A stretch of DNA of 42,024 bases from Lachnospiraceae bacterium (GTDB taxonomy: Bacteria; Bacillota; Clostridia; Lachnospirales; Lachnospiraceae). The notes under the pieces are model-generated. The model worked only from the letters and a program-made list of their open reading frames with translations, did not search any database and was not told the DNA's origin. Shown here piece by piece: positions 1 through 42,024 of the stretch. Positions within the stretch are counted from its first letter, which is position 1, and each line of letters starts with the position of its first letter. The stretch spans positions 1 through 42,024 of the forward strand of contig JAGBCB010000022.1 in assembly GCA_017938145.1 (NCBI GenBank). The letters run 5' to 3'. The translations under genes and the position numbers were made by a program.

Positions 1-15
1 AATCTTGCTAATGTT

Positions 16-21
16 TGTCAA
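16..21 (-). promoter_or_regulatory. TTGACA -35 box in IS110 right end
   Basis: Read on the minus strand this is a perfect TTGACA about 95 nt after the transposase stop codon, pointing out of the element, with no -10 box in the 15 nt left before the window edge. Joined to the other end of a circularised element it could pair with the TATAAT at 1498-1503. The split promoter is an inference; the two hexamers are seen directly. Confidence 0.45.
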
Positions 22-114
22 GAATTATTTTAAGAAATTTTGTCCTAAAAAAGGGTAACCTTAACAAACCCACTATTGTGGATTTTTCAAAAATATATGA
101 TAATGAACTCAGAT

Positions 115-1308
115 TTACTTATACAGCTCCATTGCACGGGCGTAGTAAATCCGGAGAAACTTATTTACACCAGCCATTTTGGCTACGTTGTAAGGTTTTC
201 CTTCCTGCTCCTTTTTCAGCATAAAAAGGTAGACAGGATCATCTTGAGGTTTTGTCAGTTTAAGAGCCTGCATAACCTCAAAACAAGCTTTTCTGAGGGC
301 AGCACTGCCACGTTTTGAGATGTGGCGGTTTCTGCTCTCGAATTGTCCTGATTGGTAAGGCGGTGCATCGTTTCCAGCAAAAGAATTGAGTGCTTTACCA
401 CTATGAAAACGGCGAATATCACCAATCTCGGCAAGAATGATTGGTCCAAGTCGGTCTCCAACACCAGCCATAGAACGAAGAACCTTGTATTCCGGTATGG
501 TTTCAGCGATGGTTTGCATTTGAAGAATAATCTCATCAGCAGCATTCTGAGAAGTGGATAAAAGGTCAACACATTGACTCTGGGCAAGTTGGATATACGG
601 GTCTTCACCTCTGGTTGTAATGCTGTTCGCAGCAAGCTCATATATTGCTAAGCCTTTACTTGGAGCATGACGGTCACGGGTTTTCTTGACAAGAGTTGCA
701 TAGCTTGAAAGAAAACGAGTTTTACCGATTTTGTTGATTTCATCAAAGGACTTGAATCGTTTGATGAAAAGTAATAAGACACATTGCTCGGGATTTCTGC
801 TTTTCAAAGGTAGTAAACGAGTGATGCCTGGCATGGTCTGGTCAAGTAGATTAATCAGTTGAACTTTTGTATATGACACAGAAGAAATACGCTGATTGTA
901 CTGCCTCGATAAGAATTTAAGGTCTTCATATTTCTGTTCTAAAGAGTTATAAGGAACAAGTTTATAAGACTTTTCCAGAGCATATGTAGCAATTCTGATA
1001 GCATCTTTTTTATCAGTCTTTGCTTTGTGGATTTCAACGTCAGCATACTTTTTCATTTGGTATGGATTAACAATGCAGACAGGAAATCCTTCTTGTTGAA
1101 GTTTTTTCAGTACAGGATAATGGTAGTGACCTGTGTACTCCATGAGAATTGTTATGGGTTCATCAAAGGTCCGTAAATAGTCAGCCAAAGCACACATATC
1201 TGCTTGAGTGTGTAGCATTGTATAAGGTTTGACTAATGTAGTGCCATCGGAATTCAGAATGGCAACAGTGCTTTTGGATTTAGAAACATCGATTCCAACA
1301 GCAATCAT
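115..1308 (-). CDS. IS110-family DEDD transposase (bridge-RNA-guided recombinase type)
   Basis: This 397-residue protein is a full-length IS110 transposase. The N-terminal RuvC-like DEDD domain opens with the GIDVSK motif; the acidic residues appear as D7, E57 (in LMEYTGH), D99 and D102 (in TDKKDA). The C-terminal Transposase_20 domain includes the AGVGDRLGPIILAEIGD stretch, a helix-hairpin-helix-like segment, and the YQSGQ motif that carries the family's catalytic serine. A longer reading frame reaches 1362, but ATG at 1308 has an AGGAGG box 7 nt upstream and begins exactly at the conserved N-terminus, so it is preferred. No frameshift or stop is visible, so the enzyme may be active. IS110 recombinases are now known to use an RNA encoded by the non-coding end of the element to choose target and donor sites. 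Confidence 0.93.
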   Translation of the reverse strand: MIAVGIDVSKSKSTVAILNSDGTTLVKPYTMLHTQADMCALADYLRTFDEPITILMEYTGHYHYPVLKKLQQEGFPVCIVNPYQMKKYADVEIHKAKTDKKDAIRIATYALEKSYKLVPYNSLEQKYEDLKFLSRQYNQRISSVSYTKVQLINLLDQTMPGITRLLPLKSRNPEQCVLLLFIKRFKSFDEINKIGKTRFLSSYATLVKKTRDRHAPSKGLAIYELAANSITTRGEDPYIQLAQSQCVDLLSTSQNAADEIILQMQTIAETIPEYKVLRSMAGVGDRLGPIILAEIGDIRRFHSGKALNSFAGNDAPPYQSGQFESRNRHISKRGSAALRKACFEVMQALKLTKPQDDPVYLFMLKKEQEGKPYNVAKMAGVNKFLRIYYARAMELYK

Positions 1309-1497
1309 GGGGATACCTCCTTTGGTAGAATTTTTGATTGGTTCCAGCTCTTCAGGTTCCATTCATATTCGTTGGTTAAACGGGAGCATTTGTATGTCCC
1401 AACTTGCTGAATCGAATGCAAGAAAATGAAGGCTAGCTGACACATTTGACTACGGGCGTGGTGTCCCAATTCCAAATTCCGTCAGCCAATCACCTTC
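1309..1497 (-). ncRNA. candidate IS110 bridge RNA / structured transposase leader
   Basis: Transcribed toward the transposase, this leader can fold into a large first stem: CCTTC/GAAGG (1493-1497 with 1428-1432) and GTCAGC/GCTGAC (1481-1486 with 1436-1441), then CAAAT/ATTTG (1473-1477 with 1444-1448), enclosing a loop of about 24 nt. A second small hairpin (CTTGC/GCAAG) and a third (GTTGG/CCAAC with a loop of about 23 nt) follow before the ribosome binding site. GGGACA occurs both in the first loop (1462-1467) and in the third (1395-1400). Two large internal loops placed between -10 box and transposase match the known architecture of IS110 bridge RNAs, with target-binding and donor-binding loops. 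The stems are seen directly; assignment of the loops is inference. Confidence 0.6.
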
Positions 1498-1503
1498 ATT
1501 ATA
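1498..1503 (-). promoter_or_regulatory. TATAAT -10 box at IS110 left end
   Basis: A perfect TATAAT sits immediately upstream of the predicted bridge RNA. The sequence 16-18 nt further upstream has no acceptable -35 hexamer. Known IS110 elements build the bridge-RNA promoter when the ends join in the circular form. The TTGACA at 16-21 would be the other half. Splicing minus-strand sequence up to base 1 onto the bases next to this box gives a spacer near 16 nt, but the real junction is unknown. Confidence 0.5.
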
Positions 1504-1537
1504 GAATAAAAGAGTGAAGGCTGCGGAGAACCTTCAC
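1504..1537 (-). terminator. hairpin with weak T-run next to IS110 left end
   Basis: GTGAAGG (1514-1520) pairs with CCTTCAC (1531-1537) around a 10-nt loop. On the minus strand the hairpin is followed by TCTTTTATTC, so it could end transcription from outside before it enters the element. It may be a host terminator that served as the insertion site. Confidence 0.4.
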
Positions 1538-1580
1538 TTATATATTACGAATTCCAATTTGTCGAACTGATGCATCCTGC

Positions 1581-2010
1581 ATTTTCCCGCAGCGTTTCCG
1601 CTAATTCCCCGCACCGGCGTTCCGGGTTTTCCCGGTGGCTCCGGGTTTGGATTTTGGGGTGATGTGGATGCGATTGGTGTTTTGGCAAACTGTTTGAGCA
1701 GTCGGTGGAGTTACTGTGTAACCGATTTGCAATGGCAAAAGTGCGTAGCACGTTAAAAAGGCATATCGGGCGACTCTGGCAAATATATTTGCCTAAGAGC
1801 GCCGGTATGCCTTTTTATTATATGTCCGCAGGACATTCTGCCATTGCAAATCTTTATAACAATCCTCATCCTCCACCGACCGCGAGTTTTTGCAAAACAC
1901 CAAGGAGCAGACACACGTCCTCGCCGCAAAATTCAAATCCGGCAAGCCCCCGTGGAAAGTAGCGGAGCCGGCAGAGGGATTAGCGGAAACGCCTTCTATA
2001 AAAACCCGGC
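1581..2010. repeat. very long imperfect inverted repeat (arms about 200 nt)
   Basis: Left arm (about 1581-1777) and right arm (about 1796-2010) are diverged inverted copies. Perfectly paired blocks occur in the same order on both sides: GCGTTTCCGCTAAT at 1592-1605 with 1979-1992; GTCGGTGGAG at 1701-1710 with its near-match at 1870-1882; GATTTGCAATGGCA at 1724-1737 with 1839-1852; AAAAAGGCATA at 1755-1765 with 1806-1816; and a 16-bp perfect palindrome at the centre, 1778-1793. A TTGGTGTTTTG block near 1675 also matches near 1892-1902. Small local hairpins (1741-1752, 1823-1835) lie within the arms. No credible gene is present. It accounts for most of the 868-nt gap between the transposase and cold-shock genes. 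Confidence 0.75.
1755..1816. terminator. central hairpin of palindrome, terminator-like in both directions
   Basis: The core of the long palindrome is a 62-nt hairpin bounded by AAAAA on the left and TTTTT on the right, with a GC-rich GGC stem and a symmetrical GGCAAATATATTTGCC tip. Either strand gives a stem followed by a U-run, so it could work as a bidirectional intrinsic terminator. Confidence 0.5.
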
Positions 2011-2030
2011 AAGCGCAACCTGCGGCATGG

Positions 2031-2061
2031 AAAAAGGGAGTACGGTTTTCCGTACTCCCTT
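2031..2061 (-). terminator. intrinsic terminator downstream of cold-shock gene
   Basis: A perfect 12-bp stem AAGGGAGTACGG/CCGTACTCCCTT with a TTTT loop (2034-2061) is followed on the minus strand by TTTTT. It lies about 115 nt after the cold-shock stop codon and fits a Rho-independent terminator. Confidence 0.8.
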
Positions 2062-2176
2062 ACTTGCTAAATTCTGAATACAATATAACTTATTTCTTTA
2101 AAGACTTTGTAACTACGCGGTTGCTACCGCGGATCAAACTTCTATATAGAAAAAGGTACACTATAAACTGTTTTGA

Positions 2177-2377
2177 TTAGCACTTTGTTACGTTTGTAGC
2201 CTGAGGTCCCTTAGCGCCTTCAACGATTTCGAATTCAACTTCCTGGCCTTCTTCTAAGGACTTGAAGCCTTCCATGTTAAGACCGGAATAGTGTACGAAT
2301 ACGTCGTTGCCAGCTTCGTCACAGATGAAACCGAAGCCCTTCTGGTTGTTGAACCACTTAACTGTACCCTTATGCAT
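2177..2377 (-). CDS. cspA: cold-shock protein, CspA family
   Basis: A 66-residue single-domain cold-shock protein, the normal length for the family. Both nucleic-acid-binding motifs are visible: RNP1 as KGFGFI (residues 13-18) and RNP2 as VFVHYS (26-31), within the five-strand OB fold that starts KGTVKWFN. It binds single-stranded RNA and DNA and melts mRNA structure at low temperature or during rapid growth. The ATG has a GGAGG box 8 nt upstream. It is monocistronic, with a strong promoter at 2431-2459, a short stem-loop near the start of transcription and a terminator at 2031-2061. The symbol is by family only; which paralogue it is cannot be told. Confidence 0.95.
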
Positions 2378-2407
2378 GTGTATTTCCTCCGAAATAAAAT
2401 AAAAATT

Positions 2408-2425
2408 TAGTGTGTTAGCACACTA
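2408..2425 (-). promoter_or_regulatory. stem-loop at 5' end of cold-shock mRNA
   Basis: TAGTGTG and CACACTA (7-bp stem, 4-nt loop) begin about 6 nt after the -10 box, so the hairpin would sit at the very 5' end of the transcript. Such hairpins can stabilise mRNA; a cold-responsive role is only a guess. Confidence 0.45.
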
Positions 2426-2430
2426 GAGAT

Positions 2431-2459
2431 ATGATACCATTTTTCGTTCAAATAGTCAA
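2431..2459 (-). promoter_or_regulatory. sigma-A promoter of cold-shock gene
   Basis: TTGACT (2454-2459) and TATCAT (2431-2436) are separated by exactly 17 nt on the minus strand, leaving a leader of about 45 nt with the GGAGG box. Confidence 0.8.
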
Positions 2460-2482
2460 ATAAATTTTACAAATATTTAAGA

Positions 2483-2517
2483 AATCCGGCAGAAAATTTA
2501 AACTCTTCTGCCGGATT
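2483..2517 (-). terminator. terminator of the apt-aspS operon
   Basis: AATCCGGCAGAA (2483-2494) pairs perfectly with TTCTGCCGGATT (2506-2517). The minus-strand tail is TTTCTTAAAT, a modest U-run. It begins 9 nt after the aspS stop codon. Confidence 0.75.
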
Positions 2518-2525
2518 ATTTTTAT

Positions 2526-4313
2526 TTACTCTTCAGTTTTTACCAGGTCGATGTATAATTCATCCAACTGCTTCTTATCAACCACATTTGGAGCATCGGT
2601 CATAAGACAGGAAGCATCCTTTACCTTAGGGAAAGCGATAACTTCGCGTATGCTGTCACACTTAGCCATAAGCATGATAAGACGGTCAAGACCGTAAGCC
2701 AAACCTGCATGAGGCGGAACCCCGTACTTGAAGGCATTTAAGAGGAAACCGAAACGTTCGTAAGCATCTTCCTTGGAGAAACCAAGTACAGAGAACATCT
2801 TCTCCTGAACATCGCTCTGGAAAATACGAACGGAACCGCCGCCCACTTCACAACCGTTTAATACGATATCGTAAGCCTTGGCACGAACCTTACCAGGGTC
2901 GGTATCAAGAAGAGGTAAGTCTTCATCCATAGGCATGGTGAATGGGTGGTGCATTGCCACATAACGGTTTTCTTCTTCGGAGTACTCAAGAAGTGGGAAC
3001 TCAGTTACCCACAGGAAGTTGTACTGACCCTTATCTAACATATCAAGGTTTCTTGCAATTTCCAAACGAAGGTTACCAAGTACGTCCCAAACCACTTTGT
3101 TCTTATCTGCTGCGAAGAATAATAAGTCACCAGGCTTACCGTTCATTGCTGCAACTAATGCCTTAAGTTCTTCTTCTGTCATGAACTTAGCAAAGGAGGA
3201 CTTGTAGTTGCCTTCTTCATCGATGGCAAGATAAGCAAGACCCTTTGCACCGTAGGTCTTTGCAAAATCAACCAGGGCATCAATCTTCTTTCTTGGCATA
3301 GCTGCCTGGCCCTCTGCGTTGATACCGCGAACAGAACCGCCGTTAGCAAGGGCGCCGGTAAATACTGCAAAACCGCAATCCTTAACGACATCGGACACGT
3401 CCTTTAATTCCATGCCGAAACGGGTATCCGGCTTATCGGAACCGTAACGGTCCATGGCATCCTGCCAGGTCATTCTCGGAATTGGGAGCTGAACCTCTAC
3501 ACCGATTTCTGCGAACATTCTCTGAAGTAATCTTTCGTTTACGGAGATAACGTCATCTACGTCAACGAAGGATAATTCCATATCGATCTGGGTGAATTCC
3601 GGCTGTCTGTCGGCACGAAGGTCCTCATCGCGGAAACACTTAACAATCTGGAAGTAACGGTCATAGCCGGAGCACATCAGTAACTGCTTAAACAGCTGCG
3701 GAGACTGTGGAAGGGCGTAAAATGTACCAGGGTGAACACGGCTTGGTACAAGGTAGTCTCTTGCGCCTTCCGGTGTACTCTTGGTTAACATTGGAGTTTC
3801 GATTTCTAAGAATCCTTCATCTGCAAGGAACTGTCTTGCAGCAGTTGCCACCTTACTTCTTAAGATTAAGTTTCTCTGTAAGTCCGGACGGCGAAGGTCA
3901 AGGTAACGATACTTTAATCTTAATTCATCCTTAGTCTTGGAGTCCTCTTCAATTGGGAACGGAGGAACCTCTGCCTCGGAAAGAACGCGGAGTTCCTTCG
4001 CGCGGATTTCGATGTCACCGGTAACTAAGTTTTCGTTAACTGCGCCGGAACGCTTGGTAACTTCACCGACTACCGCAATAACAAACTCACTGCGGAGTTT
4101 TTCGCCCTTAGCAAAGTTTTCTGCGCCACAATCTGCTTCTTCTAAAATAACCTGTAAAATACCGGAACGGTCACGTAAGTCAACGAAAATGATACCGCCC
4201 TTATTTCTGCTCTTCTGCACCCATCCCATAACGGTGACGGTTTCGCCGATGTTCTTGTTAGAAACCTCGGTACATCTGTGGGTTCTCTTTAAACCCTTCA
4301 TGGATTCTGCCAT
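2526..4313 (-). CDS. aspS: aspartyl-tRNA synthetase
   Basis: A 595-residue class IIb synthetase of bacterial type that charges tRNA-Asp with aspartate. The N-terminal OB-fold anticodon-binding domain (about 1-110, VMGWVQKSRNKGG) is followed by the catalytic core. Motif 2 is FRDEDLRADRQPEFTQ and motif 3 is GLAYGLDRLIM near the C-terminus. The bacterial GAD insertion domain lies between, at about 290-410. The length is typical. ATG at 4313 has a GAGG box; the next Met is four residues later. It is the last gene of the operon that starts with apt, 57 nt after the HD-GYP gene, and is followed by a terminator. No T-box leader precedes it, so control is likely from the operon promoter. Whether it is discriminating or charges tRNA-Asn as well cannot be read here. 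Confidence 0.97.
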   Translation of the reverse strand: MAESMKGLKRTHRCTEVSNKNIGETVTVMGWVQKSRNKGGIIFVDLRDRSGILQVILEEADCGAENFAKGEKLRSEFVIAVVGEVTKRSGAVNENLVTGDIEIRAKELRVLSEAEVPPFPIEEDSKTKDELRLKYRYLDLRRPDLQRNLILRSKVATAARQFLADEGFLEIETPMLTKSTPEGARDYLVPSRVHPGTFYALPQSPQLFKQLLMCSGYDRYFQIVKCFRDEDLRADRQPEFTQIDMELSFVDVDDVISVNERLLQRMFAEIGVEVQLPIPRMTWQDAMDRYGSDKPDTRFGMELKDVSDVVKDCGFAVFTGALANGGSVRGINAEGQAAMPRKKIDALVDFAKTYGAKGLAYLAIDEEGNYKSSFAKFMTEEELKALVAAMNGKPGDLLFFAADKNKVVWDVLGNLRLEIARNLDMLDKGQYNFLWVTEFPLLEYSEEENRYVAMHHPFTMPMDEDLPLLDTDPGKVRAKAYDIVLNGCEVGGGSVRIFQSDVQEKMFSVLGFSKEDAYERFGFLLNAFKYGVPPHAGLAYGLDRLIMLMAKCDSIREVIAFPKVKDASCLMTDAPNVVDKKQLDELYIDLVKTEE

Positions 4314-4370
4314 AACTGCCTCTTTCCCGGCTTCCGCCGCATATATTTCTTTTTATTTTAATTTAAATAA

Positions 4371-5030
4371 TTAACTGCTTTTTGCCGCTTCTAAACGCTT
4401 TTTTTCGTTCATTTCATCTGCAAAGCGGGTTACCTGCTCTAAACCCTCCGAATGGAACACCTTCATGAAATCCAGAAAAATCTTCATGTCAAAGGACTTA
4501 TTATCTTCTATCATAAGCTCCATTGCCGTATCCACATCAAAAGCCTTTCGGTACGGCCGGTCGGAAATCAATGCCGCAAACACGTCGCACACACGTAAAA
4601 TTCTGGCCTCCAGAGGAATTTTTTCCGCTGATAAGTTCCCCGGATATCCGCTGCCGTCATAATTTTCATGATGATGGTGCACCGCATTGCAGATTTCAGG
4701 AGTAAAACCACACTCCTCCAACATGTCCGCACCCACCTTGGCATGCATTCTCATGTATTTGGTTTCTTCAATTTGCAGGGCGTTTTTATCACGTCCGTAC
4801 AGATTTTTACTTAAGCGGAGCTTGCCGATGTCATGCAAATACGCCGCCATAACCACCTGATGCTGGAAATCCAAGGGCAGTTCCATCTGGGTACATAACA
4901 GACGCACCAGAATTGCCACCAGCTCTGCATGGTCGATATTATCATATAAATCTTCTTCCACAATTTCCGCCATATCAAGACGCTGCAGAATGCTTTTTAT
5001 CAAGTCTTCTGCGCTTTTATTGCGTTCCAT
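4371..5030 (-). CDS. HD-GYP-type phosphohydrolase
   Basis: A 219-residue stand-alone HD domain. The metal-binding signature is HDIGK (HD at 66-67), followed by HHHHE at 118-122 and the GSGYP motif at 126-130, then ARILRVCDVFAAL and RPYR. The HHE plus GYP pattern is the hallmark of HD-GYP cyclic-di-GMP phosphodiesterases rather than generic HD hydrolases. No receiver, GAF or membrane domain is attached. The start codon shares one base with the hemZ stop (TGATG), so it is translationally coupled. Its place between heme and tRNA-synthetase genes gives no direct clue. Substrate (c-di-GMP or another nucleotide) is not proved by sequence alone. Confidence 0.85.
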   Translation of the reverse strand: MERNKSAEDLIKSILQRLDMAEIVEEDLYDNIDHAELVAILVRLLCTQMELPLDFQHQVVMAAYLHDIGKLRLSKNLYGRDKNALQIEETKYMRMHAKVGADMLEECGFTPEICNAVHHHHENYDGSGYPGNLSAEKIPLEARILRVCDVFAALISDRPYRKAFDVDTAMELMIEDNKSFDMKIFLDFMKVFHSEGLEQVTRFADEMNEKKRLEAAKSS

Positions 5031-6529
5031 CAGATGAATCCTCCGTATTCCTCAAGGAAATCCTTCTTTCGCTGTATCATTTCGTCGATACGTTCAATAT
5101 AGTCCTTTACACTCTTTACGTTTTCCACCCGCTCCAAACGACCCGTTCCGGCAAAATTAAATTTAGTGGAGCCGCCGCTTCCCAGGGCTAAAATCGTATG
5201 GTGTTCTTCCATAATCAGCACGTTATACAAGCCTTCCTTGCCCGGCTTTGCATAACCGATGTTTTCTAAGTTTTCCGCCATATTTTTCTGACGGTATAAA
5301 TAGTACGGCTCATAACCGTGGGACTTTGTGTACTCCTGGCAGGCGGTCATCATTTCCAATGCTTCTTTGGATTTTTGATCGCGGTAACGGTCCATTTCAA
5401 TGTTTAACCGTGCCGCACGCTTTACTGCCAAGGTGTGTACCGTCAGACTGTCCGGATTCAGCTTTTCGATTTCTGCCAGTGTTCCTCTGACATCCTCTGC
5501 CGTTTCACCGGTAAGTCCGATGATTAAGTCCATGTTAATATTATCATGTCCGCATTCCCTTGCAAGGGCGAATGCTTCCTTGATTTGCTCTGTGGTATGC
5601 TTTCTTCCGATTAAGTCCAGGGTTTTCTGCTGCATACTCTGCGGATTGATGGAAATTCTGGTTACTCCTTCTTCCTTCAGTACCCTCAGTTTTTCTTTGG
5701 TAATACTGTCAGGGCGGCCCGCTTCCACGGTCCACTCCCGAAGATAAGTAAAATCAAAGGTTTCCTTTGCTTTTCTAAGAAGCCGCTGCAGCTGGTCTGC
5801 CGTCAGGGTAGTTGGTGTACCTCCGCCGATGTAAATACTAATGAGCTTCTTCTCAGGAAAACAGGTTCCTGCATACTCAATTTCTTTAAATAAAGCTTCT
5901 AAGTACGGCTCTACATAAGCCTCATACTGCTTTAAAGAGTAAGAGCTAAAGGAACAGTATAAGCAAATGCTTGGGCAAAACGGAATGCCGATGTAAATAC
6001 TGTAGCTGTCTTTGTCCTCGATGCCATAGAGAAGCTTCTGCTCATTTTCTGCCACCCGAAGACACAAATCTGTTTTTTCGTCAGAACAAAGATACTCCGT
6101 TTTAAAATAATTTGCAATAAGTTCTTTGTCTTCCTTTTTCACCAGACGTTCCAAAGCCTGTTTGGTCGGACGGATACCGGTTAAGGTTCCCCAAGGAAGA
6201 GTCTTCCCTGTCTCCCTTGCGAGAATACCGTATAATCTGCGGTGAAGATAATTACGGTACATTCTGCGGTCCGGCGTCCCCTCATTTTTATAAACTCCCG
6301 GGAGCAGGTTGGAAAAATCCTCTGTTTCCTCGTAGGTTCTGTCTTCTGCCCGAAAGCGGATATGACACTGCTCAGGCTCTATCACAAGTTCCAAAAACTT
6401 ATCCGGTTGTTCTTCCTGTTCTTCCCTTTCTTTACCGGCAATCACAATAGTATCATCCGGATAAAAGGCTTTTACCAGAGGGCGGATGTCCTGTTCGTAA
6501 TCCTCCCCTGTAATTTTTATTTCTATCAT
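5030..6529 (-). CDS. hemZ: HemZ-type radical SAM protein (coproporphyrinogen dehydrogenase-like)
   Basis: A 499-residue protein with the radical-SAM cluster motif C185-x3-C189-x2-C192 (FCPSICLYCSF), the GGGTPTTL S-adenosylmethionine-binding segment and later VEAGRPDSIT and NMDLIIGL typical of the HemN/HemZ group. The 180-residue N-terminal extension before the radical-SAM core is characteristic of HemZ and longer than in HemN or HemW. The family is annotated as oxygen-independent coproporphyrinogen III dehydrogenase, but many members occur in organisms that make little heme and true activity is often unproven. It lies 15 nt after the metallo-hydrolase gene and overlaps the next start by 1 nt, so it is in the apt operon. 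Confidence 0.9.
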   Translation of the reverse strand: MIEIKITGEDYEQDIRPLVKAFYPDDTIVIAGKEREEQEEQPDKFLELVIEPEQCHIRFRAEDRTYEETEDFSNLLPGVYKNEGTPDRRMYRNYLHRRLYGILARETGKTLPWGTLTGIRPTKQALERLVKKEDKELIANYFKTEYLCSDEKTDLCLRVAENEQKLLYGIEDKDSYSIYIGIPFCPSICLYCSFSSYSLKQYEAYVEPYLEALFKEIEYAGTCFPEKKLISIYIGGGTPTTLTADQLQRLLRKAKETFDFTYLREWTVEAGRPDSITKEKLRVLKEEGVTRISINPQSMQQKTLDLIGRKHTTEQIKEAFALARECGHDNINMDLIIGLTGETAEDVRGTLAEIEKLNPDSLTVHTLAVKRAARLNIEMDRYRDQKSKEALEMMTACQEYTKSHGYEPYYLYRQKNMAENLENIGYAKPGKEGLYNVLIMEEHHTILALGSGGSTKFNFAGTGRLERVENVKSVKDYIERIDEMIQRKKDFLEEYGGFI

Positions 6530-6544
6530 ACTGCTGATTCCTTG

Positions 6545-7168
6545 TTACACATATGGATTGTACTGCTTTTCTTCCCCAATGGTGGTTTGGTCGCCATGAC
6601 CGGAAAGCACCAGGGTATTCTCCGGAAGCACAAATAATCTTTCCCGGATGGAATTTACCAGCTTTGCCGCACTTCCGGTAGGCAAATCGGTACGGCCCAC
6701 GCTTTCCTGAAACAGGGTATCTCCGGAAAACAAAATATTATCTTCCTTTGCATAATAGCAACAGCTGCCCTCGGTATGACCCGGTGTGGAAAGCACAGTA
6801 AAAGCTCCGTCTAAAAAGCGCAGGTTCTGACCATCTTCCAGTTCTTCATCTGCAGAAATACTGTAAGACATATGAAGAAACTGCTGGGAACAATTTAAAT
6901 CCGGGTGTTTTACCAGTTCTGCATCCGCTTTGTGCACGCAGATTGGAATCTGATAGCCGTTTTTTAGGGATTCTGCTGCCAGCATATGGTCAAAATGTCC
7001 ATGAGTAAGCAGTATTGCCTCAGGTACAATACCCAATCCGGAAATTTCCTCCATGATGCGGCGGGAATCCGCTGCCGGGTCGATAATGACCGCCTTTTTT
7101 GTCTCCTCCGAATAAACAATATAACAATTGGTACGGACCAGACCCAAAACCAGACGTTTGATTTCCAT
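6545..7168 (-). CDS. metallo-beta-lactamase-fold hydrolase, glyoxalase II-like
   Basis: A 207-residue MBL-fold protein. The metal motif is THGHFDH (H56, H58, D60, H61); STPGHTEGS supplies the next histidine, FSGDTLF the bridging aspartate, and LSGHG the last histidine. These match the small glyoxalase II-like group, which lacks the C-terminal lid domain of classical GloB. Likely substrates are thioesters or similar small molecules; the specific one is unknown. AAGGAAG precedes ATG at 7168. It lies 28 nt after relA and 15 nt before hemZ, so it is co-transcribed. This relA to MBL hydrolase to hemZ order is, from memory, common in Clostridia. Confidence 0.88.
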   Translation of the reverse strand: MEIKRLVLGLVRTNCYIVYSEETKKAVIIDPAADSRRIMEEISGLGIVPEAILLTHGHFDHMLAAESLKNGYQIPICVHKADAELVKHPDLNCSQQFLHMSYSISADEELEDGQNLRFLDGAFTVLSTPGHTEGSCCYYAKEDNILFSGDTLFQESVGRTDLPTGSAAKLVNSIRERLFVLPENTLVLSGHGDQTTIGEEKQYNPYV

Positions 7169-7196
7169 TTCTCGTGCTTCCTTTCTTCCACCGTTA

Positions 7197-9500
7197 TTAA
7201 CCGGTGGTTCTTACTACGTCAATAACACTTTCTACCTGACGGATTTTTGTAATGAGGTAGCTTAACTGCTCTGCACCATGCACCTCAAATCCCATGGTAA
7301 TGGTAGCTGTGCCCTGCTTGCTGACACGGCTGTTTAAGCTGGAAATATCCACTTTATTTTCGGTTAAAATCTTGGTGATGTCTAAGAGCACACCACTCCG
7401 ATTGTTTGCAAACACATTAATTTCCGCAAAGTATAAGTCTTCTCTCTTATCTTCCAGACGGTTCCACTCTGCCGGAATGAAACGGATGCGGTCTTCCTCC
7501 GGTGCATTGATTACATTGACACAGTCGGTACGGTGAATGGACACACCACGTCCTCTGGTAACATAACCCAGAATTTCGTCACCCGGTACCGGGGAGCAGC
7601 ACTTGGAAAAGTGCACCGCCACGTCATCGATACCCTGCACCATAATACCGGTTTTGGCTTTGACACTGATTGGGAGCTTCTTCTCATGAACCTCCTGCAG
7701 GGATTCCATGAGCTTTTCATCCGTCATTTCTTTCTTTTGCTTTTTGTTATATTCTTCTACCAGACGGTTAACAATCTGTCCTTCTTTTAAGGCACCCCGG
7801 CCCACTGCCGCCAGTACGGAATCCCAGTCACGGAATCCGTATTTATGCATGCAGACCTCTAAAAACTCCGGTTTGCTGATGTCAGACTGTTTGATTCCTT
7901 TTGCCTTACAATAAGCAGTTAACAGGTTCTTTCCGTGAAGGATACTGTCTTCCTTTAATTCGGATTTGAACCACTGGTTGATTTTATTTTTTGCCTGGGT
8001 ACTCTTAACTACGTTTAACCAGTCACGGCTTGGTCCCTTGGAGTTTTGGGAGGTGATAATTTCTACCCGGTCGCCGTTTTGCAGAACATAGTCAATAGTA
8101 ACCAGCTTACCGTTAACCCTGGCACCAACCATCTTGTTGCCGACGGCACTGTGGATGGCATAGGCAAAGTCAACCGGTGTAGAGCCTGCCGGAAGATTTT
8201 TTACATCTCCGGTAGGGGTAAAGCAGTATACACTGTCAGAGAATAAATCCAGGTCATTCTTTAATCCGCTCAGGAATTCCTTACTGTCGGACATATCCCG
8301 CTGCCATTCCAGAATCTGACGGAGCCATGCCAGTTTTTCTTCTTCGTTGGCATCAGACTTAACGCCGTTTTGTGCCTCTTTATACTTCCAGTGGGCAGCA
8401 ATACCGTATTCTGCTGTTTTGTGCATTTCATAGGTTCTGATTTGGATTTCAAACGGAGTACCGTTCGGTCCAATCAGGGTGGTGTGCAGGGACTGGTACA
8501 TATTAGGCTTTGGCATGGCAATGTAATCTTTAAATCGTCCCGGAATCGGGATATACATTTCATGTAAAATACCAAGTACTGCATAACAGTCCTTTACATC
8601 CTCTACAAGAACACGGACCGCAAATAAATCGTAAATCTGGTCCAGTGTCTTGTTCTGGTTTTTCATCTTTTTATAAATACTGAAAAAGTGCTTAATTCTT
8701 CCGTCAATCTGAGCATCAATGCCGTAATCGGAAATTTTTTCTGCTACTGCATCAATAATACCCGAAACAAAGGCTTCTCTGTCGGATTTACGCAGGGCGA
8801 TTTTTTCTGCCAGGTCTTTGTAAACTTCAGGTTCCAGATATTTTAAGGACAAGTCGTCCAGTTCAATCTTGATTTTGGAAATACCGAGACGCTGGGCTAA
8901 AGGTGCGTAAATATCCATTGTCTCTCTGGATTTTTCCTTTTGCTTTTCCGGGCTTTGGAACTGCATGGTTCGCTGATTATGAAGGCGGTCTGCCAGCTTA
9001 ATCATGATAACACGGATATCCTTTGCCATGGCAAGGAACATTTTGCGCAGGTTTTCTGCCTGCAGCTCCACTTTATCCGCATCATAATTTAACTGGGTCA
9101 GCTTTGTCACACCATCTACCAAAAGGGCAATTTCTTCACTGAATTCTTTTGCCACATCTTCTAAGGTGAAGTCGGTATCTTCCACCACATCATGCAAAAT
9201 ACCCGCAATAATGGTTTCTTTATCCAGTTCCAGCTCTGCCAGGGTAATGGCAACACAAAGAGGATGTATGATGTACGGTTCTCCGGACTTTCTCTTTTGA
9301 TCTTTGTGCATATCATTTGCAAGACGATATGCCTTTTCAATCATGGAAATATCCGTGCCCGGCCGGTATTCATACACCGTTTCAATCAGTTTTTTGTACA
9401 GTTCCTCCGGGTCGGTAAACCCTTGAGGCATACTTAACGATTTTTCTTCGATTGCCTTTTTTATTACTATGCCTTTTCTTCTTACTTCCTGTTCTGCCAT
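7197..9500 (-). CDS. relA: bifunctional (p)ppGpp synthetase/hydrolase (RSH)
   Basis: A 767-residue long RSH enzyme of the stringent response. In order: HD hydrolase domain (about 50-150, with HDVVEDT), synthetase domain (about 230-350, including YQSLHTTLIG), TGS domain (about 390-450, VFTP-like CFTPTGDVKNLPAGSTPVDFAYAIHS), zinc-finger/helical region with SKCCSPVPGDEI, and a C-terminal ACT domain (about 690-767). An intact HDxxED motif implies it can both make and degrade (p)ppGpp, as in other Firmicute Rel proteins. An AAGGTG box precedes ATG at 9500. It follows apt by 53 nt with no terminator between; apt-rel linkage couples purine salvage with (p)ppGpp metabolism and is widespread in Firmicutes. 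Confidence 0.96.
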   Translation of the reverse strand: MAEQEVRRKGIVIKKAIEEKSLSMPQGFTDPEELYKKLIETVYEYRPGTDISMIEKAYRLANDMHKDQKRKSGEPYIIHPLCVAITLAELELDKETIIAGILHDVVEDTDFTLEDVAKEFSEEIALLVDGVTKLTQLNYDADKVELQAENLRKMFLAMAKDIRVIMIKLADRLHNQRTMQFQSPEKQKEKSRETMDIYAPLAQRLGISKIKIELDDLSLKYLEPEVYKDLAEKIALRKSDREAFVSGIIDAVAEKISDYGIDAQIDGRIKHFFSIYKKMKNQNKTLDQIYDLFAVRVLVEDVKDCYAVLGILHEMYIPIPGRFKDYIAMPKPNMYQSLHTTLIGPNGTPFEIQIRTYEMHKTAEYGIAAHWKYKEAQNGVKSDANEEEKLAWLRQILEWQRDMSDSKEFLSGLKNDLDLFSDSVYCFTPTGDVKNLPAGSTPVDFAYAIHSAVGNKMVGARVNGKLVTIDYVLQNGDRVEIITSQNSKGPSRDWLNVVKSTQAKNKINQWFKSELKEDSILHGKNLLTAYCKAKGIKQSDISKPEFLEVCMHKYGFRDWDSVLAAVGRGALKEGQIVNRLVEEYNKKQKKEMTDEKLMESLQEVHEKKLPISVKAKTGIMVQGIDDVAVHFSKCCSPVPGDEILGYVTRGRGVSIHRTDCVNVINAPEEDRIRFIPAEWNRLEDKREDLYFAEINVFANNRSGVLLDITKILTENKVDISSLNSRVSKQGTATITMGFEVHGAEQLSYLITKIRQVESVIDVVRTTG

Positions 9501-9553
9501 ATATTCACCGCACCTTATGCCTTCGTAAGTAGTATGTTTCAGCCGATACTAAA

Positions 9554-10078
9554 TTATTTACCCGGATACTTAATTACAGAATCCACATTATAGCCTTGAA
9601 GCTTTTCTCTTCCGTTTAAGCCTTCCAATTCCATTAAAAATACAATTTTAACAACTTCGCCGCCAAGCTCTTCCACCAGCTTTGTAATGGCTTCGATGGT
9701 ACCGCCGGTTGCAATAAGGTCATCTACAATAACAACCTTCTGACCCGGCTTAATAGCATCCTTATGCATTTCAATGGTTGCTGTGCCGTACTCTAAGTCG
9801 TAGGTTCTTTCAATTGTTTCGCATGGGAGTTTTCCCTTTTTACGAACCGGAACAAATGCCTTCTTTAAGTTGTAAGCTACCGGCACACCAAAAATAAAAC
9901 CTCTGGATTCCGGACCAACCACTGCATCGAATTCTAAGCCTTCCAGTAAACCTTCCACGCCCTGAATAGCAAGCTGTAAGCCGTCTGCATCCTGCAGCAC
10001 ACTGGTAACATCACGGAACATAATGCCCGGCTCCGGAAAATCAGGGATAGTTCTTACATAATCTTCTACTCTCTTCAT
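9554..10078 (-). CDS. apt: adenine phosphoribosyltransferase
   Basis: A 174-residue type I phosphoribosyltransferase, the usual length. The PRPP-binding loop VVIVDDLIATGGT is at residues 115-127, GPESRGF near 55-61 is the adenine-side motif, and IPDFPEPGIMFRD near the start is diagnostic of Apt. It converts adenine and PRPP to AMP in purine salvage. First gene of the operon, with promoter at 10167-10194 and a leader of about 80 nt that contains an imperfect hairpin (about 10111-10140). No purine riboswitch was recognised in this short leader. Confidence 0.97.
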   Translation of the reverse strand: MKRVEDYVRTIPDFPEPGIMFRDVTSVLQDADGLQLAIQGVEGLLEGLEFDAVVGPESRGFIFGVPVAYNLKKAFVPVRKKGKLPCETIERTYDLEYGTATIEMHKDAIKPGQKVVIVDDLIATGGTIEAITKLVEELGGEVVKIVFLMELEGLNGREKLQGYNVDSVIKYPGK

Positions 10079-10166
10079 AATATTTACCTCTCGTTTGATA
10101 TATTTCTGCCCCGTTTGCCGGCAACTGCCCGCAAAAACGGCATACTAATTCATATTAATCTTTTTT

Positions 10167-10194
10167 ATTATATCACTTTTTTACACAGATGCAA
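10167..10194 (-). promoter_or_regulatory. promoter of the apt-relA-MBL-hemZ-HD-aspS operon
   Basis: TTGCAT (10189-10194) and a perfect TATAAT (10167-10172) are separated by 16 nt on the minus strand. Transcription would start near 10160. No terminator interrupts the six genes until 2483-2517. Confidence 0.7.
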
Positions 10195-10220
10195 AGAAAA
10201 AATTTCATGCCCGCTACCAT

Positions 10221-12431
10221 TTATCTATTAGCAGAAAATACTTCTAAAATAATTCTAAACCAAACACCTTTTTTCTCTTGCACCATAAGAAGCAGTTTTT
10301 CGTTTGCTTTCTCTGCCTGTTTTCTCATGACATCGCTTCCGGAATCTGCCGTATAAAGAATGCTTTCATAACAACCGATAAAGGATAAAGCCTCTCGGGG
10401 CACCCATTCTTCCGCCCGTTTTTCAAACTCCGCCAAAGTTTCTCCCGGAAGCAGGGAAATCCCTAGTACTTGCAGCAGGGTCATATTGTATTTGCACAGA
10501 CTGCGAAGCTTCCCTGCATTGTCCAGTTCTTCATACCGTTTTCTTCTGATAAAAACATCACACAGTACAGCGGCAGTCAAAAACAACAGGCATAATACAA
10601 CGGGCACTGCTATTACATACCATTTTACTCCCCGAGTCTTTCCATTCTCCTCTTTTTTTATTTCGTCCGGCGTACTCTGTTGTTCCGCCTTCGAAGGAAT
10701 TGTTCCCGTCTGGCTTTCATAGGCCTCCATTTCCTCCTGCTTTTCGGCAAAGGTCTTCCAGGAAGTTATCCGCTTATATCCGGGTGTTGGCTCAAAGGCA
10801 ATCCAGCCTACACCTTCTATGTACGCCTCCGGCCAGGCATGCGCCATATCGGAGGTTATTGTTATCCTTCCGGCCTGTTCCACGGGGATACGGTAGCCTT
10901 GAACATGACGTGCCGGAATTCCCACCGCCCGGGCCATCAGTACAAATGCCGTAGAAAAATAGCTGCAATACCCATAAGGATTTTCGAAGATAAAGTAATC
11001 CAAATAATCTGCCGCATCTGTTATCTGCTCCGAAAGCGCTCCGGGAGTATCCGAATAGGAAAACTCCTGCAGATGCGCTTCAATGGCTTTTAATTTTTGG
11101 ATATCACTTTTTGCGGCTGCCGTTACAGTTTGAAGATATTCCTGCATTGCTGAGGAAACCTGTGTCTCCGGAAGATAATACTCGTACATCCGGTTACGGT
11201 ACGCAAGTAATTCCTCATATGAAAATCTCTCTCCTGCAATCTGATTCCAAATTTCTTCCCTGTCAACATGCTCTGACTCTAAAAATTTCACAAAAGCAGT
11301 ATGTCCTTCATTCAAACGGTAGTATTTTACACCATAAGAGGTTTTATTCCCCACCGTCTTTGAAAACAGCAGATTGCCACCTTGTCCATAGGACCTTATT
11401 TTATCCGAATCACAGGATCTCTCCAGAGTTTTCAGCGGTGCAAACATGTACTTTGTGCGGAACCGTAAAAAACTGATGCTGATGGTTACCGGTTTCACAT
11501 AATCATCGCGATGAGACTCATCGTAAGCAGTTACCGCATATAAGGTCTCCAAAGTGTCCAACGCCCGTTCGTCTGCTTCGAAATCGTTTTTTGACGTCCA
11601 CTCTTTTCCGTCAAAGGTATCAAACACCTTACCCACCAGATAAATATTTGCACCTGCGCCCGGATTATAAATAATCTCCATCACCTGCTTCGGGTTTGTA
11701 TTCACATCGCCTGCCATTTTTCCGCTCTCCGAAAAGCCCAGCAGTGCACTTTCATAATCCTCTGTTTCTCCCGGAATCAACAAGTCTTCCAGCACCTCAA
11801 AACCATCTTTGGCCCGTTCCCACAAAACCTTTGCAAAATGCCAGTCATAAGGCTTTTCCGGTGCTGTCATTTCAGCCACTGTAAGAAATCCCACCAGAAA
11901 AAACGGAGCAATATACACCAGATGTTTTTTTCCGTCGGTTTCTCCGCTTTTTTTCCAACGAAGCTGTATTTCCTCCGCATATACCAAAAGCAGTACAAAC
12001 AACAGGCAGGCCACTCCCACGGAAGGTGGTTTAAACTCCTGCACCATAGTAAAACACAACACCCCTGCCAAAGCAGCAGCCATTCCAAGCCGTGCCCGTC
12101 GGAATGCTGTCATCAACTGTCCTGCCAGGAAAGCAGCCAGGGAAAGTATCACTATTTGCAGTATCCATCTGTTGTTTAACAGAAATTCTGCTCTCTCCTC
12201 GCTTTTTTGCACCAAAATAACTCCTGCAAGCACCATGGTAACCGTACCCGAAAGAATTACTCTTCCTCTGTTCTCCATCTGTCTCAGGCACACAAAAATC
12301 GCAGTAGCAATTAACGACACCACATATCTCGATGCTCCCGGTTCAACCTGCCCGCTGAACATATACCCGAAAATCATGGTTGCAAGAGATAACGGAATTA
12401 TATATATAAAATCATATAAATAAGGAATCAT
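10221..12431 (-). CDS. membrane transglutaminase-like protein (TgpA type)
   Basis: A 736-residue protein with about five N-terminal membrane segments (residues 1-190), an extracytoplasmic region, a transglutaminase-like core, one more membrane helix (about 603-625) and a cytoplasmic tail resembling DUF4129. Catalytic residues: C489 in YGYCSYF, H531 in MAHAWPEAY; the third position is E547 in FEPTPG where an Asp is more usual. This architecture is that of TgpA-like proteins, which are found with MoxR ATPases and DUF58 proteins, as here. Its start overlaps the DUF58 stop by one base (TAATG). The role is unknown; envelope protein processing or crosslinking is a family-level guess. No clear terminator follows in the 26 nt before the apt promoter. 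Confidence 0.88.
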   Translation of the reverse strand: MIPYLYDFIYIIPLSLATMIFGYMFSGQVEPGASRYVVSLIATAIFVCLRQMENRGRVILSGTVTMVLAGVILVQKSEERAEFLLNNRWILQIVILSLAAFLAGQLMTAFRRARLGMAAALAGVLCFTMVQEFKPPSVGVACLLFVLLLVYAEEIQLRWKKSGETDGKKHLVYIAPFFLVGFLTVAEMTAPEKPYDWHFAKVLWERAKDGFEVLEDLLIPGETEDYESALLGFSESGKMAGDVNTNPKQVMEIIYNPGAGANIYLVGKVFDTFDGKEWTSKNDFEADERALDTLETLYAVTAYDESHRDDYVKPVTISISFLRFRTKYMFAPLKTLERSCDSDKIRSYGQGGNLLFSKTVGNKTSYGVKYYRLNEGHTAFVKFLESEHVDREEIWNQIAGERFSYEELLAYRNRMYEYYLPETQVSSAMQEYLQTVTAAAKSDIQKLKAIEAHLQEFSYSDTPGALSEQITDAADYLDYFIFENPYGYCSYFSTAFVLMARAVGIPARHVQGYRIPVEQAGRITITSDMAHAWPEAYIEGVGWIAFEPTPGYKRITSWKTFAEKQEEMEAYESQTGTIPSKAEQQSTPDEIKKEENGKTRGVKWYVIAVPVVLCLLFLTAAVLCDVFIRRKRYEELDNAGKLRSLCKYNMTLLQVLGISLLPGETLAEFEKRAEEWVPREALSFIGCYESILYTADSGSDVMRKQAEKANEKLLLMVQEKKGVWFRIILEVFSANR

Positions 12432-13594
12432 TACAGAACCTCCGTAAGCTTTGCATCCGGGTCAATCATCACTATATCGGTACCGGGCAGCCTGCCGGTA
12501 TGGATTTGTTCCTCCGTAGAATCTGTAATAACATACGCGACTACCGGAATGTTATTTCGATTCAAAAACTCTGCCATGGCAGCAGCCTCCGCAGACCATT
12601 TCTGCAACAAAAAAAAGACCATTCTGCTTGTGTTCATAAGGCCGAATTGCCGAGCTCCCGAAAACAGTGCATCGTCTGTATTTTCTTCTTTAAAAGAAAC
12701 TGCGGAAATCTGCTCATAATAACCGTCGTATCTGTCCAGGCTTTCGGTCATTGTCTCCACCATACTCTCTTGCAGGTAGCAGGTCCTGACCGGTATCTTT
12801 TTGTTTCCAAAATAAAAAGTCAGTGCCAGCGCCGCCTCCAAAATTTTATTTTCCGGCGGCAGATATTCTGTTTGCTTTTTACCGAAACGGCAGGTGCTCA
12901 TAAGAATTGACACTCCCTGCTGCTCCTCACCGATTCTGTTGCGCACCAACAATTCTCCGGAAGCCGCAGTCGCCTTCCAGTGCATCTGTCTGACATCATC
13001 CCCCGGCACATACTTTCTTACCAGTACATCCGGCTCTGTTGCCTTCTGACGGCTTTCTCCTGTTGTCACAAACAAATCCTCTATGCTTTTCAATCCGGAA
13101 AGCTGCACCCGGTCAGGTTTTACCGTCACACGCAAAGTTTCCTTGTTGCGATAGGTAATTTGAAACAGCCGGAAGCAATCCCGGATTCGCACTTTCTCAA
13201 TACCCACCTCATATTCGCCACGATATCTGCACACCAAGCTGGTCTCCCTGCGGACACCTGTACCCGGAAGCAGTTCGTATTCCACATTGTCTTCCAGGCC
13301 GTGAATCCCACAAAAATCAGAAAAAAAGCTGACTCTGACTCCGGAATAAGTGAAATAATCTTCATTTTGCAACGTGAAATAAAAAGGCACCGTCTGATTA
13401 CATACCAAACCTTTACTATCCAGCTTCTGATAAATACGGAACCGGAGAAACACGCATAAAAGATATAGCCATGAAATCACCGGCACCATGGTTACCATGG
13501 TGAAAAAACCATAACTCACAGGGCCTCCGTAAAAGCTGATAGCCACCAGCGACAATATCCATATTAAAAGTAAAAACAGTCTGTTTTTCTTCAT
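12431..13594 (-). CDS. DUF58 domain protein
   Basis: A 387-residue protein with two N-terminal membrane helices (about 5-22 and 28-50), a beta-rich middle and the DUF58 signature near 190-220: VRKYVPGDDVRQMHWKATA followed by LLVRNR. DUF58 proteins resemble vWA-type folds and are almost always encoded beside MoxR ATPases. They are thought to act as chaperone or assembly partners, but no biochemical role can be read from this sequence. It lies 10 nt after moxR and overlaps the transglutaminase gene by 1 nt, forming a tight three-gene unit. Confidence 0.9.
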   Translation of the reverse strand: MKKNRLFLLLIWILSLVAISFYGGPVSYGFFTMVTMVPVISWLYLLCVFLRFRIYQKLDSKGLVCNQTVPFYFTLQNEDYFTYSGVRVSFFSDFCGIHGLEDNVEYELLPGTGVRRETSLVCRYRGEYEVGIEKVRIRDCFRLFQITYRNKETLRVTVKPDRVQLSGLKSIEDLFVTTGESRQKATEPDVLVRKYVPGDDVRQMHWKATAASGELLVRNRIGEEQQGVSILMSTCRFGKKQTEYLPPENKILEAALALTFYFGNKKIPVRTCYLQESMVETMTESLDRYDGYYEQISAVSFKEENTDDALFSGARQFGLMNTSRMVFFLLQKWSAEAAAMAEFLNRNNIPVVAYVITDSTEEQIHTGRLPGTDIVMIDPDAKLTEVL

Positions 13595-13604
13595 AAAATA
13601 AATC

Positions 13605-14525
13605 CTACTCCACCGGAACCCTTACCTGCAAAAGCAGACTCTTCAGGATACCGTCCAAATTCTCTTTATGTATCTTAGCATCCGGAGTCAATGTCAGTCT
13701 GTGATGCAGGGTATTTACCGCTATCGCTTTTACATCATCTGGCTTAACAAATTCTCTTCCCGACAAATATGCTTTTGCCTGGGCCGCCCGCACCATCAGT
13801 AATGTTGCCCGAGGGCTGGCTCCCATAACAAAGCGCTGTTCATTTCTTGTAATTTCCACAATATTCCGCACATACCCAATCACCGCATCACTGACATATA
13901 CCTTGCGCACTTCTTCCTGCATGTTCAGGATATCCTCCGCAGAGCACACACTGGTCACCGTTTCCACCGTCATTCCGTCCAGGTAATTGCGGGTCATCCG
14001 CATCTCATCCGCTTCCTCCGGATATCCAATGGATAAACGCATCATAAAACGGTCCATCTGCGCTTCCGGAAGCGGATAAGTACCCAGAAATTCCACCGGA
14101 TTCTGAGTAGCAATAACCATAAACGGGCTTGGAAGCTTATAATTTACACCATCCACCGTAACCTGCTGCTCCGCCATGGCCTCTAAAAGGCTGGCCTGGG
14201 TTTTTGGTGATGTACGATTGATTTCATCCGCCAGAATAATCTGATGCATGACAGAACCTTCCCTATATTCAAAATCACCTGTCTTCATGTTGTAAACAGA
14301 CAATCCGACTACATCTCCGGGAAGTGTATCCGGGGTGAACTGGATTCTGCCGAAACTGCAGGTAATAGATTTTGCAAGGGTACGGGCAAGCATTGTCTTG
14401 CCCACTCCCGGCACATCCTCCAAAAGTACATGTCCGCCTGCCAGAAGGCAGACAAGAATGTCCTCTACAACCGCTTCCTTTCCTACAAAATATTCATTGA
14501 TTTTATTACGCAATATATTAATCAT
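13605..14525 (-). CDS. MoxR family AAA+ ATPase
   Basis: A 306-residue MoxR ATPase of typical size. Walker A is PGVGKT (39-44), Walker B is ILADEINRT (about 97-105), sensor 1 is VIATQNPVE, and the arginine-finger segment PEAQMDRFMM follows. The C-terminal lid has GASPRATLLMVRAAQAKA. MoxR proteins are thought to act as chaperones for partner proteins that carry vWA or DUF58 domains. First gene of the operon with the DUF58 and transglutaminase genes. A strong promoter is at 14574-14602 and a GAGGAAGG box precedes ATG at 14525. Confidence 0.93.
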   Translation of the reverse strand: MINILRNKINEYFVGKEAVVEDILVCLLAGGHVLLEDVPGVGKTMLARTLAKSITCSFGRIQFTPDTLPGDVVGLSVYNMKTGDFEYREGSVMHQIILADEINRTSPKTQASLLEAMAEQQVTVDGVNYKLPSPFMVIATQNPVEFLGTYPLPEAQMDRFMMRLSIGYPEEADEMRMTRNYLDGMTVETVTSVCSAEDILNMQEEVRKVYVSDAVIGYVRNIVEITRNEQRFVMGASPRATLLMVRAAQAKAYLSGREFVKPDDVKAIAVNTLHHRLTLTPDAKIHKENLDGILKSLLLQVRVPVE

Positions 14526-14573
14526 AGTTAATTCCTTCCTCTGTATGCGCGTGAACGTTACTACATCAGTTTA

Positions 14574-14602
14574 ATCATACTTTTTCCGAACCTATAAGTC
14601 AA
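14574..14602 (-). promoter_or_regulatory. promoter of the moxR operon
   Basis: TTGACT (14597-14602) and TATGAT (14574-14579) with a 17-nt spacer on the minus strand, followed by a leader of about 45 nt. Confidence 0.75.
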
Positions 14603-14645
14603 CCTATTTCACTTTACATGGCTGCCCACAGAAATTATCACACTT

Positions 14646-14675
14646 TTGCCGGTCTTTACATATACTGCTCATAAT
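14646..14675 (+). promoter_or_regulatory. possible promoter of the SpoIID-like gene
   Basis: TTGCCG (14646-14651) and CATAAT (14670-14675) are 18 nt apart on the plus strand, 20 nt before the gene. AAGGAG at 14685-14690 is the ribosome binding site. CATAAT also resembles sporulation sigma -10 boxes, but the match to sigma-E or sigma-K consensus is incomplete. Confidence 0.45.
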
Positions 14676-14695
14676 ACGCTTTTCAAGGAGATTCC

Positions 14696-15970
14696 ATGCG
14701 TTCCCTTATTTATCCCGTAACAACAGAAACCTCTGCTGATACCGAAGGTGGCTTTCAGGCTGAGTTAACCGATATTTCCACAAATTTTCCTATCGCAGGC
14801 GCCACGGTTTCCATCACCTCCTTAGATGATCCTTCCCGGCCTGTGGAGGTGTTAACCACCGATTCCGCAGGATTTACCCCTTATATCAATCTTCCGGCAC
14901 CTCCTTTTGCTTTAAGCCAGGAGCCCTCCGATATCCGCCCCTACAGCGAATATGTGCTGGACATTTCCGCACCCGGCTATGAACCTATCCGCATTTCCGG
15001 TACAGAAATTCTTTCCGGAGTTACCGCCAAGCAGCAGGCACAGCTTCTTCCAAGCCCGGCAGGCCTGCCAGACAGTGTGGAAGAATTCGTAATTCCGGAC
15101 CACACCCTGTATGGCTCCTACCCTCCAAAGATTGCAGAGGCCGAGGTAAAGGAAACCATTTCCTCCGGTGAAATTGTCCTCCCAAGTGTTGTTATTCCGG
15201 AATTTGTTGTGGTTCACGACGGAACCCCAAACAACCGGAATGCGAAAAACTACACCGTCCGTTACCGTGACTATATCAAAAATGTAGCCTCCAGCGAAAT
15301 CTACGCCACCTGGCCGGAAGCAACCATTTACGCCAACGTTCTGGCTATTTTGTCCTTCACCCTGAACCGGGTTTACACAGAATGGTACAGAGCCCGTGGA
15401 TACGATTTCACCATTACTTCCTCCACTGCCTTTGACCACAAGTGGATTCCGGAACGCAACATCTACGACACCATTGATGCCGCCGTGGACAATGTATTCA
15501 ACAATTACTTATCCCGCCCGAATGTGAAACAGCCGATTCTTACCCAGTACTGTGACGGTCGCCAGGTATCTTGCCCGGGTCTTATGACACAATGGGGCAG
15601 CAAATCCCTTGGTGATGCAGGATATACTCCGATTCAGATTCTCAGAAACTTTTACGGTAATAACATTTATATCAACTCCACAGAAGAAATCTCCGGTATT
15701 CCGACCTCTTATCCGGGTGTGGCTCTTCGTACCGGTTCCCGCGGTAACAGTGTCCGTACCATTCAGGAACAATTGAATGTGATTTCCGGTGCTTATCCCC
15801 GTATCCCTAAAGTAGCAGAAGACGGCGTCTTTGGTCAGGGCACGGAAAATGCAGTGCGTACCTTTCAGGAAATTTTTAATCTGACGCCGGACGGTGTGGT
15901 CGGTTTTAACACCTGGTATAAAATCTCCGCCATTTATGTAGCAGTGAGCAGGATAGCAGAGTACGCATAA
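14696..15970 (+). CDS. SpoIID-like protein with N-terminal beta-sandwich and C-terminal peptidoglycan-binding domain
   Basis: A 424-residue protein with three visible parts. Residues about 15-110 look like a carboxypeptidase-regulatory or Ig-like beta domain (IAGATVSITS, DSAGFTPYINLP, APGYEPIRISG). Residues about 160-320 resemble a SpoIID/LytB fold: YIKNVASSEIYATWPEA, then a run of helices, and YTPIQILRNFYG like the IL(R/K)YYY end of SpoIID. Residues about 340-415 are a PG_binding_1 domain (LRTGSRGNSVRTIQEQLN, DGVFGQGTENAVRTFQ). No signal peptide or membrane helix is visible, which is odd for a wall-binding protein and suggests a mother-cell or spore role. AAGGAG precedes ATG by 5 nt. It is the only intact plus-strand gene and ends in a shared terminator. 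Domain naming is from memory. Confidence 0.72.
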   Translation: MRSLIYPVTTETSADTEGGFQAELTDISTNFPIAGATVSITSLDDPSRPVEVLTTDSAGFTPYINLPAPPFALSQEPSDIRPYSEYVLDISAPGYEPIRISGTEILSGVTAKQQAQLLPSPAGLPDSVEEFVIPDHTLYGSYPPKIAEAEVKETISSGEIVLPSVVIPEFVVVHDGTPNNRNAKNYTVRYRDYIKNVASSEIYATWPEATIYANVLAILSFTLNRVYTEWYRARGYDFTITSSTAFDHKWIPERNIYDTIDAAVDNVFNNYLSRPNVKQPILTQYCDGRQVSCPGLMTQWGSKSLGDAGYTPIQILRNFYGNNIYINSTEEISGIPTSYPGVALRTGSRGNSVRTIQEQLNVISGAYPRIPKVAEDGVFGQGTENAVRTFQEIFNLTPDGVVGFNTWYKISAIYVAVSRIAEYA

Positions 15971-15995
15971 AAAAAAGCCCGTACGGGCTTTTTTT
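15970..15995. terminator. bidirectional terminator between convergent genes
   Basis: The palindrome GCCCGTACGGGC (15977-15988) is flanked by A7-8 on the left and T7 on the right, so it ends both the plus-strand gene and the minus-strand operon. The MraY-like stop codon (15994) lies inside the T-run. Confidence 0.93.
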
Positions 15996-16959
15996 ATTTC
16001 ATCAAAACCATATAAATCACTGCTGCGGAAATTACCAGCTGAATGATTCCGAAGCGGTACACCGTCTGGGTATTGGACCAGCCGTTTACCTTTCTTGCCT
16101 GGTCATGAAGCGGAGTTCTTATATTCTTCAAAATTCTTATCTTTAAAAATCTCAGCAATGCTACCTTTACCAGACCGATTCCGCCGTCTACAAACAGCAC
16201 CAGTGCAAAAGCAAGGTATACAAACGGTCTGCCGGAAACAAGAGCTGCAATGGCAATTAAGGTTCCCATAGCACGGGAGCCCGCATCGCCCATCAGCATA
16301 GTACTTGGGGTGGCGTTATGCCACAGGTAACCAAGTAGACAAGCCATAAATAATAAAAGCAGATAATTAAAGGTGCCTTCCTGACCGAAAATAGCATTTA
16401 ATACATAAAAAGATGCCAGAGTAATCATGGTAAGGGTACCGGATAAACCATCTACACCGTCGGCACAGTTCGTTACGTTAATGGAAGCCCAAACAAGAAC
16501 CACCGCCAGTATAGCAAAAAGCCAAACCGGAAGTTCTATTGTTGCATCTGTTACCAGAAAAGCAACTTTAGTTCCATGATAATTGATGTAAGTTACCGCC
16601 ACCATAATAGAAATTAATAAATCCAAAATGGCCTTCTTGTATTCGCCCCAAGGGTTCTTGGAGCAATCATCAAGGAAACCGGTCAGCATGGATGCTGCCA
16701 CTAACAGCAGATAAATAATCCACTCCATTTCAAAAGGAGCAAAAATCAAAGCCGCCGCCGCAAAAATCAGGACAAACAGAAATCCTGCACCTCTTGGTTT
16801 ACCGGCGGATAATTTACCGTCCACGGCAAAATCCCTGCCCAGGTCTCTCGGAAGCTTATCCTTGCACTTCCAAAGTAATAATACTGTTGCAAAAAAGGCA
16901 AACATAATACCTGCCGTAGCAATCAGATTCATATGGGATTCAAAAAACGCAGCTAACAT
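15994..16959 (-). CDS. MraY-like polyprenyl-phosphate glycosyl-1-phosphate transferase (glycosyltransferase family 4)
   Basis: A 321-residue protein with about ten membrane helices. MraY/WecA family motifs are visible: GKPRGAG, the DD pair in GFLDDCSKN, NCADGVDGLSG and MGDAGSRAMG. The last cytoplasmic loop reads TPLHDQARK then NGWSNTQTVYRF, where MraY normally has a three-histidine HHH motif. This makes a MraY relative likely, but not certainly the essential lipid I synthase, which usually sits in the mur/fts cluster. The start follows the M42 peptidase stop directly, with its GGAGG box inside that gene, and the stop is buried in the bidirectional terminator. Confidence 0.82.
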   Translation of the reverse strand: MLAAFFESHMNLIATAGIMFAFFATVLLLWKCKDKLPRDLGRDFAVDGKLSAGKPRGAGFLFVLIFAAAALIFAPFEMEWIIYLLLVAASMLTGFLDDCSKNPWGEYKKAILDLLISIMVAVTYINYHGTKVAFLVTDATIELPVWLFAILAVVLVWASINVTNCADGVDGLSGTLTMITLASFYVLNAIFGQEGTFNYLLLLFMACLLGYLWHNATPSTMLMGDAGSRAMGTLIAIAALVSGRPFVYLAFALVLFVDGGIGLVKVALLRFLKIRILKNIRTPLHDQARKVNGWSNTQTVYRFGIIQLVISAAVIYMVLMK

Positions 16960-17988
16960 TTATACCTCCAAATAACCCTTTAACAGTTCTAATGTATTTT
17001 CAAGACCCAGTCTGTGGGTACGCTCAATATTGTGGGATGCCTGCACACCCGGTCCGATTAATGCACCGCAGATATTATTACCGCCGCGAAGTGCCGCAGT
17101 AACATCGGAGCTGTAATGCGGAAATACATCCACCACATAATCCAGCTTCTTTTCTTTCGCAATAGCAATCAGCTTACCGGTAAGCTCGTAGTCATATGCA
17201 CCACCGGCGTCCTTAGCACAGATAGAAACCTTGCGTTCCTCACCTGCCAGGTCATCACCGACAGCACCCATATCAACCGCTACAAACTCTGTAATTTCCT
17301 GCGGAATAAAGCTGGCACCGAAGCCGATTTCTTCATAGTTGGAGATTACTATCTGCACATCACATTCCGGACGCTTCCCTGTGTCTTTCATGTATTTTAA
17401 AAGTCCTAACAGCACAGCTACTGCTGCCTTATCATCCAAATGTCTGGACTTAATATAACCGCTTTCGCATTCCACAAAACAAGGGTCAAAGCTGATATAA
17501 TCACCGGTTTCAATACCAAGAGCTTCTACTTCTTCTTTCTTTGTAGCAATTTCATCCAGGCGGACTTCCATGTTCTTTTCCTTACGTTCCATCGTTCTGG
17601 CATCGTCAAAGGTATGGACAGCCGGTGCTTTTGTCAGAACAGTACCAGTATATGTCTTTCCTGCTCTTGTATGCACCTTACAGTAGGTACTTTCTATGGA
17701 TTCCATCATAAATCCTCCGATGGAAGCAAAACGGAGCGTTCCGTTGGAATTGATGGAACGCACCATAGCACCTAAGGTATCCACATGGGCAGATAAACCG
17801 ATGACACGGTCCTCTCCCGGATGGTTGCCCGGTACATAAATCACGGTACCGCCCTTTCTTAAACGTGCTGTTTTAAAACCAAGCGCTGCCGCTTCCTGTT
17901 CCACATATTCAATTGCCTGTTTTGTGTAGCCGGACGGACTTGGGATATTTACCAGTGTTTCCAGTTGTTTCACAATGTAATCAATCAT
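16960..17988 (-). CDS. M42 family metallopeptidase (glutamyl/tetrahedral aminopeptidase-like)
   Basis: A 342-residue cytoplasmic aminopeptidase of the M42 family. Metal ligands and neighbours are visible: SAHVDTLG (H68, D70), HLDDKAAVAVL, NYEEIGFGAS with the catalytic Glu, AVDMGAVGDD, and the final His in ERTHRLGLENT. M42 enzymes form dodecameric tetrahedra that trim peptides. A longer frame starts at a TTG at 18024, but that would fall in the preceding terminator hairpin; ATG at 17988 has an AGGAGG box 6-7 nt upstream and is preferred. The gene lies between ilvE and the MraY-like gene. Confidence 0.9.
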   Translation of the reverse strand: MIDYIVKQLETLVNIPSPSGYTKQAIEYVEQEAAALGFKTARLRKGGTVIYVPGNHPGEDRVIGLSAHVDTLGAMVRSINSNGTLRFASIGGFMMESIESTYCKVHTRAGKTYTGTVLTKAPAVHTFDDARTMERKEKNMEVRLDEIATKKEEVEALGIETGDYISFDPCFVECESGYIKSRHLDDKAAVAVLLGLLKYMKDTGKRPECDVQIVISNYEEIGFGASFIPQEITEFVAVDMGAVGDDLAGEERKVSICAKDAGGAYDYELTGKLIAIAKEKKLDYVVDVFPHYSSDVTAALRGGNNICGALIGPGVQASHNIERTHRLGLENTLELLKGYLEV

Positions 17989-18021
17989 TTTAATCCTCCT
18001 TGTTTTCCTCCTTCTAACGTT

Positions 18022-18055
18022 CAAAAGGCAGGGACTAAAGTACGTTCCTGCCTTT
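18022..18055 (-). terminator. terminator or attenuator after ilvE
   Basis: AAAGGCAGG (18024-18032) pairs perfectly with CCTGCCTTT (18047-18055) around a 14-nt loop; the minus-strand tail is only TTTTG. It may cut or only reduce transcription into the M42 and MraY-like genes. Confidence 0.6.
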
Positions 18056-18071
18056 GTTGTCTTATGTTAAT

Positions 18072-19142
18072 TTATTTAACCTCAACTACCCAGCCTCTGG
18101 TGTCTTCAATCTTACCGAGCTGGATGCCGGTTACGGTGTCGTACAGCTTCTGGCTTAATTCACCGATGCCGCCGTCCTTAATCTGCATTACGGTATCCTG
18201 GAATCTTAAGTGGCCAACCGGAGAAATAACCGCTGCGGTACCGGTACCCCAAACTTCTTCGAGAGTGCCGTTTACACTTGCTTCGTAGAGCTCGTCTACG
18301 GAGATTCTGCGTTCTTCTACCTCGTAGCCCCATTCCTTACAAAGGGCAATAACAGAGTTTCTTGTAATACCGGGAAGAATGCTTCCGTTTAACATTGGAG
18401 TAAGTACCTTACCGTTAATCTTGAAGAAGATGTTCATGGCACCTACTTCTTCGATGTACTTGCGCTCTACGCCGTCTAACCAGAGTACCTGGGAATAACC
18501 CTCGTCATGGGCCTTTAACTGTGCAGCCATGGAAGCAACATAGTTACCACCGGTCTTAGCTTCACCGATACCACCCTTAACGGCTCTTACATAATCATCT
18601 TCAATCCAGATTTTAACCGGATTTAAGCCTTCCGGATAGTATGCGCCAACCGGAGACAGGATGATAACAAATAAATATGTATCAGATGGACGAACACCAA
18701 GGAATGGGTCTGTCGCAATAATAAACGGACGAATATAAAGGGATGTGCCCGGCTTATTTGGAATCCATGCTTCATCTACCTTAACAACAGCCTGAACTGC
18801 CTGAATGAAATCCTCTACAGGAATTTCAGGAATGCAAAGACGCTTGTTGGTATTGTTGGTTCTCTTAGCGTTCATGTCAGGGCGGAATAATAACGCTCTG
18901 CCGTCATCAGCTCTGTATGCCTTTAAGCCTTCGAACATTTCCTGACCGTAATGGAAAACCATTGCGGATGGTTCTAAAGAAATTGGCTGATAAGGTACGA
19001 CTCTTGGGTCAAACCAACCCTTTCCCTTTTGATAGTTCATCACAAACATGTGGTCTGTGAAGATGGTTCCGAAGGTCAATGGATTGTCTTTTGCAGGCAA
19101 GGCCTTTGGAGTTGTTGTCTTTTCAATTCTGATGTCTAACAT
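18072..19142 (-). CDS. ilvE: branched-chain amino acid aminotransferase
   Basis: A 356-residue fold-type IV PLP transaminase of the eukaryote-like BCAT subgroup (longer than the about 310-residue E. coli form). The PLP lysine is K196 in GGIGEAKTGGNY, the substrate and cofactor motifs YIRPF and FHYGQEMFEGLKAYR are present, and WGTGTAAVISPVG is near the C-terminus. It interconverts valine, leucine and isoleucine with their 2-oxo acids. It lies 31 nt after folA with no terminator between, so it is probably read from the nrdD promoter, an unusual partnering with dNTP synthesis genes. No T-box or leucine-rich leader was seen. A hairpin follows the stop. Confidence 0.95.
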   Translation of the reverse strand: MLDIRIEKTTTPKALPAKDNPLTFGTIFTDHMFVMNYQKGKGWFDPRVVPYQPISLEPSAMVFHYGQEMFEGLKAYRADDGRALLFRPDMNAKRTNNTNKRLCIPEIPVEDFIQAVQAVVKVDEAWIPNKPGTSLYIRPFIIATDPFLGVRPSDTYLFVIILSPVGAYYPEGLNPVKIWIEDDYVRAVKGGIGEAKTGGNYVASMAAQLKAHDEGYSQVLWLDGVERKYIEEVGAMNIFFKINGKVLTPMLNGSILPGITRNSVIALCKEWGYEVEERRISVDELYEASVNGTLEEVWGTGTAAVISPVGHLRFQDTVMQIKDGGIGELSQKLYDTVTGIQLGKIEDTRGWVVEVK

Positions 19143-19173
19143 GGTAATAATCCTCCCTGTTCCCTATAAATAT

Positions 19174-19665
19174 TTATTTCTTGCGCTCGTATCTGCAGAA
19201 TTCATACACCAGATCATAGTAGGTCTGCTCGTCTGAAACACCGGTAAGTTCCCATTCCGGATTTTCATCCAGGTTAGGGAAATAGGTGTCTGCAGCGTAT
19301 GCGTAATCAATCTTTGTGACATGTGCCAGGTCGCAGTATGGAAGCATCTGCTTGTAAACTTCTCCGCCTCCGATGACATAAACATCTTCGGATTTGTAAT
19401 CTTTTACTGCCTCTAATGCTTCTTCGATACTGTGAACAACCGTAACGTCTTTTGCATTATAATCCTTTTTTCTTGTAATTACAATATTTTTTCTGTCTTT
19501 TAACGGCTGACCGTTTGGAAAACTCTCCAGAGTTTTTCTGCCCATAATAATGGCTTTGCCTGTGGTTTCGGTACGGAAAAACTTTTTGTCTGCCGGAATG
19601 GAAACCAGTAAGTCATTATTATAGCCAATGGCCCAGTTTTTGTCTACTGCTACGATTAAATTCAT
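19174..19665 (-). CDS. folA: dihydrofolate reductase
   Basis: A 163-residue DHFR. MNLIVAVDKNWAIGYNNDL is the N-terminal strand and Met20-loop region, IPADKKFF contains the catalytic acidic residue, IIMGRKTLESFP and ITRKK are NADPH and folate contacts, and VYVIGGGEVYKQML is the NADPH glycine motif. It regenerates tetrahydrofolate after thymidylate synthase, whose gene ends 21 nt upstream. Standard thyA-folA pairing, here downstream of nrdD. Confidence 0.95.
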   Translation of the reverse strand: MNLIVAVDKNWAIGYNNDLLVSIPADKKFFRTETTGKAIIMGRKTLESFPNGQPLKDRKNIVITRKKDYNAKDVTVVHSIEEALEAVKDYKSEDVYVIGGGEVYKQMLPYCDLAHVTKIDYAYAADTYFPNLDENPEWELTGVSDEQTYYDLVYEFCRYERKK

Positions 19666-19686
19666 AGTATGCTCCTTCAGATTTTT

Positions 19687-20535
19687 TTATACTGCTACCG
19701 GGATGCCTGTTACCTGCGGTCCGGTAATGTAGTCGTCAAGACGTACATCATCTCTGGTAAACTGATAGAAATCCTTTACCTCCGGATTTAACCAGAACTT
19801 TGGTGCCGGATAGGTTGGACGTTCAATCAGTTCTTTAATAATCGGGATATGGCGGTCGTAGATGTGGGCGTCTGCAATTACATGCACAAACTCTCCCACT
19901 TCCATATCACATACCTGCGCCAGCATATGAATCAGCACCGCATACTGACATACATTCCAGTTATTTGCTGCCAGGATATCCTGGGAACGCTGGTTTAAGA
20001 TGGCATTTAAACGAAGCTTATCACTGTTTGGTGATTTGGTTACGTTGAATGTCATGCTGTAGGCACATGGATAGAGATTCATCTCATGCAAATCCTGATG
20101 CACATAGATGTTAGTCATTATTCTACGACTATACGGATTATTTTTCAAGTCATAAATTACACGGTCCACCTGGTCCATCATACCTTCTTTGTACTGATGC
20201 TTTACGCCCAGCTGGTACCCGTAGGCCTTTCCGATGGAACCATTTTCGTCGGCCCAGGAATCCCAAATCTTTGGCTTTAAGTCTTTAATATTGTTGGACT
20301 TCTGCTGCCAAATCCAAAGGATTTCATCGGTGCAGGACTTGATACCTGTTTTACGTAAGGTGAGTGCCGGGAATTCCTTAGATAAGTCATACCGGTTTAC
20401 CACACCAAACTGCTTGATGGTGTAGGCGAAGGAACCGTCCTCCCATTTCGGGCGGACCTTCTCACCTTCGGTACTGGTACCGTTTTCTATAATATCTTTA
20501 CACATTCTGATAAAAACATCATCTGCGTAGCTCAT
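19687..20535 (-). CDS. thyA: thymidylate synthase (ThyA type)
   Basis: A 282-residue ThyA. The catalytic cysteine is C157 in LYPCAYSMTF (LAPCH in E. coli), followed by LNQRSQDILAANNWNVCQYA, the phosphate-binding and dUMP-contact region, and AHIYDRHIP for the conserved HxY motif. It makes dTMP from dUMP using methylene-tetrahydrofolate, giving dihydrofolate that FolA recycles. The active-site surroundings differ from the E. coli pattern but match a divergent clostridial form as far as can be judged by eye. It starts 3 nt after the nrdD stop, so the two are tightly coupled. Confidence 0.95.
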   Translation of the reverse strand: MSYADDVFIRMCKDIIENGTSTEGEKVRPKWEDGSFAYTIKQFGVVNRYDLSKEFPALTLRKTGIKSCTDEILWIWQQKSNNIKDLKPKIWDSWADENGSIGKAYGYQLGVKHQYKEGMMDQVDRVIYDLKNNPYSRRIMTNIYVHQDLHEMNLYPCAYSMTFNVTKSPNSDKLRLNAILNQRSQDILAANNWNVCQYAVLIHMLAQVCDMEVGEFVHVIADAHIYDRHIPIIKELIERPTYPAPKFWLNPEVKDFYQFTRDDVRLDDYITGPQVTGIPVAV

Positions 20536-20538
20536 GGT

Positions 20539-22914
20539 TTATTTCATTCCTTCCACAAAGGCTTTGATATTGGAAGCATTCACGTACTTACGTACTTCGC
20601 CATCCTTTAATTCTACAAGTGTAGGTGCCTGCATAATGCCGTACTTATTGGTTAACTCTACCTGTTCTTCCGCATCTACCACTTCGTATACCACATCCTT
20701 TAATAATTCCTTGGCAATACGGCAGTTTGGACAGGTCTTGGTTGTGAATAACAGTAACTTGCCTGTTTCCTTGCTTTCCGGCTTAAGCTCTGTCATACCG
20801 TTCATGGCTTCTTCCGGCTGACCGCCTACCGGCATTTCCCTGGATGCTGCCATGTCGTAGTTTACACGGTTCTTATATTCCTGGCTCTTACCTGCGTTCC
20901 AGTTCTGAACCGGACGGTAGTAACCGGTAATACGGCTGTAAACTTCGGTATTTGCACCACAATGCGGACAAGTATACTCTTCCCCTGCAATGTAGCCGTG
21001 GGTCTTACAAATAGAGTAAACAGGAGACATGGTGTAATATGGCAGCTTGTAGTTTTCTGCAATGGTACGTACCAGCTTAGCAGCTGCCTGCCAGTCAGGA
21101 AGCTTTTCACCAAGGAATGCGTGGAATACGGTTCCGGAGGTGTAAAGGGTCTGTAACTCATCCTGAATGTCCAGTGCCTCGAAAATATCTGCAGTAAAAT
21201 CTACCGGCAGATGGGAACTGTTGGTATAGTACGGAGTATCACCCGGCTTACCTGCGGTGATGATGTCCGGATAGTGCTTCTTGTCATGCTTAGCAAGACG
21301 GTATGTGGTAGATTCTGCAGGAGTTGCTTCCAGATTGTATAAATCGCCGTACTGCTCCTGGTAATCGGAGAGACGTTCTCTCATGTGATTTAATACCTTC
21401 TTGGTGAATTCCTGGGTTTCCTTGTGGGTCATATCCTTACCAATCCACTTCACATTTAAACCTACTTCGTTCATACCGATAAGTCCGATGGTGGAGAAGT
21501 GGTTGTTGAAGGTGCCGAGGTATCTCTTGGTGTATGGATACAAGCCTTCGTCTAACAGCTTGGAAATGATGGTTCTCTTTACCTTTAAGGAACGTGCGGA
21601 AATATCCATCATGCGGTCTAAGCGCTTGAAGAAATCTTCCTCATTTTCTGCAAGGTAAGCAATACGCGGCATGTTAATGGTAACAACACCTACGGAACCT
21701 GTGCTTTCGCCGGAACCGAAGAAACCACCGGTCTTCTTACGAAGTTCACGAAGGTCAAGACGGAGACGGCAGCACATGGAACGTACATCACTTGGCTCCA
21801 TATCACTGTTGATATAGTTGGAGAAGTAAGGGGTACCGTATTTTGCTGTCATTTCGAATAATAAACGGTTGTTTTCTGTATCGGACCAGTCAAAGTCTCT
21901 GGTAATGGAATAGGTTGGGATTGGATACTGGAATCCTCTGCCGTTGGCATCACCTTCAATCATAATTTCGATGAATGCCTTATTTACCATATCCATTTCT
22001 TTCTTACAATCTTTGTAGCAGAAATCCATTTCCTTGCCGCCAACAATACATGGAAGGTTTGCAAGGTCAGCCGGCACGGTCCAGTCTAAGGTAATATTGG
22101 AGAACGGTGCCTGGGTGCCCCAGCGGCTTGGTGTGTTAACGCCGTAAATAAAGGACTGGATGCACTGCTTTACTTCTTTATAGGATAAATTATCAATCTT
22201 TACAAAAGGAGCCAGATAGGTATCAAAGGAGGAGAAGGCCTGAGCGCCTGCCCATTCGTTCTGCATAATACCAAGGAAGTTTACCATCTGGTTGCAAAGG
22301 GTGGACAGATGACCTGCAGGAGAAGAAGTAATTTTTCCTGTGATACCGCCGAGACCCTCTTTAATTAACTGCTTTAAGGACCAGCCTGCGCAGTAACCGG
22401 TAAGCATGGATAAGTCATGAATATGAATATCTGCATTACGGTGTGCGTTGGCAATTTCTTCGTCATAAATTTCAGACAGCCAGTAATTTGCTGTCACGGA
22501 ACCGGAGTTATGTAAAATAAGACCACCTACGGAATAAGTAACGGTGGAATTTTCTTTTACTCTCCAGTCCAACTCATCTACGTAACTGTTTACAATTTCC
22601 TTATAGTCAAGGAAGGTGGACTTCATGTTACGGATTTTTTCACGGTTCTTACGGTATAAGATATATGCTTTTGCTACATCAGTATAGCCGGTCTGGGTCA
22701 GCACCTGCTCAACGCTGTCCTGGATATCCTCCACACTGATGGTATCCCCCTTAATTTTTTCCTGGAAGTCGGAAGTAACTCTGAGAGATAATAAACTGAT
22801 AATCTCATCGTTGTAATTCTTCTGTGTTGCAGTAAATGCCTTGGAAATAGCATCCGAAATCTTTGCCAGATTAAAATCTACAACCTCTCCGTCTCTTTTT
22901 ACTACACTAATCAT
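20539..22914 (-). CDS. nrdD: anaerobic ribonucleoside-triphosphate reductase with fused C-terminal redoxin
   Basis: A 791-residue class III ribonucleotide reductase. An ATP-cone domain (1-90, VVKRDGEVVDF) is followed by the catalytic barrel with SMCCRLR and the C-terminal glycyl-radical region: zinc ligands C636/H639 and C649/C652 (CKTH, CPHC) and the radical glycine at about 664 in RITGYYRP. After a linker, residues 719-791 form a glutaredoxin/thioredoxin-like domain with CPNC at 728-731 and the cis-Pro motif QAPTLV. The usual NrdD ends near the radical site, so this is a fusion. It suggests a thiol-reductant NrdD subtype rather than a formate user. ATG at 22914 with an AGGAG box is preferred over an upstream TTG. 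NrdR-like boxes lie upstream. No nrdG activase is in the window. Confidence 0.95.
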   Translation of the reverse strand: MISVVKRDGEVVDFNLAKISDAISKAFTATQKNYNDEIISLLSLRVTSDFQEKIKGDTISVEDIQDSVEQVLTQTGYTDVAKAYILYRKNREKIRNMKSTFLDYKEIVNSYVDELDWRVKENSTVTYSVGGLILHNSGSVTANYWLSEIYDEEIANAHRNADIHIHDLSMLTGYCAGWSLKQLIKEGLGGITGKITSSPAGHLSTLCNQMVNFLGIMQNEWAGAQAFSSFDTYLAPFVKIDNLSYKEVKQCIQSFIYGVNTPSRWGTQAPFSNITLDWTVPADLANLPCIVGGKEMDFCYKDCKKEMDMVNKAFIEIMIEGDANGRGFQYPIPTYSITRDFDWSDTENNRLLFEMTAKYGTPYFSNYINSDMEPSDVRSMCCRLRLDLRELRKKTGGFFGSGESTGSVGVVTINMPRIAYLAENEEDFFKRLDRMMDISARSLKVKRTIISKLLDEGLYPYTKRYLGTFNNHFSTIGLIGMNEVGLNVKWIGKDMTHKETQEFTKKVLNHMRERLSDYQEQYGDLYNLEATPAESTTYRLAKHDKKHYPDIITAGKPGDTPYYTNSSHLPVDFTADIFEALDIQDELQTLYTSGTVFHAFLGEKLPDWQAAAKLVRTIAENYKLPYYTMSPVYSICKTHGYIAGEEYTCPHCGANTEVYSRITGYYRPVQNWNAGKSQEYKNRVNYDMAASREMPVGGQPEEAMNGMTELKPESKETGKLLLFTTKTCPNCRIAKELLKDVVYEVVDAEEQVELTNKYGIMQAPTLVELKDGEVRKYVNASNIKAFVEGMK

Positions 22915-22994
22915 GCCCTCGTTCTCCTTTCTCAAAATACCCTCTATTTTTCTTTTTTATTTTTTTGTCATTCGGACAATCTCGCCTATATATC

Positions 22995-23023
22995 ATTCTA
23001 GCAGAGGTTATCGAGTCCGTCAA
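22995..23023 (-). promoter_or_regulatory. promoter of the nrdD-thyA-folA-ilvE operon
   Basis: TTGACG (23018-23023) and TAGAAT (22995-23000) with a 17-nt spacer on the minus strand, about 80 nt before the nrdD start. Confidence 0.8.
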
Positions 23024-23031
23024 GAGCAATT

Positions 23032-23079
23032 ACACAATATCTTGTATTTATTTTTATTCATAATCACACTATATTGTAT
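23032..23079. promoter_or_regulatory. tandem NrdR-box-like sites upstream of nrdD
   Basis: Site 1 (23032-23047, ACACAATATCTTGTAT) keeps the CwATATnTwG core of the NrdR box. Site 2 (23064-23079, TCACACTATATTGTAT) has one core mismatch. Their starts are 32 bp apart, about three helical turns, which is the usual spacing of NrdR boxes, and site 1 ends 8 nt from the -35 box. NrdR represses ribonucleotide reductase genes when dATP is high. A third match to the core (23174-23189) lies beyond the neighbouring terminator. Confidence 0.72.
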
Positions 23080-23104
23080 TCGTTCTACACGTGTAAGACC
23101 TAAT

Positions 23105-23153
23105 AAAAAGGGCGTTTCGGGCAGATTTTACCATTTTCCCGCCCAAAACGCCT
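23105..23153 (-). terminator. terminator of the debranching enzyme gene
   Basis: GGGCGTTTCGGGC (23110-23122) pairs with GCCCAAAACGCC (23141-23152); the minus-strand tail is TTTTT. It separates this gene from the nrdD promoter. Confidence 0.85.
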
Positions 23154-23194
23154 TGTAGTTATTTTTTGTAATTCTACTATATATTGTGTTTGTT

Positions 23195-25213
23195 CTACAA
23201 CATCTCGTATTCATACACGGCACGTAGAAGCTCACCAACACTCCAGGCCTGGGCATAACAGCCTCTGGAAATGGTAGGAGTTCCGCCATCGTAAATTTCA
23301 GCTATCTGTGCTACACATCCTTCGGTCAGCCATTCTTCCAACGCCTTCATGCCATCGGTTACATGCTGCTTCCATTCTTCCTTTTCCGCAAACTCCTGCC
23401 CGCGGATGAATTTAAGCACTGCACGGTAATACGCCCCCAGCGGGAATGCCCAGGTAGTACCCTGATGATATGCCCGGTCTCTCTGTTGCATCGGTCCGAT
23501 GTAAATTTCGTGGAAGGCAGGGTCCTTTGGCGACAAGGTTCTGAGCCCGATAGTGGTATACAGTTCTTCCCGCACCTTTTCAATGACCTGCTTTTCCTTT
23601 TCTGCAGGCAGCATAGTAAACGGCTGGGTTAATACCCAAATCTGATTGCAACGGATTTGATTCTCCTCGCCGTTGCCGGAAAGCACATCCTTTAGACAGT
23701 TCTCTTCCTCGTTCCAGAACTTTGCCAGGAAAGATTCCTTGACTTTTTCTGCCAAGGCGGCATATTCTTTTGCATTTGCCTCTTTCCCAAGCTTTGTTGC
23801 AAACTCTTCCATTACCTTTAAACCGCTGTACCAGTAAGCATTGATTTCCACCGGTTTGCCGTGTCTTGGGGTCGGCAGGTGGTCACCTACCCGCACATCC
23901 ATCCAGGTTAACTGTTCTAAGTCTGCACCTGCGGAAATTAAGCAGTCCTCATCCATTTTGATATGGAAGTCGGTACCGTTTTTATAGTTTTCTACAATCG
24001 GTTCCAGTACCGGGAAAATTTCTTTGGTAAAGGCTTCGTCTCCCGAGAACTTAATGTATTCATAGACTGTGTTAATAAATAACAGCGGAGCATCCACGGA
24101 GTTGTACATCGGGTTACAGTCGCCCTCCGGAAACAGGTTCGGAAGCAAGCCCTTGTGCACATACTTGGCAAAGGTGCGTAAAATGCTCTTGCACTCTTCA
24201 AAACGTCCGGTGACCATGGTAATACCAGGTAATGCAATCATGGTATCCCTTCCCCAGTCCTCAAAGAACGGGAAGCCTGCCAAAATGGTTTTACCGCCGG
24301 TGGACTCTCTCTCCGATACATAGGCATCTGCGCTGACCGACAACTGGCGGCCAAGTTTGGAGGTTGCCTTGGAGTTGTTCATGAGGTTTGCAACATAGTT
24401 TTTATGGTTTTGAAGTGCTTCCTCAAACCAAGTATCTTTGTAGGTAACCGGCGCTGCTGTACTAAATATACAGGTAAGTTCGTTTTCTTTCTGTTCTGCT
24501 ACCAAGGTAATCTCATGGTTGAGCAGTACCAGACCCGTTTCATCTCTTCCGTCTCTCTCATCCTGAGAGAAATAAAGAGGGCCAAACACTTTCGGATTCA
24601 TTTTGGTTACAGTGCCGTTGGTGGCGAAATAAACGCTGTTTCCATCTTTTACAACAGTGTAATGGACGCCTGTACCATTTGATAACATGTCCCCGGTTCT
24701 GTTTGCAATAAATGCAAATTTTTCTGCGTCCTCTGCGTCAAATGCAGTATTCTTTGCCGTCACACGAAGCATCGGTTTCACAGAAAGGGACACTTCCTTT
24801 GCATTGCCTTTTTCAATTTCATAATTTACCGCTACCCTATTTTCTCCCTGCACCATCACAATGGTTTTGGTTACGATAACGCCTGCTACTTTATAAACCC
24901 ACTGCGGATAATTATCAAAGGTGAAACTTTCTAAATAGCGGAAACCTTCTAAATCTTCTTTTCCTTGCATTCTCTGAGATGTCAGAACATATTCTTTTCC
25001 GTCCACCATCAGAGTTTCCAAAAGCCCGGTAATCATGTTCCAACGTACATTCGGTGCCTTTTTTGCCGCCATAAAAAATGCCTGGTCTCCACGGGTTAAA
25101 CCACCCACCAGATTCATGCTGTTATAGCCGCCGAGGCCGTTTGCCATGAGGTAGCAGTTTTTTTCGCCTTCTTCAAGGCTCATCCAAGCAGATTTGTTGA
25201 ATTCAAATTTCAT
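23195..25213 (-). CDS. glycogen-debranching-type amylo-alpha-1,6-glucosidase
   Basis: A 672-residue protein with the bacterial GDE layout: an N-terminal beta-sandwich GDE_N domain (about 15-230, CYLMANGLGGYNSMN, LTRGDQAFFMA) and a C-terminal (alpha/alpha)6 barrel (about 290-665) with FPFFEDWGRDTMIALPG, LLPNLFPEGDCNPMYNSVDAPL, and YHQGTTWAFPLG near the end. Family members remove alpha-1,6 branches in glycogen or related glucans; this is the stand-alone hydrolase without the GH13 transferase half. It is cytoplasmic, with no signal peptide. GGAGG lies 9 nt before ATG at 25213. It is flanked by terminators on both sides, so it is probably monocistronic, although I found no convincing promoter in the 50 nt between. 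Confidence 0.9.
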   Translation of the reverse strand: MKFEFNKSAWMSLEEGEKNCYLMANGLGGYNSMNLVGGLTRGDQAFFMAAKKAPNVRWNMITGLLETLMVDGKEYVLTSQRMQGKEDLEGFRYLESFTFDNYPQWVYKVAGVIVTKTIVMVQGENRVAVNYEIEKGNAKEVSLSVKPMLRVTAKNTAFDAEDAEKFAFIANRTGDMLSNGTGVHYTVVKDGNSVYFATNGTVTKMNPKVFGPLYFSQDERDGRDETGLVLLNHEITLVAEQKENELTCIFSTAAPVTYKDTWFEEALQNHKNYVANLMNNSKATSKLGRQLSVSADAYVSERESTGGKTILAGFPFFEDWGRDTMIALPGITMVTGRFEECKSILRTFAKYVHKGLLPNLFPEGDCNPMYNSVDAPLLFINTVYEYIKFSGDEAFTKEIFPVLEPIVENYKNGTDFHIKMDEDCLISAGADLEQLTWMDVRVGDHLPTPRHGKPVEINAYWYSGLKVMEEFATKLGKEANAKEYAALAEKVKESFLAKFWNEEENCLKDVLSGNGEENQIRCNQIWVLTQPFTMLPAEKEKQVIEKVREELYTTIGLRTLSPKDPAFHEIYIGPMQQRDRAYHQGTTWAFPLGAYYRAVLKFIRGQEFAEKEEWKQHVTDGMKALEEWLTEGCVAQIAEIYDGGTPTISRGCYAQAWSVGELLRAVYEYEML

Positions 25214-25262
25214 GATGAATATCCTCCGTTTCTTCCTATCTGCAATATTTTTTATTAACCAT

Positions 25263-25289
25263 AGAAAATGGCGGGAAATTCTTCCCGCC
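25263..25289 (-). terminator. terminator after the DUF4160-DUF2442 pair
   Basis: GGCGGGAA (25270-25277) pairs with TTCCCGCC (25282-25289); the minus-strand tail is ATTTTCTAT. It lies about 50 nt after the DUF2442 stop codon. Confidence 0.7.
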
Positions 25290-25340
25290 CAAGATGCTAC
25301 ATACTTTATATTGGCTGAATAGCTCCGAAACCGCTAAGTT

Positions 25341-25640
25341 TTATACACTATCCAAATACAACGCATCCTTGCATAAATCAATACGATTGTTCCAATGTAC
25401 GGAACTATCCTTTGTTTCATCAATATCCCATGCCACATTTCCAAACTCATCCAAAAAAACCTTTTGAAACTTTACCGGATTCTGTAACACCGAAAAAACA
25501 CCCTGTAACTTATTCTGCATACTATAACATTTGATTTCTCCATTATCAAAGGTGAGCTGCAATACATAATTCTCTAACGGCTCAACTGCAATAATTTTTC
25601 TAGGATTATCAAAATATTCTCTTACTCTTGGTTCGATCAT
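25341..25640 (-). CDS. DUF2442 domain protein
   Basis: A small protein of 99 residues (102 if an in-frame GTG at 25649 is used). The DUF2442 pattern is visible: VREYFDNPRKIIAVEPLENY, LTFDNGEIKCYSM, LDEFGNVAWD and a short C-terminal helix. Family members usually sit next to a DUF4160 gene, as here (the genes abut), and are sometimes proposed as one half of a toxin-antitoxin-like module; nothing in the sequence proves this. The TAGGTG box overlapping the upstream stop codon favours ATG at 25640. Confidence 0.8.
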   Translation of the reverse strand: MIEPRVREYFDNPRKIIAVEPLENYVLQLTFDNGEIKCYSMQNKLQGVFSVLQNPVKFQKVFLDEFGNVAWDIDETKDSSVHWNNRIDLCKDALYLDSV

Positions 25641-25649
25641 GCTTTTCAC

Positions 25650-25910
25650 CTACCTTAAAGGCTCAATCGTAAATAATTCCTGTCTTTGTCTGGCAAGATA
25701 CCAGTTCTCCTGTAATTCTTCCTGATGCATTGCCGTCCATCCCAACAGCATCTTCAACTGCTTGTTCGGCATATCTCCGGTAATTTTCTCTATTTCATTA
25801 ATATCAATGCAACACTCATACTCTCCATAGTACGCATGAAAATGTGGCGGCATATGGTCGTTATAATTAATTGTAATCTTTATTCCCCGAAACATACAAA
25901 TAATTGGCAT
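25650..25910 (-). CDS. DUF4160 domain protein
   Basis: An 86-residue DUF4160 protein. The family motif is clear: MPIICMFRGIKITINYNDH then PPHFHAYYGE, with the DHxPPHFHA core conserved, followed by DINEIEKITGDMPNKQLK and a C-terminal alpha helix. Histidines in this motif suggest metal or nucleic-acid chemistry but the function is unknown. A GGAGGAGG box is 7 nt from ATG at 25910 and too close to the ATG two codons upstream, which decides the start. The gene has its own promoter (25982-26011) and abuts the DUF2442 gene. Confidence 0.85.
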   Translation of the reverse strand: MPIICMFRGIKITINYNDHMPPHFHAYYGEYECCIDINEIEKITGDMPNKQLKMLLGWTAMHQEELQENWYLARQRQELFTIEPLR

Positions 25911-25981
25911 AAGCATTCCTCCTCCGTCTCATTTTGTAAAAAGCTTAGATTCGCTATATTTTTCTCTGTGCTCCTAACACA

Positions 25982-26011
25982 AGTATACCACAAAAAGCAT
26001 AATTCTAGCAA
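25982..26011 (-). promoter_or_regulatory. promoter of the DUF4160-DUF2442 pair
   Basis: TTGCTA (26006-26011) and TATACT (25982-25987) with an 18-nt spacer on the minus strand, about 70 nt before the DUF4160 start. Confidence 0.6.
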
Positions 26012-26029
26012 CATGTTTGTACTGATACT

Positions 26030-26287
26030 TCACACATAATCACACACTATTTTATATGCCTCATTTAAAAATTCCTCTATGTTCTTACGACACTTATAGC
26101 ATTTCTTGACTTTATCCATAATACTTTCGGAATCATTCGGCTTCGGCACATAAAACTGCGGATATGCTTTATTTTCATAGAAAGGTCTTGTATTGTTTTT
26201 TCTCTTATCGTCGCTCAGATAATTAGTTATGAACTTCACATTTTCTTCCGGATTAATTGGAAGAATTACTAATTTGGGTAAAAACAT
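26030..26287 (-). CDS. small hypothetical protein
   Basis: An 85-residue protein that I do not recognise. It starts MFLPKLVILPINPEENVKFITNYLS, split here as a beta strand and a helix, is rich in Lys and Asn, and has a CYKCRKNIEEF segment near residue 63. No signal peptide or membrane helix is visible. An AAAGGAAA box 7 nt before the ATG supports translation. It begins 23 nt after the stop codon of the hflX remnant at 26311-26374, so in the source genome it may have been the gene downstream of hflX. AT content is higher than in the housekeeping genes of the window. Confidence 0.55.
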   Translation of the reverse strand: MFLPKLVILPINPEENVKFITNYLSDDKRKNNTRPFYENKAYPQFYVPKPNDSESIMDKVKKCYKCRKNIEEFLNEAYKIVCDYV

Positions 26288-26310
26288 AGTTTTTCCTTTC
26301 TAAATGTTCC

Positions 26311-26374
26311 TTATCCTTTAAACAACTGCAGATAAATCTCCTTCGGCACATACGCCTTTACATACATGCCCTCT
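26311..26374 (-). pseudogene. 3'-terminal remnant of hflX
   Basis: Bases 26315-26374 match the end of the true hflX (31792-31851) at 55 of 60 positions. Read in frame it encodes EGMYVKAYVPKEIYLQLFKG and then TAA, against EGTYVKAYVPKEIYLQLFKGN in hflX. Three of the five differences are synonymous and two change one codon (Thr to Met), so it looks like the end of a slightly diverged hflX and not a fresh copy. Similarity stops abruptly at 26374/26375. No other part of hflX is present here. Confidence 0.85.
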
Positions 26375-26400
26375 CTAGAATTCTTTCTTCTGAATTCCCC

Positions 26401-27052
26401 TTAAGAAATCTTTTTCAAATCCCGTTTAGAATGAAAAATACGTTCCTCAGAATTAGAGAGTTTCCCATGTTCCATTTTCGTTTTCAATAGTTCTAATGTA
26501 CATATTAAATCCGCAACCTGAAATAAACGATATTCATTTGGAATAACCTTACGAACATCATAGTCCGCTAATTGTGTAGCTAAAACTGTATTCAGAATAC
26601 GGTTCAGCTCATGTTGTCCATTATCATAATATAAAATAACTTTTTCAAAGCTTTGGAAATATGACAAATTTTCTCTAATGAACTGAGATAATTCTCTGGC
26701 CATCCTTGCTTCTAATTTAAAGCTATTTTCATATTCTACCTTTTTGAACACAAAAGCTTTATACTTAATATCACAATTAAGCGTGAAATAATACAATTTA
26801 GAAAAAATCGCGCGTCGCTCATTCGGCTGAAAATACTGATATGGCGGTTCTCTACGAATCAGCGGTTCTGTATGTACTGCCTGCTCGTCACCATAACCAA
26901 TTTGCCTCAATGCATTATTTAAAATATTTATATTTTGGGAAATATCATTAGACTGGTCATGAAACACCATGGTAATAATATAATATGGTGCATGCTGCGC
27001 ATATTCTCCGAAATCTCCGGATTCATCGACAAAAAATACTAAGTTCTTTCAT
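26401..27052 (-). pseudogene. DUF3800 protein gene, broken by a +1 shift in a T6 run
   Basis: The longest open frame begins at 26970 (189 residues) and lacks an N-terminus. Upstream, an ideal AAGGAG box and ATG at 27052 encode MKELSIF, then a run of six T (27031-27036 on the plus strand as A6) shifts the frame into a stop. With one T fewer the protein continues VDESGDFGEYAQHAPYYIIT directly into the open frame. VDESGD is the N-terminal hallmark of DUF3800. The span is 652 nt, exactly 3 x 217 + 1. Further conserved parts are VILYYDNGQHELNRIL and FQVADLICTLEL. The break could be decay, a phase-variable or slippage site, or a sequencing error. It follows a structured RNA at 27064-27160. Confidence 0.85.
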
Positions 27053-27063
27053 TAAAACTCCTT

Positions 27064-27160
27064 AAAAAGAATGGCGGGGAGTCTCCCCGCCGAGTAGGTT
27101 GGACCTGGGTCTTTCGACCAGCCCAAAACTTTGCAATTTGCAATAGACATCTCTGTCTAC
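27064..27160 (-). ncRNA. compact structured RNA upstream of the DUF3800 gene
   Basis: From its own promoter the transcript would have three elements in about 97 nt. Hairpin 1 pairs TAGACA with TGTCTA (27144-27159). Two tandem TTGCAAA repeats follow. Hairpin 2 has a GGTC-GAAA-GACC tetraloop stem (27108-27119), extended by CT/AG and by TTGG/CCAA. Hairpin 3 is a perfect GGCGGGGA/TCCCCGCC stem (27073-27091) followed by ATTCTTTTT, an intrinsic terminator. The DUF3800 ribosome binding site begins right after the T-run, so the RNA is either a stand-alone small RNA or an attenuator leader. Several structured RNA motifs in the comparative-genomics literature are named for their position beside DUF3800 genes; I have not matched this one to any. 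Confidence 0.7.
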
Positions 27161-27164
27161 ATTT

Positions 27165-27193
27165 ATTATATCCATTTTTCATAATTTGTGCAA
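27165..27193 (-). promoter_or_regulatory. promoter of the structured RNA / DUF3800 locus
   Basis: TTGCAC (27188-27193) and a perfect TATAAT (27165-27170) with a 17-nt spacer on the minus strand. The predicted start (27158-27160) falls at the foot of hairpin 1. Confidence 0.8.
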
Positions 27194-27252
27194 TATATTT
27201 TTACAAATTTTAATCCAAAACCGTTGCCAGAATTATGCTTTACTTTTACACA

Positions 27253-29277
27253 TTATTGCTTTGCAATTACCCAATCTCGTTCTGCCACGCTTAAAACTAC
27301 AGTAGAGCCTACAAACCAAGCCATAAAAGCTGGTACAGTATTTGTTCCATAGAAGATTGGCGAATTGTCCGCAAGAAAACTTGCCGGTGTCAAATATGCC
27401 AACGAATCTGCCCCAAAGTAATAGGCAGCTGCCGGCAGCAGTAAAAACAAGCCACTAAACAGAAGCGTCTTTTCAAAGCTTTGGCATCTCTCCCCAATAA
27501 AAATACAAAGGTGAGCAGGAATCAATAAAGCAAGTAATTTAAACAAATATAGTATTGCCAGCACATCATTGACCGAGCCTGTAAAGCCTTTCGTCAAAGA
27601 TAAACTGCTGCAAGGCGCTACTGCCACCGTCTCACCCATGTAGTTGACGCTAAGCCTCCATTCCTCACACATCACACGGAGCCAGACAAGCACCACAACA
27701 GTTAATGCAACTGCATACTTCGTCCAAAACACCTTATTTCGTCCATTAGGGGTAGCGTGCAGAATTTTTCGTATATCTCCGTTCTGTTCGTAAGTAAACA
27801 GCACTGACAGACAAACAACCAAAAAGATATAGGATAATAGCGCATTTTGCCGTTGTGTTACACTGGATTTTAAACCATAACAATTCATAAACAGTGGCTC
27901 ATAAACCAGCCAGGCACCTTCTTCCAAATTTGTAATGGTTTCTTCCAACCGGCTCAATGCAACTTCATAGTTTGTGGTATCAATAAGTGAGGTTTTCAAA
28001 ACCTCCCGAGCGGTAACCAAATAGTCATAGGTATCCTGTGTAATAGGGCCTTGGATTTCTGTAACATATTGACGATAGATATTATCCTCACCTATGAGAT
28101 ACGCCGTAGTTCCGCAATTCAGATTTTGAGTCATCAAAAAGCCCAAAATCAAGAACAGACCACCGGCACTAAGGAACAGAAATTTGTATACTTCAAATCC
28201 ATATAAGCCCAAACGTCTCCGCAGTGCATCCCCTATTCGGTTCCACCAATTCAGCCACTTACCCATGATATCCCGGCTACCAAAGGGATATCGTCGGGAC
28301 AAAATCAGATGCGTCCCCACACTCAGCACTACAGTTACAAAGACCAGCAAACCAAACAGCAGTGTTCTGCGTCCAACAGGAAAACCTAAGAAATTTATAT
28401 TGGTATACCGGGTGTATAGTTCAAAAGTAAATACATATGAAAACACATTAATTTCCCGCAGAGGACTAAAAATAGATTGCACAGGAATAAGTGTATAAAG
28501 CAAATATTCTAATGCCAAACCCGCTACAGTTATCAGCCATCCCATCTGAGGATGCGCAAGAAAGCTCAATAAAAACCAAATCAGCAAACCCAGCAGAAAT
28601 CCGCAAAAAATCTTTACAAAGAAAAAGTGAATCAGAAACTCAGCAATGCTCATTTGAACGGTACATTTCCGAAACTCTGCCAAAGATTGGATTGGCCGAG
28701 ACCAATCCTGCCATCCACCATCTACGCACAACGATAGTCCCAATGGAAGATAATAAAGCAGTAAGGTCATTCCTATACAATAGGTCAAAAGAATTAACAA
28801 GCGGGAAATCTGTAATTTCCCGCGTCCCGCCGAACAGGTATGTACGATTGCAGCAAGCCCTTTCTTTCTCTCCTCCGTAAAGGACATCACCAACATAAGA
28901 ACCGCCGCAAGAAAAAACCAGTCTGCCAAGGAAAATGTCAACCAATCCTGTATTGCCTTATCATTGCCAAGCTGCACTCCCTCCGCAGTACAGCAGGAAA
29001 AATCCTCTGCGGTTTTTATAATATTTCGATACATAAAGGATTTTTTATTCGCATTAAAAATGCCGGATGCCTGCATATTGTATGCTTGCTTCTGTACCCG
29101 CTCCAAGTATTCCTCATAGCTTTGCAAATGCTCTATCTGAGTCACCAGACGCTGCTCTTCATCAGTCAAATTCCCATTACTCTTCTGATAAAAAAATACC
29201 GCAAGACACACAAGCGGAATACACAATATAATTATCAGTCGTTTCCGGTCTGAGGCAATTCGGTTCCACTCATTCAT
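27253..29277 (-). CDS. ABC-2-type transporter permease, large
   Basis: A 674-residue membrane protein with an N-terminal helix (KRLIIILCIPLVCLAVFFY), a long extracytoplasmic loop, a block of about five helices (residues about 115-310), another helix near 370 and a C-terminal set (about 480-670). It looks like two ABC-2 permease halves joined in one chain. A longer frame starts at 29310, but ATG at 29277 overlaps the ATPase gene by 8 nt (ATGAATGA), the normal coupling, and begins at the conserved MNEWNRIASDRKR. With the ATPase and lipoprotein genes it forms an export or sensing unit whose substrate is unknown; antimicrobial peptide resistance is a common role for such sets but is not shown here. 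Confidence 0.82.
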   Translation of the reverse strand: MNEWNRIASDRKRLIIILCIPLVCLAVFFYQKSNGNLTDEEQRLVTQIEHLQSYEEYLERVQKQAYNMQASGIFNANKKSFMYRNIIKTAEDFSCCTAEGVQLGNDKAIQDWLTFSLADWFFLAAVLMLVMSFTEERKKGLAAIVHTCSAGRGKLQISRLLILLTYCIGMTLLLYYLPLGLSLCVDGGWQDWSRPIQSLAEFRKCTVQMSIAEFLIHFFFVKIFCGFLLGLLIWFLLSFLAHPQMGWLITVAGLALEYLLYTLIPVQSIFSPLREINVFSYVFTFELYTRYTNINFLGFPVGRRTLLFGLLVFVTVVLSVGTHLILSRRYPFGSRDIMGKWLNWWNRIGDALRRRLGLYGFEVYKFLFLSAGGLFLILGFLMTQNLNCGTTAYLIGEDNIYRQYVTEIQGPITQDTYDYLVTAREVLKTSLIDTTNYEVALSRLEETITNLEEGAWLVYEPLFMNCYGLKSSVTQRQNALLSYIFLVVCLSVLFTYEQNGDIRKILHATPNGRNKVFWTKYAVALTVVVLVWLRVMCEEWRLSVNYMGETVAVAPCSSLSLTKGFTGSVNDVLAILYLFKLLALLIPAHLCIFIGERCQSFEKTLLFSGLFLLLPAAAYYFGADSLAYLTPASFLADNSPIFYGTNTVPAFMAWFVGSTVVLSVAERDWVIAKQ

Positions 29278-30019
29278 AACTGTCATCTCCCAAATAGTAA
29301 AGGTACACATCCTCCAGACTTAACGAATGAATTACCGGGGTCCAGTCAGGAGGAAGAGATGAAATCAGTTCCTCCGTGGTGCCGGAGCGAAGCAGTTTCC
29401 CCTGCCGCAGAAGCAATATACTATCTGCAATAGCCTCAATATCACTAACAATATGCGTAGCCAACAGTACAATCCGGTCTTTGGAAAGCTGGTATATATG
29501 GTCACGTAGCCTTGCACGCTCTTTCGGGTCAAGACCTGCAGTCGGCTCATCTAAAATCAACACCTTAGGGTCACCCAGCAAAGCCTGTGCCAGCAGAACC
29601 CGTTGTTTCATGCCGCCGGAAAAGCTTCCAATCTTCTTATGTCGTACATCCGCCAGATTTGTCATTTCCAACACCCGGTCAATTTCTTTTTTCACAGCTT
29701 TTCTTGGAATTTCTTTCAATCGTGCCATATAAACAAGAAAGCTCTCGGCTGTCATTCCTTCATAAAACCCTTGTTGTTGGGTCATATAACCAAGAATTCT
29801 GCGATAGCTCGTGCCCATTTCCTTAATATCCTCGCCGTCAAAGGTAATCGAACCGCCATCTCTTTTTAGATTATCTGTAATTAGATTCATCATGGTACTC
29901 TTTCCGGCGCCATTAGCACCGAGAATACCGTAAATTCCCGGGCAAAAAGAAAAAGAAAATTTATCCAGTGCCACCTGTTCGCCATATTTCTTTGTGACTT
30001 CGCTTAATTTCAGTTCCAT
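29270..30019 (-). CDS. ABC transporter ATP-binding protein
   Basis: A 249-residue ATPase subunit. Walker A is GANGAGKST (35-43), Q-loop region GYMTQQQGFYEGMTAESFL, signature FSGGMKQR, Walker B VLILDEPTAGLDPKER, and the switch histidine in LLATHIVSD. The C-terminal tail is short. Sequence and pairing fit the ABC-2 (antibiotic or sodium export-like) class. Its start overlaps the end of the lipoprotein gene by 10 nt, and its stop overlaps the permease start by 8 nt, so all three are translationally coupled. Confidence 0.95.
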   Translation of the reverse strand: MELKLSEVTKKYGEQVALDKFSFSFCPGIYGILGANGAGKSTMMNLITDNLKRDGGSITFDGEDIKEMGTSYRRILGYMTQQQGFYEGMTAESFLVYMARLKEIPRKAVKKEIDRVLEMTNLADVRHKKIGSFSGGMKQRVLLAQALLGDPKVLILDEPTAGLDPKERARLRDHIYQLSKDRIVLLATHIVSDIEAIADSILLLRQGKLLRSGTTEELISSLPPDWTPVIHSLSLEDVYLYYLGDDSYE

Positions 30020-31227
30020 GGAAGCTTCCTTTCTTCTTCATTGCCCCAAAGTAGTGTTGCTTTCATATTATCCTTCAAATCCAACAGTACAGTATAATCC
30101 GCTGACCTCATTTCACCATGGTACATGAGGTCGATAATCAGCTTTTCTTCATCCCCGCCCAAAAGCGAATAACTGCAACTATTTGGGTCTATATCCAAGC
30201 CGGATATAACATCCGGGTACAACTTCCCACTATAAATAAGGGTTCCGGAAAAATCACGAATCTCCACCCATCTGATATTTTCTCTACGAGAAATATTCAC
30301 TACAACTCCATCCGTTACATCCGGTATATCCGACCCTGAACTTCCGTCGGCAGGCCAGGAGGCAATTTCTACTTTTTCGTTATTTTCCAGTTTCCAAAGA
30401 TATGCTTTATTATCCTTCCATCCCGGCAAATATATTTCATGGTTTTCTGTCACCCAAATTTTTCCCGGATTTTCAGCCATATCAAGCTCCTGATATATCA
30501 CTTCCGATGTGCCATTTTCTATATCAAATCTCGTAATCGTTATATCCCGGGAATCCAAATTCTCATAAGTAACCAGAGAAAGATAGACATATCCTCCTAC
30601 AAACCGATAGGTATCTGACACACCGCTGGGAACATTTTCATCATGCAAGACAGTAAACTCCCCGTCACCGGACAAGTCGGCAGATAAAAGTGACACACGA
30701 AAAACGGTTTGCATACCATCCACCGCACTGGCCCTACCCAACAGGAACAATTTACCTTGGTGGACTATATACTTTTGGGGCTGATAAACCATTATTATAT
30801 CTTCATAACTGATTGGCATAATATTTTCTCTGTTCATGCCGGTCAAGTCACTTTTACAAAGATATCTTTCCCTCAATGTTGTACCACTCGTAATCCGGTA
30901 AAGGTTTCCATCGTAAAAAGAAAGAGAGGCAAAATGCTTTATGTATGCCCCACACTCGCTACTATTATGCATGCAGGAAGGGTCTGCACAAAGTACGCCG
31001 CTGATTCCGCTGGCCTTGTCATAATATTGAAGATAATCCTCGCAAAATACTGTGCCGCAAAAGAATTCTTCCGTTTCCAAAAAGTTGACACCATCTGACA
31101 AAAGATATTTATTTTGCGCATTGTTTTCTGCCGGAAACTTACCGGAATCATCCAACGCATCCTTTTGACACCCTGACAGTAACAAAATCGCAATTACTAT
31201 ACCTACACCCAGGAAACCTCTTTTCAT
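30010..31227 (-). CDS. lipoprotein with beta-propeller-like repeats and a Cys/His motif
   Basis: A 405-residue lipoprotein. The signal peptide ends in the lipobox LLLSGC with the lipidated Cys at residue 20. A LCADPSCMHNSSECGAY motif (about residues 78-94) has three Cys and one His in a pattern seen in other Firmicute lipoproteins next to ABC transporters, possibly metal-binding or disulfide-bonded. The rest has repeated strand segments such as YLVHQGKLFLLG-like and VTENHEIYLPGW, suggesting a propeller fold. A longer frame reaches 31248, but ATG at 31227 has AGGAGG 6 nt upstream and begins the signal peptide. It lies between the XRE regulator and the ABC genes and is probably a surface sensor or binding partner. 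Confidence 0.82.
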   Translation of the reverse strand: MKRGFLGVGIVIAILLLSGCQKDALDDSGKFPAENNAQNKYLLSDGVNFLETEEFFCGTVFCEDYLQYYDKASGISGVLCADPSCMHNSSECGAYIKHFASLSFYDGNLYRITSGTTLRERYLCKSDLTGMNRENIMPISYEDIIMVYQPQKYIVHQGKLFLLGRASAVDGMQTVFRVSLLSADLSGDGEFTVLHDENVPSGVSDTYRFVGGYVYLSLVTYENLDSRDITITRFDIENGTSEVIYQELDMAENPGKIWVTENHEIYLPGWKDNKAYLWKLENNEKVEIASWPADGSSGSDIPDVTDGVVVNISRRENIRWVEIRDFSGTLIYSGKLYPDVISGLDIDPNSCSYSLLGGDEEKLIIDLMYHGEMRSADYTVLLDLKDNMKATLLWGNEEERKLPWN

Positions 31228-31251
31228 AAAATTCCTCCTGCAATACAACGA

Positions 31252-31689
31252 TTACTCGAAGGAAAATATATCCGCTACACCATCATCTTCTTCGCTAGTC
31301 ATATTATCCATCGGTAAATTCGTAGTTTTCTCTCTATCATAATATTTTACAACACCAGACATGATTATTGCGACTAGTGCTAAGGAAACCAATACACAAG
31401 CGAATACAAACATGCTCTTGCTGTTTTTACTATGGTTATTTTGTTCCTTTAAAATCTCATCCGTTCTCTCCGCATTTTGAGAAACAGCCTCTGCTTTGCC
31501 ATTCAATATATCATCCACAGAAACACCATATAAAACACTTAAGGTCTTCAGATTTTCAGTGCTTGGAACCGCAGCGCCAACCTCCCACCTTGAAATTGCC
31601 TGACGGGATACATTTAATTTTTCTGCCAACTCCAATTGCGTCAATCCATGTTGCTTTCTAAGTAAAGCAAGTTTTGCTTCCATACCCAT
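31252..31689 (-). CDS. membrane-anchored XRE-family regulator
   Basis: A 145-residue protein with an N-terminal XRE helix-turn-helix (about 5-60: LRKQHGLTQLELAEKLNVSRQ and AISRWEVG), a charged linker, one membrane helix (about 92-113, MFVFACVLVSLALVAIIMSG) and a short acidic outer tail. This layout suits a repressor that senses an envelope signal. A longer frame starts at 31788, but ATG at 31689 has a GGAGG box 8 nt upstream and begins at the HTH. A perfect palindrome at 31719-31754 lies just upstream and is a likely self-operator. It is the first gene of the lipoprotein-ABC operon, which therefore appears autoregulated. Confidence 0.85.
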   Translation of the reverse strand: MGMEAKLALLRKQHGLTQLELAEKLNVSRQAISRWEVGAAVPSTENLKTLSVLYGVSVDDILNGKAEAVSQNAERTDEILKEQNNHSKNSKSMFVFACVLVSLALVAIIMSGVVKYYDREKTTNLPMDNMTSEEDDGVADIFSFE

Positions 31690-31718
31690 TTGCCTTTCCT
31701 CCATTTTTGAATAAAACA

Positions 31719-31754
31719 GCGTAAATGTAAACCACATACGGTTTACATTTACGC
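31719..31754. promoter_or_regulatory. perfect operator palindrome upstream of the XRE regulator
   Basis: Two 15-bp arms GCGTAAATGTAAACC (31719-31733) and GGTTTACATTTACGC (31740-31754) with a 6-bp spacer, perfectly symmetrical. It ends 30 bp before the regulator start and contains TTTACA, which could be part of the promoter. An intrinsic terminator is unlikely because no T-run follows on either strand. Confidence 0.8.
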
Positions 31755-31784
31755 AATCACTAATTGCTTTTTCTGTTTTTTTAA

Positions 31785-33065
31785 TCAATTGCCTTTAAAC
31801 AACTGCAAATATATCTCCTTCGGCACATACGCCTTTACATAAGTACCCTCTGCCTGATACTCCTCTTCCAGCAATTGCCCATACTTACGAATCACCTGAA
31901 TTTTAGCGGTTTCCGTATACGGGAACACATACTCTAAAAGCACCTTGCTCTCCCGCAGGATTCTTTCCAGAATTTCCAACAATTCACCGGTGCCCTCACC
32001 GAGTTTTGCCGCCATTTTTACGGTTTCGTCTGCCTTTAAGTCTTTGCGTACTTCCTCTTCGATTTCGCCGTTTGCAATCTTTTCCCGGTAAATATCCTGC
32101 TTGTTAAAAATGGTGATTACCTTTTTATCTTCCACGCCGAGATTTCGCAGAGTCTCATATACCACATGCATGTGTTTGTAACAGTCCGGGTTGGAAGCGT
32201 CCACCACATGCAAAATAATATCTGCATACTTTGCCTCCTCTAAGGTGGAACGGAAGGCATCAATTAAGTGATGCGGAAGCTTTCTTACAAATCCAACCGT
32301 ATCGGTAAGCAGAATCTGCTGACCACTTGGCAGGGTTAAGTTTCTGGTGGTTGGGTCCAGGGTTGCAAAGAGCTTGTCTTCTTCGATAACCCCGGCATTG
32401 GTTAAATAATTAAGCAGCGTGGACTTACCTGCGTTAGTATATCCCACAATGGAAACCACAGGAATCGGGTTCTTGCTGCGGGCAGCTCTTGCCACCTCGC
32501 GGGCCTTTACCACATCGTCCAATTCTCTTCCAAGCTGTGAAATGCGGTCACGGATTAAACGGCGGTCCATCTCCAGCTTCTTTTCACCGGGGCCGCGGGT
32601 TCCGATACCGCCGCCCAAACGAGACAGTACATTACCCATACCGATAAGGCGTGAAGAACGGTACTTTAACTGTGCCAACTCAACCTGAATCTTACCCTCT
32701 CTTGTGGAGGCGTGCTGAGCAAAAATATCTAAGATGACCATGGTACGGTCCATAATCTGACAACCCAGGGCATCCTCTAAATTTTTCATCTGGGCAGGGG
32801 AAAGCTCGTCATCACAAACAATACCGTCTGCATTAAGCTCCTGCACCAGAAGCAGTACTTCTTCAATTTTACCTTTACCAAGATAAGTCCCCGGATGAGG
32901 CTTTTCGCGGTTCTGGATTACCATAGCCACGGTTTCTGCTCCGGCAGTTTTTACCAGCTCCGCCAACTCCTCTAAGGATTCTTTTGTATCATCGTTTTCG
33001 GCAGTGGCAACACCCACTAAAATTAAGCGTTCTGCCACTTCCTCCATGTTATATAATTCAGCCAT
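31785..33065 (-). CDS. hflX: GTPase HflX
   Basis: A 426-residue HflX. The N-terminal HflX domain holds HPGTYLGKGKIEEV and CDDELSPAQMKNLE, followed by a coiled-coil linker with IGTRGPGEKKLE, then the G domain: G1 GYTNAGKST (208-216), G3 DTVGFVRKLPHHL, G4 NKQD. A C-terminal extension ends VPKEIYLQLFKGN. HflX splits stalled or heat-damaged 70S ribosomes. It lies 6 nt after the DUF1622 gene. Its last 60 nt recur as a remnant at 26315-26374, so its 3' end marks one side of a possible island. There is no clear terminator before the XRE operator. Confidence 0.96.
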   Translation of the reverse strand: MAELYNMEEVAERLILVGVATAENDDTKESLEELAELVKTAGAETVAMVIQNREKPHPGTYLGKGKIEEVLLLVQELNADGIVCDDELSPAQMKNLEDALGCQIMDRTMVILDIFAQHASTREGKIQVELAQLKYRSSRLIGMGNVLSRLGGGIGTRGPGEKKLEMDRRLIRDRISQLGRELDDVVKAREVARAARSKNPIPVVSIVGYTNAGKSTLLNYLTNAGVIEEDKLFATLDPTTRNLTLPSGQQILLTDTVGFVRKLPHHLIDAFRSTLEEAKYADIILHVVDASNPDCYKHMHVVYETLRNLGVEDKKVITIFNKQDIYREKIANGEIEEEVRKDLKADETVKMAAKLGEGTGELLEILERILRESKVLLEYVFPYTETAKIQVIRKYGQLLEEEYQAEGTYVKAYVPKEIYLQLFKGN

Positions 33066-33071
33066 AAAATT

Positions 33072-33449
33072 TTACTCCTCTTGTTCTGCAGCCTCTTCTG
33101 CCTTCTGCCGCTCCTCCTGCTCCTGCATGTCCTTATTTTCTTCTTTAATTTCCCAATGAATCAGGAAGGTTAAGGCTGCTCTTAATGCGATAATGCCTGC
33201 CACGGTGGCAATTTCTGTCCAGTCCCTTACAATAACCGTCTTTAAAATCTCGCTGCCAAGCTTAAATTCCAAACCGATGGCAAGGCCCTGGGCCAATGTG
33301 ATTTTCATTTTCGGCGAGCGGCTCACATAACCGATAAACCCTTTGATGCCGGAATAAATAATAATTCCCACACCGATAAACTCGAAAATAACAATCGCAA
33401 ACTGCACCAGATACTCCAGTGCGTTTTCTAAAATGTGTATTAATTCCAT
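33072..33449 (-). CDS. DUF1622 family membrane protein
   Basis: A 125-residue protein with two or three membrane helices: about 10-35 (LVQFAIVIFEFIGVGIIIYSG), a possible re-entrant segment near 50-65 (TLAQGLAIGLEFKLGSEIL) and 80-100 (IATVAGIIALRAALTFLIHW). The GLEFKLGSEILKT and IIALRAALTFLI stretches are typical of DUF1622. The C-terminal 25 residues are highly charged and Glu/Gln-rich. Function unknown. It is the middle gene of a three-gene unit with the 77-residue protein and hflX. The RBS is GGAGGA at about 9 nt. Confidence 0.85.
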   Translation of the reverse strand: MELIHILENALEYLVQFAIVIFEFIGVGIIIYSGIKGFIGYVSRSPKMKITLAQGLAIGLEFKLGSEILKTVIVRDWTEIATVAGIIALRAALTFLIHWEIKEENKDMQEQEERQKAEEAAEQEE

Positions 33450-33484
33450 AACTTAAACTCCTCCTGCAAGTATAAATTCCTGCC

Positions 33485-33718
33485 CTACTTTCCTGCCAGA
33501 TTCTTAAGCTCCGCCAGAAGCTCCAAATCACTCTGCTTTACCTTAATATTGGATGTAATTCTATTCTGCCCCGGTTTTTCCACGGATATTTCAATAATGG
33601 TATCCTCTTCGATTCCGCCGGAAAAAGCCGCGCTTAAGAACTGTACAAACTTCGGATGATTTTCAGTAAATTTATTTTTTGCCTGCATCATTTTCATCAT
33701 GGACATTGGATTGATCAT
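33485..33718 (-). CDS. small conserved hypothetical protein
   Basis: A 77-residue protein that I do not recognise by name. It starts with a Met-rich helix (MINPMSMMKMMQAKNKF), then HPKFVQFLSAAFSGGIEEDTI as helix and turn, followed by two beta strands (IIEISVEKP, NRITSNIKV) and a C-terminal helix ending ELKNLAGK. No membrane segment. An AGAGAGG box precedes ATG. It lies 35 nt upstream of the DUF1622 gene and is probably the first gene of the hflX operon. Confidence 0.7.
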   Translation of the reverse strand: MINPMSMMKMMQAKNKFTENHPKFVQFLSAAFSGGIEEDTIIEISVEKPGQNRITSNIKVKQSDLELLAELKNLAGK

Positions 33719-33751
33719 GACACGTTACCTCTCTTTCAAAATTAAAAGGCG

Positions 33752-33799
33752 AAAAAAATCCGCCATACTATATACAACGTACATAGTATAACGGATTTT
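33752..33799 (-). terminator. terminator of the GH27 gene
   Basis: AAAATCCG (33755-33762) and CGGATTTT (33792-33799) close a long stem that continues through TACTATA/TATAGTA-type pairing; the minus-strand tail has seven T. It starts 20 nt after the GH27 stop. Confidence 0.9.
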
Positions 33800-33818
33800 G
33801 AATCAAATTACAATTATC

Positions 33819-35078
33819 TTATGCGAAGAAAAATACCTTTGCACCGTGAGACTTTAATGCTACAGGAAGCACTTCGGAAGCTTCTACTGTATCCCCGCTC
33901 CAAAGCTCGGTACCCTTTACATCGTTGTAAATTTCCAGTTCTGCAAGATTTACCTTAATGTTGCTATCTTCGTCACCTGTATTAAACACTGCCACATACT
34001 GGCCGCCGTCGCAATCCATGGCTGTCCAGACAATATGCTCGATGCCATCCACTTTCTTTCTCCAAACCTGATGGGAATGGCGGGCATTGCGATGCATCTT
34101 AAGAATGCCCTCGTTGGTAAGTAAGTCCATGGTGAACTTGTCGAACTTGGTCATTTCGCCGCCAATCATTAATGGAGAGCGGAAAATGCACCAAAGACTC
34201 ATCATGGTAATCTGCTCATCCTCCGTAAACTTGGTCCAGGCGTCTTTATTATATACCTGCAAAATTGCGCCTACCGGCAGCATGTCCGCATCCGGCCAGT
34301 GACCGGCGCCGGTATGGGTACACCACTTTTCCGCACGGGAGAACATGTCGTAGAGCAGTTCCCACTTGTCCCAGAAATCGTCGGTAATACGCCACATGTT
34401 GGCTACCTGCTTGTAAAGCTCAGCCTTTTCAAGGAGCGCAGGCCCCGGAGAAAGACTTAAAATCATTTCTCTGCCACAACCGTGCAGGGCTTCACTTAAC
34501 ATTACCAATTCTTCCTCAGCATGAGGCAGTTCTCTGGCAATATCATCACACTTAATAAAGTCTACGCCCCAGGAAGCGTACAGTTCGAAAATACTCTCGT
34601 AATATTCCCTTGCGCCTTCCTTGTGAGGGTCTACACCATACATATCCATGTTCCAGAAGCAGATGCTGTTAGTCTTTGCCACTTCTCTGGCAGTTTTATT
34701 TGTGCCCTTAATCTTTAAGTTCTGATGTACTGCCTGACGCGGAATACCACGCATAATATGAATACCAAACTTAAGTCCCAGGGAATGTACATACTCAGCA
34801 AGCGGAGCAAAACCCTTGCCGCCTGCCGCAGACGGAAAACGGTTTTCTGCAGGAATTACGCGGGAATATTCATCCACGCAAAGGTCCGCGAACGGACGGT
34901 ACTCATTATTGATAGCGTTTGGCTCATACCACTGGATATCCACCACTACGGTATCCCAACCATACTGTTTTAAATTCTTTGCCATAAAATCGGCGTTCTG
35001 TCTTACAATATCTTCGGTAACTGCTGCACCATAGCAGTCCCAGCTGTTCCAGCCCATAGGCGCGGTTAATGCTTTCAT
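33819..35078 (-). CDS. glycoside hydrolase family 27 enzyme (alpha-galactosidase-like)
   Basis: A 419-residue GH27 barrel plus C-terminal beta domain. The family opens with APMGWNSWDCYG (6-17). The likely nucleophile is D178 in DFIKCDD and the acid/base is D233 or D234 in NMWRITDDFW. HWPDADMLPVG corresponds to the usual WNDPDML motif with a changed middle. No signal peptide is present, so the enzyme acts inside the cell on imported oligosaccharides. GH27 also includes arabinopyranosidases and isomalto-dextranases, so alpha-galactosidase is only the default. A longer frame reaches 35174, but ATG at 35078 has GGAGG 6 nt upstream and starts at the domain. It has its own promoter and terminator and no sugar transporter beside it. 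Confidence 0.88.
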   Translation of the reverse strand: MKALTAPMGWNSWDCYGAAVTEDIVRQNADFMAKNLKQYGWDTVVVDIQWYEPNAINNEYRPFADLCVDEYSRVIPAENRFPSAAGGKGFAPLAEYVHSLGLKFGIHIMRGIPRQAVHQNLKIKGTNKTAREVAKTNSICFWNMDMYGVDPHKEGAREYYESIFELYASWGVDFIKCDDIARELPHAEEELVMLSEALHGCGREMILSLSPGPALLEKAELYKQVANMWRITDDFWDKWELLYDMFSRAEKWCTHTGAGHWPDADMLPVGAILQVYNKDAWTKFTEDEQITMMSLWCIFRSPLMIGGEMTKFDKFTMDLLTNEGILKMHRNARHSHQVWRKKVDGIEHIVWTAMDCDGGQYVAVFNTGDEDSNIKVNLAELEIYNDVKGTELWSGDTVEASEVLPVALKSHGAKVFFFA

Positions 35079-35138
35079 AGGAAACCTCCAAAAAGAGAAT
35101 TTGTATACATGGCACGATATTTTACTACCAATATGTTC

Positions 35139-35168
35139 ATTATAGTATGAACCCCCAACAAAATGCAA
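35139..35168 (-). promoter_or_regulatory. promoter of the GH27 gene
   Basis: TTGCAT (35163-35168) and a perfect TATAAT (35139-35144) with an 18-nt spacer on the minus strand. The -35 box overlaps the foot of the terminator hairpin of the upstream ABC operon. Confidence 0.65.
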
Positions 35169-35207
35169 GAGCAAAAGAACGTTTCAATGACCATCCTTCT
35201 GCTCTTG
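35156..35207 (-). terminator. terminator of the ABC exporter operon
   Basis: CAAGAGCA (35166-35173) pairs with TGCTCTTG (35200-35207), extended imperfectly inward; the minus-strand tail is CATTTTGTT. Confidence 0.6.
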
Positions 35208-35236
35208 TCTTTCTGTTAAGAAAAGTTTCTGAAAAG

Positions 35237-37081
35237 CTATATTAGCGCCACAGCTGCTTCTGCTGTATTTTCCACATAGTACTGTGCCTGAGCCGCAAAC
35301 ATCTCCGCATAAATTCCATCCTTTTTATTTACCAGACTTTCATGCGTACCATATTCTTTTATGGTATCCTCCGCAAATACTGCAATATGGTCGCAGAATT
35401 TGCAGCTGGATAACCGGTGTGAAATATAAATGGCTGTTTTACCACCCACCAGGCTATCAAACTTCTTGTAAATCTCGTATTCTGCCATCGGATCAAGCGC
35501 CGCTGTCGGTTCATCCAGAATGACAATCGGAGCATTATGGTACAGAGCCCGGCTGATGGCAACCTTCTGCTGCTGACCGCCGGAAAGCTCCGTCCCCTGT
35601 TCATCGAAGCTTTTATACAGCGTGGTATCCAAGCCATGCTCCAGTTTCATGGCATCCTCATACAAACCGGATAATCTTAACACTTCCTCCACCTTTGCCT
35701 CATCTTCCTGTTTTCCCAACACAATGTTTTCCTTCAGGCTGAAGGCAAACAGTTTGAAATCCTGAAACACCACTGCAAACAGCTTCCGGTAAGCCTCATC
35801 GGAATATTCCTTAATATTGATACCATCAATCTTAATTTCACCCTCAGTTACATCATACAGACGGCACAACAGCTTAATTAATGTGGTTTTTCCTGCACCA
35901 TTCAGCCCTACAATAGAGAGATGTTCTCCTGAATGAATAGTCAGGTTGATATCCCGAAGGATAAAGTTTTCGCTGCGGGGATACTTAAAAGAAACATGAC
36001 AAAACTCAATTACATGATTACCCACTTTGGTTTCCTTTGTTCCCTTTGGCATAGCCGCCGGATAATCCAAAAATTTCAGAAAGTCTGCTGCATAGTTGCA
36101 TCGTTTGGTTATTTCCTGTGCCCCCTGCACGATATGAAATAAACTCCAATACAATGTGGAAGCCGCACTGATGCACATGGAAAAATCGCCCAGTGTCAGC
36201 ACTCCTTTTATGGCCAGATATCCAATATAAAAATAACTGATACCGTCCCGGAAGGAATTGATAACATCCATGCCCCAGCTGTTTTTCCTCTGTTTTCTGG
36301 CTGTTCCTGCCCAGACACCAACCATTTTCTCACTTTCCACACTACCCTTTTCCTTCATCATATCCGCACTGTCATACAAACGGATATCCTTACCATACAT
36401 CGGATGCACCAGGCTCCAGAAAATATAGCCAAAAATGCGGTTTAATGTGGACAGCTTTGCAAAATCCTCAATTTCTATTTTATTATTTCGGGCATTAAGC
36501 CAAGTAATAAAAAGCAATGCAAAAAGCTGCACCGGAAGTAACAGCGGGCAATTGACCGCAATTACCGTAACTACACCAACCAGTACCATTCCATTCATTA
36601 AAATGGAGTAAAACTGATCCAGAATTCCAATCACACCACCACTGTACCAGTTAATTCCGTCCTTCGCCTTTGCCACCTGATTCAGGGCCTCCGGATCTTC
36701 CGTATGTTCAAAATCCATGCTCATGGTATGTCCGGCCAAAGTTTCTTCAAAAAAGTGGTCCAGCCAAACCCGGTGCGGTTCCTTTCTCCAGTTTACCAGA
36801 CTTAACATCAGGTTACTGAGAAGTAATAATCCCACGGTAAGCCCGGCATAGCAAAGTGCATTTTTCAAATGCTGCCCGGCAGCTTCTCCTGAAAGAAGCA
36901 ACGCTAACTCATCCATTAAAAACTTTGGAAGCAGAATATACTGCGCTTTCTGCATACAGTCTGCCAGCAACTGCACAAAATAGATAAGGTAGAGAGTCGG
37001 CCGCTGCTGCCAGGCCACCTTTAACATAAATCCCAAGGTTGTTCCGATGCCATACTTACTCTTCGTTTCTTCCCTTAGCAT
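35237..37081 (-). CDS. ABC half-exporter (membrane domain fused to ATPase), second subunit
   Basis: A 614-residue type-IV exporter half with six membrane helices (about 20-310) and an ATPase domain: Walker A GLNGAGKTT, signature ELSGGQQQK, Walker B IVILDEPTAALDPMAE with the catalytic Glu, and switch His in ISHRLSS. It begins MLREETKSKYG and overlaps the end of the first exporter gene by 7 nt. The two are diverged paralogues and probably form a heterodimer. Both ATPase sites keep their catalytic residues, so neither looks like the degenerate partner of TmrAB-type pairs. The substrate (lipid, drug or peptide) cannot be read; no peptidase domain is present. Confidence 0.93.
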   Translation of the reverse strand: MLREETKSKYGIGTTLGFMLKVAWQQRPTLYLIYFVQLLADCMQKAQYILLPKFLMDELALLLSGEAAGQHLKNALCYAGLTVGLLLLSNLMLSLVNWRKEPHRVWLDHFFEETLAGHTMSMDFEHTEDPEALNQVAKAKDGINWYSGGVIGILDQFYSILMNGMVLVGVVTVIAVNCPLLLPVQLFALLFITWLNARNNKIEIEDFAKLSTLNRIFGYIFWSLVHPMYGKDIRLYDSADMMKEKGSVESEKMVGVWAGTARKQRKNSWGMDVINSFRDGISYFYIGYLAIKGVLTLGDFSMCISAASTLYWSLFHIVQGAQEITKRCNYAADFLKFLDYPAAMPKGTKETKVGNHVIEFCHVSFKYPRSENFILRDINLTIHSGEHLSIVGLNGAGKTTLIKLLCRLYDVTEGEIKIDGINIKEYSDEAYRKLFAVVFQDFKLFAFSLKENIVLGKQEDEAKVEEVLRLSGLYEDAMKLEHGLDTTLYKSFDEQGTELSGGQQQKVAISRALYHNAPIVILDEPTAALDPMAEYEIYKKFDSLVGGKTAIYISHRLSSCKFCDHIAVFAEDTIKEYGTHESLVNKKDGIYAEMFAAQAQYYVENTAEAAVALI

Positions 37082-38931
37082 GCCGCTACCTCCTTCTCCT
37101 CCACATAATATTGTGCCTGCACATGAAACATTTCCGCATACGCACCATTCTGCTCCAGCAGGCTTTGATGAGTACCGTATTCCGCCAGTTCACCATCGGC
37201 AAACATAGCCACCTTATCGCAAAATTGGGTGGAACTTAACCGATGGCTGATATACACCGCCGTTTTCCCGCCAATCAGCTTATCAAAATCCTGATATAGT
37301 TTGTGTTCTGCCAACGCATCCAATGCCGCCGTCGGTTCGTCCAATATTACCACCGGAGCCTTTTTATACAATGCTCTTGCCAAAGCCAGCTTCTGCTTTT
37401 CTCCACCGGAAAAATCCACGCCATCGTCATAAATTACTTTTAATACTTCCGTTTCCACACCCTTGGAAAGCTCCGTTAGACGCTCTGCAAATCCTGCAGC
37501 ATTTAAACACTGCTCCGCTTCATTTTTATTGGTTTCTGTCGGCGGTTTCATGGACACATTTTCCGCCAACGGAAATGCAAACAGATTCACGTCCTGGAAC
37601 ACCGGAGCAAACACCCGGTAATAGTCATCCCGGTCATAGGTACGTACATCCACACCGTTTAAGTAAATAGTTCCCTCCGTTGGTTCATACAGGCGAAGTA
37701 ACAGCTTGATGAAAGTAGTTTTCCCTGCACCGTTTAAGCCCACTACCGCCAGACGTTCCCCGGCATGTAACGTAAGATTCAACTTCTTCAATGCATAGTT
37801 CTCTGCTTTCGGATAGCGGAAGGATACGTTTTCAAACCGGAATTCGTAGCTTTCTTCTTCCGGCACCGGAATACCTGCAGTTTCCTTATCTCCGCTTTCA
37901 AAATCCACAAAACTTCTAAAATCATCCACCTCACGGCTTCTGGCGAGTAAGTCTCTTACGTTGGTAAGCAGCATATTGATATGCTGGAAAAATCCTTCTG
38001 TCGCTGCCACATACAGGCTGAAATTACCCAGTGTCATCTTTCCTTTTGCCAAAGAAAAAATAAGCCAGCCATAGACAATTCCCTGTGCCAACGCCCAGCA
38101 CACATTGGAAACCACACCTGCAATCAGCCACAGAGAAGCATTTTTCTTTTGCGCCCGATACCGGGTTTCGTTTAGTCCGTGCAGCTTGCCAAGCAGCCAG
38201 TCTTTGACATGAAACATGCGGATATCCTTTGCCACATCAAAATTCGTGGTCACATCGGTCATATAATATTTTTTACGCCACCAGGTTGCTAATGGATCCC
38301 ACACCGTTTTCTTGGCTGTGGCATTGATATGATTACTGATAAGAAAACTAATCACTGCCAGCACAAACATCAAACATACAATCCACACATTCATGGTTCC
38401 GAGGATACATAGGCCCACAATGCCTATCATCAGACCTCTGGAAAAATCAATCAGACTGCGCAGCATTCCCTCGACACCTTCTGTATTATTGTTACAGGAA
38501 TTTTTTGCCTTGCTGTAGCAATCCATCACATCGGAATCCTCCAGATGTTCATACCTCATTTTCATAATTTTATAGTTCTGCTCGTTATTCATTAACAAAA
38601 AGCGGAACCTGATACATCTCCAGCTGTATTCACTATAATAATAAGTATTTGCCATGGTGGAGACAATTTGAAGCAGTGTAAAGCCTGCCATTAGGAAAAA
38701 TAAGCTTTTTATCTCTCCTTCCCCCGTAATCATGTCAATCACAAATTTGGAAATAAAATTCCATAAGTACTGCATCAGCGGTGCTACGACCATGCCGAGG
38801 GGAATCAGCCACAAAAACTGTTTATCCTGCTTAATGGCGTAGCCTAAAATGTAATTCATATTTGACCACAAGCCGTACTCCTTGTGGTGCGGATTTTTGT
38901 CTTTTTCTTTCTCTTTGCTTTTTTTACTCAT
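37075..38931 (-). CDS. ABC half-exporter (membrane domain fused to ATPase), first subunit
   Basis: A 618-residue exporter half. A lysine-rich cytoplasmic start (MSKKSKEKEKDKN) precedes six membrane helices and an ATPase domain with Walker A GLNGAGKTT, signature FSGGEKQKLALARAL, Walker B VVILDEPTAALDALAE and switch His in ISHRLSS. An open frame extends to 39138 in another reading frame relative to the regulator gene, but ATG at 38931 has GGAGG 8 nt upstream and overlaps the regulator stop by 8 nt, so it is preferred. It is co-translated with the regulator and the second subunit. Confidence 0.93.
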   Translation of the reverse strand: MSKKSKEKEKDKNPHHKEYGLWSNMNYILGYAIKQDKQFLWLIPLGMVVAPLMQYLWNFISKFVIDMITGEGEIKSLFFLMAGFTLLQIVSTMANTYYYSEYSWRCIRFRFLLMNNEQNYKIMKMRYEHLEDSDVMDCYSKAKNSCNNNTEGVEGMLRSLIDFSRGLMIGIVGLCILGTMNVWIVCLMFVLAVISFLISNHINATAKKTVWDPLATWWRKKYYMTDVTTNFDVAKDIRMFHVKDWLLGKLHGLNETRYRAQKKNASLWLIAGVVSNVCWALAQGIVYGWLIFSLAKGKMTLGNFSLYVAATEGFFQHINMLLTNVRDLLARSREVDDFRSFVDFESGDKETAGIPVPEEESYEFRFENVSFRYPKAENYALKKLNLTLHAGERLAVVGLNGAGKTTFIKLLLRLYEPTEGTIYLNGVDVRTYDRDDYYRVFAPVFQDVNLFAFPLAENVSMKPPTETNKNEAEQCLNAAGFAERLTELSKGVETEVLKVIYDDGVDFSGGEKQKLALARALYKKAPVVILDEPTAALDALAEHKLYQDFDKLIGGKTAVYISHRLSSTQFCDKVAMFADGELAEYGTHQSLLEQNGAYAEMFHVQAQYYVEEKEVAAC

Positions 38932-39838
38932 CTTTTTTCCCTCCCATGGCCATGACCTTTTCCCGGTCAGTCCAGGTTTCATTACCTGTGCTGCAAAGTC
39001 CGTTCCAACTGCCCACCGGTTCCACAATATCCTTTGCTGCTGCCAGCATAAGCAGCACCTGCACCAGATAAGCCTGATTCTTGGAATAAATCTGCTCCTT
39101 TTGATTTCCCACCAGCAGCAAATCCGATTTTCCCACAAACGAACAATACTGACTGATGGTGCTCATTTCCTCCAGGATTCCCTTTACCTTTTCTACCGGA
39201 ATACCAAACTGCTCCGAAATCACCTCTGGACGCACCGACTCGTTCCCTTTCAGCGACATCATATAGAACAGGATTTTCAATGCCTCTTCTGTTCCAAAGC
39301 ACCGGCACACTCTTGCGATTCCCGCAAGGTCAGAAAAGCTCTTCTCCAGCCCTTCCTCCGGCAGCTGCAGCATTGCGTAATATTCCAGATCATCTGTGGT
39401 TCTCATATAGGAAAATCCATCATCGAATATAATTTCAGAACCGGAAATGCAATGAGCCTTGTTATGTTTTATATAGTCGGTATATTGCCCTTCCGGACCG
39501 TTCATACTGCACTGCATGGCCCAAATAAAATTTTTTATGCGATCCAATCCTGTTCCATTTTCCTTCTGCCAGCGCTTTTCAAATAAGTAATCCCGAACCT
39601 GCTCCTCCAAGCATTTATCCTTTGTCTCGTTTCCATACATATAATCAATGGAAACATCAAAAAACTTTGCAATTTGTGGAAGTAAATCCCCATCCGGATA
39701 ACTTCCGTTCTCCCATTTGGACACTGCCTGGGTACTGACGCCCAAGCGCTCTGCCAACTGTTCCTGTTTGACTCCCTTTGCTTTTCTTAACTTCTGTAAC
39801 TGCGTAGAAAATACGGTTGCTGCCATAACTACTACCAT
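38924..39838 (-). CDS. XRE-family regulator with C-terminal sensor-like domain
   Basis: A protein of 304 residues. The N-terminal XRE helix-turn-helix is at about 12-65 (LRKAKGVKQEQLAERLGVSTQ, then AVSKWENGSYPDGDLL). The C-terminal 230 residues are of unknown fold, partly helical, with no membrane segment; a second winged-helix-like region may lie near 200-260 (LEEMSTISQYCSFVG). ATG at 39838 has an AGGTG box 5 nt upstream; an alternative ATG is at 39826 and a longer frame reaches 39898. The stop overlaps the exporter start, so it likely controls its own operon in response to a ligand. Confidence 0.82.
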   Translation of the reverse strand: MVVVMAATVFSTQLQKLRKAKGVKQEQLAERLGVSTQAVSKWENGSYPDGDLLPQIAKFFDVSIDYMYGNETKDKCLEEQVRDYLFEKRWQKENGTGLDRIKNFIWAMQCSMNGPEGQYTDYIKHNKAHCISGSEIIFDDGFSYMRTTDDLEYYAMLQLPEEGLEKSFSDLAGIARVCRCFGTEEALKILFYMMSLKGNESVRPEVISEQFGIPVEKVKGILEEMSTISQYCSFVGKSDLLLVGNQKEQIYSKNQAYLVQVLLMLAAAKDIVEPVGSWNGLCSTGNETWTDREKVMAMGGKKDE

Positions 39839-39929
39839 CCTTTCACCTATATAGTATCTGTATTTGACATTTGGTTTGTTTAAATTGGCAATTTTCATTC
39901 AACTTCTGCTCTTGTAATTTCATCATAGC

Positions 39930-39971
39930 AAAAACAGCAGTTGATTGAAATACCAAAATTCAACTGCTGTT
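39930..39971 (-). terminator. terminator of the sigma/anti-sigma operon
   Basis: AACAGCAGTTGA (39933-39944) and TCAACTGCTGTT (39960-39971) form a perfect 12-bp stem; the minus-strand tail is TTTTTGC. It starts about 55 nt after the DUF4179 gene. Confidence 0.88.
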
Positions 39972-40026
39972 CTAATTATTCTTTATTCATTTAACTATTG
40001 GTTGGTTTTTATATCCATATTGTGTA

Positions 40027-41331
40027 CTATTCCTGCACCAAAATAGCAACCGGTTCTTCTGCTTCCCAGCTGTGGGTATATTGAAGCTTCAGCCATGCCT
40101 CATTGTACGGATATTCGCTTAAATGCACTATCTCTTCGTAATATTCCTCATAATCTTCGTCCATACTGTCTTTATACATATGACTTCTGGCGTTCATGTC
40201 GTACTCATTGCCCTCTGCATCATAGTACCTCCATGCAAAATTCTGGTCAAAGTGGTCTTCCTCCTTGATTTTCACATCAAAGGTTACAGCCCAACCTCCA
40301 CCAAGCTTTACTGCCGCTCCATATTTCACATGCTCCGGCAGCCCTTTTGTTTCTCCTGTCAGCAGGTTCACATAAACCAGCTCTCTTGATTTATCCAGCC
40401 AGTCTGCACCGGTAATTACAATTTCTAAATGGTCTGCCTCGTAAAAGTAGGTACTGTCTGCACGATAGGAAGTGATTTCCGGCGTATCCACAGAACCATG
40501 TGCCACAATTCCGTTGGAAACCGTTTCAAATTCCATGCCCCAGTCTGTTTTAATGTAAAACTCCAGACCTTTCAGTTCGTCCTTATTCTCCGTGGATTCC
40601 TCAATATTCACACGCAAGTGGGTCGGATACACCTCCATCCTGCGGATGATGATTTCATTTCCATCCAGAAGAACGGTTTTATTAATTTCATACACTTTGC
40701 CGACTGCCGTGAACTGTGGGTCAAATTCCAACAGGAACTCAAATACTCCCACACGTCCTGCTCCCCGCTCACTCACATCAAATTTAACCACAAGACCGTC
40801 CGGCACATCCTCATCAAGAAAATCAATGGTCATGCTTCGCAGTTCGCCGTTTTTTGCATCATGATTTTTCATTCCATAGGCACAGCCCGCGCTCTTTTTA
40901 TCTCTTGTCAGAACAGTTGGAGAAACATTATACTCCTTCTCCTCTTCGGACGCTATCCTAAAAAATACATTTACCTGCTTCTGGTCTACAATCAGATATT
41001 CCACAGAAACCGTTACTCCATCTTCTTCCTGCGTCAGGTTCATCGGCTGAACATATTCATTTTCTACTGCGTCTGTTAGCGACCTGGAAAAGGTTACCGC
41101 CTCCGCCAGCTCTTTCAAAATCGGAATCTGAGAGCAGGCATAGGCTACCTTAACAGAAGAATTTACTGCCACTACAAACAGGGCAAACACAGCCGCCACA
41201 CTAAGTATCGGCCCAAGAATTATTTTTTTACGGCGACGTCTTTTTTGTGCCCGGATAAGCGTCCCGTCAAGGGCCGACACTGTTTGCTCCAGCTCCGCCA
41301 GCCATTCGTTATATTCGTCCTTTCGATTCAT
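40027..41331 (-). CDS. DUF4179 anti-sigma factor-like membrane protein
   Basis: A 434-residue single-pass membrane protein. A cytoplasmic N-terminus (1-35, with the basic run AQKRRRRKK) is followed by one helix (about 38-60, ILSVAAVFALFVVAV) and a large outer region. Residues about 60-160 match DUF4179 (VTVSVEYLIVDQKQVNVFFRI) and the rest looks like a beta-sandwich similar to DUF5643. Such proteins are encoded after ECF sigma factors, as here with an ATGA overlap, and are thought to hold the sigma factor inactive at the membrane until a signal arrives. No zinc anti-sigma HxxxCxxC motif is visible in the short cytoplasmic part. Confidence 0.88.
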   Translation of the reverse strand: MNRKDEYNEWLAELEQTVSALDGTLIRAQKRRRRKKIILGPILSVAAVFALFVVAVNSSVKVAYACSQIPILKELAEAVTFSRSLTDAVENEYVQPMNLTQEEDGVTVSVEYLIVDQKQVNVFFRIASEEEKEYNVSPTVLTRDKKSAGCAYGMKNHDAKNGELRSMTIDFLDEDVPDGLVVKFDVSERGAGRVGVFEFLLEFDPQFTAVGKVYEINKTVLLDGNEIIIRRMEVYPTHLRVNIEESTENKDELKGLEFYIKTDWGMEFETVSNGIVAHGSVDTPEITSYRADSTYFYEADHLEIVITGADWLDKSRELVYVNLLTGETKGLPEHVKYGAAVKLGGGWAVTFDVKIKEEDHFDQNFAWRYYDAEGNEYDMNARSHMYKDSMDEDYEEYYEEIVHLSEYPYNEAWLKLQYTHSWEAEEPVAILVQE

Positions 41332-41795
41332 TGTTCTTCCTCCTCAAGCTCTAATCGCAGCAGGGAAAGCGCCTTGCGCTGTCTTGTTGCTGCAGTCCCC
41401 TGTGGAATTCCAAGCGCCTGCGCTGTCTCCACCAAGGTATAACCTGTAAAATAGCGTAATATTACCACGTCCTTCAATTCCTTTGGCAACCGCCGCATTG
41501 CTTCCTTTAATGGCAGGGAATCAAACTCCTCCACCGCCGTTTCCGGAAGCTCCTCCAAAGGACGGAATCTTTTTTGCCGCCGCAGCTCGTTATGGCATTC
41601 GTTAATCAGAATCCGTGTTATCCAGGTATCAAAATATTCCGGCTGACGAAGCTTCCTGTGACTGCACAATGCCTTATATACCGTTTCATCTACAGCATCC
41701 AGCGCCAGCACTTCATTTCCCAGATACACCAGTGCAGTTTTATAAAGCTTTCCACGAATGCCCTCCACACGAACGGCAAATTCTTCGTTATTCAC
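41328..41795 (-). CDS. ECF RNA polymerase sigma factor
   Basis: A 155-residue ECF sigma factor. Region 2 is at about 12-75 (LYKTALVYLGNEVLALDAVDE, TWITRILINECHNELRR), a short linker, then region 4 at about 100-150 with the helix-turn-helix DVVILRYFTGYTLVETAQALG and QGTAATRQRKALSLL. The start is GTG at 41795 with a GGAGG box upstream. It is translationally coupled to the DUF4179 gene (ATGA). Such pairs usually control envelope-stress genes including themselves; no confident ECF promoter could be placed upstream. Confidence 0.93.
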   Translation of the reverse strand: MNNEEFAVRVEGIRGKLYKTALVYLGNEVLALDAVDETVYKALCSHRKLRQPEYFDTWITRILINECHNELRRQKRFRPLEELPETAVEEFDSLPLKEAMRRLPKELKDVVILRYFTGYTLVETAQALGIPQGTAATRQRKALSLLRLELEEEEQ

Positions 41796-41880
41796 AGATT
41801 CTTCACCTCCTTTTGTACATTAGACGTTTGAGAAGAAGTTTTTTATTTTACTATTTTAAGTTTTTTTCTTGTAAAATAAT

Positions 41881-41940
41881 AACGAGGGTGTCCCAAAACT
41901 ATGATTTTTAAATCGTAGCGAGGGGCATCCTCGTTTTTTT
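41881..41940 (+). terminator. long hairpin with T7 tail near right edge
   Basis: AACGAGGGTGTCCC (41881-41894) pairs imperfectly with GGGGCATCCTCGTT (41922-41935), with a second inner stem CTATGAT/ATCGTAG; TTTTTTT follows on the plus strand. The minus strand has only a weak T-rich tail. It overlaps the possible insertion-sequence end. Confidence 0.6.
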
Positions 41941-42024
41941 ATTCTTGAAATACGCATTTTCAGAATAAAACAGCACGGGATTTCTATCCTTCCAGTGCCA
42001 TTTTTGTGATATTATGGGCGATTG
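41884..42024 (-). mobile_element. possible end of an insertion sequence, truncated by window edge
   Basis: GAGGGTGTCCCAAAAC at 41884-41899 resembles the terminal inverted repeats of several DDE insertion sequences (xGGxTGTCCCAAAA type). About 85 nt inside it, a minus-strand frame that runs off the window ends IAHNITKMALEG and a stop at 41984-41986, similar in style to transposase C-termini. Only 13 codons are visible, so this is a weak call. No matching second end or target duplication can be seen. Confidence 0.35.

Follow-up and report, generated by a model that had tools for sequence, protein, structure and literature searches.

A DUF3800 protein and the small structured RNA encoded directly upstream of it appear, judging from their sequences, to travel together as a compact two-part unit. 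We tentatively interpret this unit as a co-inherited RNA-nuclease pair that would most likely follow type III toxin-antitoxin logic and spread as a compact cassette, a reading that leads the alternatives considered below while falling somewhat short of an even chance. The pair was encountered in the window, i.e., the whole 42,024-nucleotide stretch of DNA analyzed (contig JAGBCB010000022.1 of the Lachnospiraceae assembly GCA_017938145.1, a draft genome that is 78% complete and comprises 72 contigs). Taken by itself, this RNA adds one more copy to an already catalogued Rfam family and lies beside a known domain family; what can be added directly from the sequences is the anatomy and covariation of a fuller RNA structure, a near-obligate linkage of protein and RNA, frequent loss of the gene, cassette-like sharing and spread of the unit, and a predicted RNase-HII-like fold for the protein. 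Rfam holds several motifs named after DUF3800, for which we found no function, and the accessible parts of the literature on DUF3800 other than the 2017 source paper (reportedly Weinberg et al., 2017) yielded no stated function for the DUF3800-XI RNA.

On the minus strand of the window, positions 27160-27064 form a structure-prone, RNA-like stretch with a minimum free energy of -40.4 kcal/mol (z -4.89; none of 200 shuffled versions folds as stably), from which a small RNA of about 95-97 nt is predicted. The preliminary description had proposed a structured RNA of roughly 97 nt here and guessed that it was one of Rfam's DUF3800 motifs. Both proposals are borne out: RF02975 (DUF3800-XI RNA) matches at 27125-27076 on the minus strand with 65.9 bits, far over its gathering score of 37.8, the match spans model positions 1-48 of 48 and takes in the core hairpin and an arm of the terminator, and the adjacent gene is indeed a DUF3800 gene, albeit a broken one. 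Our own covariance model, R1, built from 49 rows of which the window RNA is itself one, scores that RNA at 72.4 bits (27066-27155). Neither a tRNA nor a further Rfam family above threshold was found in the window. All the structural elements described earlier are present on the minus strand: a 5' hairpin with a stem of 6 and a GAGA loop (27144-27159), a core hairpin with a GNRA-type loop (GAAA cap) and a 2-nt bulge (27100-27125), and an intrinsic terminator hairpin (27073-27091, recovered by sequence scan), whose U-rich tail runs to 27064 and which is directly followed by the ribosome-binding sequence AAGGAG and then an ATG at 27052-27050. The tandem TTGCAAA copies, also pointed out earlier, do exist in the window, but the relatives in the 49-row alignment do not conserve TTGCAAA, and we reject the tandem as a functional repeat.

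Ahead of the RNA lies a promoter-like site (27165-27192, minus strand; 10/12 in a consensus scan), with a perfect TATAAT -10 box at 27170-27165 and a weak -35 box, TGCACA, at 27192-27187 that matches the consensus at 4 of 6 positions. To call this promoter near-ideal was an overstatement in view of its -35 box and of the 11 sites of equal quality in the scanned region, as against 9.0 (sd 3.4) in shuffles. The family-wide signal supports the window promoter better than the window scan alone: upstream of the RNA, a TTGACA/TATAAT site reaches at least 9/12 in 113 of 138 units versus 169 of 690 shuffled sequences, though part of this signal is built in, as the scan takes the best site per unit. 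Conservation stops about 20 nt to the left of the -35 box in the 85 units profiled.

Across 49 aligned units, pairing in the true register holds for 95.4% of the stem cells of core and terminator, compared with 36-62% in slid controls, and changes on both sides are seen in 13 of the 17 core and terminator pairs (0 of 500 shuffles as good), with 7 of 7 among the terminator pairs counted; these figures lean toward support, since we chose the structure ourselves and set aside 17 of 66 rows because of altered length or decay. The covariation expected of the stems is found in the core and the terminator, and for the 5' hairpin the same expectation holds in part. This hairpin scores at least 5 in 90 of 129 distinct units versus 14.6% of shuffled sequences, and its 78 different stem sequences indicate that the sequence varies while pairing is kept; the other 39 units fall below the cut, including that of the window, which scores 4 because its hairpin stands farther from the core, whereas in most relatives the hairpin is close against it. 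The RF02975 model, with its 48 positions, pairs the core hairpin only, and both the 5' hairpin and the paired terminator fall outside it. Each unit of the 49-row alignment has a single core, and among the loci searched with R1 only L192 has a second core beside a gene. This second core, together with a terminator (L192:3658-3747), starts right after the stop of a complete unit, and neither a separate promoter nor a separate 5' hairpin is visible for it. Separately, L061 (G001 C4) carries a pair of divergent family RNAs with about 900 bp between them, and a DUF3800 gene was found close to neither.

The DUF3800 gene of the window (26375-27052, minus strand) has a reading frame disrupted at two places, one close to the start and one close to the C-terminus, as judged from ORF frames and Pfam; the preliminary description had missed this. 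The frame opening at the ATG at 27052-27050 runs for 9 codons and then meets a stop, and the DUF3800 residues, beginning VDESGDFGEY, are read in a different frame at 27030-26401 on the minus strand. The latter frame matches Pfam PF12686 (DUF3800) with 31.2 bits against a cut-off of 21 (34.9 bits in the genome search) and ends early relative to intact relatives, the C-terminus being likewise disturbed when compared with them by eye. The stop that ends the unit is at 26377-26375, and hence the unit extends beyond position 26401, where the preliminary description had ended it. The broken frame may be real or an assembly error; because of it, probably only the RNA would still be made in the window. 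The genome has three RF02975 copies in total, none with an intact gene: at L066 (C24) just the C-terminal part of the gene remains, and at L067 the gene is reduced to short N- and C-terminal pieces. The gene-less unit at L066 adjoins an HTH gene, which matches the couple_hipB model with 34.7 bits, under its cut-off; in G001 and G002 the same HTH gene is followed, by eye, by a hipA-type gene, whose place the L066 unit may occupy. L067 adjoins a PEPCK gene, and the relative G002 has the same neighbors and no unit, with about 75 other bases where L067 sits, and thus not a clean empty site.

We searched 299 genomes of the same bacterial family (Lachnospiraceae) and found the RNA at 63 places in 44 of them. 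A protein profile, A1, made from 13 intact proteins and run on the same genomes finds 28 near-complete genes (those of the window and of G086 carry an in-frame stop), and the RNA lies just upstream of all 28: in 25 cases by RF02975, in two by eye (L088 and L095, confirmed by R1 at 60.6 and 30.3 bits, respectively) and in one inferred across a contig break (L079/L025). RNAs, on the other hand, often occur without the protein: 37 of the 63 places have no near-complete gene behind the RNA, three of these having less than 760 nt of contig left. Loss of the gene begins after the terminator at L010, L012, L021, L041 and L066, and lies inside the gene, with both gene ends kept, at L020, L039, L047 and L067; the remaining gene-poor places have a truncated gene or none detectable. 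Partial-gene loci found in the family by means of the protein keep the RNA in 11 of 13 cases (G037 and G244 being near contig ends), and lack it at G103 and G124.

The presence of the RNA beside related DUF3800 genes, which the preliminary description had put forward as a check, extends well beyond these near-complete genes. The set of 97 protein-found loci comprises 17 in viral contigs and, from genome contigs, the 80 best among at least 548. The 94 with long matches include a few duplicate sequences; the RNA precedes the gene in 93 of them, and this holds for protein identities as low as about 36%. Profile search accounts for 92 of the 93, with the RNA 12-87 nt from the gene, and a covariance model for L234 (23.1 bits); the match at L152 is weak (E 0.05) and clipped by the contig start. 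On present data the exception is L204, whose full-length gene is 100 nt from the contig end and is accompanied by a different hairpin (L204:1-101) lacking the XI core. Hosts among the matches listed are Parablautia, Acetatifactor, Lacrimispora, other Lachnospiraceae, Oscillospiraceae and Treponema. In a class sample of 391 genomes, which overlaps the family sample, the RNA occurs in 12 and a protein match in 14 genomes; the window's own genome aside, eight RNA places have no protein match, with G587:C13 showing a short N-terminal stretch by eye. At the gene loci of G518, G536 and G376 the RNA is under the Rfam cut, yet it scores 52.9, 41.4 and 33.3 bits with R1. The same model finds no RNA at four distant DUF3800 genes (G392, G644, G542 and G336) or at the C-terminal remnant in G540, its sole match among these RNA-less stretches being at chance level (L251, E 0.11).

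Over 92 units, the core and terminator track the protein with a Mantel r of 0.58, as against 0.31 for the promoter and 5' hairpin, and L021 is a chimera in which the promoter and 5' hairpin of one lineage are joined to the core and protein remnant of another; on account of these two observations a specific match between core and protein is favored. Mutual exclusion of like units within a genome was considered and rejected, the 24 co-resident RNA pairs being slightly more divergent than random (P 0.058). Selection on orphan RNAs was likewise rejected: the one orthologous orphan pair available differs at 3 of 57 sites versus 28 of 997 (2.8%) in the near flank, and since it evolves no slower than the flank it speaks against such selection.

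The DUF3800-XI protein is a stand-alone protein of about 225 aa. The structure model of an intact relative has an RNase H-type fold and resembles RNase HII, which leads the structure search, and the acidic residues D11, E12, D144 and D182 are invariant in 49 proteins. We regard an RNase-HII-like fold as likely. None of three proteins searched has a match in PADLOC or PHROGs, and the one searched in NCBIfam has none there.

Under our favored reading, the promoter would drive a three-hairpin RNA of about 95 nt that ends at the intrinsic terminator, and the DUF3800 gene would be reached only by read-through, such that the RNA should far exceed the protein. The RNA core would be the dedicated partner of the DUF3800 protein, the RNA would bind the putative nuclease and hold it in check, and the pair would maintain itself and spread as one cassette, be it selfish or protective. 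That the RNA is transcribed, binds the protein and neutralizes it, and that the protein is a nuclease and toxic, is what we infer from this arrangement. The promoter of the RNA, the terminator before the gene and the near absence of the protein without the RNA together argue that the protein needs its RNA. That this need is one for restraint is suggested by the frequent loss of the gene while the RNA stays, and by the five copies in which this loss begins after the terminator. The toxin-antitoxin idea raised in the preliminary description fits the anatomy as well as this asymmetry, and we retain it in a tentative form. The preference for restraint over a cofactor role is weak: part of the asymmetry is expected in the absence of selection, since broken copies are detected via the RNA and the gene offers more to damage, and the RNA of the one orthologous orphan pair is no better kept than its near flank.

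The strongest competitor, which we rate as rather unlikely, is that the RNA acts as a positive cofactor that activates, scaffolds or directs the nuclease in an effector complex, e.g., an anti-phage one. A near-obligate RNA is equally expected in that case, the co-variation of core and protein fits it as well, and so do the sporadic distribution (44 of 299 genomes) and the DUF3800 proteins reported at some Cas12a2/V-A2 and VI-F CRISPR loci (PMC10910872, PMC12669027). However, we noticed no guide-like segment in the RNA, the variable part of which is palindromic in 90 of 129 units; the database searches above, with three proteins in PADLOC and PHROGs and one in NCBIfam, were negative; and the neighbors of the unit are mixed, with defense-model matches scattered among them. 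A pure cofactor would moreover leave the many gene-less RNAs unexplained, unless these are simply decaying.

More improbable is a cis-acting leader, in which the RNA and its terminator only set read-through into the gene by attenuation or by autoregulation through the protein. The position of the terminator directly before the ribosome binding site and the RNA preceding 93 of 94 genes are what such a leader would show. However, no strong competing antiterminator fold was seen in the 52 units, out of 63, that were folded: forbidding the 3' arm of the terminator there costs a mean of 12.9 and a minimum of 7.0 kcal/mol, which leads us to reject an antiterminator switch. Many RNAs also keep the core with no gene behind it, and the core and terminator sequence tracks the protein. 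The attenuator suggested in the preliminary description is accordingly less favored than RNA-mediated restraint of the protein.

The cassette-like spread assumed in our favored reading is drawn from 77 pairs of complete units whose members resemble each other at 80-99% and are flanked by no less than 200 nt on either side. In 47 of these, the likeness runs from the promoter to roughly where the gene stops and no farther, the flanks being unrelated and the edges being accepted within 110 nt before the core on the left and within 70 nt past the stop on the right; the clearest case, L199/L205, is 97.6% identical over 870 bp with unrelated flanks, and among L148-L151 similarity breaks off on the left at a point that can be fixed to a few bases. 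L141-L147, L150 and L151 form a sublineage with an ORF of 50 aa behind the DUF3800 gene, inside which L148 and L149 diverge; this ORF has no match in NCBIfam, Pfam or PHROGs. The units sit among genes of diverse kinds. Of the 261 nearest ORFs 148 were considered, and once 20 had been removed, chiefly because the ORF was very short or the locus nearly duplicated another, the 128 neighbors left showed 109 Pfam families, with no common partner gene among them in the 25 of 109 families listed; their PADLOC matches are scattered over 62 models, 25 of which are listed. Carriage by phages or plasmids was rejected, with one weak match in each collection; IMG/VR contigs contributed 17 relatives, 3 of them partial.

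These patterns also bear on a still less probable alternative, namely that the unit is a transposable element moved by the DUF3800 protein, perhaps with RNA guidance, with the gene-deleted copies being non-autonomous. The 47 of 77 pairs sharing only promoter to about stop, the sharp left edge in L148-L151, the four gene deletions that retain both gene ends and the enrichment of units in convergent gene gaps (28 of 84 versus 30 of 318 neighboring gene pairs as background, by a rough ORF caller) would all be in keeping with transposition. Yet in 30 of the 77 pairs the likeness continues into one flank or both (21 of these pairs fall within the group of L141, the Parablautia intestinalis copy), the family units profiled have no conserved end sequence beyond the promoter, and co-resident RNAs, with one pair 2% apart and the others at least 12%, do not form an amplified family of a single deletion derivative. 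An OMEGA-type guide RNA is weakened by the same lack of a noticeable guide-like stretch and by the variable 5' part being a hairpin in 90 of 129 units.

Directly past the last stop of the unit in the window, a detail that was previously overlooked, lies a duplicate of about 60 bp of the 3' end of hflX (26314-26374, minus strand; 92% self-match to 31792-31851), the original gene being at 31785-33065 (NCBIfam TIGR03156, 470 bits). In the same-genus genomes G001, G002 and G003, hflX and a glycogen debranching-enzyme gene are direct neighbors, and therefore the approximately 6.5 kb between them in the window (25214-31785), absent in all three, are extra. This interval contains HTH and ABC-transporter genes, the DUF3800 unit, the hflX 3' duplicate and a DUF4160/DUF2442 pair; no recombinase was found among the proteins scanned in it, two of which, besides the DUF3800 fragment, have no Pfam match. 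Between the DUF2442 and glycogen debranching genes sits a probable remnant of a second DUF3800-XI-type RNA, consisting of the terminator hairpin only (25263-25331, minus strand; R1 18.5 bits, E 0.0016), which is probably a decayed second unit within the same interval. The adjacent DUF2442 and DUF4160 genes (25341-25916, minus strand) lie a short way downstream of the DUF3800 unit; a table in PMC8198452 gives this domain pair for dhiTA, a toxin-antitoxin system found in Dickeya dadantii.

Taken together, the near-obligate linkage, the likely fold, the extended structure and the spread tie one DUF3800 motif to its protein, and what was an annotation puzzle becomes a two-component question, i.e., that of the protein with versus without its RNA. 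If the pair acts as a toxin-antitoxin or defense unit, the other DUF3800 motifs would be candidates for the same kind of system. It is conceivable, though rather unlikely, that the pair represents a new class of RNA-controlled selfish cassette, in which an RNase-HII-like nuclease would be checked by a single-copy, three-hairpin RNA, as in a type III-like toxin-antitoxin assembled from unrelated parts, and which would move from promoter to stop, about 0.85 kb in all, between sites without relation to each other and across phyla.

Among known systems, the type III toxin-antitoxin systems (ToxIN, CptIN and TenpIN) share with the DUF3800-XI unit the apparent order of promoter, structured RNA, terminator and protein gene, and the protein of the unit is almost never found without the RNA. 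In ToxIN-type systems the antitoxin RNA is built of tandem repeats, whereas the DUF3800-XI unit has a single RNA core in place of a tandem array, and ToxN is PemK/MazF-like, whereas the DUF3800-XI protein is modeled as RNase-HII-like. Relative to RNase HII itself, the identity is about 10-20%, with a TM of about 0.4 and a modest Z, and the DUF3800-XI protein differs in having extra helices and an RNA partner. TPR-DUF3800 and DUF3800 accessory proteins are known from CRISPR Cas12a2/V-A2 and VI-F loci (PMC10910872, PMC12669027). Unlike these, the DUF3800-XI protein, of about 225 aa, stands alone and is accompanied by a small RNA of its own, and no Cas gene is seen among the neighbor families listed (25 of 109 Pfam families and 25 of 62 PADLOC models); what the two appear to have in common is a DUF3800 domain with an RNase H fold and, possibly, an RNA partner.
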